The position numbers and the translations under genes are program-made. Shown here piece after piece: positions 1 to 64,000 of a DNA stretch of 64,000 nt. Positions within the stretch are counted from its first letter, which is position 1, and the number at the start of each line of letters is the position of its first letter. The notes beneath the pieces were generated by a model. The model searched no databases. It saw only the letters and a program-made list of their open reading frames with translations, and was not told the origin of the DNA. The stretch comes from an uncultured Clostridia bacterium (GTDB taxonomy: Bacteria; Bacillota; Clostridia; Oscillospirales; Ruminococcaceae), in the NCBI GenBank assembly GCA_947623585.1, contig CANQHA010000002.1:1-64000 (forward strand), read 5' to 3'.

Positions 1-49
1 GACCTACTCCCTTAGCAGGGGAGCCCCTTCACCACTTGGGTATTTCTCC
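1..49 (-). tRNA. tRNA-Ser (GCT anticodon), 3' part truncated by window start
   Basis: Reverse complement reads GGAGAAATACCCAAGTGGTGAAGGGGCTCCCCTGCTAAGGGAGTAGGTC..., giving acceptor, D-arm and anticodon arm with loop CTGCTAA. Confidence 0.9.
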
Positions 50-145
50 GTGATGAAACGATAAATATTTTGAAAAAGGCGGAGAAAGAGGGATTTGAAG
101 TCGCTTTGCGACCCCTCCTGCTCGACGATGATTCAGAACATTTTG

Positions 146-174
146 ATTATACGAAAAAAAACGGCGGTTGTCAA
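146..174 (-). promoter_or_regulatory. Sigma-A-type promoter for tRNA-Ser
   Basis: Reverse complement TTGACA-N17-TATAAT (-35 at 169-174, -10 at 146-151), directed toward the tRNA-Ser. Confidence 0.8.
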
Positions 175-216
175 GTACCTTTTTTAACGGCGGGCAAAAA
201 AACTTTTAGATTGCGG

Positions 217-245
217 TTGATTTTCCTCAAAAAAAGTAGTACAAT
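217..245 (+). promoter_or_regulatory. Sigma-A-type promoter for the permease gene
   Basis: TTGATT-N17-TACAAT just upstream of the CDS at 275. Confidence 0.6.
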
Positions 246-274
246 GCTAATGTTTTGAAAGAAGGTCTGCTTTT

Positions 275-1408
275 ATGAACGGTTTTCTTAATAAAATCAA
301 GGATTTTGTCAAGAAAAACACGGTGATGTTCGTTGCGCTTTGCGCCGCCGCCGTAACCTCGGTGATAGTTCCGCCCGACCGGCAATATATCGGATATTTT
401 GATTTCAAGACCCTGACATGTCTTTTTTGCGTGCTTGCGGTGGTGTGCGCGCTTAAAAACGTCAATTTCTTTTATGTTCTTGCGGAGAAGATCGTCGAGT
501 GCTTCAAAAACGCCAGAATGAGCGTTCTCGCGCTCGTTTACATAACCTTTATCGGCTCGATGCTTATAGCGAACGACATGGCGCTTCTGACCTTTTTGCC
601 GCTCGGATATTTTGTTTTGAGCGCCTCGAAAAAGCGCAGGTATATGGCGTTCACATTCATAATGCAGAATATCGCGGCAAACCTCGGCGGAATGCTCACA
701 CCTTTCGGAAATCCTCAGAACCTCTATCTTTATACGAAATTCAACATTCCGGTCGGCGAATTCATGCTGATTATGGCGCCGCCGTTCTGCCTGTCTATAA
801 CGCTTATAACCGTCTGCTGCTTTATCTTCGTCAAAAACGAGCCCATGCGCTTTGAGGAGGAAAAGCTGACGCTTCAGCCCAAAAGGACCGCGCTTTATCT
901 TTTGCTTTTTGCCTTGGCGATAGCAATCGTTTTTCGCGGAATACCATACTGGATAGGGCTGATAGTTATTCCGGCGGTGCTTTTGTTTGCCGATCGAAAA
1001 GCCCTCGCGATGGTGGATTATCCGCTGCTTCTGACCTTTGTGTTCTTCTTTATTTTTGCGGGGAATATGGCGAGGATAGAAGCGGTGCGGGCGTTCTTCT
1101 CAACGCTTCTTGAGCACAGCACGCTTCTTTTCAGCGTCATCTCTTGCCAGTTCATCTCAAACGTCCCCTCGGCGATACTTCTCTCGCAGTTCACCGACAA
1201 CTACCCCGACCTTCTTGTCGGCGTAAACATCGGCGGCATCGGCACACTGATAGCCTCGCTGGCGTCGCTGATAACCTTCCGCGAGTATACTAAGCACCAC
1301 CCGCACCACGCGGTGTATTATGTCGGCTATTTCTCGGCGTTCAATTTTGCGTTTTTGATAATTCTGCTGGTGTTTATGTTCGCGCTGAAAGGCTTGGGGC
1401 TGAGGTGA
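275..1408 (+). CDS. ArsB/CitM-superfamily (SLC13-like) anion permease
   Basis: 377 aa polytopic membrane protein with ...ANLGGMLTPFGNPQNLYLY..., typical of the ArsB/NhaD/citrate permease superfamily; RBS-like GAAGG upstream. Confidence 0.75.
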   Translation: MNGFLNKIKDFVKKNTVMFVALCAAAVTSVIVPPDRQYIGYFDFKTLTCLFCVLAVVCALKNVNFFYVLAEKIVECFKNARMSVLALVYITFIGSMLIANDMALLTFLPLGYFVLSASKKRRYMAFTFIMQNIAANLGGMLTPFGNPQNLYLYTKFNIPVGEFMLIMAPPFCLSITLITVCCFIFVKNEPMRFEEEKLTLQPKRTALYLLLFALAIAIVFRGIPYWIGLIVIPAVLLFADRKALAMVDYPLLLTFVFFFIFAGNMARIEAVRAFFSTLLEHSTLLFSVISCQFISNVPSAILLSQFTDNYPDLLVGVNIGGIGTLIASLASLITFREYTKHHPHHAVYYVGYFSAFNFAFLIILLVFMFALKGLGLR

Positions 1409-1445
1409 GGGGCGACTTGGTGAGGTTGGCATACATTTTGGGGCC

Positions 1446-1560
1446 ATGAGAGGGGGAAAGGTATTCATCTTACCCGCTGTTGCAAAGTAGTCGCAGCGCA
1501 AAGCTGGCGAGGTGAGGATTTATACCTGCGTTTGGCGAGAGCCGGACTGAGTGGGGAAAA
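1446..1560. repeat. Repeat module related (inverted) to 37305-37415
   Basis: GGGGGAAAGGTATTCATCTT...GGTGAGGATTTATACCTGCGTTTGGCGAGAGCCGGACTGAGTGGGGAAAAGGTATTC matches the reverse complement of 37305-37415 over most of its length. Confidence 0.75.
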
Positions 1561-1800
1561 GGTATTCAATCGCTCCATCTTGCGATGGCAACAGAAGCTG
1601 GTTTTGCAGCCAATCGGACTTTCGCCGCCATGCCGAATAGGCGGCTCGTCCTCTTGGACAAAACCCCGCGTCTGTGCGAGGCGCCCCTGCGGGTTTTGTG
1701 CGCATGGAGCGTTCAGGGGCATAGCGTGGAAGAAAAGGTATTCATCGTTGCCGGCTTGCCGCATTATACATACTTTCTGCGGGCGACGAACCAACCTGTT

Positions 1801-2026
1801 AAAAGGTATTCAATCGCTCCCTCTTTCGAGGGAGTGATTTCATACTATTTTAAATCACCCCACCCCCCCGCCGAGGTTTTGTAGTGAAGCACTACATGGT
1901 ACCGCCCCCGCCCCTCGAGGGGCGGGGGCGTCGATATGTGTTCCTCCACGCAGGCAACATACCAGGGGTGGGGTGATAAACGATAGTATCCATATTTTCC
2001 GGCAGAGGAAAATATGGATACCTTTT
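1801..2026. repeat. Composite palindromic (cloverleaf-type) intergenic element, copy A
   Basis: AAAAGGTATTCA ... TGGATACCTTTT termini; outer hairpins ATCGCTCCCTCTTTCGAGGGAGTGAT and CATATTTTCCGGCAGAGGAAAATATG; stem TCACCCCACCCC/GGGGTGGGGTGA; central CGCCCCCGCCCCTCGAGGGGCGGGGGCG. Confidence 0.9.
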
Positions 2027-2117
2027 AAGCGGCTGTTCAAGCTCCGCAGAAAGTATGAAAATGCAGCAAGTCATATGCTTGCGGCCGGCGCTGCTGCGGG
2101 GAAGATGGACACCTTTT
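2023..2117. repeat. Tail module next to copy A (also at 8697-8790; inverted relative at 1735-1806)
   Basis: TTTTAAGCGGCTGTTCAAGCTCCGCAGAAAGTATGAAAATGCAGCAAGTCATATGCTTGCGGCCGGCGCTGC... nearly identical to 8697-8790. Confidence 0.8.
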
Positions 2118-2151
2118 CCCCGCCCATTCGCAGCCTAAATATCCTTCCCTT

Positions 2152-2718
2152 TCAACCGTTTTTCAGCATCTCTCTCGCCCTGAGAATGGCGAGCTGAGTC
2201 TTGGCGTCGGGAATTTCGTTTGAAAGCACCATTTGGCAGGCTTTTTCAAAGGGGAGCTTCACAACGTCGATAAATTCCTCGGGGTCAAGGCTTTGGCTCG
2301 AAAAGCTGAGCCCCCGCGCAAGGTACATATAGATGACCTCGGTGTCATAGGCGACCGTCGGGCTGAGGCTGCCGATGGGTATTATCTCTTCCGCAACGGC
2401 GCCGATCTCCTCTTTAAGCTCGCGGACGCCGCATTCAAGCGGGTCTTCGCCCTTTTCGATCTTCCCTGCGGGGATCTCGAGCAGCACCTTGCCGAAAGGA
2501 TATCTGAACTGCCTGACCATATAGATATCGCCGTTTTTGTCGATCGGCAGAACGCAGACCCCGCCCGGGTGCTTGATAACCTCGCGGATAGCCGTTTTTC
2601 CGTTTTCGAGCAGCACCCTGTCGCGATACAGCTTTACCACTATGCCGTCGAATACCTGCTCGCTTGAAAGCGTTTTTTCAAAAAGATGCTCGTTTTCCTT
2701 TTCAGTCATTTTTGTCAC
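2152..2718 (-). CDS. NUDIX hydrolase, ADP-ribose pyrophosphatase type
   Basis: Nudix box GKIEKGEDPLECGVRELKEEIGA. Confidence 0.9.
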   Translation of the reverse strand: MTKMTEKENEHLFEKTLSSEQVFDGIVVKLYRDRVLLENGKTAIREVIKHPGGVCVLPIDKNGDIYMVRQFRYPFGKVLLEIPAGKIEKGEDPLECGVRELKEEIGAVAEEIIPIGSLSPTVAYDTEVIYMYLARGLSFSSQSLDPEEFIDVVKLPFEKACQMVLSNEIPDAKTQLAILRAREMLKNG

Positions 2719-2722
2719 TCCG

Positions 2723-3313
2723 TCAGTCTATGTATCTCATTACCGCAACGACCCTGCCGACGATAGACACCTCGTCGAGGATTATCGGCTCCATTGAATC
2801 GTTTTCGGGCTGAAGCCTGAAATGTCCGTTCTCACGGTAAAAGCGCTTCACCGTGGCTTCTCCCTCCGAGGTCAGCGCAACGACTATCTCGCCGTTCTCG
2901 GCAACCGGCGTCTGCTCGACGATGACCGTATCGCCGTCAAGAATCGCGGCGTTTATCATTGATTCTCCCCGAACCTTGAGCGCAAAAAGCTCGCCGTCAT
3001 AGTGCTTTTTCGGTTTGAAGCCGATGTGCCCCTCGACCTGCTCGATGGCGGTGATAGGCGTTCCGGCGGTCACCGTGCCGAGCACCGGCACCTGAACCGT
3101 TTCTCCTCCGCAAAGGCGTATCGCGCGGTTGAGGTTTTCGCCCTGCTTCTCGATAAGCCCCGCTTCAACAAGGCGGTTTATGCTTGCGTGCGCGGTCGAG
3201 GTCGAGCTTATTCCGAACTCGGCGCAGATCTCTCTCACCGAGGGGACAAAGCCCTCTCCTATCCTGCTTCTGATGTAATTGTAAATACTGCGGTCTCTTT
3301 CGCTGAGTTTCAT
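2723..3313 (-). CDS. lexA: LexA repressor
   Basis: N-terminal winged helix, cleavage-site context TVTAGTPITA, catalytic GESMINAAILDGDTVIV. Confidence 0.96.
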   Translation of the reverse strand: MKLSERDRSIYNYIRSRIGEGFVPSVREICAEFGISSTSTAHASINRLVEAGLIEKQGENLNRAIRLCGGETVQVPVLGTVTAGTPITAIEQVEGHIGFKPKKHYDGELFALKVRGESMINAAILDGDTVIVEQTPVAENGEIVVALTSEGEATVKRFYRENGHFRLQPENDSMEPIILDEVSIVGRVVAVMRYID

Positions 3314-3348
3314 AATGCTCCTCCCCGTCGGATTCTATCGCCATTTTA

Positions 3349-4719
3349 TCACACTTCAAGCTCTTTTGCAAGCTGTTTTGCGACTTTATATATGTCTCCG
3401 CAGCCGAGAGTTATAACAAGGTCTCCCGCTCTGACCTCTTTTTTGAGAAACTCCACGCACTCCGAAAAAGTCGGCGTCAAGGTGCAGTTGGGGGTTATCT
3501 CGGCAAGGTCCTTTGAGCTGACTCCGTAGGTATTCTTCTCTCTTGAACCCATTATCTCGGTCAGAACGACCTCGTCGGCATTTGATAGCGCCGCGGCAAA
3601 ATCTTTCATAAGCCTGAACGTCCTCGAATATGTGAACGGCTGGTGGACCGCTATTATCCTCTTGAAATCAAGCTCCTTGGCCGCCCCGAGGGTCGCCGCT
3701 ATCTCGGCGGGGTGATGAGCATAGTCGTCGCATATCGTAACGCCGTTTACCTCGGCTATCTTTTCAAATCTTCTGAGCGCCCCGCGGAATTTCGCTATTC
3801 CTCTTGCGGCGACGTCTGCCGGCACGCCTGCCGAACGTGCGGCGGCAAAAGCCGCGACCGCGTTTAAAACGTTGTGCCTGCCGGGAACGTGTATCTCGGT
3901 GCCGACCTGCTTTTCGCCCTTATAATAAATGTCGAACTTAGTCACAAGCCCCGAGCTTGAGGTGACGACCGGATAATAGTCGCCCTCGCTGCCCTTTGAG
4001 AAGGTTATCCTCTCTTTTATATCCGCCCGCGCCATGGCGTCGGCGGTGTTTTTGTCTCCGACGTTATATATCACGCACCTTGTCGTCGACGAGGCGAACT
4101 TTGCAAAGGAATTTTCAAGGTTTTCGAGCGTCTTGAAATATTCCATGTGGTCCTCGTCGATGTTTAAAACAACGGCGGTGTCGGGCGACAGCTTCAAAAA
4201 GGTGTCTACGAACTCGTCGGCCTCGCAGACCATAGTGCCCGAGCTTCCGACTCTTCCCGAACCGCCGATTATCGGCAGCTTTCCGCCGATAACGCAGCCG
4301 AAATCGTCGCCGTACTCATGAAGAATAGTCGCTATCATCGAGGTCGTGGTGGTCTTTCCGTGCGTTCCGCAAACGCATATCGCGTTGTCATACCAAGTTG
4401 TGACCAGCCCCAAAAGGTCCTTTCTTTCAAGAACCGGCACCCCCGAGGCACGCGCCGCGATAAGCTCGGGGTTATCCGCCATTATCGCCGAGGTGTGAAC
4501 GATAAGCTCGGCCCCCTCGATATTCTCGGCCCGCTGACCCATAAAGACCGGTATGCCCATTTTTCGCACCAAATCGAGCGTTTCGGTCTCGTTGTTGTCA
4601 GACCCGGTCAGGCTGAAGCCCTTTTGGTGGAGTATCTGCGCGAGCGGGAACATCCCGCTGCCGCCGATGCCGATAAAATGGATCCTCTTTTTTCCCTCAA
4701 GAATACTTTTATCCGTCAT
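3349..4719 (-). CDS. murC: UDP-N-acetylmuramate--L-alanine ligase
   Basis: HFIGIGGSGMFPLAQ, CGTHGKTTTTSMIA, DDYAHHPAEI Mur ligase motifs. Confidence 0.96.
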   Translation of the reverse strand: MTDKSILEGKKRIHFIGIGGSGMFPLAQILHQKGFSLTGSDNNETETLDLVRKMGIPVFMGQRAENIEGAELIVHTSAIMADNPELIAARASGVPVLERKDLLGLVTTWYDNAICVCGTHGKTTTTSMIATILHEYGDDFGCVIGGKLPIIGGSGRVGSSGTMVCEADEFVDTFLKLSPDTAVVLNIDEDHMEYFKTLENLENSFAKFASSTTRCVIYNVGDKNTADAMARADIKERITFSKGSEGDYYPVVTSSSGLVTKFDIYYKGEKQVGTEIHVPGRHNVLNAVAAFAAARSAGVPADVAARGIAKFRGALRRFEKIAEVNGVTICDDYAHHPAEIAATLGAAKELDFKRIIAVHQPFTYSRTFRLMKDFAAALSNADEVVLTEIMGSREKNTYGVSSKDLAEITPNCTLTPTFSECVEFLKKEVRAGDLVITLGCGDIYKVAKQLAKELEV

Positions 4720-4860
4720 AAAATATCACCCTCTGTATTATTTCGCAATAATATTATATACTGTAATTTCAAATATAAGCAGCGCGCGGTATATTTTTTG
4801 CCTTTTCTGCCAAAAATAACAATGCAAACCTCAGCATGATTTCACCGAAAGGAGATCAAA

Positions 4861-5133
4861 ATGACAATCACAAACATCAAGGTAAGAAAAATCATTCCGG
4901 AGGGCAGGCTTAAAGGCATTATCAGCGTGACCTTCGACGACGCTTTCGCGGTGCACGACATCAAGGTCGTTCAGGGCGACGACCGCCTTTTCGTCGCGAT
5001 GCCCTCGCGCAGGGACGATTCGGGGGCGTTCAGAGATATCGTTCACCCGATATCGACCGAGGCGAGAGAAAAGATCGAGGGCGAGATACTCTCGGCATAT
5101 TACCGCGCTCTTTCAGAAGCGGCGCCGAGCTGA
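4861..5133 (+). CDS. spoVG: Septation/sporulation regulator SpoVG
   Basis: MTITNIKVRKI...LKGIISVTFDDAFAVHDIKVVQGDDRLFVAMPSRR; RBS AAAGGAG. Confidence 0.96.
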   Translation: MTITNIKVRKIIPEGRLKGIISVTFDDAFAVHDIKVVQGDDRLFVAMPSRRDDSGAFRDIVHPISTEAREKIEGEILSAYYRALSEAAPS

Positions 5134-5147
5134 TCGCCCGAAAAACG

Positions 5148-5204
5148 CAGAAGTCAGACGACAGAATTTCCCCGAAAAGGGGATTTCTGACCTCTGACTT
5201 TTTT
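5148..5204. terminator. Terminator-like hairpin between convergent spoVG and NUDIX genes, built from CAGANNT heptads
   Basis: CAGAAGTCAGACGACAGAATTTCCCCGAAAAGGGGATTTCTGACCTCTGACTTTTTT: imperfect long stem plus T-tract. Confidence 0.75.
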
Positions 5205-5206
5205 GC

Positions 5207-5611
5207 TTAAACGATTACTGCCCGCGCTTTGCTGACAATGCTTTTGTCGTTTTCATAGGTCAATACCGTCTGCGCTCTGTCGATCTCGATCCAGCGGATA
5301 TCTGCTATCTCCTCCTCCTGCGGAACGTAATCGGTGTTTTTTGCTTTAGCAAGAAAATAAACGACTACTTTCTGAGTGCCGCGCTTGGGGGAATATGAGA
5401 CGGTCTCGCGGAAGCTGGTGTCGATAATAACGTCGATCCCGGTCTCCTCAAGGATCTCGCGATGCGCAGTCTGAACTTCGGTCTCTCCCGCTTCGACATG
5501 ACCCTTCGGGAAAGACCAGTGCCCGCTGTTTACGTGTTTGATGAGCAGTATTTCGGTATTGCCGTGAAACTTGCGGTAAACTATCGCACCGCAGGATTTT
5601 TCGTGCAACAT
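5207..5611 (-). CDS. NUDIX hydrolase (Ap4A-hydrolase-like)
   Basis: GHVEAGETEVQTAHREILEETGI Nudix box. Confidence 0.87.
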   Translation of the reverse strand: MLHEKSCGAIVYRKFHGNTEILLIKHVNSGHWSFPKGHVEAGETEVQTAHREILEETGIDVIIDTSFRETVSYSPKRGTQKVVVYFLAKAKNTDYVPQEEEIADIRWIEIDRAQTVLTYENDKSIVSKARAVIV

Positions 5612-5860
5612 CTTGTTTTGCCTTTCTTGCAGCCGCTCTGTGACTGCTATGGTAATATTCGTTCATATTATATCACAATGCCGCAAATATTGCAACTGTT
5701 TTTGAAAGAAAATTGGCGCTTTGTAAAAATTTTCCGCAATCAAAGCGTCGATATTTTTTGCACCACGGAAGATTTTTCTGAAAAACTTGCACGAAGTCAT
5801 GAATTTTTGTGCGAATTGTGTTTTTTGAGAAGACTTTTGATGACATTTTCTTTTAAAATA

Positions 5861-5889
5861 TTTACAATTTCTAAAGATTCTGATACAAT
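5861..5889 (+). promoter_or_regulatory. Putative sigma-A promoter for HTH-kinase operon
   Basis: TTTACA-N17-TACAAT upstream of CDS 5978. Confidence 0.5.
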
Positions 5890-5977
5890 TAAAATGATTT
5901 TATGCATTTGAATTTCGGCGCTTTTCACCGCCGCAAAATCGGCAGAGCTTATAAAATTTTTTGTCAGGCGATTTGAA

Positions 5978-6424
5978 ATGAACGAACCAAAATCAAAGCT
6001 CAGGACCACGCAGCTCCTGACGATGATAAGAAAAACAAGCAATTTTTCGCGAGTGGACAAGGCTATTCACGATTCTTCCGAGCCGGCGGAATTCTGCCAT
6101 TATCTTTATGAGCTGATGTCTGAAAAAGACCTCAAGGCGAAGGACATTGTGAACGAAGCCGGAATGGAACGCTCGTATTTTTATCATATTCTGAGCGGCA
6201 AAAAGATACCCTCGCGAAACATCGTCATAAGGATCGGCCTTTGCATGAGCGTCTCTTTAAACGAGATGAACAAGATGCTGCTTTTGTCTCAGCAGGGCAC
6301 CCTTTACCCGAAAATAAGGCGGGACGCCGCGATAATTTACTGCATAGACAAAAAATATTCCATGAGCGAAACAAACGACTTTCTGACCCGGCTCGGCGAA
6401 GCCCCTCTTTATAAGGAAATGTGA
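5978..6424 (+). CDS. HTH-domain protein coupled to kinase gene
   Basis: LKAKDIVNEAGMERSYFYHILSGKKIPSRNIVIRIGLCM is an XRE-like HTH; ATGA overlap with the following kinase CDS. Confidence 0.75.
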   Translation: MNEPKSKLRTTQLLTMIRKTSNFSRVDKAIHDSSEPAEFCHYLYELMSEKDLKAKDIVNEAGMERSYFYHILSGKKIPSRNIVIRIGLCMSVSLNEMNKMLLLSQQGTLYPKIRRDAAIIYCIDKKYSMSETNDFLTRLGEAPLYKEM

Positions 6425-8439
6425 CCATGAACGATATCGACCTATTCAAAGAACCCGAGATCGAGCTCGAGATACCTAAGCAGCTCGAAGAAAACCACTA
6501 TACCGTCACGAGCTGCCTTAAAATCGACGACGGATATTCCGCCTATACGATGACTTCGGAGCACGGGCGGAAGGTTTTGCTGAAAAAAGCGACCGACCCG
6601 GTGATTTCGATCTCGCTGGCAAACGAGAAAAAGCTGCTCGATATAATCCATCAGCAAGAAAACAAGCGGCTCGCCGACACTTTTCCTCAGGCGGGCTTTT
6701 TCAGTTCGGAAGGCGACACCGCATGGTATATGCGCGACTTCATCTCGGGCAGCACGCTCTCAGAGCTTTGCGAGCAAAACATTAAAGCGCCCGGGCTTTC
6801 AAGGCAGCGAGCGCTCGACTATGTTATTCAGGTCGCCGAGCTGCTCGACTTTCTGCACGGGCTCGAGCCGCCGATAATACACCGCGACATCAAGCCGCAG
6901 AACGTCGTTGTTGACAGCGAGGGAGTGTGCCACCTCATCGACCTCGGCATATCTCGGATATGGTCGGGCGGCAAGGGCGAGGACACCGTTGTTATGGGCA
7001 CAAAAAGCACCATGCCTCCCGAGCAGTTCGGTTATAGACAGACCGACGGGCGAAGCGATATTTATTCGGTCGGAGTGCTGCTCTATTACTGCCTGACCGG
7101 AGATTATAACGTCGAGGGCAACCTTTCGGAGCTTGACGGCGACCTCAGAGAAATAATCGAAAAGGCGACGAAATTTGACCCGAGCCAGCGATATCAGACC
7201 GCACGAGAAATGCTCTCGGAGCTTTTGCGGGCAAGATACGGCGCTCTTTTGACCCCTCCCGAAGAAAAGAAGCCGCGCATGAAAAAGCGGTTCGCGCTGG
7301 GCGTCGCTTTGACGGCGGTCTTGTCGGCCGCGGTGATGTTTTTCGCATACCCATATGTCGCGGGGCTGTTCTCAAAAAGACCGGTGCCTATCTATGAGAC
7401 GGTATATGAATTTTCCGATCCTTTCATTGAGCAGATAGTTCGCGACAAGCTCGGCATACCCGAGGACGAGCCGATCTTTATGAGCGATCTTGCCAAAATA
7501 ACCGAGATCGCGGTCTTCGGAAAGAAGCCTTATGAGACCTACAAGGACTTCCTGTTTTACGATCAGGGCAGGCTTGATATCTCGGACTATGAAATCAAGA
7601 TGTCGGGTATCACCGCTCAGCAGGGCGACATTGATTCGCTCGAAGATCTCACCTATATGCCGAACCTGCACATCCTCTGCCTTTACAATCAAAAGCTGTC
7701 GGATATCTCGGCGATAAAGCACCTCGGGATAACTTCTCTTGAAATAGGCTATTGCCCGATAACCGACTTTTCACCCATCGGCGAGTGTGTGTCGATATCG
7801 TCTCTCACCCTCACCTGCATGGATACCCTCGACGACATTTCTTTCATTGAAGATCTTCAGAATCTCAGCTCGCTGAACATCGCTTTCACCAACGTTTCGG
7901 ATATTTCGCCGATCGCCGGAAAGAATATCTCAAGCGTGTCGGTGAGGGGCTGCAAAAGGCTTACGGATTTCTCGCCCTTGACCCAAACGAGATACGGCGT
8001 TGCGCTTTTGAGCTTAAGTTACAGCGAAGCTGCTCTTGAACAAATAAAAGGCGTCAACACCACGATGATGACGCTTTCATATGACGACGACAGCGCCGAG
8101 GAGATATCGTTTGAGGGCCTTGAAAGCGGCTTCGAGGACTTGCAGCACCTCTGCGTTTACGGCAGCTTGGCCACCGAGCTTGAGGTCAGATTCCCCGAAA
8201 AAATGAACCTGCCGAAGCTCGAAAAGATAGAATTCAACGGCACCGCGTGCATCGTCATCAACGATTTTTCGCCGCTCGAATGCCTCGAGGCGCTGAACAC
8301 CCTCGAATTCATGTGGATAAAGCGCTCAAGCTGCTTGGGACTCGATAAGATCCCGAACCTTCAAACCGTGCGCTGCTCGTCCGAGCAAAAGGGCATCATC
8401 AGCGTGATGTATCCCGATAACGGCTGGACGGTGGAGTGA
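6421..8439 (+). CDS. Transmembrane Hanks-type Ser/Thr protein kinase with C-terminal leucine-rich repeats
   Basis: HRDIKPQNVVVD, LIDLGIS, GTKSTMPPEQFG, SDIYSVGVLLY; TM segment FALGVALTAVLSAAVMFFAYPYVAGLF; then LRR-like repeats (DISAIKHLGITSLEIGYCPITDFSPIGECVSISSLTLT). Confidence 0.92.
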   Translation: MTMNDIDLFKEPEIELEIPKQLEENHYTVTSCLKIDDGYSAYTMTSEHGRKVLLKKATDPVISISLANEKKLLDIIHQQENKRLADTFPQAGFFSSEGDTAWYMRDFISGSTLSELCEQNIKAPGLSRQRALDYVIQVAELLDFLHGLEPPIIHRDIKPQNVVVDSEGVCHLIDLGISRIWSGGKGEDTVVMGTKSTMPPEQFGYRQTDGRSDIYSVGVLLYYCLTGDYNVEGNLSELDGDLREIIEKATKFDPSQRYQTAREMLSELLRARYGALLTPPEEKKPRMKKRFALGVALTAVLSAAVMFFAYPYVAGLFSKRPVPIYETVYEFSDPFIEQIVRDKLGIPEDEPIFMSDLAKITEIAVFGKKPYETYKDFLFYDQGRLDISDYEIKMSGITAQQGDIDSLEDLTYMPNLHILCLYNQKLSDISAIKHLGITSLEIGYCPITDFSPIGECVSISSLTLTCMDTLDDISFIEDLQNLSSLNIAFTNVSDISPIAGKNISSVSVRGCKRLTDFSPLTQTRYGVALLSLSYSEAALEQIKGVNTTMMTLSYDDDSAEEISFEGLESGFEDLQHLCVYGSLATELEVRFPEKMNLPKLEKIEFNGTACIVINDFSPLECLEALNTLEFMWIKRSSCLGLDKIPNLQTVRCSSEQKGIISVMYPDNGWTVE

Positions 8440-8476
8440 GGGCTGTTGCGTTTGGTGGAAGCCGAAGCAACCTCTT

Positions 8477-8700
8477 AAAAGGTATTCAATCGCTCCCTCT
8501 TTCGAGGGAGTGATTTCATGCTATTTTAAGTCACCCCACCCCAGCGCACTTTCTACGAGTAGGGACAAATGCAACGCCCCCGCCCCTCGAGGGGCGGGGG
8601 GCTTCATAAAATGGGCCTATCCGCAGTCCGTTCGCCGGGGGTGGGGTGACTAAACGATAGCATCCATATTTTCCGGTAGAGGAAAATATGGATACCTTTT
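8477..8700. repeat. Composite palindromic element, copy B
   Basis: Same architecture and outer arm types as copy A; central CGCCCCCGCCCCTCGAGGGGCGGGGG. Confidence 0.9.
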
Positions 8701-8790
8701 TAGCGGCTGTTCAAACTCCGCAGAAAGTATGAAAATGCAGCAAGTCATGTGCTTGCGGCCGGCGCTGCCGCGAGGAAGACGGATACCTTT
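8697..8790. repeat. Tail module next to copy B, near-identical to 2023-2117
   Basis: TAGCGGCTGTTCAAACTCCGCAGAAAGTATGAAAATGCAGCAAGTCATGTGCTTGCGGCCGGCGCTGC. Confidence 0.8.
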
Positions 8791-8864
8791 TATGTCTGCA
8801 AAAAATACGCAAACGAAAAAAGGGGTCCCCGAAACGCTTGCGTTTTGGGGAAATGCCGGAAAAA
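8791..8864 (+). repeat. GGGGTCCCCG hairpin module (second copy 29715-29789, minus)
   Basis: CTGCAAAAAATACGCAAACGAAAAAAGGGGTCCCCGAAACGC-GCGTTTTGGGG vs reverse complement of 29715-29789 CTGCAAAAAATTCGCAAACGAAAAAAGGGGTCCCCGCAAAGC-GCTTTGTGGG. Confidence 0.8.
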
Positions 8865-8941
8865 GAAGCGTTGCTTTTATCCGCTCGACCGCCCTCGGCA
8901 AGAACGTCCGCCTCGGTTGTCTTGCGGAAAGCAATCGCATC
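8865..8941 (+). repeat. GAAGCGTT...AATCGC palindromic module (second copy 28239-28316, minus)
   Basis: GAAGCGTTGCTTTTATCCGCTCGAC...CTCGGTTGTCTTGCGGAAAGCAATCGCATC. Confidence 0.75.
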
Positions 8942-9035
8942 TTTGCTCCGGAGTGAATGATTAGTAGCATTGAGTGTAAAAACATAAAAATGCCGCCGCG
9001 AACGATACGTAGTCCGCGACGGCGTGGTGCCAATA

Positions 9036-9114
9036 GAAGCGTTATTTCTTGCCGTTCGCGCTCGCTCGCCGTTGCGGCTTTGGCTCGCGGTGCTCACGGA
9101 GAAATAATCGCGTC
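9036..9114 (+). repeat. GAAGCGTT...AATCGC palindromic module, variant arm (related sequence 29655-29714, minus)
   Basis: GAAGCGTTATTTCTTGCCGTTCGCGCTCGCTCGCCGTTGCGGC...GAGAAATAATCGCGTC. Confidence 0.7.
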
Positions 9115-9120
9115 TATGCG

Positions 9121-9161
9121 CACCAAAGAAAAAGGCACCCCGGGTGCCTTTTTCTTTGGTG
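9121..9161 (-). terminator. Terminator downstream of tRNA-Leu
   Basis: Near-perfect palindrome CACCAAAGAAAAAGGCACCCCGGGTGCCTTTTTCTTTGGTG. Confidence 0.8.
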
Positions 9162-9243
9162 CCGGAAGCGGGGGTCGAACCCGCACGGTATCTCTACCAC
9201 CGGATTTTGAGTCCGGCACGTCTGCCAATTCCATCATTCCGGC
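9160..9243 (-). tRNA. tRNA-Leu (CAA anticodon)
   Basis: Reverse complement GCCGGAATGATGGAATTGGCAGACGTGCCGGACTCAAAATCCGGTGGTAGAGATACCGTGCGGGTTCGACCCCCGCTTCCGGCA; long variable arm. Confidence 0.96.
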
Positions 9244-9275
9244 ATTGTTTGTTCAGCGCTTTCGCGCCGCCGATT

Positions 9276-9304
9276 ATTATAGCAAAAAAATCCTTGCGTG
9301 TCAA
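9276..9304 (-). promoter_or_regulatory. Sigma-A promoter of tRNA-Leu
   Basis: Reverse complement TTGACA-N17-TATAAT. Confidence 0.85.
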
Positions 9305-9441
9305 GTGTTTTTGTCAGCATGGGCGCGCTCATTCCGCGCGAATTTTCACAATATCACAATATTTGAAACTCTAACATCTAATATCTAACTTCTATCTTTT
9401 TGATGTGACGCATCACGTCGGCGCTTCGCCCCAGCGCTTTG

Positions 9442-9786
9442 TTATTTTCCGAACTTTCCCTGATAAAGCGAGCCGAAGCACTCGCCGATGAACGAGCAAA
9501 GCGCGGCGATAGGTATGTATATCCACGCAGTCGGGTTGTAGAAAACAAACAGGCAGGGGATAAAAAGCACTCCGCTCGCAAGCGGCATGATCGGGTCGCG
9601 CTTTGCCTTTCTGCCGTAAAAATATCCTATCGCGAGGGCGCAGCAGCAGTCGAGGATCGGCGTGAGGTTGTAAATATCCGCCCTGTTCATCGACATCGCT
9701 ATCACCGGCAGAGAGATATACATCACCGCGGTGAAAATAATGTATAACGCGGATTTTTTGAGCCTCGGCCCGAGATTTGATTTCAT
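9442..9786 (-). CDS. Small membrane protein, hypothetical
   Basis: 114 aa with several hydrophobic segments, placed directly downstream of rqcH on the same strand. Confidence 0.65.
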   Translation of the reverse strand: MKSNLGPRLKKSALYIIFTAVMYISLPVIAMSMNRADIYNLTPILDCCCALAIGYFYGRKAKRDPIMPLASGVLFIPCLFVFYNPTAWIYIPIAALCSFIGECFGSLYQGKFGK

Positions 9787-9790
9787 GCCG

Positions 9791-11551
9791 TCACCTCTTT
9801 TTTCTGAGAGCTTCAGCCGCCTCGCCGTCCGGCGTGACGTAAAGCGTTTTCTGATTTGTATAAATTACCATTCCCGGCTTTGCGCCCGAGGGCTTTTTGA
9901 CGTATCTTACGCGGGTATAATCTACCGGAACGGTCGAGCCGTTTCGCGCCGACGAGTTGTAAGCCGCTATAAGAGCAGCTTCGCCGAGGGTCGCGTCCGA
10001 GGGCTCGGCGCCGTCGCAGAAGATGATGACGTGAGAGCCGGTGATGTTTTTGACATGAAGCCATACGTCGTTTTTGCCGGCGAGCTTTAATGTGAGAAGG
10101 TCGTTTTGGCGGTTGTTTCTGCCCGAGCAGATCTTAAACCCCTCGGACGAGACGTACTCAAGCGGCGGGAGCGCCTTGGTCTGCTTTTTGGCGTTTCGCT
10201 GCTGCCTGATATACCCCTCCTGCGCAAGCTCGGCGCGTATCTCGGAAAGCTCGCCCTCAGAGGAAGCCCGTGAAAGCGAATCGAAAACCGAGTCGATGTA
10301 TTTTTCCTCCTCCTCGCCCTTTTCGATCAGCGAGCGGAGCATTTTGTCGGCGTTGTCGGCCTTTCGGTATTCCGAATAATATTTCTGAGCGTTCTGCGCG
10401 GGGCTTAAACGTGCGTCGAGCGATATCTCGATCTCTTCGCCGCTTTCGTCGTAATAATTAGGCAGCTTAGCCGTGGTCATGCCCTTTTCGAGCCGCCAGA
10501 GATTTGCGGTGATGAGGTCGCCCTTGAGGCGGTATTCGTCGCGGTTTTTGCACTCCTCAAGCTCCAGCTTCTGCGCCGAGACCCTCCGCCTGATCCTTTC
10601 GCTGAGGCTTATCAGCAGCTTGAAAAGGTCGTCGGCGCGCTGTTTTGTCTGCGCAAGAACGTCGCGCTCGGAATAGAAGCAGTCGAGCAGCTTTGACGGC
10701 GATGAAAATTCGCGGTCAAACATCAGGCTGCCGTACTGATTTATCTTTGTGAAGCAAAAATCCTTCATCATTCCGTCGCGGTCTTTGAGGATATAATATT
10801 TGTTTTCGCCCTTTTTGACCGATTCCGCGACGCTGCGAAGATAATATACAAGGCGGGTCTTTTCGTCCTCCGAAAGCTGATCCGAGGCTTTTTCAACGCC
10901 CTTTGCCGCAAAGAAAGCCGCTTCTCTTGCATAGATCGGCGAAATGCCCTCAAAAGCCTTGACAAGCGCCTTTGAAAGCTCGGCCCTGTTCTCGGACAGC
11001 TTTTTGAAAAGCTGGTCCTCCGAAAAATCAAGCGGGTCGAGCCGCTGCTCACGCGGGGGCAGGCTGTAAACCATTCCGGGCAGTATCATTCTTACCCGCG
11101 ACATATCCTCGCTTACGCGCTTTATGGCGTCAACTATCCTGCCGTCGGGGCCTATCAGCAAAATGTTCGAGCATCTTCCCATTATCTCGGCCGCGAGCGT
11201 CAGAACGACTCGGTCGCCGAGATCGTCCGCGGCTTCAAAATCGAAAAACAAGATCCTTTCAAAGCCGTCCTGACGTATCGCCGTCAGCTTTGCCGAGGAG
11301 AGCTTTTTCCGAAGAAGCATACAGAACATCGGCGGGGTCTGAGGGTTTTCCGGCTCGCGCTCGGTGAAGTGGACCCTTGCGGTCCCCGCCGAGGAGGAAA
11401 ACATCAGCTTTTTCGCCCCTTGGCCCGCCGTTCTCATCGTTATGACAAGGCTGTCGCGCGACGGCTGGTGGATCTTATCCACTCTGGCGCCGATGAGCGA
11501 ATCAGACAGCTCGTTTTTTATAAGGCTCAGGAAAACTCCGTCGAGCGCCAT
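9791..11551 (-). CDS. rqcH: Rqc2 homolog RqcH (NFACT / fibronectin-binding family)
   Basis: MALDGVFLSLIKNELSDSLIGARVDKIHQPSRDSLVI start; C-terminal NFACT-R LAGKNDVWLHVKNITGSHVII. Confidence 0.95.
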   Translation of the reverse strand: MALDGVFLSLIKNELSDSLIGARVDKIHQPSRDSLVITMRTAGQGAKKLMFSSSAGTARVHFTEREPENPQTPPMFCMLLRKKLSSAKLTAIRQDGFERILFFDFEAADDLGDRVVLTLAAEIMGRCSNILLIGPDGRIVDAIKRVSEDMSRVRMILPGMVYSLPPREQRLDPLDFSEDQLFKKLSENRAELSKALVKAFEGISPIYAREAAFFAAKGVEKASDQLSEDEKTRLVYYLRSVAESVKKGENKYYILKDRDGMMKDFCFTKINQYGSLMFDREFSSPSKLLDCFYSERDVLAQTKQRADDLFKLLISLSERIRRRVSAQKLELEECKNRDEYRLKGDLITANLWRLEKGMTTAKLPNYYDESGEEIEISLDARLSPAQNAQKYYSEYRKADNADKMLRSLIEKGEEEEKYIDSVFDSLSRASSEGELSEIRAELAQEGYIRQQRNAKKQTKALPPLEYVSSEGFKICSGRNNRQNDLLTLKLAGKNDVWLHVKNITGSHVIIFCDGAEPSDATLGEAALIAAYNSSARNGSTVPVDYTRVRYVKKPSGAKPGMVIYTNQKTLYVTPDGEAAEALRKKR

Positions 11552-11586
11552 TTCATCACCTCCGGCAAAGCCTTTGCTTTAAAAGT

Positions 11587-12390
11587 TTAATCGCGTATGC
11601 TTCTTATCGCCCTGTCCGTCGAGGAGACGATACATTCAAGCCCGAGCTCCTTTTCAAGCCTTGCGGCGAGATAATTCAGGCTGATGACCTCGGATTCATA
11701 GTGACCGACGTCGATGAGGGTCATTCCGAGGCGCACGGCGTCCAAAAAGACGTGAAGCCCGACGTCGCCGGTTATGACGGCCTGAGCGCCGAGATTTTTA
11801 GCGTCCTGAAGTATCATCGAGCAGGCGCCCGAACCGCAGGCGACGACCTCGATATCCTTTCCGCCGCTGACCCACCGAAGCCCCGCGGTCTTGAACTTTT
11901 TGCCGGCAAATTCCGCCAGCTTCTCGGGCGGCATTTTCGGGCAGCGAGACATCGCCCCATAGCCGACGGGGTCGCCGGTCTCGGGGTCTTTTCTGTTTAT
12001 CGTCGGAACGACGTGAAGATTTTCAAAGCCCAGAAGATCGACCATCATGTCGCTTATGCCGTATGGAGCGGAATCGAGGCTTGTGTGGCATCCGAGGCAG
12101 GCTATGCCCTTGCTGAGCGCCCTCGGCGCGGGGAAATCGGTGTCAAGGCGCTTTACGCCGTCATACATCGCGGGGTGGTGAGTTAAAATGAGCTGGCAGT
12201 TTTTTGCCTCCGCCTCGTCAACAACGCCGACGGTGGCGTCAAGCGCCAAAAGCACCCTCGAGACCTCCTGCTCGCGCTGACCGACGCTTAGCCCCGAGTT
12301 GTCGAAGCTGTCCTGATTGCGAAACGGCGCGAAGCTGTCGATAAAATCATAGATCTGACCTGCTGTTACCATATTGATTGCTCCTTTCAT
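11587..12390 (-). CDS. Nif3-like dinuclear metal centre hexameric protein (start may be internal Met near 12372)
   Basis: LILTHHPAMYDGVKRL, ACGSGACSM, DVGHYESE motifs. Confidence 0.92.
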   Translation of the reverse strand: MKGAINMVTAGQIYDFIDSFAPFRNQDSFDNSGLSVGQREQEVSRVLLALDATVGVVDEAEAKNCQLILTHHPAMYDGVKRLDTDFPAPRALSKGIACLGCHTSLDSAPYGISDMMVDLLGFENLHVVPTINRKDPETGDPVGYGAMSRCPKMPPEKLAEFAGKKFKTAGLRWVSGGKDIEVVACGSGACSMILQDAKNLGAQAVITGDVGLHVFLDAVRLGMTLIDVGHYESEVISLNYLAARLEKELGLECIVSSTDRAIRSIRD

Positions 12391-12477
12391 AAAAATCCGC
12401 TGCGCGCCCCCGCCTTTGCGCAGGGCGAAGCACGCCGCGCCAAAGGCGCGGCTGCCGCCGCCCCCCAGCGCGCAAAA

Positions 12478-13173
12478 CTATCCTTTTTCTGCAAAGTTTT
12501 TGATCTTATCCGCCAAAGCGCGCAGCCTCTGCGCCTCGGCAAGCCTTTTTTCGTTCGGAGAGGTCTCAAGCCCCCTTGCGGCGCACAAAAGCCTCTCGGC
12601 CTCGTTTTTAAGAAGCTCCGCCGAATCAATATCCGTCGGATCAAGCCCGCCGATCTCACATTCAAGCTCGCTCGGGCTTCTTTTTTTGCCCGAGAATTTT
12701 CCGCAGATGACGGTATATAGAAATTTTCCGTCTCTGACGGCGCTTTCGGCCTCGATGACAAAGCCGTTCTCAAAAAGCGCACGGCGAAGCGCCGCCGCAC
12801 GCGTGTTCGGCTGGAGAATATAATTTTTGCCGAGAAGAGGTCCGCCCTCGCAGACTATCTTTGCGATGAGCTCGCCGCCCATTCCCGCAACGACGATATC
12901 CGTCGCCTTTGAGAGGACATCTTCGGGAATGTCTTTAAGACCGTCCGATTTTATAAGCATGACCGCGCTTTCAAGCCCTCTTCGCCCGACGGTTTTTTTG
13001 GCTGAAAGCAGGGGGCCGTCGGAAATGTCCGACGCCGCTGCTCCGACCGAAACGCCGTTCTCGACAAGATAACAGGGAAGATAAGCGTGATCGGTGCCGA
13101 CATCGAGGACATACCCTCCCCGGGTGACGTATTCCGCGCAGCGCAAAAGGCGCGCGTCAGGCCTTATCGACAT
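12478..13173 (-). CDS. trmK: tRNA (adenine(22)-N1)-methyltransferase TrmK
   Basis: MSIRPDARLLRCAEYVTRGGYVLDVGTDHAYLPCYLV ... DIVVAGMGGELI; start placed at the internal Met because the longer ORF overlaps the upstream gene. Confidence 0.92.
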   Translation of the reverse strand: MSIRPDARLLRCAEYVTRGGYVLDVGTDHAYLPCYLVENGVSVGAAASDISDGPLLSAKKTVGRRGLESAVMLIKSDGLKDIPEDVLSKATDIVVAGMGGELIAKIVCEGGPLLGKNYILQPNTRAAALRRALFENGFVIEAESAVRDGKFLYTVICGKFSGKKRSPSELECEIGGLDPTDIDSAELLKNEAERLLCAARGLETSPNEKRLAEAQRLRALADKIKNFAEKG

Positions 13174-13372
13174 TCTGTCCGAAGTATTCGCGCAGCTTTT
13201 TGACGAGCTGCTCGGGGTCGGTCCCGTGAACCGCGCAGGCTTCGGCAATGCTTTCTCCCCTTGCCGAGGGGCAGCCGAGACAGTGCATGCCCATTTCAAG
13301 GAAAAGCGGCGCGCAGCCGAAATCGACGTCCAAAACGTCGCCGATGATCGAATCTTTTGTGATGATATCCAT
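13157..13372 (-). CDS. DUF1858 domain protein (hydrid-cluster/disulfide-type small protein)
   Basis: MDIITKDSIIGDVLDVDFGCAPLFLEMGMHCLGCPSARGESIAEAC. Confidence 0.88.
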   Translation of the reverse strand: MDIITKDSIIGDVLDVDFGCAPLFLEMGMHCLGCPSARGESIAEACAVHGTDPEQLVKKLREYFGQNVDKA

Positions 13373-13494
13373 AATTTTTACCTCCTTGGAAAATTTGCGG
13401 TGAATTTTCTGTCATGAGGATATTATATACCGTTTTTTGATTTTTTGCAATAGGGAAGATGCGCTGATGTGTCCTAACGGCCACATCAAGAAAA

Positions 13495-13525
13495 CAGAGG
13501 TCAGAAATCGGATGGTCAGAGTTTA
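13495..13525 (+). repeat. Degenerate CAGANNT heptad tract
   Basis: CAGAGGT CAGAAAT CGGATGGT CAGAGTT. Confidence 0.5.
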
Positions 13526-13613
13526 AAGGTGTCGCCTTAGGCGACGGTTCAAAATGCGGGGGGATAGTGCATAGGGGTAAGATATACGTCGAGGGGCGAC
13601 GCCATGAGCGGGT

Positions 13614-13834
13614 AAAAGGTATTCATCTTCCCCGCTTCCGCGGGTAAGAAGAATGCTATCGCTCATCACCCCACCCCCTCCGCACTACCTGCGAAAGGAT
13701 AGTTTGAGAGCCCCCTCCCCTTTAAAGGGGAGGGGGCGGTTCACTTGTCCCTACCCGTAGAAAGTGAAGCGGGGGGTGGGGTGGCTCCCAATAGCATCCA
13801 TATTTTCCGGCAGAGGAAAATATGGATACCTTTT
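13614..13834. repeat. Composite palindromic element, copy C
   Basis: AAAAGGTATTCATCTTCCCCGCTTCCGCGGGTAAGAAGAATG ... central CCCCCTCCCCTTTAAAGGGGAGGGGG ... CATATTTTCCGGCAGAGGAAAATATGGATACCTTTT. Confidence 0.9.
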
Positions 13835-13849
13835 TACCCCTCACAAAGA

Positions 13850-13878
13850 TAAAGCGCAGTCCGAAAGCTCAGACTGCG
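13850..13878 (-). terminator. Terminator of zinc-ribbon gene
   Basis: Reverse complement GCGCAGTCTGAGCTTTCGGACTGCGCTTTATCTTT. Confidence 0.65.
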
Positions 13879-13893
13879 CGGGAAAATTCTTTA

Positions 13894-14163
13894 TCAGTTT
13901 TCCTCTTTCATCTTGGCAAAGCACTCGCTGCAATAAACGGGGCGGTCGTCATGGGGCTTGAAAGGAACCTTTGCTTCCTTTCCGCAGTTGGCGCAAACGG
14001 CAGTATAGAACTGCTTGCCCTCTTCCTTTCTCTTCTTGCGGCAGTCTTTGCACATTTTGGGCTCGTTCTCAAAGCCTCTCTCGGCATAGAACTCCTGCTC
14101 GCCGGCAGTGAAAACGAATTCGTTACCGCAGTTGCGGCAAACTAATGTTTTGTCTTCGTACAT
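13894..14163 (-). CDS. Zinc-ribbon domain protein
   Basis: MYEDKTLVCRNCGNEFVF...CKDCRKKR...AVCANCGKEAKVPFKPHDDRPVYCSEC; four CxxC pairs. Confidence 0.85.
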   Translation of the reverse strand: MYEDKTLVCRNCGNEFVFTAGEQEFYAERGFENEPKMCKDCRKKRKEEGKQFYTAVCANCGKEAKVPFKPHDDRPVYCSECFAKMKEEN

Positions 14164-14275
14164 TGTGATTCCCTCACTAATAGAATTTGCCATGTCGGGC
14201 TTTAATCGACAAGATGAGGATAAGTAAGATCGGTAAGCTGAATGGCAGTGATATGTATAAAAACCCGATGGGTTC

Positions 14276-14830
14276 TTATCTGAATTTTTTGCGGAGCTTT
14301 CTTCTGCCCCGCGCAAGGGCGTTATCGACGGTCTTGCGGTCTGTTCCGAGCCTCTCGGCTATCTCTTTATAAGACGCCCCGCTCAGATATTCCTTGAAAA
14401 CCGCGCTTTCAAGCTCGCTGAGATTCTCCGCTATATCCGAAAAGATCTCTTTAAGAGCCTCCCTGTCGGCCACTATCTTCTCGGGGGATGCGCCCCCTTC
14501 GGCCGAAAAACCGTCGAGCGATTCTTCGCGGCTCCTGATTTTTGCGGATTTTTTGAGAGCTGTCATCATACGGTTGTTGACGCAGCTCCCGGCGTAGGTC
14601 GAAAAGGCGGCGCCTTTTCCGTGTTCAAAAGTTTTGATCGCGTTCATCAGACCCAAAATGCCCTCAGAAACAAGGTCGTCGCGGTCTGCCGAAGATTTTG
14701 AATATATCCTCGCAAGACGGCGGATCGACGGCAGATATCGCGATATAAGCTCGCTTGCCGCGGCGTCGTCCTTCGGCGCCAAAAGAACTAATGCTTCATC
14801 GGCGGCGTTTTTAAGGAAAAGGCTTTCCAT
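14276..14830 (-). CDS. Sigma-70 family RNA polymerase sigma factor (SigH-like)
   Basis: DRDDLVSEGILGLMNAIKTFEHGKGAAFSTYAGSCVNNRM region 2 and SYKEIAERLGTDRKTVDNALARGRRKLRK region 4. Confidence 0.88.
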   Translation of the reverse strand: MESLFLKNAADEALVLLAPKDDAAASELISRYLPSIRRLARIYSKSSADRDDLVSEGILGLMNAIKTFEHGKGAAFSTYAGSCVNNRMMTALKKSAKIRSREESLDGFSAEGGASPEKIVADREALKEIFSDIAENLSELESAVFKEYLSGASYKEIAERLGTDRKTVDNALARGRRKLRKKFR

Positions 14831-15085
14831 AAAATTCCACCTCGCTTTTATCTGCCTAATTATAATAGCATTTAATCATCGCCGTGTCAAGCGCAAATTG
14901 AATAATTTAACAGTTTTCGTCGAATCGTACAATTTAAGTATTCGCGTTTAAAGCAAAAAGAACGACGGCGCTTTACAGCGCAATTACATATTCGCCTTAA
15001 ATTTAAAAAATCTTGCCTTGGGGCTTGAAATTTTCCCGCGTTTATGACATACTGAAATCAGAAAATCACAGGGAGGTATTTTTTG

Positions 15086-17053
15086 ATGAACGACATAAAA
15101 AACCTTGTTTCGCAGCTCACTCTTGAAGAAAAGGCCGGACTGACCTCGGGAAAAGACTGCTGGCTCACAAAAGCGGTCGAGCGCCTCGGAATCGGAAGCG
15201 CAAGGACCTCGGACGGGCCTCACGGGCTCAGAGCCGACGACTATTCGAGAGACGACCACGCGACTATGCCGGCGGTATGTTTTCCGACCGCAGTTACCAC
15301 CGCGGCTTCCTTTGACCGCGAAATGCTTTTTGAAATGGGAAAAGAGCTCGGCAGAGAGTGCCAGAGCTACGGCGTGGACGTGCTTTTGGGCCCCGGCGTA
15401 AACATCAAGCGCTCGCCGCTTTGCGGCCGCAATTTCGAGTATTTCTCCGAAGACCCCTATCTCGCCGGAGAGCTTGGGGCGGCGTTTGTGAACGGCGTTC
15501 AGTCCGAGGGCGTCGGCACCAGCCTCAAGCACTTTTTCGCCAACAGTCAGGAGACGAGGCGCTTCACTTCGTCCTCCGAGATAGACGAGCGCACAATTCG
15601 CGAGATATATCTTCCCGCATTTGAGACGGTCGTGAAAAAAGCTCAGCCTTGGACGATAATGGCTTCATACAACAAAATTAACGGCACCTATTCGACCGCG
15701 AACCGCCTTTATCTCGACGAGATACTGCGCAAGGAGTGGGGCTTTGAGGGGCTTGTTGTGAGCGACTGGGGAGCCACTCACGACAGGGCGGCGGCAGTCG
15801 AGGCCGGCACCGACCTGACCATGCCCGCCGAGGACACCGACCGTCAGATAGTCGAAGCGGTCAAAAACGGCACTCTCTCCGAGGAAGCGCTCGACCTTTG
15901 CTGCGAAAGGGTCTTGGAGCTTGTTTTCAAGTCGGAGAAGAACCGCCGCAGAGAGCTTCCCTTTGACCCCGAGGCCGCTCATGCGCTTTCAAGAAAGTGC
16001 GCAGCGGATTCCTTGGTGCTTTTGAAGAACGAGGGCGGAATGCTGCCGCTTTCAAAGGGCGACAAGATCGCTTTTATAGGCGCTTTTTCAAAGACCCCGA
16101 GGGTTCAGGGCGGCGGCTCGAGCCACATTCGCGAGACAAAGCTGACCTCGGCGCTTGAAGCGGCCGCAGAGGCGGGCGTGAGCGTTACATACGCCGCGGC
16201 TTATAACCCCGAGACCGGAGAGAGCGACGAAAATCTCATCGCCGAGGCCGTGAAGGCGGCAAGATCCGCCGACAAAGCGGTTTTGTTCATCGGCCTGCCC
16301 GACAGCATGGAATACGAGGGCGGCGACCGTCCGCACATGAAGCTGCCCGAGGCGCACGACAGGCTTGTCCGCGAAATTTGCAAAGCGAACCCCGAAACGG
16401 CGGTGGTGCTCCACAACGGAAGCCCCGTTGAGATGCCTTGGATAGATCAGCCCAAAGCGGTCTTGGAGGCTTATCTCGGCGGTCAGGCGGTCGGCGGCGC
16501 GGTGGTAGATATTCTCTTCGGCGACGTTAACCCCTCGGGCAGGCTCGCCGAGAGCTTCCCCAGACGCCTTGAGGACAACCCGAGCTATCTTTACTATATC
16601 GGCGAGGGCGACCGCGTTACCTACAACGAGGGCATTTTCGTCGGATACAGATACTATGAGACCAAAAAGCAGGAGGTTTTGTTCCCGTTCGGCTATGGGC
16701 TGAGCTATACCGAGTTTGAATACTCCGACCTCTCGGTGAAAAAAGCCGGCGACGGCGCCGAGGTCTCGGTCAAGGTCAAAAACGTCGGCGTCCGCGAGGG
16801 CAAAGAGGTCGTTCAGCTTTATGTCGCCCCCGAAAAGGTCAAGATGATCCGCCCGAAAAGAGAGCTCAAAGAGTTCGCAAAGATAGACCTCAGGCCCGGC
16901 GAGGAAAAGACCGTTCGATTCAGCCTGCCGGCAAGGGCGTTCTCGTATTGGGATATCGAGGCTCACGACTGGAAGGTCGAGAGCGGAAAATTCGGGGTCG
17001 AGATATGCAAGAACGCGCATGAGGCGATCATGAGCGGCGAGGTGGAGTTTTGA
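15086..17053 (+). CDS. Glycoside hydrolase family 3 (beta-glucosidase-type)
   Basis: TSDGPHGLR, LLGPGVNIKRSPLCGRNFEYFSEDPYLAG, GLVVSDWGATHDR, fibronectin III-like C-terminus. Confidence 0.94.
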   Translation: MNDIKNLVSQLTLEEKAGLTSGKDCWLTKAVERLGIGSARTSDGPHGLRADDYSRDDHATMPAVCFPTAVTTAASFDREMLFEMGKELGRECQSYGVDVLLGPGVNIKRSPLCGRNFEYFSEDPYLAGELGAAFVNGVQSEGVGTSLKHFFANSQETRRFTSSSEIDERTIREIYLPAFETVVKKAQPWTIMASYNKINGTYSTANRLYLDEILRKEWGFEGLVVSDWGATHDRAAAVEAGTDLTMPAEDTDRQIVEAVKNGTLSEEALDLCCERVLELVFKSEKNRRRELPFDPEAAHALSRKCAADSLVLLKNEGGMLPLSKGDKIAFIGAFSKTPRVQGGGSSHIRETKLTSALEAAAEAGVSVTYAAAYNPETGESDENLIAEAVKAARSADKAVLFIGLPDSMEYEGGDRPHMKLPEAHDRLVREICKANPETAVVLHNGSPVEMPWIDQPKAVLEAYLGGQAVGGAVVDILFGDVNPSGRLAESFPRRLEDNPSYLYYIGEGDRVTYNEGIFVGYRYYETKKQEVLFPFGYGLSYTEFEYSDLSVKKAGDGAEVSVKVKNVGVREGKEVVQLYVAPEKVKMIRPKRELKEFAKIDLRPGEEKTVRFSLPARAFSYWDIEAHDWKVESGKFGVEICKNAHEAIMSGEVEF

Positions 17054-17150
17054 GGGAGGGGCTTTATGAGCTGAAATCTCATTAACTCCGTTTAACAAAC
17101 TCAAAGTCGCGGACTTGTAATACTTTTATAATATAAAACAATTATCAACA

Positions 17151-17181
17151 AAAAGCGCAAGAACATTTCCTGCGCTTTTTT
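17151..17181 (+). terminator. Intrinsic terminator of GH3 gene
   Basis: AAAAGCGCAAGAACATTTCCTGCGCTTTTTT. Confidence 0.7.
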
Positions 17182-17280
17182 AATGCTGTCTTTTTATATG
17201 GCGGCTGCCGTGAGTTGAATCTCTTTTTATGGCTCCTGCTAAAGCGAACCAATAAGAAAACCCCTATTCCCGGCGATTAT

Positions 17281-18780
17281 TTACACCTTTTTCACCCTCA
17301 CCGCCATATATTCCCGCCCCGGGAGGTCTACGCGGAATCTGCCCGAAAACTCTCCGACTTTCGTGACCGTCATGCCCCAAGTGTCGATGACTTCAACGCT
17401 GTATCGGTTCACATCGTCGATGTGATACCACCTGAACGCCGGGCGGTTGATACCGTAATAAAAGAGGTGGTAGCCGCTCTCCTTTTCGAGCTTCTCGTCC
17501 TCCGGCACAACACAAAGCTCGTCCCATTCCATATTTTTCGGCTTCAGGCCGCCGGCAGGAGCGTCCTCCAAAATCTTTCGCATAAAAGCTATCCTCGCGG
17601 GGCTCTCGCCCTTCAGCTCGCCGCCGTGCGCCCACCAGAGATTCTCGCCGACATAGGTCTCGCCGTGCCCGCCGTAGCCGCCCCGGCAAAGCGCCTCCCA
17701 GTGCCGTTTGACGAGCTCCTGCGCCGAAATATTGCCCCACGCGAACTGAATGTTGCCCTCATACTGCATCTCGTCGAGAACGACCGGCTTGCCGTACTGC
17801 CTGCGCCAATCGCTCGTCCCCTCGGGCGTGCGCTGAACGCTGCAATGGGTTATCCACGGGCGGGCGTGATTATAAAACTTAACACCGTTATGAATTGACC
17901 GAAGATGATCATACGGGTCGCATTCGCAGATTATCTCGGCAAAGCGTTCCCAGTCCGCCTCGGTCTTGCTTCCGATGAAGTCGTACTCATTTGCAAACGA
18001 CCACCAAATATTGCGGTGGGCGGAGAAGCGCGCTGCTATATATCGCAGATAAAGCTCATTTTGCTCTGCGCTCATCGTCGAGAAGCCCCACCTGTCATAG
18101 GGGTGAAAGAGAATTATGTCCGCCTCGATTCCGAGCCGCTGAAGCTCCGAAATGCAGTTTTCGATATGCCGAAAATGCTCGGGGTTGAACCGCGAAAAGT
18201 CCCAATTATTGCCCTCGGAGCCCGGCCCGAAGCCCCAGACGTTATCCTCGTTGACTAAATTTCCGTCGACCGGCGTGCCCTCATAGGGATAGGAGCGCGG
18301 TTCGCGCGAATTGTAACAATAGCTCTTCGGAAACACGCAGAAGCGGATTTTGTTGAACGGCGAGTTTTTGAGTGTTTCAAGCGTTTGGACGATTAGCTCG
18401 TCCGATTGCAGCTCCCAGACGTAGCAGGTCGTGCCGATCGGGTAGTAGGGCGTGCCGTCGGCGTATGCGAAGTGGAATGTGTTGCAAATCCGCACAGGGC
18501 CGTGGTTTTCGGGCGACGGAGCGGTTACCGTAAACTCGCCCGAAAAGCTCTCGACCGAGAAATTCCCCGAAACGGTGAAGCGGTATTTGCCCTCGTGCGA
18601 CGGCATGAACCGCACTTTATAGACCCCGCCGCCGTCATAGAAGCCTGCCACGGTCTTGCGCTCGCGCTCGCCCGAAAACGTCGCAGTAATGTGGTAATCC
18701 ACGAAAGGATTTTTATCCGAAAATCCCTCGCAGCTAAGCTCAAAAACGCCCCATTTTTCAACAAATTTAGTATAATTCAT
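17281..18780 (-). CDS. DUF5060-containing (DUF4038/apiosidase-like) glycoside hydrolase
   Basis: N-terminal beta domain (WGVFELSCEGFSDKNPFVDYHITATFSG...), PIGTTCYVWELQ, WWSFANEYDF, catalytic-type EMQYEGN. Confidence 0.82.
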   Translation of the reverse strand: MNYTKFVEKWGVFELSCEGFSDKNPFVDYHITATFSGERERKTVAGFYDGGGVYKVRFMPSHEGKYRFTVSGNFSVESFSGEFTVTAPSPENHGPVRICNTFHFAYADGTPYYPIGTTCYVWELQSDELIVQTLETLKNSPFNKIRFCVFPKSYCYNSREPRSYPYEGTPVDGNLVNEDNVWGFGPGSEGNNWDFSRFNPEHFRHIENCISELQRLGIEADIILFHPYDRWGFSTMSAEQNELYLRYIAARFSAHRNIWWSFANEYDFIGSKTEADWERFAEIICECDPYDHLRSIHNGVKFYNHARPWITHCSVQRTPEGTSDWRRQYGKPVVLDEMQYEGNIQFAWGNISAQELVKRHWEALCRGGYGGHGETYVGENLWWAHGGELKGESPARIAFMRKILEDAPAGGLKPKNMEWDELCVVPEDEKLEKESGYHLFYYGINRPAFRWYHIDDVNRYSVEVIDTWGMTVTKVGEFSGRFRVDLPGREYMAVRVKKV

Positions 18781-18823
18781 GGTAAGACCTCCGGCTTTTT
18801 ATATAATTATATCAAAAATCAGG

Positions 18824-20599
18824 CTAAATCGCCTCGGCTTTTATGCTCATCTCAAACCTGACGCGCTTTGCCGGCGCTTTCGGCGAAAAATCAATCAAAT
18901 AAATTATTCGCAAATCCTTCGGTCTCGGAGCAGGGCGTTCGCCAACGGCGACGTCAAAATCCTTTGCGGGATAAAGCATTACCGCGCTGCCGCCTTTGCC
19001 GTGAAGAATGATTTTATCCCCTTTGACCTCCGGCCGCGAAAAGCTCACAAAGCGCTCGACGGTTTTTATGGTATCAGATGATAAATCAAATTCATCGGTA
19101 AGAGAAATACTGCCATCAGATTGATTAAAACTCACTTTTCTTACAAGGCTTTTCAGACAGTTCAAGCTGTATGCGGGCGCAATATCCATAGCTATTCCAT
19201 GCTCGGTAATTGCGACATCTTTTGCGCAAAACTCGCTGCCCGCTCGCTGAAATTGACCGTCGATTATCGGCAGATTATGCCCCTGCGAGCCACACTCGAA
19301 CCGCTCATAGCGACCCTCGCCGAAGTAGTCGCGGTCGTAAATTCCGCTGCCGTAGTCGATGAGCACCTCGTCGCCGTTGAGGAAAAACTCGACCTGCCCG
19401 ACGTCGTTGTGGTTGTGGCTTTCGCCGTTGTGACCGGCTTTTACGGCTATTCCCGAGCGATTTGCACCACTCGAAATATACCACTGCGCGTCGAAAAAAG
19501 CATAAGCATGATAACTGTTTTCGCTAACCTTGTTATCGGTGCTCCAAACGAGATCTCGAAGCATTCCTACCCAGCGGTAGCAGGGGTCGCTGTCAAAGCT
19601 CGGGAGAAGCGGTCTCGGCAAAAATTCCGCCTCGGCGAATCGAGATTTTATATATGACGTCAGCCCCCACCACCGTGAAACGTCGCCATCGGAGCAGTCT
19701 CCGAATTTGACTATTCCTCCGAATAGAAAATAGGCCTTTTGCTGAAATAGTGCTATGTTTTTAACTCGGCTGTCTGTGAATAAGTCAATTTTATCGTTGC
19801 TAATTCTGCAAAGCATTTCGGCGTAGGCAGCGAAAAATGTAAAGCCGTAGGACCAGTACGACAGCCCTTCGGTGCCGGCTCCGTCGGCGGGGAAGCCGGA
19901 AATGTAGCTTTCCATCGCGGTTTGAAGTCTGAAAACTATTTCGGATAATTCCTCAATATCGCATAGATACATCGCTGCAATGCCAATCGCACCTCCGCAG
20001 ACCGCCGCCCAATTATTCTGCGTGTGCTCCCAGCCGAAGCTGTCTGCCAAATAGCGATTTATAACTCGTTTACGGATATTATCTCGAGCGCGTTTTACTA
20101 AGTCTTGTGACAGCAGACTTTCGTTAAGCGCGCAAATCTCCGCGAGCGCTGAAGCAGTTTCTGCTGAGAATAAATCAACAGTCGGACGGCGCTCTTCGTC
20201 AAAATCTCCCCAAATGTGCGCCGGCAGAGCCCATGTGTACTCGTCGCAAATCGCCCAAATCGCGTCCTCAAGCGCCGAAATATCCTCCTGATTTTGCCAT
20301 AGCCAAACCGCCAGCGCCAAGCACGCAAGCCGCCCGCGCCGCGAAAAATAGCTTTTCTGGTAGGTCTCACGGTCTCCGGTCAGCGAAAAAAGCCGAAATT
20401 CCGAGAATCTGAGCGGCTCGATCGGCGTGCGGCGATACTGCTCCGCCTTGACCCGAATTTCAGCGAGATAGTCGGCATAGACCTTGCCCGAAAGTATCTC
20501 CGACCGTTTCTCCTCAAGGCTTTTTGCGAGCCCCTGCGGCAGTTTGTTTTTCGGCATATCGCACAAAAATTCCTTGATTTCTTGTTGATTATAGCTCAT
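18824..20599 (-). CDS. Heparinase II/III family polysaccharide lyase
   Basis: GHNGESHNHNDVGQVEFFLNGDEVLIDYGSGIYDRDYFGEGRYERFECGSQGHNLPII. Confidence 0.88.
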   Translation of the reverse strand: MSYNQQEIKEFLCDMPKNKLPQGLAKSLEEKRSEILSGKVYADYLAEIRVKAEQYRRTPIEPLRFSEFRLFSLTGDRETYQKSYFSRRGRLACLALAVWLWQNQEDISALEDAIWAICDEYTWALPAHIWGDFDEERRPTVDLFSAETASALAEICALNESLLSQDLVKRARDNIRKRVINRYLADSFGWEHTQNNWAAVCGGAIGIAAMYLCDIEELSEIVFRLQTAMESYISGFPADGAGTEGLSYWSYGFTFFAAYAEMLCRISNDKIDLFTDSRVKNIALFQQKAYFLFGGIVKFGDCSDGDVSRWWGLTSYIKSRFAEAEFLPRPLLPSFDSDPCYRWVGMLRDLVWSTDNKVSENSYHAYAFFDAQWYISSGANRSGIAVKAGHNGESHNHNDVGQVEFFLNGDEVLIDYGSGIYDRDYFGEGRYERFECGSQGHNLPIIDGQFQRAGSEFCAKDVAITEHGIAMDIAPAYSLNCLKSLVRKVSFNQSDGSISLTDEFDLSSDTIKTVERFVSFSRPEVKGDKIILHGKGGSAVMLYPAKDFDVAVGERPAPRPKDLRIIYLIDFSPKAPAKRVRFEMSIKAEAI

Positions 20600-20712
20600 T
20601 CGCCCGCCCCCTCGCTGCTATAATAATAGCACAGGTCCGCACAAAAAATCAATATTTTGTCTTGAAAATGTTTGCAAATTATGCTACCATTTAATTGAAC
20701 GGAGGCGAGCGA

Positions 20713-21816
20713 ATGGAAGAAATTTACTGGCAGGAAGTTGCCGGGAGAATCTGCCGAAAAACGGCGGCGGTCGCGGTCGAAAGCGCCGAAAAGATACCGT
20801 ATTCGACCCAAAATGGGCGTTTTGACGACCAAACCGGCAACATTTCTTGGTGGACGAACGGCTTTTGGGCGGGGCAGCTTTGGCAGCTTTACGGCGCGTT
20901 CGGCGGCGAAAACTTGCGCGAAATCGCCGAGAAGATCGAGGGTAAACTTGACCGCGTTTTTCTCGACAGCGGGGGCATGGACCACGACAGCGGCTTTCGC
21001 TGGCTGATGACTGCGGGCGCGAATTGGCGGCTCACCGGCTCCGAGACCGCAAAAAACCGCCTTATCTTGGCGGCGAGCGACCTTGCGGGGCGTTTCAACC
21101 TTGCGGGAAATTTCATTCGCGCGTGGAACGATTCGGGCGACGGCTCGAAGGCGGGCTGGGCTATAATCGACTGCATGATGAACCTGCCGCTGCTCTATAT
21201 CGCTGCGGAAATTCTTCGCGACCCGCGCTTTTCGCAGATAGCTATCGCCCACGCCGACACCGCGATGAGGGCTTTTGTGCGGCCCGACGGCTCGGTCTGC
21301 CACATCGTCGAGTTTGACCCGATTACAGGCAAGCGCCTCGGAAGCCACGGCGGGCAAGGGTACGCCCACGGCTCGTCATGGACGCGCGGGCAGGCTTGGG
21401 GGCTGTACGGCTTCACGCTTTCATACATTCACTCAAAAAAGCGCGAATACCTCGAAACAGCCCTAAAAATCGCGGACAGGTTCATCGAGCGTATCCCCGA
21501 AAACGGCTTTATTCCGGTCGATTTCGACCAACCGCCCGAGCCTTGGTATGAGGACTCGACCGCCGCCGCGATAGCCGCCTGCGGGCTTTTGGAGCTCTCG
21601 AAATTCTCGGGCGAAAAATATCGCGAAACGGCGGAAATGCTGCTCAGAAACCTTGTTGAGAACCGCTGCCGATTCGACCTCGGCTGCGACAATATTCTCG
21701 AAAAATGCACCGCCGCCTACCACGATTCGTGGCACGAGGGCGCGATAATTTACGGCGACTATTTCCTGACCGAGGCGGCGCTGAAGCTCTGCGGGAGGGA
21801 GACGTTTTTATGGTGA
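20713..21816 (+). CDS. Glycoside hydrolase family 88 (unsaturated glucuronyl hydrolase)
   Basis: GGMDHDSGFRWLMTAGANWRLTG, HGGQGYAHGSSWTRGQAWGLYGF; GGAGG RBS. Confidence 0.93.
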   Translation: MEEIYWQEVAGRICRKTAAVAVESAEKIPYSTQNGRFDDQTGNISWWTNGFWAGQLWQLYGAFGGENLREIAEKIEGKLDRVFLDSGGMDHDSGFRWLMTAGANWRLTGSETAKNRLILAASDLAGRFNLAGNFIRAWNDSGDGSKAGWAIIDCMMNLPLLYIAAEILRDPRFSQIAIAHADTAMRAFVRPDGSVCHIVEFDPITGKRLGSHGGQGYAHGSSWTRGQAWGLYGFTLSYIHSKKREYLETALKIADRFIERIPENGFIPVDFDQPPEPWYEDSTAAAIAACGLLELSKFSGEKYRETAEMLLRNLVENRCRFDLGCDNILEKCTAAYHDSWHEGAIIYGDYFLTEAALKLCGRETFLW

Positions 21817-22616
21817 GCGGAGCGGCAACGCTGAATGTTTGGCTTGCTGCCGAGAAAACGGCGGATAAAATCGCGGAGATTCTCGGCGACAATCTTGCGG
21901 CTGTCTATCTTTACGGCTCATGCACGCTCGGGGATTTTCGGCTCTGGTGGAGCGATATCGACATTCTTGTTCTGACCGAGGCTTCAATTTCAGATGAGCA
22001 CGCCGAAAGGCTCGTGGGGCTTCGTCAGGAGATGTCGGAAGAATCGGGCGACGCGATTTACCGTTGCTTTGAGGGCGGAATGCTTTCGCTCAACGCGTTT
22101 ATCGGCGGGCTTTCCGATAGGGTCGTTTATTGGGGCACGAGCGGTCAGCGAATCGCCGACAGTTACAGCTTCGACGCTTTTTGCCGAAAGGAGCTTATCG
22201 AAAGCGGGCGGCTTTTGCGCGGGCGGGATATCAGAAATATGCTCGCCCTGCCCGACTATTCCGAAATCGCGGAAAACGTGCGTCGGCACTATGATTCGAT
22301 ACGAAAATACTCACATCTTTCGGGCAAAAGCATTTATTCTTTCGGGTGGATTTTGGACATCGCGCGGGGAATCTATACGCTTCGCACCGGAAAGATAATT
22401 TCAAAAACCGCGGCCGGGGAATGGGCGCTTAAAAACAATATTTTTGACGACGACGGCGCGCTGAAAACCGTCCTCGAGGTCAGAAAAGACCCGCAGAAGT
22501 TTTACAAAAGCGCTGAGCTTCAAGAGGCGGCGGCAGAACTTGACCCGACAATCCAGCGTTACGCCGATGTTTTAGAGGACGAAATCAGAAATTTTTTTGA
22601 CCGCATGGAGGACTGA
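21810..22616 (+). CDS. Nucleotidyltransferase-domain protein (aminoglycoside adenylyltransferase AadA-like)
   Basis: VYLYGSCTLGDFRLWWSDIDILVL (GS...DxD); start overlaps the GH88 stop. Confidence 0.8.
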   Translation: MVSGAATLNVWLAAEKTADKIAEILGDNLAAVYLYGSCTLGDFRLWWSDIDILVLTEASISDEHAERLVGLRQEMSEESGDAIYRCFEGGMLSLNAFIGGLSDRVVYWGTSGQRIADSYSFDAFCRKELIESGRLLRGRDIRNMLALPDYSEIAENVRRHYDSIRKYSHLSGKSIYSFGWILDIARGIYTLRTGKIISKTAAGEWALKNNIFDDDGALKTVLEVRKDPQKFYKSAELQEAAAELDPTIQRYADVLEDEIRNFFDRMED

Positions 22617-22618
22617 TT

Positions 22619-23407
22619 ATGAACATTACCGAACTTTTTTCGCTTAAGGGCAGAACGGCGCTCGTGACGGGCGCGGCATACGGAATAGGCTTTGCTATCG
22701 CCGAGGCGCTCGGCTCTGCGGGGGCTGAGATCGCCTTTTGCTGCCGCTCAGAGGAGCACCTTAAAACCGCGCTCGAGGGTTACTCGGCAAGGGGGATTTC
22801 GGCTCGCGGATTTATCTGCGACGTTACCGACGAGGCGCAGGTTGCGAACATGGTCAAAGAAATCGGCGGGGTGGATATTTTAGTCAACAACGCGGGCATC
22901 ATCAAGCGTATACCTATGGCCGAAATGAGCGCCGAGGATTTTCGCGAGGTGGTAGACGTCGACCTGACCGCGCCGTTTATCTGCTCAAAGGCCGTGATCC
23001 CCGATATGATAAAGCGCGGCGGCGGAAAGATAATCAACATATGCTCGATGATGTCTGAACTCGGCCGCGAAACGGTCTCCGCCTATGCCTCGGCAAAGGG
23101 CGGGCTGAAAATGCTCACAAAAAACATCGCCTCGGAGTACGGGCGGTTCAACATTCAGTGCAACGGCATCGGCCCGGGCTATATCGCTACGCCCCAGACC
23201 GCGCCGCTTCGCGAGCTTCAGTCCGACGGCTCGCGACACCCGTTCGATCGCTTCATCATCTCAAAAACCCCCGCCGAGAGATGGGGCGAGCCCGAGGACC
23301 TTGCAGGCGCGGCGGTTTTTCTCGCCTCGCGAGCATCGGACTTCGTGAACGGCCAGATTTTATATGTAGACGGCGGGATTTTGGCATACATCGGCAAACA
23401 ACCCTGA
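22619..23407 (+). CDS. SDR oxidoreductase (gluconate/2-keto-3-deoxygluconate dehydrogenase-like, KduD/DhuD type)
   Basis: RTALVTGAAYGIGFAIAEAL, NNAGI, YASAKGGLKMLTK, DGGILAYIG. Confidence 0.9.
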   Translation: MNITELFSLKGRTALVTGAAYGIGFAIAEALGSAGAEIAFCCRSEEHLKTALEGYSARGISARGFICDVTDEAQVANMVKEIGGVDILVNNAGIIKRIPMAEMSAEDFREVVDVDLTAPFICSKAVIPDMIKRGGGKIINICSMMSELGRETVSAYASAKGGLKMLTKNIASEYGRFNIQCNGIGPGYIATPQTAPLRELQSDGSRHPFDRFIISKTPAERWGEPEDLAGAAVFLASRASDFVNGQILYVDGGILAYIGKQP

Positions 23408-23414
23408 CAGAAAG

Positions 23415-23466
23415 CAGAGGTCAGAGGTCAGATATCAGAAAAACAGACGGCAGAAGTCGGAATTAA
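23415..23466 (+). repeat. Degenerate CAGANNT heptad tandem tract
   Basis: CAGAGGT CAGAGGT CAGATAT CAGAAAAA CAGACGG CAGAAGT CGGAATT. Confidence 0.6.
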
Positions 23467-23482
23467 GAAAGGTTGATCAGTC

Positions 23483-24121
23483 ATGAAAATCGCACTTATT
23501 GCAGAAAACAGTCAGGCGGCGAAGAACGAGCTCATCGAAAAAGCGCTTAAAAAGGCAGTCGAGCCGATGGGTCACACCGTTCGCAACTACGGTATGCACG
23601 GCCCCGACGACGCGCAGCTCACTTATGTGCAGATAGGAATTTTGGCGGCGGTGCTTCTCAACAGCGGGGCGGCGGATTACGTCATCACCGGCTGCGGCAC
23701 CGGCGAGGGCGCGATGCTCGCCTGCAACAGCTTTCCGGGCGTTATTTGCGGCCACATCGAGGACCCGCTCGACGCCTATACCTTCTCGCAGATAAACGAC
23801 GGCAACGCGATCGCGATACCCTTTGCAAAGGGCTTCGGCTGGGGCGCCGAACTGAACCTCGAGTACATTTTTGAGAAGTTGTTCTCCGAGCCGTCGGGGC
23901 AGGGCTACCCCCGCGAGCGGGCCGAACCCGAGCAGCGAAACAAGCGGATCTTAGACGATGTAAGAGCAGCGGCGTTTCGCCCTCTTGATGAAATTCTTCG
24001 CAGTCTCGACCCCGAGCTCGTGAGGGGCGCGCTTGACAGAGAAAGCGTGCGCGAGTATTTCTTTGATGATTGCAAGTGCGAGAAACTGCGCCGGTCAGTG
24101 TCCGAGATTTTGGAGAGTTGA
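23483..24121 (+). CDS. RpiB/LacAB-family sugar isomerase (DhuI-like)
   Basis: VITGCGTGEGAMLACNSFPGVICGHIEDPLDAYTFSQINDGNAIAIPFAKGFGWGAE. Confidence 0.82.
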   Translation: MKIALIAENSQAAKNELIEKALKKAVEPMGHTVRNYGMHGPDDAQLTYVQIGILAAVLLNSGAADYVITGCGTGEGAMLACNSFPGVICGHIEDPLDAYTFSQINDGNAIAIPFAKGFGWGAELNLEYIFEKLFSEPSGQGYPRERAEPEQRNKRILDDVRAAAFRPLDEILRSLDPELVRGALDRESVREYFFDDCKCEKLRRSVSEILES

Positions 24122-24197
24122 AACGGAATTGATAAAAAGTTATATCCGGCGGATCTTCTAAGCGGCGGCGACGTGACGCTTACAATTCAATGAGGGA

Positions 24198-24971
24198 GTG
24201 AAGAAAATGCTCGGGGTTTATTTCAGCGGCACGGGGAACACGAAGCATTGCGTCGAAAAACTGACAGCTTTGCTCGAAAAAACTGCAGCAGTCCTGCCTT
24301 TGGAAACATCAAACATAATTGAGCAAATCAAAAATAATGACACCGTAATATTCGGATATCCGGTTCAATTTTCAAACGCGCCGTATATGGTCAGGGATTT
24401 TATCCGGAAAAACTGTGGGCTCTGGAACGGCAAAAAGATACTCTGCGTTGCCACAATGGGCGCGTTCAGCGGCGACGGCGCAGGCTGCTCCGCGCGGCTT
24501 TTCAGAAAGTACGGCGCCGTGGTTTTGGGCGGAGTTCATCTTAAAATGCCGGATTCCGTGTGCGACAGCAAGCTGCTGAAAAAGAGCGTCGAGCAAAACA
24601 GGGAAATTATCCGTCAGGCAGATAAAAAGATCGAGCGTGTCGCAGAATGCTTCAAAAGCGGCAGCTACCCCAAAGACGGCATCACGCTCGCCGCACATAT
24701 TATCGGGCTTTTCGGGCAGAGGCTGTGGTTTTACAAAAAGACTGCGGGCTATACCGATAAGCTGAAAATCAGCTCTGCCTGTGCAGGCTGCGGGCTGTGT
24801 GCCTCGCTCTGCCCTATGGAGAATATATCAATCTCAAACGGCGTGGCGGTCGCGGCGGACAGGTGCACGATGTGTTATCGCTGCATCAGCCGCTGCCCGG
24901 AAAAGGCTATCACGCTGCTTGGCGACGAAGTTGTGGAGCAGTGTGGGTTTGAGAGATATGCAAAAGGATAG
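24198..24971 (+). CDS. EFR1-type flavodoxin-ferredoxin fusion protein
   Basis: VYFSGTGNTKHCVEKL flavodoxin-like start; two 4Fe-4S motifs CAGCGLCASLCP and CTMCYRCISRCP. Confidence 0.9.
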   Translation: MKKMLGVYFSGTGNTKHCVEKLTALLEKTAAVLPLETSNIIEQIKNNDTVIFGYPVQFSNAPYMVRDFIRKNCGLWNGKKILCVATMGAFSGDGAGCSARLFRKYGAVVLGGVHLKMPDSVCDSKLLKKSVEQNREIIRQADKKIERVAECFKSGSYPKDGITLAAHIIGLFGQRLWFYKKTAGYTDKLKISSACAGCGLCASLCPMENISISNGVAVAADRCTMCYRCISRCPEKAITLLGDEVVEQCGFERYAKG

Positions 24972-25278
24972 GGGGCGTTTTGCTCAGCCGATGTTTGTCA
25001 GCGAATACGGCGGCATGAGATGGAATAAGTCCCAAAATTCGGACGCTTGGGGCTACGGCGACGCCCCGAAGACCGAGGAAGAATTTCTTAGCCGCCTTAA
25101 AGGTCTGACCGACGCGATCATGGATAACCCGAGCATTTTCGGGCTTTGCTATACCCAGCTTTACGACGTCGAGCAGGAAGCGAACGGGCTGTATACCTAT
25201 CAGAGGGAGCCGAAGTTCGGGGAGGAGATAATGGAGAGGATAAGGCGGATTTTTGAGGGGAAGGCGGGGGTGGAATGA
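24970..25278 (+). pseudogene. 3' remnant of a glycoside hydrolase family 2 gene
   Basis: FAQPMFVSEYGGMRWN...GYGDAPKTEEEFLSRLKGLTDAIMDNPSIFGLCYTQLYDVEQEANGLYTYQREPKF is a GH2 C-terminal catalytic segment with no N-terminal part. Confidence 0.75.
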
Positions 25279-25349
25279 GGGGAGTTTCCCTTAGGGCAGG
25301 GGGGTGAGAGGGTGAGGAAGGCGGGAAAAGTGCCCCACGTTCAAGTGGG

Positions 25350-25568
25350 AAAAGGTATTCCCATTTTCCTTGCGGGAAATGGGAATGCTATTTGAGCCAC
25401 CCCACCCTCACCGGGGTTTGTAGTGAAGCACTACATGGCAAAGCCCCCGCCCCTTGAGGGGCGGGGGCTCTCAAACTTAGCTGTTCCGCATGAAGTTTTG
25501 CGGGGGTGGGGTGACTTAAAATAGTATGAAATCTTTACCTCGTGAGAGGGAAAGATTGAATACCTTTT
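25350..25568. repeat. Composite palindromic element, copy D
   Basis: AAAAGGTATTCCCATTTTCCTTGCGGGAAATGGGAATGCTA ... GCCCCCGCCCCTTGAGGGGCGGGGGC ... GACTTAAAATAGTATGAAATCTTTACCTCGTGAGAGGGAAAGATTGAATACCTTTT. Confidence 0.9.
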
Positions 25569-25726
25569 TACAGCTTAGTTCGGCTCATTCGCAACTTTCG
25601 TCTCATCTCGCTTTCCCTCAGTTTGCACCTGCCCGCACTTGGCTCGTGGCGAACCCGCCTCAACGCACAAACATCAAAAAAGCAGCCCTCGGGCTGCTTC
25701 CTTTTCATTCAATCCTCTGCCTCGCT

Positions 25727-26230
25727 TCACGCCTTTTCGCAGCACGCCGCGATGTAGCCCTTGACCTCCTTCGGGTCGATGCCGAGCGCGAAGCCGAATT
25801 CGTTATATAGCATATCCTCGGCGATCTTGAAAAACTTCATGTCCACCGCGGGCATATTCTTCTTGATGAGCGCAAATTCGCGCTGCTTCTCAAAGACATA
25901 CTTAATCACGCTTATCAGCTTGCGGCATTCATATGAGCGCACAAGCTCACGATAAAACACGTTCGCCAGCTTTGCATCCTTCGGAACGTCGAGGTCGGAT
26001 TCGATCTCGCTTATTCCGCCGATGAGCTCCTCGGCCTGATTTTTTGTGATCACCTTTCTCATCAAAATCGTCGAATCGACAGGCGTATAAATCTTCCCGT
26101 GGCGATACACCGGAGAAAGCGTATAATAGCTTTTCTGTCTGTCAAGTCCCGCAATATCGGGGTGGCCGATCTCCTCGATTCGGCAGACTCCCTCGCTGCC
26201 ATAGACCACATAATCGTTCACACAAAACAT
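25727..26230 (-). CDS. CarD-family transcriptional regulator
   Basis: MFCVNDYVVYGSEGVCRIEEIGHPDIAG...KSYYTLSPVY...IYTPVDS. Confidence 0.9.
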   Translation of the reverse strand: MFCVNDYVVYGSEGVCRIEEIGHPDIAGLDRQKSYYTLSPVYRHGKIYTPVDSTILMRKVITKNQAEELIGGISEIESDLDVPKDAKLANVFYRELVRSYECRKLISVIKYVFEKQREFALIKKNMPAVDMKFFKIAEDMLYNEFGFALGIDPKEVKGYIAACCEKA

Positions 26231-26539
26231 AATTACCTCGTAATTTTCCGCCGCCCCCGGCGTTCAATGTCTGCTTTTATCACAGCTTGATTATAGCATA
26301 AACAGCTAAAAAAATAAAGCATTTTTTTGGAAAAACCTGAAAAATCGGCTTTGTTCACAATCAGGGCTGATAATTTATTGTGCAATATTGACTAATATTA
26401 ACAGTAACTTTTTTGCACTTTAACGGTGCAAAGAGAGAAAAAACGGCATAATCTTGCAAACCGAAGAAAAATGTGGTATCATATATATGTATCGGCCGAG
26501 AACCAAGCCGCGCCGAGAATTTTAAAGGAGGGCTTTTAA

Positions 26540-27445
26540 GTGGCGGAATTTGACGACATATACTGCGGGCTTCTGAAGAAGATCCTGAGCGACGGGCGCG
26601 AGGTTGAAAACCGCACCGGCGTCAACACGATAAAGATACCAGCCTTTCATTTTCAGATAGACGCGGGCAGAGAATTTCCTATTCTGACGACAAAGCAGGT
26701 CTTTATCCGTCAGGCGGTTTTGGAGATGCTTTGGATATATCAGGCGCAGTCGAACGACGTTCGCTGGCTTCAGCAGCGGGGCGTTCACATTTGGGACGAG
26801 TGGGAGATCGACGGCGAGGGCTATTGGAACGCCTCTCAGATGCTCCCCGATGAAAACGGCAGGCTCGTTAAAACCGACGTTCATAAATTTTTCGGTCGAG
26901 AATGGGCGCACACCATCGGCACGGCTTACGGCTGGATAGTTAGAAAATTCGGTCTGACGCAGCAGCTCATTGAAAAGCTGAAAAATCAGCGGAGCGACCG
27001 GCGCATGGTGATGTCTCTTTGGCAGAACGATTACCTTGAAACGGCGGTGCTTCCCTCCTGCGTTTGGTCGAGCGAATGGGACGTGACCGGCGGCAAGCTG
27101 AACGCTTGGGTGCATCAGCGAAGCTGCGACGTTCCGCTCGGGCTGCCCTTCAACGTAACTCAGTACGCGGTTTTGCAGAGAATGCTCGCGCAGGCAGCGG
27201 GGCTTGAAGTCGGCACTATCGACTGGTCGATAAAGGACGCCCATGTTTATGTCAATCAGCTTGAGGGCGTAAAAGAACAGCTCAAAAGATATGACGAAAA
27301 CGGCGGAGGGCTTCCCGCGCCGCAGCTTTGGCTTAACCCCGAGGTCACGGATTTCTTTGAATTCGACAATTCGACCGAGTGCCGGGACGTTAAGCTGACG
27401 GATTATCGCCATATGGGAAAGATCAGCTTCCCGATAGCGCAGTGA
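26540..27445 (+). CDS. thyA: Thymidylate synthase ThyA (GTG start)
   Basis: DGREVENRTGVNTIKI, VLPSCVWSSEWDV, QRSCDVPLGLPFNVTQYA, DAHVYVNQLE. Confidence 0.93.
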   Translation: MAEFDDIYCGLLKKILSDGREVENRTGVNTIKIPAFHFQIDAGREFPILTTKQVFIRQAVLEMLWIYQAQSNDVRWLQQRGVHIWDEWEIDGEGYWNASQMLPDENGRLVKTDVHKFFGREWAHTIGTAYGWIVRKFGLTQQLIEKLKNQRSDRRMVMSLWQNDYLETAVLPSCVWSSEWDVTGGKLNAWVHQRSCDVPLGLPFNVTQYAVLQRMLAQAAGLEVGTIDWSIKDAHVYVNQLEGVKEQLKRYDENGGGLPAPQLWLNPEVTDFFEFDNSTECRDVKLTDYRHMGKISFPIAQ

Positions 27446-27455
27446 GGTGTGAAAA

Positions 27456-27932
27456 ATGTCCGTAAAAATAATCGCCGCGATAGGAAAAAACAGAGAGCTC
27501 GGCGGCGGCAACTCGCTTTTGTGGAGCCTCCCCGGCGACATGAAATTCTTCCGCGAGACTACCCGCGGCGCCACGGTGATCATGGGCCGCCTGACCTATG
27601 AGTCGATAGGAAGACCTCTGCCGAAGCGCAGAAACATCGTCGTCTCAAAAAGCCCCGATTTTTGTCCCGAGGGCGTCGAGGTCTTTAAGTCTTTGAGCGA
27701 GGCCCTTGAGGCCGCCGGCGGGGGCAATGTTTTCGTGATAGGCGGCGCGAGCGTATATCGCCAGGCGCTCCCCCTTGCCGACGAGCTTATACTCACCGAG
27801 ATAGACTGCGAATACCCGAGCGCCGACGTGTTTTTCCCCGAGTTTGACAAATCGGGCTGGCAGAAAAAGATCCTCGCCGAGAACGAAGACGGCGGCGTGC
27901 GCTATCGCCACGCAGTCTATACCCGCGTTTAG
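27456..27932 (+). CDS. folA: Dihydrofolate reductase
   Basis: IIAAIGKNRELGGGNSLLWSLPGDMKFFRETTRGATVIMGRLTYESIGRPLPKRRNIVVS. Confidence 0.95.
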   Translation: MSVKIIAAIGKNRELGGGNSLLWSLPGDMKFFRETTRGATVIMGRLTYESIGRPLPKRRNIVVSKSPDFCPEGVEVFKSLSEALEAAGGGNVFVIGGASVYRQALPLADELILTEIDCEYPSADVFFPEFDKSGWQKKILAENEDGGVRYRHAVYTRV

Positions 27933-27964
27933 AGCCGAAAAGGCAAAAATTTTTCCAAAAGGGC

Positions 27965-27993
27965 TTGACAACGCCCCGCCGATTTGATATAAT
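27965..27993 (+). promoter_or_regulatory. Sigma-A promoter of tRNA-Val
   Basis: TTGACA-N17-TATAAT. Confidence 0.88.
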
Positions 27994-28007
27994 CACAATG
28001 TTGTCAC

Positions 28008-28083
28008 GAGGGTATAGCTCAGCTGGTAGAGCACCTGCTTGACGTGCAGGGGGTCATAGGTTCGAGTCCTATTATCCTCACCA
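28008..28083 (+). tRNA. tRNA-Val (GAC anticodon)
   Basis: GAGGGTATAGCTCAGCTGGTAGAGCACCTGCTTGACGTGCAGGGGGTCATAGGTTCGAGTCCTATTATCCTCACCA; complete cloverleaf with encoded CCA. Confidence 0.96.
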
Positions 28084-28119
28084 AAAAATAACAGCGCCGC
28101 AAGGTGCTGTTATTTTTTT
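28084..28119 (+). terminator. Terminator after tRNA-Val
   Basis: AAATAACAGCGCCGCAAGGTGCTGTTATTTTTTTG. Confidence 0.8.
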
Positions 28120-28238
28120 GACGTGGGTGTATAGTCTGAGAAGCTATGCTCAAAGCGCTCACAAGGCGGTTAAAACGCAGAAAGTACAACATTCGCAAAT
28201 GTTTCAAATTCGACAATGTGCGGGCGCTTTGAATCATG

Positions 28239-28316
28239 GACGCGATTGCTTTTCCGCAAGACGACCGAGCCGATTCTGCATGGCGAGGGAAGTCGAGCGG
28301 CAAAAAGCAACGCTTC
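28239..28316 (-). repeat. GAAGCGTT...AATCGC palindromic module (partner of 8865-8941)
   Basis: GACGCGATTGCTTTTCCGCAAGACGACCGAG ... GTCGAGCGGCAAAAAGCAACGCTTC. Confidence 0.75.
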
Positions 28317-28327
28317 CATTGAGGTTA

Positions 28328-28353
28328 CGAGTCCTATTATCCTCACCAAAAAA
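28328..28353 (+). repeat. Exact 26-bp duplicate of tRNA-Val 3' end (original 28063-28088)
   Basis: CGAGTCCTATTATCCTCACCAAAAAA at both positions, 265 bp apart. Confidence 0.95.
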
Positions 28354-28378
28354 GTCCTTGCCGTTTGGCGAGGGCTTT
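28350..28378 (+). terminator. Terminator-like hairpin after duplicated tRNA end
   Basis: AAAAGTCCTTGCCGTTTGGCGAGGGCTTTTT. Confidence 0.65.
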
Positions 28379-28404
28379 TTGCCAATAAGAGGGAGGATGC
28401 CATC

Positions 28405-29646
28405 ATGTCTTTATTCGGGAAAAAAGAAAAAGAAGAAATCGCGCGCTTGAAAGCACAGCTAACGCCGGAACAAATTCAAATTGCCGATGTTACCGCAGAG
28501 TTGGACCGCGTAAAAGCCCAGCTTCAAAACGTGCAGCAAAGTTTGCTGCAAGCTCAGAACGAGTTGTCAGTTAAAAGGGCTCAAATCATTGAAACCGATG
28601 AAGCGGTTCTTATGCAGTCGTTTGGATTTTACACGCCGCATTATAGCTATACAACCTCGGAACAGTATCAAAACAGATTAAAAGCTATCCGCGACGAGCA
28701 AAAGGAAATGATAAAATCAGGAATAGCTGCAACGGGAAACATGAATTGGCAGGTTAACGGCAGCGCTTCAAAGGGCAAAAAAATGGTAACCGATATGCAA
28801 AAACTCCTTTTGCGCGCCTACAACGCAGAGTGCGATGATGCGATCGAACACGTTAAATTCAACAACGTAGAGGCGTGTCAAAAGAAAATCTCAGCTTCAG
28901 CAGAGGCTATATCGAAGCTCGGTTCAATGATGAGCATAGCTATTTCACCGAGATATATTTCGTTGAAAATGAACGAACTGTTTTTAATGCATGAATACCA
29001 GTTGAAAAAGCAGGACGAAAAGGAAGAGCAGAAGCGCTTGCGTGAAGAAATGCGCGAACAAGCAAAGCTGCAAAAAGAAATAGAAAATTCGCGCAAAGAA
29101 CTTGAAAAAGAGCAAACGCACTATCAGAACGCGCTCAATAAATTAAATCAGCAATTTGCTTCCGCCGGAGAAACCGAAAAAGAGATTCTTGCCGAAAAAC
29201 GAGCCGAAATAATGGAGCAACTGTCTGAGTTGGACAAAGCAATAAAGGACGTAGACTATCGTGCGGCTAATCAAAAGGCGGGCTATGTATATGTTATTTC
29301 AAACATCGGGGCGTTTGGCGAGGGCGTATATAAAATCGGCATGACGCGCCGTCTTGACCCGATGGAGCGCATAGATGAGCTTGGGGACGCTTCGGTGCCG
29401 TTTGATTTTGATATCCACGCCATGATATTTACCGAGGACGCGCCAAAGCTGGAAGCCGCTTTACATAAAGCGTTTGAAAACAGAAGAGTCAATATGGTTA
29501 ATGCCAGACGAGAGTTTTTCAAAGTGTCTCTTGACGAAATCAAAAATGTTATACGTCAAAACTTCGATAAAACCGTAGAATTCGTTGACGTGCCTGATGC
29601 CGAACAATACCGCCAGACTTTGTTGATGCGTAACGCTCAGCAATAA
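28405..29646 (+). CDS. DUF4041 / T5orf172 (GIY-YIG-like, Mug113) domain protein
   Basis: Coiled-coil N-terminus; C-terminal GYVYVISNIGAFGEGVYKIGMTRRLDPMERIDELGDASVPFDFDIHAMIFTEDAPKLEAALHKAFENRRVN; RBS GGGAGG; supplied ORF starts earlier but RBS supports 28405. Confidence 0.88.
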   Translation: MSLFGKKEKEEIARLKAQLTPEQIQIADVTAELDRVKAQLQNVQQSLLQAQNELSVKRAQIIETDEAVLMQSFGFYTPHYSYTTSEQYQNRLKAIRDEQKEMIKSGIAATGNMNWQVNGSASKGKKMVTDMQKLLLRAYNAECDDAIEHVKFNNVEACQKKISASAEAISKLGSMMSIAISPRYISLKMNELFLMHEYQLKKQDEKEEQKRLREEMREQAKLQKEIENSRKELEKEQTHYQNALNKLNQQFASAGETEKEILAEKRAEIMEQLSELDKAIKDVDYRAANQKAGYVYVISNIGAFGEGVYKIGMTRRLDPMERIDELGDASVPFDFDIHAMIFTEDAPKLEAALHKAFENRRVNMVNARREFFKVSLDEIKNVIRQNFDKTVEFVDVPDAEQYRQTLLMRNAQQ

Positions 29647-29654
29647 AACAGACT

Positions 29655-29714
29655 GTGAGCGGCGAGCCAACGCCGCAACGGCGAACGAGCGCGAACGGTA
29701 AGAAATAACGCTTC
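29655..29714 (-). repeat. Partial GAAGCGTTATTTC module (related to 9036-9114)
   Basis: Reverse complement GAAGCGTTATTTCTTACCGTTCGCGCTCGTTCGCCGTTGCGGCGTTGGCTCGC. Confidence 0.7.
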
Positions 29715-29789
29715 TGTTTCCGGCTTTTTTCCCACAAAGCTGCGCTTTGCGGGGACCCCTTTTTTCGTTTGCGAATTTTTTGCAGGCAT
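29715..29789 (-). repeat. GGGGTCCCCG hairpin module (partner of 8791-8864)
   Basis: See 8791-8864; compensatory stem differences. Confidence 0.8.
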
Positions 29790-30013
29790 AAAAGGTATCC
29801 ATATTTTCCGGCAGAGGAAAATATGGATGCTATCGCTTAGCACCCCACCCCGCCGCACTACCTGCGAAAGGAAAGTTTGAGAGCCCCCGCCCCTAAGAGG
29901 GGAGGGGGCGGCTCACTTATCCCTATCCGTAGAAAGTCCGACGGGGGAGGGGTGACTAAACGATAGCATTCGAAAAAATTCCGCCCCGAGGCGGGATTTT
30001 GCGAATACCTTTT
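29790..30013. repeat. Composite palindromic element, copy E
   Basis: AAAAGGTATCCATATTTTCCGGCAGAGGAAAATATGGATGCTATCG ... CCCCCGCCCCTAAGAGGGGAGGGGG ... CGATAGCATTCGAAAAAATTCCGCCCCGAGGCGGGATTTTGCGAATACCTTTT. Confidence 0.88.
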
Positions 30014-30098
30014 CGCAGGCCGGTTCGGCGCTCGCAGAACGCAGGTAATTGCTGCAAGCCGGTCGCTCAATATGCCCTCTCCTGCAACCCTCTCGGCC

Positions 30099-30578
30099 CT
30101 ATTCCCTATAAAAAATCTCAGTCAGGCTTTCGAGACCGAGCCTGTCGCTTTCGTCAAAATATGCCGGCTCGACGCTGTCCATGTCGAGCACGCCCCAGAT
30201 ATTGCCGCCCTTTTTGAGGGGTATGACAATCTCGGAGTGCGTGTTGCAGTCGCAGGCGATATGCCCCTCGAAGCAATCGACCTCGTCAACGACGACAGAT
30301 TCGCCGCGCTTAAGCGCGGTCCCGCAGACGCCCGCGCCGAGAGCTATCCTCGAAACGGCGGGCTTTCCCTGAAAAGGCCCGAGCCTCAGACCGTTTTCGT
30401 CGGCAAGATAAAACCCCGCCCAGTTTGCGCCCTCAAACGCCTGTTTTATGACCGAGCAGGCGTTCGCGAGAACTGCGATAAGGTCGGTCTCGCCGGCGGT
30501 ATATAACAAAAGCTGCTCTTTGAGCATTTTGTAAAATTCGGTTTTATCCTTCGGATATTCAACTTCGATATAACTCAT
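30099..30578 (-). CDS. GAF-domain free methionine-(R)-sulfoxide reductase
   Basis: NWAGFYLADENGLRLGPFQGKPAVSRIALGAGVCGTALKRGESVVVDEVDCFEGHIACDCNTHSEIVIPL with fRMsr cysteines. Confidence 0.9.
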   Translation of the reverse strand: MSYIEVEYPKDKTEFYKMLKEQLLLYTAGETDLIAVLANACSVIKQAFEGANWAGFYLADENGLRLGPFQGKPAVSRIALGAGVCGTALKRGESVVVDEVDCFEGHIACDCNTHSEIVIPLKKGGNIWGVLDMDSVEPAYFDESDRLGLESLTEIFYRE

Positions 30579-30592
30579 TTTTACCCTTTCGT

Positions 30593-33288
<2,696 letters not shown>

Positions 33289-33299
<11 letters not shown>

Positions 33300-35022
33300 C
33301 GCACACCGCCTTTGCGACCTCGGCGATATCCTCTTTGTCCTGCTGCGAGAGCTTCTGCCCGCCGTTTATGCGGTCAACGATATCGTTTCTGTCGCGATAG
33401 AGCCGCCTTAAAAATCTTCTGACGGTTTTGCCGAAATCCGCGTCGTCAACGCCGTCAAGACAGCGCGAGGTCGCCGCGGTCAGAATCGCTACCTGCTGCC
33501 ACTCCGAGTATGGCGCTCCCTGCTCCTGCTTGAGGGCGTTCATGAGTATCTCTCCGGCGCGAAGGCTTTTTTGCATTTCGTCGTCAAGATAATTTGAGAA
33601 CTGAGTGAAGACTTTCATCTCGCGATACTGCGCAAGCTCGAGACGAAGCGTGCCGGCGGCGGATTTCAGGCAGTCGGTCATGGCGTCTCCTCCGACGCGT
33701 GAGACCGAAAGCCCGACGTTTACCGCAGGGCGCTGACCCGAGCGGAACAGCGAGGTATCCAAAAAGATCTGTCCGTCGGTTATCGAGATTATGTTTGTAG
33801 GGATATACGCGGAAACGTTCCCCGAAAGGGTCTCGACGATAGGCAGGGCGGTCATGCTTCCGCCGCCGTGAGACGACGAAAGGTGCGCCGAGCGCTCCAA
33901 AAGCCTTGAATGGAGATAGAAAACGTCGCCCGGGTATGCTTCGCGCCCGGGGCTTCTTCCGAGAACGAGGCTCAAAGAGCGATAGGCGACGGCGTGCTTT
34001 GAAAGGTCGTCATAGACGATGAGAACGTCGCGCCCCTCTTTCATGAAATACTCCGCCATTGCGCAGCCCGAATAAGGCGCGATATATTGAAGCGGAGCGG
34101 AATCGCTCGCCGAAGCCAAAATTACTATGGTATACTGCATCGCCCCCGCTTCTTCAAGCGTCTTTACGAGCCGCCTTACCGAGCTCGCTTTCTGACCGAT
34201 AGCGACGTAAACGCAGATAACTCCCGAGTCTTTTTGGTTTAAAATGGTATCTACGGCGATAGCGGTCTTTCCGGTCTGCCTGTCGCCGATGATAAGCTCG
34301 CGCTGCCCCCTGCCGATAGGGAACATCGAGTCGATAGAGAGTATTCCGGTTTTAAGAGGCTTGTTGACCGGCTGCCTCGCCGCGATGCCGGGTGCGGGGC
34401 TTTCGACCGGGAAATATCCCGCCGGCTGGATTTCGCCCTTGCCGTCGATAGGAACTCCGAGAGCGTCGGTAACTCTGCCGATAAACCCTTCTCCGACCGG
34501 AACGCCCGCCGATTTTTTCGTTCTTTTAACGTGCGTCCCCGCAGCAACGCTGTCGTCCGAGTCGAACAGAATGCAGCCGAGCGAGGTCTTTGAGATGTTT
34601 TGCACCATTCCGCGCGCTCCGCCCTCAAAGAGGAGTATCTCGCCGTAAGCGGCCTTTGTCAGTCCGCTGACTACCGCAACTCCGTCTCCGACGGTGACGA
34701 CCGTGCCGATCTCCTCGGAAACGGGAAGCGGCTCGAATTCATCTACCGCCCTTTTCAGCAGGGGAATTACCCCGCCCTCGTCGTTTCCGACCGACTGCAT
34801 GGCCTCGTGAAGCTGCCGAAGAAGCCCCTCGGTGCTCCAGTCGTAAATATCCGAGCCGACCTCGAGGCGGAAACCGTTCACAAGCCTCGGGTCGCGAGCC
34901 CACTGGAAATAGCAGCGCTCGTTATATTTCAGCTCAATAAAGCGCTCGAAGCGCCTGCGCTGGTCGATAGTCGGCTCCACGGCGGAATAGAGCACCGCCC
35001 GAAGTCTTTTCGTATCACTCAT
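33289..35022 (-). CDS. atpA: F1 ATP synthase alpha subunit with N-terminal delta (AtpH) C-terminal-like domain
   Basis: Alpha motifs (GDRQTGKTAIAVDTI) preceded by VEPTIDQRRRFERFIELKYNERCYFQWARDPRLVNGFRLEVGSDIYDWSTEGLLRQLHEAM, resembling the delta C-terminus; start at second Met (35022). Confidence 0.94.
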
Positions 35023-35506
35023 TTGCGTTTTCCTTTTCAACTGAGGCTAAAAACGTCTCGAAAGCCTCGGCGGCGCTTGACAAAACAGCCTTTTCGACAG
35101 ATTCGGCGGCAAGCTCGGAAATGTCGGCCGCGCTTTGCTCGAGCGCTTTTTTGCGAATGGATTCCGCCTCGGCGCGGGCGTCGGAAATTATTTTTTCGGC
35201 TTCGGCCTCGGCGTCGGAAATCTTTTGATCGTATTGCTCCTGCGCCGAGCGGGCGGCTTCCGCCATGCGGCGCTTTGCGTCTTCTTCCTTTTCGGCGGTC
35301 CTTTGGTCTACCGATTCAAGAGCCTCGTCGGCCTCTTTCAGCTTTTTCGCGGCTTCGTCCGCCTGCTGCTTATATTCCGCCTCTCTTGCGTCGATAAATT
35401 TCTTTATCGGCTTATAGAGCAGGAAATAAAGCACTGCGAAAAGGATCACAAAGTTCAGCATATGAAGAAGGATCTGCTGAACGTCGATATTCAGCGGCAA
35501 TTTCAT
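35015..35506 (-). CDS. atpF: ATP synthase F0 subunit b
   Basis: One N-terminal TM helix then long charged coiled coil; position between c and alpha. Confidence 0.92.
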   Translation of the reverse strand: MKLPLNIDVQQILLHMLNFVILFAVLYFLLYKPIKKFIDAREAEYKQQADEAAKKLKEADEALESVDQRTAEKEEDAKRRMAEAARSAQEQYDQKISDAEAEAEKIISDARAEAESIRKKALEQSAADISELAAESVEKAVLSSAAEAFETFLASVEKENANE

Positions 35507-35520
35507 GCCTTATTTCCTCC

Positions 35521-35883
35521 TTAAAGTACAAACACCACTAAGATGGCGACGATAAGAGCATAGATTATCGCCGTTTCGATGAACACAAGTCCGAGCATCA
35601 TCGCGCCGCGCATATTTCCCGAGGCCTCGGGCTGCCTTGCGATGCCGTCGATGGTCTTCATAATAGTCATCGCCATGGCGATGGCGCCCGCGGCTGCCGC
35701 CGTTGCGATGATTATTGCGGCGGCGATGGCCTTATAGTCGCGAACGGTGTTTTCGGACTGAGTTTCGGTCTGAGCCTCGGCCTGAGCGGGGGCTGCGTTT
35801 TCCTCCGCAAAAACGGTAAGACCCATCGCCAAAACGAGGGACGCCGCCAAAATTACGGAGAGAATGATTTTCAATGCTTTCAT
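35521..35883 (-). CDS. atpE: ATP synthase F0 subunit c with N-terminal signal-like extension
   Basis: TIDGIARQPEASGNMRGAMMLGLVFIETAIIYALIVAI; preceded by MKALKIILSVILAASLVLAMGLTVFAEENAAPAQAEAQTETQSEN. Confidence 0.93.
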   Translation of the reverse strand: MKALKIILSVILAASLVLAMGLTVFAEENAAPAQAEAQTETQSENTVRDYKAIAAAIIIATAAAAGAIAMAMTIMKTIDGIARQPEASGNMRGAMMLGLVFIETAIIYALIVAILVVFVL

Positions 35884-35903
35884 GTTATCAGTTCCTTTCA
35901 GAA

Positions 35904-36758
35904 TCATTTGCGCTTTATTTTTTTATCGTGGACCTCGGTGCTTTCGCCATAGAAAACCGAGACGAGCATCGTGAGGACGTAAGCCTGGATTATCGCGTGC
36001 AAAAGCGTGAACAGCACCGCGACCACCGAGGGCAGAACAAAGCTGAGCGGCAGGTAGTGATATACGAGGTCGGTGACGAGCGCGCCGCTCAAAAGGGCGC
36101 CGAAAAGCCTGAAGCTCATCGATATCGGCAGCGAGAAGTCTTTGAGGGCGTTCACTGCTCCCCTTGCTTTTCCGTAGATGATTCCGCTGACGAGTATAAC
36201 GCCGTAAGACATCACGCCCATGGCTATCGCGCCGTTAATGTCGGCAAGCGGCGCGGGGAGGGTTATCGACGAGCCGCTAACGGTCACAGCCTGAAGCCCC
36301 AAAAGCTCAAAAAGCGTGCTGAACGCGATGTAAACGCCCGCCGTGAAGACATATGCTCCGAGAAAGCCGTTTCGGTGAGGGCTGTTTTGCTTTGCAAGCC
36401 CCGAAAAATATTTCACCGCCGTTTCAAGAACGAGCTGGAATTTTCCGGGTATCTTTTTGAAGCGAGGAATTGCGAACAGTCTCACCCCGAGGGCGAAAAC
36501 GGTTAAAATCGCCGTGACTGCAAAGGCCGATATAAGCCCCGGGTTCACTTCAAGGCCGAAAAGACCTATCTTTGCGCTTTCATGAAGCACTCCGTCGCGC
36601 ATGGCCTCCTGAATGGGTTCTTTCTCCTGCCCGGGGACAAGAATTATCCCGACGAGCAGCAGAGCCGCTAAAACAAGGAAGATCGCGGCGCTTATTATCA
36701 GTTGTTTTTTGCTCAAAACATCACCGCCTATACAAAAGGCTGAGCAAACCCGCGGCAC
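35904..36758 (-). CDS. atpB: ATP synthase F0 subunit a (start codon uncertain)
   Basis: Polytopic; SISMSFRLFGALLSGALVTDLVYHYL and LHAIIQAYVLTMLVSVFYGESTE motifs. Confidence 0.94.
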   Translation of the reverse strand: MPRVCSAFCIGGDVLSKKQLIISAAIFLVLAALLLVGIILVPGQEKEPIQEAMRDGVLHESAKIGLFGLEVNPGLISAFAVTAILTVFALGVRLFAIPRFKKIPGKFQLVLETAVKYFSGLAKQNSPHRNGFLGAYVFTAGVYIAFSTLFELLGLQAVTVSGSSITLPAPLADINGAIAMGVMSYGVILVSGIIYGKARGAVNALKDFSLPISMSFRLFGALLSGALVTDLVYHYLPLSFVLPSVVAVLFTLLHAIIQAYVLTMLVSVFYGESTEVHDKKIKRK

Positions 36759-36984
36759 GCCGTTGCGCCGCCAAGGTCAATGCCAAGCCGTTAAGATCAA
36801 AAGCCGAGATTCAGTTGCGATAAGCTATTATAGCACCATTGCGCCAAAAGGTCAACCCTTAATTTATATTGCAAACAGAAAGGGAAAACTGCGCCGGCAG
36901 AGGAGCACACTAAGCCGGGGGCTTGGAATGTGCGCCGAACGGCGCAACGCCGCGCCGTTTCCCTCTTTCTTGCGTGTCTTTTCG

Positions 36985-37016
36985 CTTCACTTTTCTGCAC
37001 GCACAGAAAAGTGAAG
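36985..37016. repeat. 13-bp perfect inverted repeat, 6-nt loop
   Basis: CTTCACTTTTCTG-CACGCA-CAGAAAAGTGAAG. Confidence 0.85.
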
Positions 37017-37085
37017 GAGCACTCCCCTTCAGGGGAGGGAAGAGAGGGTGGGGAAAGTGTGAAAAGCGTCCGACGTTTGCGAGCT

Positions 37086-37310
37086 AAAAGGTATTCAATC
37101 ATTCCCTCTCACGAGGTAAAGATTTCATACTATTTTAAGCCACCCCACCCCCGCAGGACGTTTGTTAAAAAGATAGCAAAGCGAACGCCCCCGCCCCTCG
37201 AGGGGCGGGGGCTATCATACTTAGCCTTTCCGCAGAAAGTATAGCGGGGGTGGGGTGATAAGCGATAGCATTCTTCTTACCCGCGGAAGCGGGGAAGATG
37301 AATACCTTTT
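37086..37310. repeat. Composite palindromic element, copy F
   Basis: AAAAGGTATTCAATCATTCCCTCTCACGAGGTAAAGATTTCATACTATTTTAAGCCACCCCACCCCC ... CGCCCCCGCCCCTCGAGGGGCGGGGGC ... GGGGTGGGGTGATAAGCGATAGCATTCTTCTTACCCGCGGAAGCGGGGAAGATGAATACCTTTT. Confidence 0.92.
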
Positions 37311-37413
37311 CCCCACTCAGCCCGGCTTCCGCCAACCGCAGGTATAAATTCTCACCCCGCCGGCTTTTCTGCAACGTCTTCGCAGCGGCGTGAAGATAAA
37401 TACCTTTCCCCTC

Positions 37414-37415
<2 letters not shown>
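37305..37415. repeat. Module related (inverted) to 1446-1560
   Basis: See 1446-1560. Confidence 0.75.
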
Positions 37416-40479
<3,064 letters not shown>

Positions 40480-40577
40480 TCAATAGTCCGGTTAGCGCGG
40501 CTAACAAAAACTTGATTTATTTTTTGAAATGTAATATAATCACCGTATATGTATTATTTTGAGAAAGGAATCGGAAA

Positions 40578-42179
40578 ATGGAAAGAAAGATCCTGAAGAA
40601 CAAAATATATCTTTATCTGACGGAATTTTTCGCCGGAATGTCGGTCATGGCGGCGGAGCTTGGGGCTTCAAGGCTTTTGGCGCCTTATTTCAGCTCGTCG
40701 CAGATAGTCTGGACCATAATAATCGGCACGATAATGATCGCCATGGCGCTCGGAAACATATACGGCGGCAGGACCGCCGACAAAAATCCCGACCCCGACA
40801 GACTTTATCTTCGCATTACCGCCGCGGCGGTCTGGCTTGCCGCGATACCGGTGCTCGGAAAATACGTCATCGTCGGAATATCCGGCGTGATGATTTTTGC
40901 GGTGAACTCTAACCTTCTCATATGGGCGGCGTTCGCGGCCTGCATGGTGATATTCGTCTTCCCGCTGTTTTTGCTCGGAACCGTCACTCCGTCGCTCGTG
41001 AAATACAGCGTTGACAGCCTTGACAAAAGCGGCGGCACCGTCGGGCTTTTGAACGCCTCAAACACGATAGGAAGCATTATCGGCACCTTTGTTCCGACCT
41101 TTGTTACCATTCCGACCGTCGGCACCTCGGCGACGTTTCTCATTTTTGCCGGAATTCTTCTTGCGCTTTCGGCGATATATTTTTTCAGCGAGAAAAGAAA
41201 GCTGCTTCAGATATCCCTTGCTATCGCGGCGGCGCTTTTATGCTGCGTTTTCGGGGCGGTAAGCAGCTTCGCCTTTTGGCAGGACGACATCGAATACGAG
41301 GGCGAGTCGGTTTATAACTATCTTCAGGTGACCGAGGACGAGGACGAGGTGATTTTATCGACAAACGTGCTTTTCGGGGTGCAGTCGATGCTCGAAAAAT
41401 CGGGCGGACTGACCGGAATGTATTACGATTATGCGATGGCGGCGCCCTATATGGCGGGGCTTTATGAAAAGGACGGGCTCGACGTTTTGATCCTCGGAAT
41501 GGGCACCGGCACATATGCCACTCAGTGCTCGAATTATTTCGATAACCTTAATTTCGAGGGCGTCGAGATCGACGAAAAAATAATTGCGCTTTCAAGGGAA
41601 TATTTCAGGCTGCCCGAAACGGTCGGGGTTACGCTTTACGACGGCAGGGCTTTTTTGAACGCCGCCGATAAAAAATACGACGTAATAATGGTCGACGCCT
41701 ATCAGGACATAACGATACCCTTTCAGATGTCCACCGTCGAATTTTTCACCCTCGTAAAGGATCATCTCAACGAGGGCGGGGTCATGGTCATGAACATGAA
41801 TATGAATTCGGGCGGAGAAAACGGCATCAACGCCTATCTGAGCGATACCGTCTCGGCGGTTTTCGACAGCGTTTACACCGTTGATGTTTCGAGGACCTCG
41901 AACGTCGAGCTTTTTGCCGCGAACGGATTTGACATGATAAAAAGAATGTCCGAAAACGTCGAAAAAGAGGATGACCCCGAGCTGAGAGCGCTTATGGAGA
42001 GGATATCCTCGGGGCTGCAAAAATATTCGGCGGGCGAAAGGGTCATGACCGACGACCGCGCGCCGGTCGAGCTTTTGGGAATAAGGGCGATAGACGCGCT
42101 GATTTTCGATCAGGCGGAATATTACAAGGCGGTTTTCAGGGCTTACGGCTTCAAGGGGCTTATAAGCAGCCTGAGCTGA
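40578..42179 (+). CDS. Fused membrane / spermidine synthase-like protein
   Basis: N-terminal polytopic region (VMAAELGASRLLAPYFSSSQIVWTIIIGTIMIAMALGNIYGG) and C-terminal ILGMGTGTYATQC...GVEIDEKIIALSREYF...YDGRAFL...DVIMVDAYQD. Confidence 0.87.
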   Translation: MERKILKNKIYLYLTEFFAGMSVMAAELGASRLLAPYFSSSQIVWTIIIGTIMIAMALGNIYGGRTADKNPDPDRLYLRITAAAVWLAAIPVLGKYVIVGISGVMIFAVNSNLLIWAAFAACMVIFVFPLFLLGTVTPSLVKYSVDSLDKSGGTVGLLNASNTIGSIIGTFVPTFVTIPTVGTSATFLIFAGILLALSAIYFFSEKRKLLQISLAIAAALLCCVFGAVSSFAFWQDDIEYEGESVYNYLQVTEDEDEVILSTNVLFGVQSMLEKSGGLTGMYYDYAMAAPYMAGLYEKDGLDVLILGMGTGTYATQCSNYFDNLNFEGVEIDEKIIALSREYFRLPETVGVTLYDGRAFLNAADKKYDVIMVDAYQDITIPFQMSTVEFFTLVKDHLNEGGVMVMNMNMNSGGENGINAYLSDTVSAVFDSVYTVDVSRTSNVELFAANGFDMIKRMSENVEKEDDPELRALMERISSGLQKYSAGERVMTDDRAPVELLGIRAIDALIFDQAEYYKAVFRAYGFKGLISSLS

Positions 42180-42197
42180 TTGGAGGAAAAAGTTTAA

Positions 42198-43691
42198 ATG
42201 GACGACGTTAAAAACGAAGCGCAAAAGGCGGCGTCGGAGGCGAAATTCATAAAAATGACCACCGAGCCGGTCGAAAGGCTCGTCGCGCAGCTTGCCGTTC
42301 CGACGATAATAAGTATGCTCGTGACATCGTTTTACAACCTTGCCGACACGTTTTTTGTCAGACAGCTTGAAAGCGATTCGATGATAGCCGCGGTGGGAAT
42401 TGTTTTCCCGCTGATGGCGATAATCCAGTCCTTCGGATTTTTCTGCGGGCACGGCTCGGGAAACTATATCTCACGCGCGCTCGGAAGAAAGGATTACTCG
42501 GACGCCGAAAAAATGGCCGCCGCCGGGTTCGGCTATGCGATACTCTTCGGCCTTGCGATAATGATTATCGGCACGGCTTTTCGCGGGCCTTTCGTCACCG
42601 TTTTGGGAGCCAAGACCGAAGCGACCGCCGCGGCCTCGGCGGACTATATGCAGTGGATACTTTTTGCGGCGCCTTTCATGACCGGAGCGTTCGTTCTCAA
42701 CAACCAGCTGAGAATGCAGGGAAACGCTTTTTTTGCGATGATAGGGCTGACCTCGGGCTCGATCCTGAACGTCGTTTTGGACCCGGTATTCATCTTCAAA
42801 AAGGGCGACCCGCTTTTCGGCGGCGCGGTGACTATGCCGTTCGGGATCGGTCTCGGCGTGGGCGGGGCGGCCCTCGCAACGGCGCTCAGCCAGATAGTCA
42901 GCTTTGTTTTGCTTCTTTTGGGAATACATTTCAGCGACAACATCAAAATAAATCTTAAAAATTTCAGCTTCAAGCCCTATTATTTCAAGGGGATAATTCA
43001 GGGCGGGCTGCCCTCGCTCGTCCGGCAGGGGCTTGCAAGCGTTGCGACGATGGCGCTCAATCACGCCGTCGGGATCTACATAGACGGCGACGAGATGATA
43101 GACGCCGTTCAGGCCGCGATGACCGGCGTTTCAAAGGTCATGAATATCGCTTCGTCGGCGCTCATAGGATTCGGACAGGGGTTCCAGCCCGTCTGCGGCT
43201 TCAACTATGGCGCAAAGCGCTTCGACCGAGTTCGCAGGGCGTTTTGGTTCTGCCTGTGGCTGAGCGTTTTGGTGCTTTGCGTGCTTTCGGCGGCGGGCTT
43301 TGTTTTTGCCGATAAGATAACAGCCGCCGTCGCCGGCTCGAGCCGCCTTGCGCAGACAATCGCCGCGTTCACGATGAGGGCGCAGCTTGCGGTCTTTCCG
43401 ATAGTTTCGTGGGTGGTGCTTGTGAACATGATGCTTCAGAACATCGGCATGACCGCCCGCGCAACGATAGTCGCGATGACGCGCCAAGGGCTAACGTTCA
43501 TTCCTTGCGTGCTCGGGCTGCCGCTTTTGATAAGCCTTTTCGGCGGCGAGCCGGTTTTGGGGCTTGAGCTTGCGCAGACCTGCGCCGACGTTTTGGCGTT
43601 TTTCATCTCGCTTCCGATAGGGCTTTCGGTGCTATCAGAGATGAAAAAGGCCGAGCCGCCCGAGGATGTTGCAAAATCCGACGGCTTGTGA
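42198..43691 (+). CDS. MATE family efflux transporter
   Basis: LAVPTIISMLVTSFYNLADTFFVRQL...GHGSGNYISRALGRKD; about 12 TM segments. Confidence 0.95.
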   Translation: MDDVKNEAQKAASEAKFIKMTTEPVERLVAQLAVPTIISMLVTSFYNLADTFFVRQLESDSMIAAVGIVFPLMAIIQSFGFFCGHGSGNYISRALGRKDYSDAEKMAAAGFGYAILFGLAIMIIGTAFRGPFVTVLGAKTEATAAASADYMQWILFAAPFMTGAFVLNNQLRMQGNAFFAMIGLTSGSILNVVLDPVFIFKKGDPLFGGAVTMPFGIGLGVGGAALATALSQIVSFVLLLLGIHFSDNIKINLKNFSFKPYYFKGIIQGGLPSLVRQGLASVATMALNHAVGIYIDGDEMIDAVQAAMTGVSKVMNIASSALIGFGQGFQPVCGFNYGAKRFDRVRRAFWFCLWLSVLVLCVLSAAGFVFADKITAAVAGSSRLAQTIAAFTMRAQLAVFPIVSWVVLVNMMLQNIGMTARATIVAMTRQGLTFIPCVLGLPLLISLFGGEPVLGLELAQTCADVLAFFISLPIGLSVLSEMKKAEPPEDVAKSDGL

Positions 43692-43765
43692 TAAGATAGG
43701 ATAAAATACGGCTTAAAATTCAGGAGGCAGCCGCCCTCAAATAATTATGTTTTCAGGTGATAAAA

Positions 43766-45499
43766 ATGGCTTCACAGGTTAAAGCGCCTTGGCTTGACAA
43801 TTACGGAGACGTGCCGAAGACGCTTGATTATTTCGACGGAACGATGTGGGAGATGGTCGAAAGGGCCGCCAATGAGCGCCCGGCTCACATCGCTTACGAC
43901 TTCATGGGAAAATCCACGACCTATGCGAGATTCAAGGCAAACGTTCACGCCTGCGCAAAGGCTTTGCGTGCTGCCGGCGTCAAACCGGGAGACAGAGTGA
44001 CGGTGTGTATGCCGAACTGTCCGCAGGCGGTCGTGATGTTTTATGCGATAAACCTCATGGGCGGCATCTCAAACATGGTGCATCCGCTTTCAAGCCAGAA
44101 CGAGATACTCTTTTATCTCAACGTTTCAAAGAGCGTCTGCGCGCTGACCCTCGACCAGTTCTATCCGAAATTCGAGGCGATAAGAAAGGACGCTCCGGCG
44201 CTTAAAACCCTTGTCATCGCCGCCGTGAAAGACGAGCTGAAGCCGCTTCTGAAGCTCGGATACAGCCTCACCGAGGGCAAAAAGCTGCCAAAGCTGCCGA
44301 AGGGTGGAGAATATGTCGCATGGAAGGAATTTATCGCCGCCGGAAAAGGCTATGCCGGAGAATATATTTGCCGCAAGGATAAAAACGACCCCGCCGTGAT
44401 ACTTTACAGCGGCGGCACCACCGGCACCACAAAGGGAATACTCCTTTCAAATTTAAACCTCAACGCGCTTTCGGCTCAGGTCATCTCGGCGAACCCGATC
44501 TATGACAAGGACGATAAGATCCTCGCCGTCATGCCGATTTTCCACGGCTTCGGGCTCGGCGTTTCAATCCACACGTTCCTCTCAAACTGCGGGCGCTGCG
44601 TTTTGGTGCCGAGGTTCACGCCGAAGACCTATGCGCACGATATTCTGAAAAACCGCTGCAACTTCATCGCCGGCGTGCCGACCCTTTATGAGGCGCTTTT
44701 GAGGCAGCCCGAGATGAAAAACGCCGATCTGAGCTGCTTAAAGGGCGTTTTCTCGGGGGGAGACACCCTCACCGCCGAGCTTAAAAAGCGCTTTGACAAA
44801 TTCCTTAAAGACCACAACGCAAACGTCGTCGTCAGAGAGGGCTACGGCACCACCGAGTGCGTGACCGCTTCCTGCCTCACGCCGCTCCACCTTTATAAGG
44901 AGGGCTCGATAGGTCAGCCTTTTGCCGATACATACTATAAAATAGTTCAGGTCGGCACCAACATCGAGGTGCCTTACGGTGAAGAGGGCGAGATCTGCAT
45001 CTCGGGGCCGACGGTCATGCTCGGATATCTTGACAACCCCGAGGAGACCGCGAACACTTTAAGGCTTCACGGCGACGGAAGAACATGGCTTCACACCGGC
45101 GACCTCGGAATCATGGACGAGGACGGCTTCATCTACTTCCGCCAGAGGATAAAGAGAATGATAATAACCTCGGGCTATAACGTTTATCCGTCTCAGCTTG
45201 AAAACGTTCTCGAGGGCTGCGAGGCGGTGCAGCTCGCCTGCGTCATCGGCGTGCCCGACCCCTATAAAATGCAGAAGATAAAGGCTTTCGTCGTTTTGAA
45301 GGAGGGCTATCCGGCGGACGACGGTACCCGCGAAACGATTTTGGATTACTGCAAAAAGAACATTGCAAAATACGCCATGCCTTATGAGATAGAATTCCGC
45401 GAAAGCCTGCCGACGACGCTCGTCGGAAAGGTGGCTTATCGGGTGCTTGAAGAGGAAGAGGCTGCCAAGCGCGGAGAAAAGGTCGGGGCGACGGTCTGA
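43766..45499 (+). CDS. AMP-dependent synthetase / acyl-CoA ligase
   Basis: VILYSGGTTGTTKGILLSNLN, GYGTTECVTA, WLHTGDLGIMDEDGFIYFRQRIKRMIITSGYNVYPSQLE. Confidence 0.95.
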   Translation: MASQVKAPWLDNYGDVPKTLDYFDGTMWEMVERAANERPAHIAYDFMGKSTTYARFKANVHACAKALRAAGVKPGDRVTVCMPNCPQAVVMFYAINLMGGISNMVHPLSSQNEILFYLNVSKSVCALTLDQFYPKFEAIRKDAPALKTLVIAAVKDELKPLLKLGYSLTEGKKLPKLPKGGEYVAWKEFIAAGKGYAGEYICRKDKNDPAVILYSGGTTGTTKGILLSNLNLNALSAQVISANPIYDKDDKILAVMPIFHGFGLGVSIHTFLSNCGRCVLVPRFTPKTYAHDILKNRCNFIAGVPTLYEALLRQPEMKNADLSCLKGVFSGGDTLTAELKKRFDKFLKDHNANVVVREGYGTTECVTASCLTPLHLYKEGSIGQPFADTYYKIVQVGTNIEVPYGEEGEICISGPTVMLGYLDNPEETANTLRLHGDGRTWLHTGDLGIMDEDGFIYFRQRIKRMIITSGYNVYPSQLENVLEGCEAVQLACVIGVPDPYKMQKIKAFVVLKEGYPADDGTRETILDYCKKNIAKYAMPYEIEFRESLPTTLVGKVAYRVLEEEEAAKRGEKVGATV

Positions 45500-45512
45500 T
45501 AAAAAGCGACAA

Positions 45513-45553
45513 AAATACCCCTTTTGTGAAAACGCGGTAGGGGTATTGTTTTT
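45513..45553 (+). terminator. Intrinsic terminator
   Basis: AATACCCCTTTTGTGAAAACGCGGTAGGGGTATTGTTTTT. Confidence 0.8.
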
Positions 45554-45700
45554 ATAGCGCAACTATATAACGGCGGGAAGTTTTTGGGATATTCGGGTAT
45601 TGAAAAATAAATTTTGCTGTGCTATAATATCGCATTGTGGAATTTTGCCTGTTTGAAGCGATAAAGCGGGCGAAAAAATTGCGACACGGAGGACAATGTA

Positions 45701-46930
45701 ATGAAAAGAAGTACGATCAAGAAGTATGCAAAATTGATTGTAAGAGTCGGCGCAAATGTTCAGAAGGGTCAGACGGTCCAGTTGACCTGCTCGGTCGATC
45801 AGGCTGATTTCTGCGCGCTTGTCGTTGACGAATGTTATAAAGCCGGCGCCAAGCACGTTGAAATAGATTGGGTCAATTACAAGGTCGGAAGAAGCAGGAT
45901 GCGCTATGAGACCATAAAAACGCTTTCCACCGTTCACAAGTGGCAGGAGGAAAAGATGAAATGGGCAGCCGAAGAGCTTCCTTGCAGAATTAACATAGTT
46001 TCGGAGGACCCCGACGGCTTCAAGGGCGTCAACCCCGCAAAAATGCAGAAAGTCTCGGTCAACCGCTATAAGATAACAAAGAAATATTCCGATCTTATGG
46101 AGTCGAAATATCAGTGGACGATAGCGGCGGTGCCCGGAAAGGAATGGGCGAGAAAGGTATTCCCCGGAATAAGAACGAGTCAGGCGGTCGAGAAGCTGTG
46201 GAAAGCGATCTTGGAGACGGTATACGTCACCGACGACAACGACCCGATCGAGGTCTGGAAAAAGGTCAACGAGGATTTCAAGAGCCGCTGCGAGAAGCTG
46301 AACGAAAATAAGTTTGAATACCTCGAATATAAATCCTCGAACGGCACCGATTTCAAATGCTGGCTCACCCCGAAATCAAAGTGGTGCGGCGGCGGAGAAT
46401 ATGACCTGAACGGGCGCTTCTTCAACCCGAATATGCCCACCATCGAGGTCTTCACCACCCCCATGAAAGGAAAGGCCGAGGGAAAGGTTGTCTCGACCAA
46501 ACCGCTTTCTTACGGCGGGCAGATGATAGAGAATTTCTCGATAACCTTCAAGGACGGCCGCGCGGTATCCTGCGAGGCAGAAAAGGGCAAGCAGCTTCTT
46601 GAGGAGATTTTGAATTCCGACAAGGGTTCGTCGATGATAGGCGAGCTTGCTTTGGTGCCGCAGGATTCTCCGATAAACAACCAGAACATTCTTTATTACG
46701 AGACGCTGTTCGACGAGAACGCAAGCTGCCACATCGCGCTCGGCAGAGGATATCGCGAGTGCATCGAGGGCTATGAGAACATGACCCACGACGAGCTTGG
46801 CGAGATCGGCGTCAACGAGTCGATGATACACGTCGATTTCATGGTCGGAGCGCCCGATCTTTCGATAGTCGGCCACACCTTCGACGGAAAGGACGTTCAG
46901 ATTTTCAAGGACGGAAACTTTGTTATCTGA
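45701..46930 (+). CDS. M29-family aminopeptidase
   Basis: Full-length M29 pattern: LIVRVGANVQKGQTVQL, ...FTTPMKGKAEGKVVSTKPLSYGGQMIENFSITFKDGR, IHVDFMVGAPDLSIVG. Confidence 0.94.
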   Translation: MKRSTIKKYAKLIVRVGANVQKGQTVQLTCSVDQADFCALVVDECYKAGAKHVEIDWVNYKVGRSRMRYETIKTLSTVHKWQEEKMKWAAEELPCRINIVSEDPDGFKGVNPAKMQKVSVNRYKITKKYSDLMESKYQWTIAAVPGKEWARKVFPGIRTSQAVEKLWKAILETVYVTDDNDPIEVWKKVNEDFKSRCEKLNENKFEYLEYKSSNGTDFKCWLTPKSKWCGGGEYDLNGRFFNPNMPTIEVFTTPMKGKAEGKVVSTKPLSYGGQMIENFSITFKDGRAVSCEAEKGKQLLEEILNSDKGSSMIGELALVPQDSPINNQNILYYETLFDENASCHIALGRGYRECIEGYENMTHDELGEIGVNESMIHVDFMVGAPDLSIVGHTFDGKDVQIFKDGNFVI

Positions 46931-46947
46931 GCGGTAATTAAAAAGCG

Positions 46948-46976
46948 AATCAGTCCGGTGCGCCGGGCTGATTTTT
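46948..46976 (+). terminator. Intrinsic terminator
   Basis: AATCAGTCCGGTGCGCCGGGCTGATTTTT. Confidence 0.85.
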
Positions 46977-47094
46977 ATGCCCGAAAAGTTTTGCCTGCCG
47001 TTTTCACAAAAACTCCACAGGATATACACCGCGTTTTCGGCGCGGCGGGGCTTGCGTTTTTTTGCAGACTGCGGTATAATACAAAAATGGTAAA

Positions 47095-48099
47095 ATGGAA
47101 AAATATCGCCGAGAGGGGGAAACCGCCGTGAAAAGACGCAGACAGACGCTTCGCTATATCGCTTCAAGGCTTTTCGGCTTTGCGCTGACCCTTTTTGCGG
47201 TCTCGCTTCTGATATTCTTCCTCGAACGGCTTTCAAACGTCGATCCGATAGCGGTGATTCTCGGCGGAAAGCGTGCCAACGAGGCGACTATCTCGGCGCT
47301 CAGAGAAAAATTCGGGCTCGATCTTCCGGTATGGCGGCAGTATCTCAACTGGATAGGCGGGCTTTTGCACGGGGATTTCGGCACAGATTTCAGATATCAG
47401 CAGCCGGTGTGGTCGCTTATCGCCCCGCGGCTCGGGGTGACGCTTCCGCTGATTGTTGCCGCCTCGGCGATAACGATTGCGATATCGGTTCCGATTGGCG
47501 TTTTGTGCGCCGTGAAGCAGGGCTCGGCAGTCGATACCGCGCTTTCGGCCTTTTGCCTTGCGGCGGTAAGCTGCCCGGGATTTTTCGTCTCAATGCTCGC
47601 AATAGCGGCGATCTCGCGGCTTGCGCCGTCGGTAAGGTTCACCGGCACGTTCAATGATTTTTCGGGCATGGTCGAAAGGCTCGCCCTGCCCGCCTTGTGC
47701 ATCGCCCTCGGAATGATAGCCCTCGGCGCGAGGGTGATACGCTCGAAGATGATAACCGAGCTCGATTCCGACTATGTTCTTTTTGCAAGGGCTTCGGGCG
47801 TCAGCGAGCGCAAGGTAATTTTCGGAAAAGCGCTGAGAAGCTGCGTCATACCCTATTCCTCGGTCATGTCGATACAGATAGGCTCGCTTCTTGTCGGGGC
47901 GGTCGCCGTCGAGGAGGTCTTTTCGCTTCAAGGGCTGGGCTCGCTGCTCATAGATTCGATTCAGGGCTCGAATTACCCCGTTACTCAGGCGATAACGATG
48001 ATAACGGTGTTTTTCTTCCTCCTTCTCACCACGCTGGTCGATATCATCATCGCGGCGATAGACCCGAGGGTCGGAAAGGGGGAGGCCTCTTATGACTGA
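47095..48099 (+). CDS. Peptide/nickel-type ABC transporter permease (DppB-like)
   Basis: LSNVDPIAVILGGKRANEATISALREKFGLDLPVWRQYLNWIGGLLHGDFGTD. Confidence 0.95.
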   Translation: MEKYRREGETAVKRRRQTLRYIASRLFGFALTLFAVSLLIFFLERLSNVDPIAVILGGKRANEATISALREKFGLDLPVWRQYLNWIGGLLHGDFGTDFRYQQPVWSLIAPRLGVTLPLIVAASAITIAISVPIGVLCAVKQGSAVDTALSAFCLAAVSCPGFFVSMLAIAAISRLAPSVRFTGTFNDFSGMVERLALPALCIALGMIALGARVIRSKMITELDSDYVLFARASGVSERKVIFGKALRSCVIPYSSVMSIQIGSLLVGAVAVEEVFSLQGLGSLLIDSIQGSNYPVTQAITMITVFFFLLLTTLVDIIIAAIDPRVGKGEASYD

Positions 48100-48952
48100 G
48101 AAAAAAAGCGCCTCAAGGTTTTTTACCCCCGCCGTCGCGATATCCTGCGCGGTGCTTTTTGCGGTGCTCATAATATCCGCTTTCGCGCCGCTTATCGCGC
48201 CTTACGACCCCACCGCGACCGACCTTGCGGCGACGCTTCAGGGGCCGTCTTTTGAGCATCTTTTCGGCACCGACCAGACCGGACGGGACATTTTTTCGAG
48301 AATGCTTTTCGGCGGAAGAACGACGATACTCGGCGCGCTCGGCATAGTTTTGCTTTCGATGGCGGTCGGAATTCCGGCGGGGCTTTTTGCGGGATATTTC
48401 GGCGGACCCGCCGACAGAATAATGATGAGGGCGACCGACGTTATCGTCAGCTTTCCGACGCTTTTGCTCGCGTTCATTTTTGTCGGAATTTTCGGGCGGG
48501 GACTTTTTAACTCGGTTCTCGCGATAGGAATAGTTTATATCCCGATGACGGCGCGCCTGACCCGCTCGCTCACGCTTTCGGAGAAAAACAAGGGCTATGT
48601 AGAAGCGCTGAAAACCTGCGGCTGTCCGTCGCTGAGGATAATGTTTAAGGAGATACTTCCGAACTGCCTGCCGACCCTTTCGAGCCAGCTCACGCTTGAC
48701 ATCGGCTACGCTGTTATTGACCTCGCCTCGATGAGCTTTATCGGTCTCGGCGTTAAGCTGCCCGAGTGCGATTGGGGCGCCATGCTCGAAGAATCGAGAA
48801 ATCTTATTTTTACCCACCCGCTTTCGGCGCTCGCCCCGGGAATAGCCATTGCGGTGACGGTAACCGCGATAAACATTCTCTCCGACGGCGTTCAGAGATA
48901 TATCGACCCGACCAAGAGAAAGCTGAAAAGGAGCGTGTTAAGACATGGATAA
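48092..48952 (+). CDS. ABC transporter permease (DppC-like)
   Basis: FEHLFGTDQTGRDIFSRMLFGGRTTILGALGIV; follows DppB-like. Confidence 0.95.
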   Translation: MTEKKSASRFFTPAVAISCAVLFAVLIISAFAPLIAPYDPTATDLAATLQGPSFEHLFGTDQTGRDIFSRMLFGGRTTILGALGIVLLSMAVGIPAGLFAGYFGGPADRIMMRATDVIVSFPTLLLAFIFVGIFGRGLFNSVLAIGIVYIPMTARLTRSLTLSEKNKGYVEALKTCGCPSLRIMFKEILPNCLPTLSSQLTLDIGYAVIDLASMSFIGLGVKLPECDWGAMLEESRNLIFTHPLSALAPGIAIAVTVTAINILSDGVQRYIDPTKRKLKRSVLRHG

Positions 48953-49919
48953 GCTCCTTGAAATAAAAAATCTCAGCGTCGGCCTGCTGACGGCTTACGG
49001 CTTCGTTCACGGCGTCAGAGACGTTTCACTTGACGTTTTTGAGGGCGAAACGGTCGGAATAGTCGGAGAATCGGGCTGCGGAAAAACGCTCACCGCAAAA
49101 TCGGTGCTCGGGCTTCACAACGAAGAGCGCACCGAGCTCGGCGGGGAGATAATATTTACAAAAAAGAACGGCGAAAAGGCCGACATTCTGAAGCTCGGCC
49201 GGCGCGAGCTGAGAAAGCTGCGCGGAAGCGAGATATCGATGGTGCTTCAGGACCCGCCGCTTTCGCTCAGCCCGATAATTTCGGTCGGAAAGCAGCTTGA
49301 GGACGTGATCATCGCAAACAGGGGCGTTTCAAGAAAAGAGGCCGAGAGCGTCGCAATCGGACTTTTGAACGACGTCGGGATAGACCGCCCCGAGATGCGT
49401 TTAAAATCGCTTCCGGGCGAGCTTTCGGGCGGGCAGCTTCAAAGAATCTGCATAGCCGCCGCGATAAGCTCGAACCCGAGGCTTCTTATCGCCGACGAGC
49501 CGACCACCGCGCTCGATTCCGTCACTCAGGCGCAGATCCTCGGGCTTTTGAAAAGCCTCTCGGAGCAGCGGAAAATGGCGGTCTTGATAGTCACCCACAA
49601 TTTCTCGGTCGTCAAGAGGCTTTGCGACAGGGTATACGTCATGTACGCAGGGTTCGTCGCCGAAAGCGGCAGCGTCGCCGAGGTGATAAAAAACCCGCTC
49701 CACTGCTATACCCGCGACCTTTTGCGAAGCATACCCGACGGCACAAAAAAGCGCCTCGAAGCGGTTTCGGGCACCCTGCCCGACGTTTATTCCGAGATAA
49801 AGGGCTGCGCTTACGCCCCTCGGTGCAAAAACGCCTGCGCGAGCTGCTTTGAAAAGACCGAGCCGAGGACCGAGGGTGGAAGGACCAGCCTTTGCTTGGC
49901 GGGGAGGTGCGGAGCTTGA
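48945..49919 (+). CDS. ABC transporter ATP-binding protein (DppD-like)
   Basis: GESGCGKTLTAKSVLG, LSGGQLQRICIAAAI, LLIADEPTTALD, CAYAPRC. Confidence 0.96.
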   Translation: MDKLLEIKNLSVGLLTAYGFVHGVRDVSLDVFEGETVGIVGESGCGKTLTAKSVLGLHNEERTELGGEIIFTKKNGEKADILKLGRRELRKLRGSEISMVLQDPPLSLSPIISVGKQLEDVIIANRGVSRKEAESVAIGLLNDVGIDRPEMRLKSLPGELSGGQLQRICIAAAISSNPRLLIADEPTTALDSVTQAQILGLLKSLSEQRKMAVLIVTHNFSVVKRLCDRVYVMYAGFVAESGSVAEVIKNPLHCYTRDLLRSIPDGTKKRLEAVSGTLPDVYSEIKGCAYAPRCKNACASCFEKTEPRTEGGRTSLCLAGRCGA

Positions 49920-50665
49920 ACGAAGTGCTCGAGGTCAAAAACGTCTCTAAGACTTTTTATAAAGACGGCGCAAGGACCGAGGCCGTCAAAAACGTTTCCT
50001 TTTCTCTCAAAGAGGGCGAGATACTCGGCATAGCGGGGGAATCGGGCAGCGGAAAATCAACGCTTTCAAGGCTTTGCATGGGGCTTATAAAGCCCGACGG
50101 CGGTGAGATATTCATATGCCGGCAAAAGCTCTCGAAAAAATCAATAAAAAGCCTCAGACCGAAAATTCAGATGGTCTTTCAGAACCCTGCCGACACCTTT
50201 AATCCGGCGTTCTCGGTCGGTTCGGGGCTTTCCGAGGCCGGCAGGTGCCTCGGGCTTGAAAAAGAGCTTCTCAAAAAAAGAATACCCGAGCTTTTAAAGC
50301 TCACCGGGCTTTCGGAGAGCGTTTATAACCGCCGCCCGAAGGAGCTTTCCGGCGGGCAGCTTCAAAGGCTTGCGATAGTCAGAGCGCTTTTGTGCTCGCC
50401 GAAAATCCTTATCGCCGACGAAGCGGTCTCTTCGCTCGACGTTTCGGTCTCGGCAAACATTTTAAACCTGCTTTCAGACCTTCGAGAAAGCCTCGGGATA
50501 GCGATCCTTTTCATATCGCACGATCTGAAGGTGATAGGAAGCCTCTGCGACAGGGTCGGAGTCATGTATCGCGGAGAGCTTGTAGAATCGGGGAAGACCG
50601 AGAAGGTTCTTTTCGAACCGGAAAACGACTATACAAAACGCTTATTGGACGCAAGGCTCGACTGA
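49916..50665 (+). CDS. ABC transporter ATP-binding protein (DppF/OppF-like), TTG start
   Basis: GESGSGKSTLSRLCMG, ELSGGQLQRLAIVRALL, ILIADEAVSSLDVS. Confidence 0.95.
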   Translation: MNEVLEVKNVSKTFYKDGARTEAVKNVSFSLKEGEILGIAGESGSGKSTLSRLCMGLIKPDGGEIFICRQKLSKKSIKSLRPKIQMVFQNPADTFNPAFSVGSGLSEAGRCLGLEKELLKKRIPELLKLTGLSESVYNRRPKELSGGQLQRLAIVRALLCSPKILIADEAVSSLDVSVSANILNLLSDLRESLGIAILFISHDLKVIGSLCDRVGVMYRGELVESGKTEKVLFEPENDYTKRLLDARLD

Positions 50666-50710
50666 GCCGAACGCTTGATAATATTTTCTTCACGGGAGGA
50701 GTAACCTTTA

Positions 50711-52318
50711 ATGAAAAAATTCATTTCGCTTTTTTTGGCCGCGTTGACGCTTTGCCTTGCGCTTTGCTCCTGCGGTTCTTCCGAGACCGACGGCAAAACG
50801 CTGAACGTATCGATAATTTCCGATATCACGGCGCTCGACCCGGCTTTTGCCTATGACGGCCCGACGATATCGACGATGCTTCAGGTCACCGAGGGGATTC
50901 TCAGGCTGAACGCCGACGGAACGATATCGCCCCACCTTGCAAAGGACTGGGAGATAGTTGACGACGTGACCTATGTTTACAATATCCGCGACGACGTATG
51001 TTTCTCGGACGGCTCGCCGATGACGATGGAGGACGTTTTGTTCTCGCTCGAGCGTTATCGCGATGAAAGCGTCGCCTCTTATCTTTCGTGGATGTACGAC
51101 AACGTCGAATCCATCACTCAGACCGGCGACTGGCAGTTCACCGTGAAGCTGTATGAGCCCGACGCCACTTGGCAGTATGTTTTCTCGACTGCCGCGGGCC
51201 ACGTTATCAAAAAAGAGACCTGCGAGCTCGCGGGAGACGCTTTCGGCACCCCTGCGGCGATAGAAGCGGGATATCCGACCATCGGCACCGGACCTTATAA
51301 GATAAAAAGCTGGAGCGTCGGCGCCGAGGTGAGCCTTGAAAAGAACGAGAATTACTGGGACAAAAGCTATGCCGAGACCGACGTTGATAACATCAACTTC
51401 ATCGTCATAAGCGACGATACCACAAGAATTCAGGCGCTCATAAACGGTCAGATCGACATGGACACCATGCTTCCCTCCGAGCTTATCGGCACGGTAAGAG
51501 ACAACGAGGGCACCGACGTTTTGCTGAAAAAATCCACCAACTTCATTCTGCTTGCCTTTAACTGCGAGGTAGCACCTTTTAACGACGTAAACGTAAGACG
51601 TGCGATAGCGAGCCTTATCGACAAAAAGGCGATAGCCGACGGGATCGTCAAAGAGGCCGGCGAGGCTGCGACGGCGCTTCCAATGGGCGAAATGCTTTAT
51701 ACTCATGACGCCGACGCTTGGAAAGCCTATGCCGAGTCTCAGAAAGGCATTGAGCTGAGCCTTGAAAACGCAAAGAACTATCTTTCGCAGTCGGCTTATC
51801 CCGACGGCTTCGAGTGCAGCCTTATGGTAGACGAGCAGAACATGAACGTCGCCATTGCGACAGAGATACAAAGCGAGCTTTCTCAAATCGGAATAAAGGC
51901 GAACATCGAAAAGGTCTCGCAGGACGAACTTGTGAACTGCGAATTCGGAGGGGACATAAACCCCGACGGCACGAGAAACTTTGAAATGGGTCTTTTTGAA
52001 TGGGAATCCGACTATTCCGACGTTTCGGGAAACATCAACGGAATATTCTATTCGGGCTTCCTCGGCGAGGGCGGCTCGAACATACCCTCTTATTCAAATC
52101 CCGACGTTGACGCCCTGCTTGAAGCTCAGCTCGCAAGCATAGACCCCGACGAGCGAAACACCCTTTTAATGCAGGCGCTCGACATTATCACCGACGAGGT
52201 GCCTATCGTTCCGATAGCTTATACCTACTATAAGATCGGCTATAACGAGAGGATAGAGTCGGGGATAGACATTCTGACATGGGCGTTTTATATCAAGGAT
52301 ATAAAGCTGAAAAAATAA
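50711..52318 (+). CDS. ABC transporter substrate-binding lipoprotein (family 5 / DppA-like)
   Basis: Lipobox-like LALCSCGSS; ITALDPAFAYDGPT..., VCFSDGSPMTMEDVLFSLER. Confidence 0.95.
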   Translation: MKKFISLFLAALTLCLALCSCGSSETDGKTLNVSIISDITALDPAFAYDGPTISTMLQVTEGILRLNADGTISPHLAKDWEIVDDVTYVYNIRDDVCFSDGSPMTMEDVLFSLERYRDESVASYLSWMYDNVESITQTGDWQFTVKLYEPDATWQYVFSTAAGHVIKKETCELAGDAFGTPAAIEAGYPTIGTGPYKIKSWSVGAEVSLEKNENYWDKSYAETDVDNINFIVISDDTTRIQALINGQIDMDTMLPSELIGTVRDNEGTDVLLKKSTNFILLAFNCEVAPFNDVNVRRAIASLIDKKAIADGIVKEAGEAATALPMGEMLYTHDADAWKAYAESQKGIELSLENAKNYLSQSAYPDGFECSLMVDEQNMNVAIATEIQSELSQIGIKANIEKVSQDELVNCEFGGDINPDGTRNFEMGLFEWESDYSDVSGNINGIFYSGFLGEGGSNIPSYSNPDVDALLEAQLASIDPDERNTLLMQALDIITDEVPIVPIAYTYYKIGYNERIESGIDILTWAFYIKDIKLKK

Positions 52319-52384
52319 GCCGCCGGCCCACATAACCCGACTTTGACAGGGCAAAATTATTTTGCCGAGAATTTTTAAGGAGAT

Positions 52385-53515
52385 ATGAAAATGGATATAA
52401 GAAGAATTTTTGCGATTTTGCTGGCGGCGGTCGTCGCGGCGTCGATGCTTTGCGCCTGCGGCGATAAATCAGCCGATCAGCCCCTTGTTTCGGGCGATTC
52501 GAGCGCCGAGCAGGAAGCCCCGACCGATAATACCGAGGTTGCAGCCGTTGAACCCGGGCTTTTTATCGACGGCGAGGAGGTTGACGTCGAGGGGCTTGAT
52601 ATCATGACGATAAACGGGATAGGCGTTCCGTTTGACGAGTACAGATATATGTATATCTATCTCGACAACTATTATTTCTCGGGCGGAGACAGCAGCTTCT
52701 GGCCGCAGAACGCCGACCTTTTCCCGACGCTTCTTGAATATGTCGAGCAGTATCTTCTTGAAAGCTATTGGGGATATCTTCTTGCGGCGCAGTACGGCAT
52801 TGAACTCACAGAGGAGGACCTTGACGAGATAGAAACTCATATGCAGGAGGAAAAAGCCGAGTTTGCCTCCGAGGAAGAATTCGAGAACGCGCTCAAGTCT
52901 TCGGGCATCACCGAGGACCTTCTGAGAAGACTGATAGCCGAGCAGATAATCTGCAACAGGGCCTATGAGGAGCTTTACGGAAAAGAGGGCGCGCAGCTTC
53001 TTCCGAGCGACGACGAGATAAAAGATATCCTTGAAAACGACTATCGCAGAGTATATCATGTTCTTGTGACGTTTGACCATTTCAGCGGCGCCGAGGGATA
53101 TGAAGACGCCGACGAGGACGAGCTTAAAGCGGCGGCGCTTGAATATGCCGAGCAGTTAAGAGACGAGATCGAGGGCGGAGCCGACATCTATCAGCTTGCG
53201 CAGTCGGCCGACGACCCCGGAATGGTGGATAACCCCGACGGATATTTCTTCACCTACAACACCATGGTCAAGCCCTTTGAGGATTCCGCTTTTTCGCTTG
53301 AAGTCGGAGAGCTGAGCGACATTGTCGAGACCGATTACGGTTATCATATAATTCTTCGTCTCGAACAGGACGACTATGTAAACGACAACTGGGATTCCGT
53401 CCGCGAGGCCTGCATAAACGCCATCTTCAACGACAACGTAAACGAAATGCTTGCAAACGCCGACGTTGAATATTGCGAATACTTCGACCGCCTCAGCTAT
53501 GACAGCATAAAATGA
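52385..53515 (+). CDS. PrsA/SurA-type peptidyl-prolyl isomerase lipoprotein
   Basis: SMLCACGDK lipobox; parvulin-like [12 protein letters not shown]...[17 protein letters not shown]...[26 protein letters not shown]. Confidence 0.9.
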
Positions 53516-54600
53516 GAGCGGCGCCGAAAAGAATTTTAGCGCTTTTGGCGGCGGCGCTGGCGCTTTCGGGCTGTCGGGGAACGGATATAAAAATATCCTC
53601 CGGCACAAGCCCCGAAAGCGGGATAACGCTCGATTTGCCCTCTGAAGTTACGACTTCCGAGCCGGTTTTTGAAAGCGCCGCCGAAGAAGATACGCCGCCC
53701 GAAAGCAAGCCCGCAGAGCCGGAAGCTGCGCCCGAGCCAGTCGAGGAGTTTTCGCTTCCCGAGGAATTTTATCTCGAGATGAGCGGCCTTATCGAGCGCT
53801 ATGGGCTTAATCCCGGCTGCGACGGCACCGAGAGCTGCTCCTGCCGGCCCGAATATGAGGAGATCGACGCCGAGGGAAACGTCACCCGGCCGAGAGACAG
53901 GATAGCGGCGATATATTATCGCGACCTTCTCAGCGGGTATGAATATGTTTTAAACCCCGGGGCGCATTTTCCGGTCGCAAGCACGGTAAAAATTCCGTTT
54001 TGCACCCTTATTTACCGAAAGCTGAGCGCGGGGGCTTTGGACCCCGGGCAGACGCTTACATATGAGGAACGGCACTATTTCGGCGGGACCGGCGATATCG
54101 TCAAGGGCGATTTCGGTCAGCAGTTCAGCATAAGCGAGCTTCTGACGCTTGCGATAACCGTCAGCGACAATGTGGCATATGAAATGCTTAAGGATATTCA
54201 GCCTTGGGATGAATTTTCGAGCTTTCTTTCCGAGAACGGCTGCCCTCACGAGGAGGATTCAAGGCTTTCAAAGCAGAAGATCTGCGCCGAGTCGGCGGGG
54301 GCCTATGCGAGGATACTTGCGGGATATCTTATCAACACCGACGACGAGTTTTCCGAGACTTTCAGGCAGGATCTTCTCAAAACAAGGCTTAAGATGCTCA
54401 AATCGGACTGGAATATTTACAGAAAATACGGCTGGACGGGGTTTTCGCTTCACGACATAGCCTATGTCGAAGCGCCGAGGCCCTATGTTTTGGCGGTGCT
54501 GACGAATTTCAGCGGAGAGCAGGACGGCGACTTTGAATTCTTCGCCGAGGTATCGTCGATAGTCGAGAAGTTTTCTCAGCCGCAAATTTCGGACGAATAA
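53512..54600 (+). CDS. Class A beta-lactamase-like serine hydrolase lipoprotein
   Basis: LALSGCRG lipobox; [10 protein letters not shown] (SxxK); [11 protein letters not shown] (SDN); KYGWTGF at KTG position. Confidence 0.85.
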
Positions 54601-54603
54601 GTG

Positions 54604-54632
54604 TTGACAAGCTGCGCAAACTGTTGTAAAAT
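54604..54632 (+). promoter_or_regulatory. Sigma-A promoter of rnpB
   Basis: TTGACA-N17-TAAAAT. Confidence 0.85.
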
Positions 54633-54642
54633 ATCCTTTGTA

Positions 54643-55007
54643 TTGCGAGTAAGCCATGCGGCAGCGGGCGCCGTTTTAATCGGCGAATGAGGAAAGTCCG
54701 AGCATCGCAGAGCAGGATAGCTGCTAACGGCAGCCGAGGGCGACCTTAGGGAAAGTGCAACAGAAAATTACCGCCGCTTTTGCGGCAAGGATGAAAAGGC
54801 GAGGTAAGAGCTCACCGCGGAGCGGGAGACCGCTTTGGCGTGTAAACCCTATCCGATGCAACACCGTTTGGTTCGGTATATCGCTGCTTTTGCGGCAAAC
54901 GTCTGCTCGGCGGATATACCGTTAAAGGTGGCTGAAGCCCGGCGGCGACGCCGCGCTTAGATAGATTGCCGCACACGACAAAACTCGGCTTATCGGCTTA
55001 GTCGCAA
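54643..55007 (+). ncRNA. rnpB: RNase P RNA, bacterial
   Basis: GAGGAAAGTCCGAGC, AGTGCAACAGAAA, GGCTGAAGCCCGGC, AGATAGATTGCCG conserved segments; P1 TTGCGAGTAAGCC pairs with GGCTTAGTCGCAA. Confidence 0.97.
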
Positions 55008-55052
55008 TTCCTCGGAATTTTACCTATTTTTTAAGCAAGAGGTCTATATACA

Positions 55053-55616
55053 ATGTTCAGAAAAATAACGGCTTTAGCCGCTGCCGCCCTGATGATGGCG
55101 GCGCTTTCGGGCTGTGCGCTCCAAACTCTGAAAAACTCCGATTACGGCGAGTTTGAGGGCTATTTCAGCGAGCTTTCATATGAGGTCACAAACGACGCCG
55201 GCGACGTTACCGAGCAGATGTATATTCTTCACACCGACGAAGAGCACAGAGATTCAGTCGGCAAGAAGGACGTTTATTTCGACGATAACGGCGAGATGTA
55301 TAAATATAACGTCACCATCGGCAGCGATCGCGTCGAGGAGATTGTCAGCTTCACAAAGGGCGAGGATTCGGGCTTTTACAGCGAGCTGCACTTCGACGAA
55401 AACGAGGTCATGATAAAAGCCGTTTGGGACAACAGCTATATCTCGGACGACGGCGAGAGCGAGCGCGACTATGGCGAGCGCGAATATTTCCCCGACGGAA
55501 AAACCGTGAAGCGCGAATATACCGAGCGATATATCGGCGGCAAGCTGATCGAGCGGATCACCCGGGAATATTCTGAGAGCGGCGACCTCACCCTTGAAAA
55601 AACCGAAAAGGAATAA
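55053..55616 (+). CDS. Hypothetical lipoprotein
   Basis: Signal peptide with ALSGCALQ lipobox; good coding character. Confidence 0.7.
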   Translation: MFRKITALAAAALMMAALSGCALQTLKNSDYGEFEGYFSELSYEVTNDAGDVTEQMYILHTDEEHRDSVGKKDVYFDDNGEMYKYNVTIGSDRVEEIVSFTKGEDSGFYSELHFDENEVMIKAVWDNSYISDDGESERDYGEREYFPDGKTVKREYTERYIGGKLIERITREYSESGDLTLEKTEKE

Positions 55617-55621
55617 AAATA

Positions 55622-55658
55622 AAGCCTCCTCCGCTTTTTTGAACGGGGGAGGATTTTT
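55622..55658. terminator. Terminator between convergent lipoprotein and ddl genes
   Basis: CCTCCTCCGCTTTTTTGAACGGGGGAGGATTTTTT. Confidence 0.8.
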
Positions 55659-55668
55659 TGCGCACTTT

Positions 55669-56853
55669 TTAAGCCTTTCCCTTCGAGCCCTTCAGGCCGT
55701 TCAGCTTAACGCCCGAAAGAACGTTGGTGTCAAAGGCATAGGTGATCTTTTTGTTCTCGCGGTCGCGCTCCAAAGCAAGCGATATCAGCTCGTCAAGAAG
55801 CGCGGGATAGCTCAGCCCCGCGGGCTCCCAGAGATAGAACGAAAGCGAGCCGGGTATCGAGTTAATTTCGTTGAGATAGATCTCGCCCGAGCTGTTGTCG
55901 ATCATGAAATCTATTCTTGCCACCCCCGAGCAGCCGAGCGCTTTGAACGCCTTGACCGAGAGCTCGCGGATCTTCTCGGTGTTTTCCTCCGAGATGTCGG
56001 CGGGTATGACGCGCTTTGTCGAAGCCATTCCCTTTGAGGATTTCGAACCGCCGATGTATTTGTCCTCATAGCTTAATATCTCGTCGCTGCCGACCGGCCT
56101 TTCGCAGACCGATGCGCGGGCGCTTTTTTCGTTGCCAAGCACCGAGCAGTTTATCTCGGTGAGGTTTTCTATCGCCCGCTCGACGAGCACCCTTTTCGCG
56201 TATAAAAACGCCTCCGCAAGCGCTTCCGAGAGCTTTTCGCGGTCATAAGCCTTTGAAATGCCGACGCTCGAGCCGAGGTTTACCGGCTTGACGATGACCG
56301 GATAGCCGATCTCGGCCTCGACGCGCTTGATTATTGCGTGCTCATCGGAAAGATACTCTCTGCTGTCGCACATAACGCAGTCCAAAACCGGTATATCGCG
56401 GTCGCGGAAAATGACCTTCATAGCGTATTTATCCATCGAGAGCGCCGCCGAAAGAACGTCGCACCCGACAAAAGGCACGCCGAGCATATTGAGATAGCCC
56501 GCCGCGGTGCCGTCCTCGACGTTTGTGCCGTGAACGACAGGAAAAGCGACGTCGATATAATCTATGAGCGGTTTTTGGAGCAGCTTCGGCGAGGTCCTTA
56601 TCAGCGCGGTGCGTTCGCCGACCCTCGCAAAAGCGACCTCGCAGCTTTCCGAAAGAAGCGATTTGATGTCTTTATAAGCCTCGATGTCGCCCACCCGTTC
56701 TCCCGAAAACATATTTCCGGACTTGGATATGTAGACCGGTATCACGTCGTATTTTTCGCGGTCAAGGCTTTGCGCGGCCTGAAGCGCCGAAATGACCGAT
56801 ATTTCATGCTCGACGGATTTTCCGCCGAACAAAAGCGCAACTTTGATTTTCAT
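55669..56853 (-). CDS. ddl: D-alanine--D-alanine ligase
   Basis: VALLFGGKSVEHEISVISA, VKPVNLGSSVGISKA, YLNEINSIPGSLSFYLW. Confidence 0.96.
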   Translation of the reverse strand: MKIKVALLFGGKSVEHEISVISALQAAQSLDREKYDVIPVYISKSGNMFSGERVGDIEAYKDIKSLLSESCEVAFARVGERTALIRTSPKLLQKPLIDYIDVAFPVVHGTNVEDGTAAGYLNMLGVPFVGCDVLSAALSMDKYAMKVIFRDRDIPVLDCVMCDSREYLSDEHAIIKRVEAEIGYPVIVKPVNLGSSVGISKAYDREKLSEALAEAFLYAKRVLVERAIENLTEINCSVLGNEKSARASVCERPVGSDEILSYEDKYIGGSKSSKGMASTKRVIPADISEENTEKIRELSVKAFKALGCSGVARIDFMIDNSSGEIYLNEINSIPGSLSFYLWEPAGLSYPALLDELISLALERDRENKKITYAFDTNVLSGVKLNGLKGSKGKA

Positions 56854-56878
56854 GATATCATCTCCCCAAAATGTGCCG

Positions 56879-58480
56879 TCAGTAATTATCCGGCAGGTCG
56901 TTTTCAAGTAGTATTATCTTCCTTTTGCCGTCGGTTGTCAAGGAGTAAATTTTTTTCATCGCTTCATTAAGGCTTTCCGCCGCGAATATCTTCTCCTCGC
57001 CGAAGCCTCCGCTTTTTAGGCCCGAGATGATAGCCTCGGAGTTGGTTTTTCCGACCGCGACCGCAAAATCGCAGCACTCGGCGGCCTTTTCGCCAAGCTC
57101 GAAGTTTAGCTTATACTGCTTTTCGCCGAGTTCTATCATTCCCGGGGTGCAGAGTATCCTGAAGCCGTCCATCTGCTTAAGCGTTTCAAGCGCGGCGGCG
57201 GCGCCCGACGGGTTAGAGTTGTAAGCGTCGTCTATTATAGTTGCGTCGCCGCTGTTTTTCAGCTCAAGCCTGTGCGGAACGCTTTCAAGCCGCCTGACTG
57301 CGGGTTTAAGCTCATCAAGGGGTATGCCGAGGGTGTTGGCGACGGCCGCCGCGCCGCAGATGTTCAGCGCGTTGTGAGCGCCTATCAGCTTGGTTTTGAA
57401 GCGGCACCTCTCGCCCGAGGGGGAAACGACGTCGAATTCCGAGCCGGACGCGCTCATGCAAAGATCATCGACGTAGTAGCCCTCGCGGGAATTTATTCCG
57501 TAGCCGATAAAGCGCCTGTCCTTTGCCCCCTCGCGGACGTTTTCGCTGTCGGTGTTCAGCCACAAAAAGCCGTCTTCGGGCAGGGCGTCGGCAAGCTCGA
57601 ATTTTGTTTTTCTGACGTTTTCAATGCTGCCGAAACTTTCAAGGTGCATAGGGCCCACCGAAGTGATTATTCCGTGCTTTGGGTGAACGATGTCGCAGAT
57701 CTCCTTTATGTCGCCGACGTTTTTGGCGCCCATCTCGCAGAGAAAAATGTCGTGCGTGGCCCTAAGCTCGCCCCGAACGGTCTTAACTACCCCGAGCGGA
57801 GTGTTGAAGTTTCCGGGGGTCTTCAAAACGTTATATTTAACGCTCAGCAGCTCGTCTAAGAAATATTTGACCGAGGTTTTGCCGAAGCTGCCGGTAATGC
57901 CTATCACCGTGAGGTTCGGGCAGTCTTTGAGAATCCTTTTCGCGTCGCTTGTGTAGTGCCGGTTTATCGCCTGCTCGACCGGGCGGTTTATTATGTTTGC
58001 GAGCAGCACCGCATAGGGCGAGAGCAGCACCCAAATGGTATATGCCGCCGCGAAAACGACCGTAAAGCCCCAATCGTAAAGCGCAAAGAGAACAATGGCG
58101 GGCAGAAGATATATGATACATAATGTAAAAATAAGTCGTTTTATACGGGCAGTATATTTAAGCGGTATCTTTGCGGGCTCGGGTCTCAGGCATATCGCCG
58201 AAAAGAGCAAAACGGCGGATATCGGGATCGTCAAAAGCCCCTGACCGACCGAGCTCGTCGTCAGCCCAACAGAAAGAACGGCGCAGATAAGCGATATGAT
58301 CGCGCCGGCGATATGCCCCGCAAAGAACCCCCGCGCGTTGTCTTTAAGCCATTTGAGCTGGACCTTCGGCTTATAGGAGTTGAGCTGGAACATATGGATA
58401 AAACGGCGCAGCGAAAGCCAAGCGGCCGCAAAATAAAGCGCCGTCGTCAAAACCGTGCAGGCGAGCTTGAAAAATTCCAT
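56879..58480 (-). CDS. murF: UDP-N-acetylmuramoyl-tripeptide--D-alanyl-D-alanine ligase with N-terminal membrane extension
   Basis: ITGSFGKTSVKYFLDELLS, NFNTPLGV, IIDDAYNSNPSGA; several TM helices before the Mur domain. Confidence 0.92.
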   Translation of the reverse strand: MEFFKLACTVLTTALYFAAAWLSLRRFIHMFQLNSYKPKVQLKWLKDNARGFFAGHIAGAIISLICAVLSVGLTTSSVGQGLLTIPISAVLLFSAICLRPEPAKIPLKYTARIKRLIFTLCIIYLLPAIVLFALYDWGFTVVFAAAYTIWVLLSPYAVLLANIINRPVEQAINRHYTSDAKRILKDCPNLTVIGITGSFGKTSVKYFLDELLSVKYNVLKTPGNFNTPLGVVKTVRGELRATHDIFLCEMGAKNVGDIKEICDIVHPKHGIITSVGPMHLESFGSIENVRKTKFELADALPEDGFLWLNTDSENVREGAKDRRFIGYGINSREGYYVDDLCMSASGSEFDVVSPSGERCRFKTKLIGAHNALNICGAAAVANTLGIPLDELKPAVRRLESVPHRLELKNSGDATIIDDAYNSNPSGAAAALETLKQMDGFRILCTPGMIELGEKQYKLNFELGEKAAECCDFAVAVGKTNSEAIISGLKSGGFGEEKIFAAESLNEAMKKIYSLTTDGKRKIILLENDLPDNY

Positions 58481-58492
58481 ACAAAACCTCCG

Positions 58493-59260
58493 TCAGTTTA
58501 TATTTAAAAACGAAGCGACCACCCGGGCGACGTACTCGGGAGCCTGCAAAAAGCTGTAATGCCCCGCGCCTTGAACCTTGACGAGCCCCGCGTCGGGTAT
58601 CAGCTTTTCCATAAGCTCGCCGTCGGAAATCGGGGTAGCGGTGTCGGCGGTTCCCCAAATCAAAAGCGTCGGCGCGGATATCTTCGGCAGGTCGTTTTTT
58701 AAGTCCTCGTTGACGACCTTGACGAGCGTTTGTCTCATTGTTGGCGAGGCGGCGTTATAATCTGCCGAGCCGCGCTTTTTCCTCATGCTTTCGACGGCGT
58801 TCGGGAACAGCTTTTTAAGCGGCGGAAGGCTCATTATCCTCCTGCCGGTCTTATAGCAAAGCAGGCTGAGCTTTTGCCCGAGAGTTTTTTTCGGCTTTAT
58901 GCCGGCGGAATCTATAAGGATTATTTTTTCGATTTCAAAGGGCAGCTCGCGCTCGGTGAGTTTTAATATCACCCTGCCGCCGAAGCTGTGACCGATAAAG
59001 ACCACCGAGCTCGGGGCGAACGGCTTTAAAAACTCAACGATGAAATCGGCATATTTTGAAACGTCCCAAGGCTCGGGGGGTTCTTCGGTGCCGCCGAAGC
59101 CCGGCATATCGGGGGCGACGGCACGGTATTTTTTCGAGCAAAGATCCAAAAGCCCGTCGAAAAGGCCGGCACGGCTTCCCCAGCCGTGAAGAAACACCGC
59201 AAGCTGTCCCTCGCCGCGGTCGAGATATTCCGTTTTCAGACCGAAAACTGTCGTTGTCAT
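58493..59260 (-). CDS. Alpha/beta-fold hydrolase
   Basis: VFLHGWGSRAGLF, VFIGHSFGGRV, LLIWGTADTATP. Confidence 0.92.
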   Translation of the reverse strand: MTTTVFGLKTEYLDRGEGQLAVFLHGWGSRAGLFDGLLDLCSKKYRAVAPDMPGFGGTEEPPEPWDVSKYADFIVEFLKPFAPSSVVFIGHSFGGRVILKLTERELPFEIEKIILIDSAGIKPKKTLGQKLSLLCYKTGRRIMSLPPLKKLFPNAVESMRKKRGSADYNAASPTMRQTLVKVVNEDLKNDLPKISAPTLLIWGTADTATPISDGELMEKLIPDAGLVKVQGAGHYSFLQAPEYVARVVASFLNIN

Positions 59261-59475
59261 GGCAAAATCTCCGAAAGCACAAATTTTTTCATATTACAGT
59301 ATATCACATCGGGCTCGGAATTTCCACTGTTTTTTGAAAGATTGCCGAAATTATTTTTAACTGTCAATATAAAGCCGTCATTTTGCCTATTGAAATCGGC
59401 GGAAAAATGTGTTATCATGTCTTTAATTTGGATCGTTTCACGGTCTGATGAAATTTTTGAACCGGAGGCTGATTT

Positions 59476-59769
59476 ATGACAGTTTTAGTCGCAGGGGACC
59501 CCTCGATGGGTCTTGTCATCGGAATGGGACTCGGGACGGTCTTTATCGGGCTTATCTGCATCATCGCGATATGCTATATCATGGGTGCGCTGATAAAGCT
59601 CTTTGAGAAGAAAGCTCCCGAAAAACAGACCGAAACCGTTTCGGCGGCCGCCGCTTTGCCCGAAACGGACAAGGGCGAGCTTTTGGCAGTCATCTCCGCC
59701 GTCATCGCGGAGGAATTGGGCGAAAGCGCCGAGGCGATCAGGATAAAATCCGTTCGCAAAATATCTTAA
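59476..59769 (+). CDS. OadG-like sodium-pump decarboxylase gamma subunit
   Basis: Single TM with GMGTVFIGL-type motif ([21 protein letters not shown]); precedes biotin carrier and OadB. Confidence 0.82.
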
Positions 59770-59791
59770 TCAGATTTTGGAGGAAATGTCA

Positions 59792-60151
59792 ATGAAAAAC
59801 TACCGCGTCAACGTCAACGGCACCGTTTATGAGGTCGCCATTGAAGAAATATCCGCAAGCGAAGCAAAGACCGCTTCAGCTCCCGCTCCCGCCGCCGCAC
59901 CCGCCGAGCCCGCAAAAAGCGCTCCCGCTTCCGGCTCGGGAGAGAAGATCACCGCCCCCATGCAGGGAAATATTCTTTCGGTAAACGTTTCCGCCGGTCA
60001 GACCGTTAAATCCGGCGAAGTCCTCATGGTTCTTGAGGCTATGAAAATGGAAAACGAGATCATGGCTCCGAAAGCGGGCAAGGTCACTTCGGTTTCCGTT
60101 TCAAAGGGCGCTTCCGTCGCCACCGGAGACGTTCTCTGCACTATTGAATAA
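59792..60151 (+). CDS. Biotin carboxyl carrier protein
   Basis: Ala/Pro-rich linker; [15 protein letters not shown] biotinylation motif. Confidence 0.95.
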
Positions 60152-60166
60152 TCGCGAGGTGCAAAA

Positions 60167-61441
60167 ATGAGTGAAGTGAACCCTGTAATCGATTTCGTGA
60201 GATCAACGGGCTTCGCGCTTATCGGAAACGACCCGCGCGTGCTCGTCATGCTTCTGATCTCGTTCGTGCTTTTATATCTTGCAATCGTCAAGAAATTCGA
60301 GCCCTTGCTTCTTTTGCCGATAGCTTTCGGAATGATGCTGACAAACCTTCCCGGGGCGGATATGTTCCACGAGATTCTCTTTGCCGGAGGTCATGTGCAC
60401 TGGGACCTTTTCGGAGGAGCGGCAGTAACCGCGCAGACCGTCGAGGATTTTGCCGCTGCCGGCGTTTCTCAGAACATTCTTGACGAGCTGAATCAGCTTA
60501 TCGGGCAGACCGTGACCCCCGGGCTTTTGGACGTTTTGTATCTCGGCGTCAAGCTCGGCGTTTATCCCTGCCTCATCTTCATCGGCGTCGGCGCGATGAC
60601 CGATTTCGGCCCGCTTATCGCAAACCCGAAGTCGATGCTTCTCGGCGCGGCGGCGCAGCTCGGAATATTCATCACCTATATCGCCGCTAACCTCATGGGC
60701 TTTACGCCTCAGCAGGCCGGCTCGATAGGAATAATCGGCGGAGCCGACGGCCCTACCGCCATCTACACGACTATGATACTTGCGGCCGAGCTTTTGGGGC
60801 CAATCGCCGTCGCGGCATATTCTTACATGGCGCTGATAGGCGTTATCCAGCCGCCGATAATGAGAGCGCTTACCACCAAAAAAGAGCGCTCGATAGTCAT
60901 GAAGCAGCTCCGTCCCGTTTCAAAGACCGAAAAGATAATCTTCCCGATAGTCGTTACCGTTTTCGTAACGCTGCTCGTTCCCTCGGCGGGTCCTCTGATC
61001 GGCTCGCTGATGCTCGGAAACCTTATTAAAGAGTCGGGAGTTTGCGACAGGCTTTCAAAAACCGCTCAGAACGAGCTTATGAACATAGTGACGATATTCC
61101 TCGGCGTTTCGGTCGGAGCTACCGCCACCGCCGCGACCTTCCTCACTTGGCGCACGATAGGCATTATCGCCATGGGCATCGTCGCTTTCGGAATGGGTAC
61201 TGCGGGCGGAATACTTCTTGCAAAATTCATGAACCTGTTCCTCAAAGAAAAGATCAATCCGCTCATCGGCTCGGCCGGCGTTTCGGCGGTGCCTATGGCG
61301 GCGAGAGTTTCTCAGAAGGTCGGTCAGAAAGAGAACCCCGGAAACTTCCTTCTTATGCACGCCATGGGGCCCAACGTCGCCGGAGTTATCGGCTCGGCGA
61401 TCGCCGCGGGCGTTCTGATCTCCCTGCTGGGGCCTCAGTGA
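60167..61441 (+). CDS. Sodium-pump decarboxylase beta subunit (OadB-like)
   Basis: [19 protein letters not shown]; polytopic. Confidence 0.95.
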
Positions 61442-61454
61442 TTGGAGGTAAATT

Positions 61455-62882
61455 ATGGCTAAGAATCCTTTGAAAATTACCGATACGATACTCAGGGACG
61501 CGCATCAGTCTCAGGCCGCGACGAGAATGCGGCTCGAAGATATGCTTCCCGCCTGCGAGCGCCTTGACAAGATAGGCTATTGGTCTTTGGAGTGCTGGGG
61601 CGGCGCGACCTTTGACTCCTGCATGAGATTTTTGAACGAAGACCCTTGGGAGAGGCTTCGCGCCCTCAAAAAGGCAATGCCGAACACAAAGCTGCAGATG
61701 CTTTTCAGGGGTCAGAACATTCTCGGATATAAGCATTACGCCGACGACGTTGTTGACGCTTTCGTCAAAAAGTCGATAGAAAACGGAATAGACGTAATCA
61801 GAATATTCGACGCGCTGAACGATACGCGAAACTTAAAGGCCGCCATCGACGCCACGAAAAAATACGGCGGGATCTGCGAGGCCGCGCTGAGCTATACTAC
61901 AAGCCCGGTGCACAGCGAGGAGTATTTCGTCAACCTCGCAAAAGAGCTTGAGCAGATGGGAGCGGACACCATTTGCATCAAAGATATGGCGAACCTGCTT
62001 CTGCCCTATGACGCGGCGTCTTTGGTCAAAAAGTTAAAGGCCGCGGTCAAGATACCCGTTCATCTTCACACCCACAACACCACCGGCACCGGCGACATGG
62101 TTTATCTCAAAGCCGCCGAGGCGGGGGTCGATATCGTCGATACGGCGCTTTCGCCCCTTGCTAACGGAACCTCTCAGCCCGCGACGGAATCGTTGGTCGC
62201 AACTGTCGCCGGCACCGACCGCGACACCGGACTTGATCTTGCCGCGCTTTCAGACGTTGCTTCTCATTTCAGAAACGTCGCCAACAAGCTCAAAGCCGAG
62301 GGAATCTTAGACCCGAAGGTGCTCAATGTCGATACCAAAACGCTGATGTATCAGGTTCCGGGCGGAATGCTTTCAAACCTCATCAGCCAGCTCAAGCAGG
62401 CCAACGCCGAGGATAAATATTACGAGGTTTTGGCGGAGGTGCCGAACGTCAGAAAAGATTTCGGATATCCTCCTCTCGTAACGCCGACGAGCCAGATAGT
62501 CGGTTCTCAGGCGGTGCTCAACGTTCTTTCGGGTGAGCGCTATAAGGTGTTCACGAAAGAGTCGAAGGCGCTTCTGAGGGGCGAATACGGCAGGCTGCCC
62601 GGCGAGGTCAACGAGGAAGTTCGCAAAAAGGCGATCGGCGACGGAGAGGTCATCACCTGCCGTCCCGCAGACCTTTTGGAGCCCGAGCTCGAGAAATATC
62701 GCGAGGAGTGCAAAAACGTCCCCGGTTTCAACGGCTCGGAGGAGGACGTTTTGAGCTACGCGCTGTTCCCGCAGGTCGCGGCGAAGTTCTTCGCTTCGCG
62801 CCTTGCGCCCAAGGAAGAGCCGAAGCCCGCCGCAAAAGACGGTGTGCGCGAGCTGTTTGTTGACGCAAGCGCAGTTATGTGA
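61455..62882 (+). CDS. Oxaloacetate decarboxylase alpha subunit-like carboxyltransferase, without biotin domain
   Basis: ITDTILRDAHQSQAATRMR, ECWGGATFDSCMRFLNEDPWERL, FRGQNILGYKHYADD, HLHTHNTTGTG. Confidence 0.94.
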   Translation: MAKNPLKITDTILRDAHQSQAATRMRLEDMLPACERLDKIGYWSLECWGGATFDSCMRFLNEDPWERLRALKKAMPNTKLQMLFRGQNILGYKHYADDVVDAFVKKSIENGIDVIRIFDALNDTRNLKAAIDATKKYGGICEAALSYTTSPVHSEEYFVNLAKELEQMGADTICIKDMANLLLPYDAASLVKKLKAAVKIPVHLHTHNTTGTGDMVYLKAAEAGVDIVDTALSPLANGTSQPATESLVATVAGTDRDTGLDLAALSDVASHFRNVANKLKAEGILDPKVLNVDTKTLMYQVPGGMLSNLISQLKQANAEDKYYEVLAEVPNVRKDFGYPPLVTPTSQIVGSQAVLNVLSGERYKVFTKESKALLRGEYGRLPGEVNEEVRKKAIGDGEVITCRPADLLEPELEKYREECKNVPGFNGSEEDVLSYALFPQVAAKFFASRLAPKEEPKPAAKDGVRELFVDASAVM

Positions 62883-62933
62883 TTTTTCGGGAGGACGCAG
62901 CGCCGCGCCCTCCCTTGTTTTTTCGGAGGAAAA

Positions 62934-63530
62934 ATGAGAGCACTTATCAACGGCGTCGAGCTGACGCTTGAGACCTCGCCCGAGCTTTTTTCGCCCTCGG
63001 CGCCCGATATCGGCACCCTTGCGATGCTCGATTCGGCGGAGATATCTTCAAGCGACAGGGTGTTAGATCTCGGCTGCGGCTGCGGGATAGTCGGAATATA
63101 CTGCGCGAAGAAATTCGGCTGCGAGGTCACGATGTGCGACGTTTTGCCGAGGGCCGCGGAGATCTCACAAAAAAACGCCGAGAAAAACTGCGTTTGCGCA
63201 AAGGTCTTTGTCAGCGACGGGTACGACGGGCTCCCCGACGGAAAATTCACGCTGATACTCTCGAACCCGCCTTATCACACCGATTTTTCGGTCGCAAAGA
63301 GGTTCATCGAGGGCGGCTTTGAGCGCCTTGAGCTTGGCGGCCGAATGATGATGGTGACAAAGCGGCGGCAGTGGTATGAAAACAAGCTGCGCGCGGTTTT
63401 CGGCGGGGTTAAGGTACGCGAAAAGGACGGCTATTTTGTTTTTACCGCTGAGAAACGCAGCAACCGGCCGCCTAAAAAGGAAAATCGCCGCGGCGGAATG
63501 TCTAAGAAGCTGAGGAGAAAGCGGGATTAA
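62934..63530 (+). CDS. Class I SAM-dependent methyltransferase (RsmC-like)
   Basis: VLDLGCGCGIVGIYCAKKFG, LILSNPPYHTDF. Confidence 0.9.
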   Translation: MRALINGVELTLETSPELFSPSAPDIGTLAMLDSAEISSSDRVLDLGCGCGIVGIYCAKKFGCEVTMCDVLPRAAEISQKNAEKNCVCAKVFVSDGYDGLPDGKFTLILSNPPYHTDFSVAKRFIEGGFERLELGGRMMMVTKRRQWYENKLRAVFGGVKVREKDGYFVFTAEKRSNRPPKKENRRGGMSKKLRRKRD

Positions 63531-63751
63531 AAGGTATTCAATCATTCCCTCTGCCGAGGTAATGATTTCATACTATTTTAAGTCACCCCACCCCCGCAAA
63601 ACGTTTGTCGGAAAGGGGCAAATGGAGAAGCCCCCGCCCCTCGAGGGGCGGGGGCTCTCAAACTTTCCTTTCGCAGGTAGTGCGGCGGGGGTGGGGTGAT
63701 AAGCGATAGCATTCTTCTTACCCGCGGAAGCGGGGAAGATGAATACCTTTT
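63529..63751. repeat. Composite palindromic element, copy G (overlaps preceding stop codon)
   Basis: AAAAGGTATTCAATCATTCCCTCTGCCGAGGTAATGATTTCATACTATTTTAAGTCACCCCACCCCC ... GCCCCCGCCCCTCGAGGGGCGGGGGC ... GATAAGCGATAGCATTCTTCTTACCCGCGGAAGCGGGGAAGATGAATACCTTTT. Confidence 0.92.
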
Positions 63752-63906
63752 AAGCGGTTGCCCCGCTCTCCTCCAAAAGCAGGTATAAAGCCGCACCCCA
63801 TCAGCTCTTTCCTATCCTATCTCCCCCCTACCCCAAATCTTCCCTCAGGGTATTGCCACTTTCAAAAAAATGTGCTAAAATCGGTTATGCGAAAGGAGAG
63901 ACGGCC

Positions 63907-64000
63907 ATGCAGACAAACAAGCTCTACGAAAACACATGGGAATTCAACGAGGGCGGGGTGAGATTTTTCCTCTTGGCGGGGGCTGAAAAAGCCGCGCTTA
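63907..64000 (+). CDS. Partial CDS at window end (start of a short-leader protein, function uncertain)
   Basis: RBS AAAGGAGAG then MQTNKLYENTWEFNEGGVRFFLLAGAEKAAL... Confidence 0.6.
   Translation, partial: MQTNKLYENTWEFNEGGVRFFLLAGAEKAAL

Follow-up and report, generated by a model that had tools for sequence, protein, structure and literature searches.

A repeat array between two convergent genes

In the genome of an uncultured Clostridia bacterium from the gut (2.07 Mb in 43 contigs), a CitMHS-type transporter gene (end at position 1408) and a NUDIX gene (end at 2152) converge on a gap that is filled by an array of modules at positions 1457–2116 of the analyzed window, a stretch of 64,000 nucleotides. 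Its flanks (1409–1455 and 2118–2150) are unique among the loci compared, none of which repeats them. An earlier note on this DNA had placed module boundaries at about 1456, 1557, 1736 and 1801, and the exact motif AAAGGTATTC indeed lies on the plus strand at 1457, 1558, 1734 and 1802, at most 2 nt away. The inverse boundaries that it placed near 2021 and 2112 are likewise present, as degenerate copies at 2017–2025 (GGATACCTTT on the plus strand, one mismatch) and 2108–2116 (GGACACCTTT, two mismatches).

The boundary is far more frequent than expected: the exact motif AAAGGTATTC occurs 14 times in the window compared to 0.14 expected from dinucleotide shuffles, and the boundary 12-mer AAAAGGTATTCA occurs 120 times in the genome (61 + 59), with no occurrence of the reversed control. 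Similar boundary-separated arrays are found at many other loci, the present one comprising four plus-strand and two minus-strand boundaries. One match to AAAGGTATTC, at 46153–46162, lies inside a coding ORF (45701–46930) and is probably a chance occurrence, not a copy.

A palindromic core with exchangeable slots

At the center of the array lies the core element (1801–2026, plus strand), an imperfect palindrome built from a fixed skeleton and exchangeable slots. From left to right, it comprises a terminal hairpin of family H1 (1812–1839, plus strand), assigned from its fold and from H1 covariation; the left skeleton arm ATACTATTTTAAATCACCCCACCCC (1842–1866, plus strand), which pairs with 1965–1989; the left inner module, slot A, of the GTTTTGTAGTGAAGCACTACATGG type (1869–1903, plus strand); a central GC hairpin, GCCCCCGCCCCTCGAGGGGCGGGGGC (1904–1929), in whose place congeners read GCCCCCTCCCC..; the right inner module, slot B, of the TATGTTGCCTGCG type when read from the right end (1930–1964, minus strand); the right skeleton arm GGGGTGGGGTGATAAACGATAGTAT (1965–1989, plus strand); and a right terminal hairpin of family H3 (1986–2021; CCATATTTTCC..GGAAAATATGG).

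To describe the family, we examined 58 genomic regions that contain other copies and extracted 54 cores, which were parsed by pattern. Their left half reads, in this order, AAAAGGTAT, terminal hairpin, ATGCTAT, spacer, CACCCCACCCC and inner module; the center is a GCCCCC(G/T)CCCC hairpin; and the right half continues with inner module, GGGGTGGGGTG, spacer, ATAGCAT, terminal hairpin and ATACCTTTT, so that it mirrors the slot order of the left half on the opposite strand. The terminal hairpins fall into five families, set post hoc from their first letters after inspection of the data: H1 (TCAATC..GATTTCA), H2 (TCATCTTCCCCGC..AAGAAGAA), H3 (CCATATTTTCC..GGAAAATATGGA), H4 (TCCCATTTCCC..GGGAAATGGGAA) and H5 (TCGCAAAATCCCGCC..TTTTAGCGAA).

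Folded as RNA, the core reaches −123 kcal/mol (z = −10.8). The H1 hairpins covary: across 25 distinct sequences, 93% of cells are paired, with a covariation of 0.243 vs 0.085 after shuffling. These compensating changes may stem from selection on the hairpin or from quasi-palindromes being corrected by template switching (PMC8794818, PMC7202029).

Genome-wide copies and shuffling of slots

The enlarged set holds at least 98 full core copies in the genome. Within the window, related copies on the plus strand lie at 8478–8790 (core H1/H3 plus layer d, see below), 13615–13833 (H2/H3), 25351–25567 (H4/H1), 29791–30012 (H3/H5), 37087–37407 (H1/H2 plus layer a on the right) and 63530–63750 (H1/H2), the first bases of the last being overlapped by the stop codon of a methyltransferase gene. 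The gene beside the copy at 29791 (28216–29646) encodes DUF4041 and T5orf172 domains; it is found at 85–87% identity in only two congeners, in other surroundings there, and is therefore probably mobile.

The slots are shuffled. Their combinations are distinct in 82 of 90 parsed copies, in a parse that calls spacers less well than the earlier one used for linkage. In the latter, linkage is high within contiguous slots (0.62 between hairpin and spacer, and 0.62 between the outer and inner halves of the inner module) and weak across the conserved CACCCCACCCC block (about 0.15–0.18). GC-rich blocks common to copies reach 26 nt. At one locus (L046, position 1178), a chimeric terminal hairpin combines H1 ends with an H2 middle, which, judged from its sequence, is a direct sign of exchange inside a hairpin. 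We also observed half-copies that extend to the central GC hairpin or barely beyond it (L007, L018, L024, L029, L034, L041, L055 and L057).

Outer layers and the wider inverted repeat

The core is surrounded by four outer layers. Layer a (1457–1557, plus strand) starts with AAAGGTATTC and the 5′ half of an H2-type hairpin (TCATCTTACCCGC), followed by an outer-arm module extending to TTTATACCTGCG..GAGTGGGG; relatives with 74–83% identity occur in about 10–12 other places, e.g., at 37390–37322 of the window and in L020. Layer b (176 nt; 1557–1732, plus strand) carries the boundary AAAAGGTATTCAATC and most of an H1 hairpin at its left and continues as a separate palindromic repeat (CAACAGAAGC..GCGTCTGTG) with a GC hairpin as its tail, reaching the next AAAAGG; 30 matches were found in 28 of the loci compared in this genome, the best at 86–92% identity. 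Layer c (68 nt; 1733–1800, plus strand) consists of a boundary, half an H2 hairpin and an outer arm running from CATACTTTCTGCGG to CCTGTT, and recurs in L002, L014, L030 and L033 at 94–100% identity over 48–50 nt. To the right of the core, layer d (91 nt; 2027–2117, minus strand) is an outer-arm module, CCGCAGAAAGTATG.., that ends in half an H2 hairpin and the boundary GGACACCTTTT; a 96% identical copy lies at 8704–8772, others occur in L037, L027 and L046, and about a dozen places match overall at lower identity.

Further repeats were seen in and around these arrays. Positions 1580–1672 belong to a second palindromic repeat family (GAGGG|CAACAGAAGCGGGTTTTGT..ACAAAACCCGCTTCTGTGG), noted also at L033, L016, L005 and L140. 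This family is present in about 28 of the loci compared and in congener G015, and it was seen as an insert within H1 stems and within the central GC hairpin. The outer flanks of L005, L020, L028, L041 and L042 contain additional repeats, AGAGGGAAACGGCGCGGCGTTGCGCCATTCGGCGCACAT and TTCCTTCACTTTTCTGTGCG..AGAAAAGTGAAGCGAAAAGACGCGCAA.

The segments to the left and right of the core had been proposed to be related in inverted orientation, and this is borne out: with the boundary ends left out, 1733–1800 aligns to the reverse complement of 2027–2117 with a local score of 39, compared to a maximum of 28 in 5,000 shuffles. The wider inverted repeat includes a perfect 14-bp arm pair (1769–1782/2044–2057), and 1733–2117 folded as DNA shows concentric pairing (z = −12.7). 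The nesting of the core in a wider imperfect inverted repeat is therefore real as sequence, but the repeat is not copied as a unit. Among the loci of this genome that were compared, this is the only one that combines layers c and d, and layers b and c are found together in three (here, L002 and L014), whose right-hand halves differ. The wider repeat thus results from the two flanks having drawn outer arms of one family (CATACTTTCTGCGG), and, as c and d are not linked as a pair, a simple insertion of the core into a single outer element already in place does not account for the array.

The earlier note had also suggested serial, boundary-directed insertion or accretion, of which one part holds. 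Layer c adjoins an H1-type core arm in all five loci, including this one, its outside neighbors differ, and the change in sequence between loci occurs at the AAAAGG boundary, which is what boundary-directed joining predicts. Serial insertion in its simple form is only partly right, since neither a pairing of left and right layers nor a target-site duplication is supported: the mean best direct repeat at copy edges, which are uncertain in arrays, is 2.17 vs 2.20 for mis-paired edges (p = 0.63). Other joins of layers and inserts fall at GAGGG|CAACAG and CACCCCACCCC, besides AAAAGG. At the outer boundaries, a terminal hairpin is represented by its 5′ half alone; these half-hairpins look like remnants of earlier elements, left by deletion or recombination, as much as fresh insertions.

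The same observations bear on whether the family is a classical MITE, that is, a defective insertion sequence with AAAAGGTAT terminal inverted repeats that is moved by a transposase, the arrays being serial insertions. As in MITEs, the elements are short (about 220 bp), non-autonomous, intergenic and clustered, and terminal inverted repeats (AAAAGGTAT/ATACCTTTT) bound at least 98 copies. Against this, no target-site duplication was detected, the layers are unpaired around cores, most copy edges do not end at AAAAGG, and no transposase with AAAAGGTAT ends was found in the genome among the five families searched. Y1_Tnp (PF01797), DDE_Tnp_1 and Cas12f1-like_TNB each gave no match, and an IS256-like match and two rve matches lack AAAAGGTAT ends. 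We therefore rate the MITE explanation as rather unlikely. Searches of phage and plasmid collections gave no match.

The two arms of a copy are unequal

Both arms draw on one pool of cassettes, yet the arms of a single copy differ, in every slot. In a first count, the same terminal-hairpin family was found on both arms in one of 54 copies, compared to 15 expected, and when hairpins were dealt within spacer classes, equal arms remained depleted (1 vs 5.8 expected, p = 0.003). As the loci of this count had been chosen by AAAAGGTATTCA, which excludes H3/H3 copies, we recounted after a whole-genome search for H3 arms (84 H3-like arms with at most one mismatch). Among the resulting 98 full copies, 93 could be classified, and a single one carries the same family on both arms, whereas 27 would be expected; H3, sought genome-wide, occurs on both sides in none of 60 H3 copies, while H4/H4, H5/H5 and H4/H5 copies are under-sampled beyond the loci compared. 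Even the sole equal-family copy (L011) carries two different H1 subtypes. The inner slots are likewise depleted of equal pairs (5 vs 15 and 1 vs 9 expected), with clustering at one cut-off (0.42).

Copies are not fully independent of one another, although the permutations assume that they are; the effect size, the variety of pairings and the congeners described below argue that descent alone does not explain the unequal arms. The pattern suggests that perfect palindromes are eliminated from the DNA whereas imperfect ones multiply. SbcCD is established to break a palindrome in the E. coli chromosome (PMC3315005; also work cited in PMC7999016), and the genome studied here encodes an SbcD homologue (173.9 bits).

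Congeners share the skeleton with other hairpins

The boundary 12-mer is at background in 59 relatives (0–4 copies each), and several congeners carry the same skeleton with other hairpins. The closest named genomes by lexA (~80% identity) are metagenome assemblies labelled uncultured Clostridia from rabbit gut, the rabbit being read from the sample name Lapin. We read ten complete congener copies, nine of which have arms of unequal sequence or length; in two of these nine, the arms are short hairpins differing only by a 4-nt insertion, and the tenth (L164) has similar short hairpins on both arms. Neither position nor hairpin sequence is conserved between congeners. In eight of them no array follows the NUDIX gene, although the neighboring genes differ and the exact site is not alignable; comparisons of the DUF4041 gene and of the NUDIX/lexA block similarly show that the neighbors are not conserved. 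One congener copy (G018, L157) seems to be interrupted, and the interrupting sequence is also found beside an rve-type transposase of the genome studied here (GTACGATTTTAGGATAGCACTACA, L239).

Assembly artefacts have to be considered in a genome of 43 contigs assembled from a short-read metagenome, in which chimeric joins at repeats such as the GC-rich blocks of up to 26 nt could mimic shuffling. These blocks are shorter than a read, and the majority of copies are internal to contigs and have different flanks to the left and to the right. Moreover, independent congener assemblies share the unequal-arm design, and misjoining would not cause a genome-wide shortage of equal arms. We consider this explanation very improbable.

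Position relative to genes and possible host function

The very stable branched fold and the H1 covariation would also fit a structured RNA or DNA that serves the host at transcript 3′ ends, in mRNA stability or in chromosome organization, with unequal arms keeping each hairpin self-folding rather than paired to the opposite arm. Copies lie nearer to gene 3′ ends (median 101 nt) than to 5′ ends (204 nt), and several half-copies that retain the central GC hairpin directly adjoin a gene end. Convergent gene pairs, however, are not enriched around copies (19 of 66, using a simple codon-score gene caller), Rfam yielded nothing relevant at the array at gathering or relaxed thresholds, and the family's positions and hairpin sequences vary between congeners as described. 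Template switching alone can keep hairpins paired (PMC8794818). A host function thus has little direct support, and we regard it as unlikely. A CRISPR-DR53 candidate from Rfam at 1807–1841 (20.8 bits, cut-off 45) was rejected as a chance match to an inverted repeat.

Discussion

The general kind, an interspersed mosaic palindromic repeat, fits the family well, as it is high-copy, intergenic, composite and rich in secondary structure. Palindromic extragenic units in composite arrays are also seen in BIMEs and REPINs. REP units are often tied to a Y1 transposase (RAYT), whereas a RAYT gene is absent from the genome studied here. They measure 20–40 bp (PMC3733652).

Neisserial intergenic mosaic elements (NIMEs), made of RS modules and dRS3 repeats, form mixed intergenic arrays with a short boundary repeat between modules that range from tens of bp to ~160 bp (PMC3898611). 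The array at 1457–2116 likewise has one boundary repeat recurring between its modules, but this boundary is AAAAGGTATTC and not the ATTCCC(N8)GGGAAT of dRS3 (PMC3898611), the main unit, a single large palindrome, contains slots and follows an unequal-arm rule, and no link to a phage integrase was found here. BOX elements of Streptococcus pneumoniae are modular, intergenic, strongly folded and clustered, number ~100 copies and insert into other repeats (PMC3049150), and the present family is equally modular, intergenic, strongly folded and clustered at ~100 copies. In contrast to the fixed end modules and tandem boxB of BOX, many alternative hairpins occur per slot here; the boxA-(boxB)n-boxC order is absent, the slots are palindromic without a tandem inner unit, and the target-site duplication reported for BOX was not found. 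The family resembles NIMEs and BOX elements in kind, but its sequences are not those that define either, and it does not show the duplication of a MITE. No description of it was found in the open-access literature searched.

We consider it probable that the family is a high-copy, non-autonomous, hairpin-forming intergenic mosaic repeat of the BIME/NIME/BOX kind, shuffled at short blocks and purged of perfect palindromes. Copies would have spread in the past; no mobilizing enzyme was found among the families searched. Then or meanwhile, recombination or template switching at the shared short blocks AAAAGGTAT, CACCCCACCCC and GAGGG would swap slots between copies, and outer layers would pile up at AAAAGG, often as half-hairpin remnants. 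Copies whose arms had grown alike would form longer perfect palindromes and be lost, presumably through SbcCD cleavage or deletion in replication, so that the copies that survive have unequal arms. Template switching would be expected to equalize the arms of a hairpin (PMC8604942, PMC8794818); purging must therefore outpace it.

Alternatively, unequal arms could be kept because the branched fold matters. In a further reading, which we deem quite improbable, they would be integral to the element and no by-product of palindrome loss: a dedicated process of recombination or copying would swap arm cassettes at conserved blocks, and only copies with differing terminal hairpins would be active or propagated. 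If the unequal arms are functional, they might provide, for example, a branched single-stranded or cruciform substrate for an enzyme that reads left versus right.

Under the reading that perfect palindromes are purged, the family makes the intolerance of bacterial chromosomes to long perfect palindromes countable, as a single genome offers ~100 natural copies whose arms come from one cassette pool and among which equal-arm copies are almost missing. It also provides a natural series for the origin of mosaic intergenic repeats such as BIMEs, NIMEs and BOX elements, which is hard to follow where alternative modules are few. Since each congener seems to combine the common skeleton with a hairpin set of its own, turnover between species can be followed.
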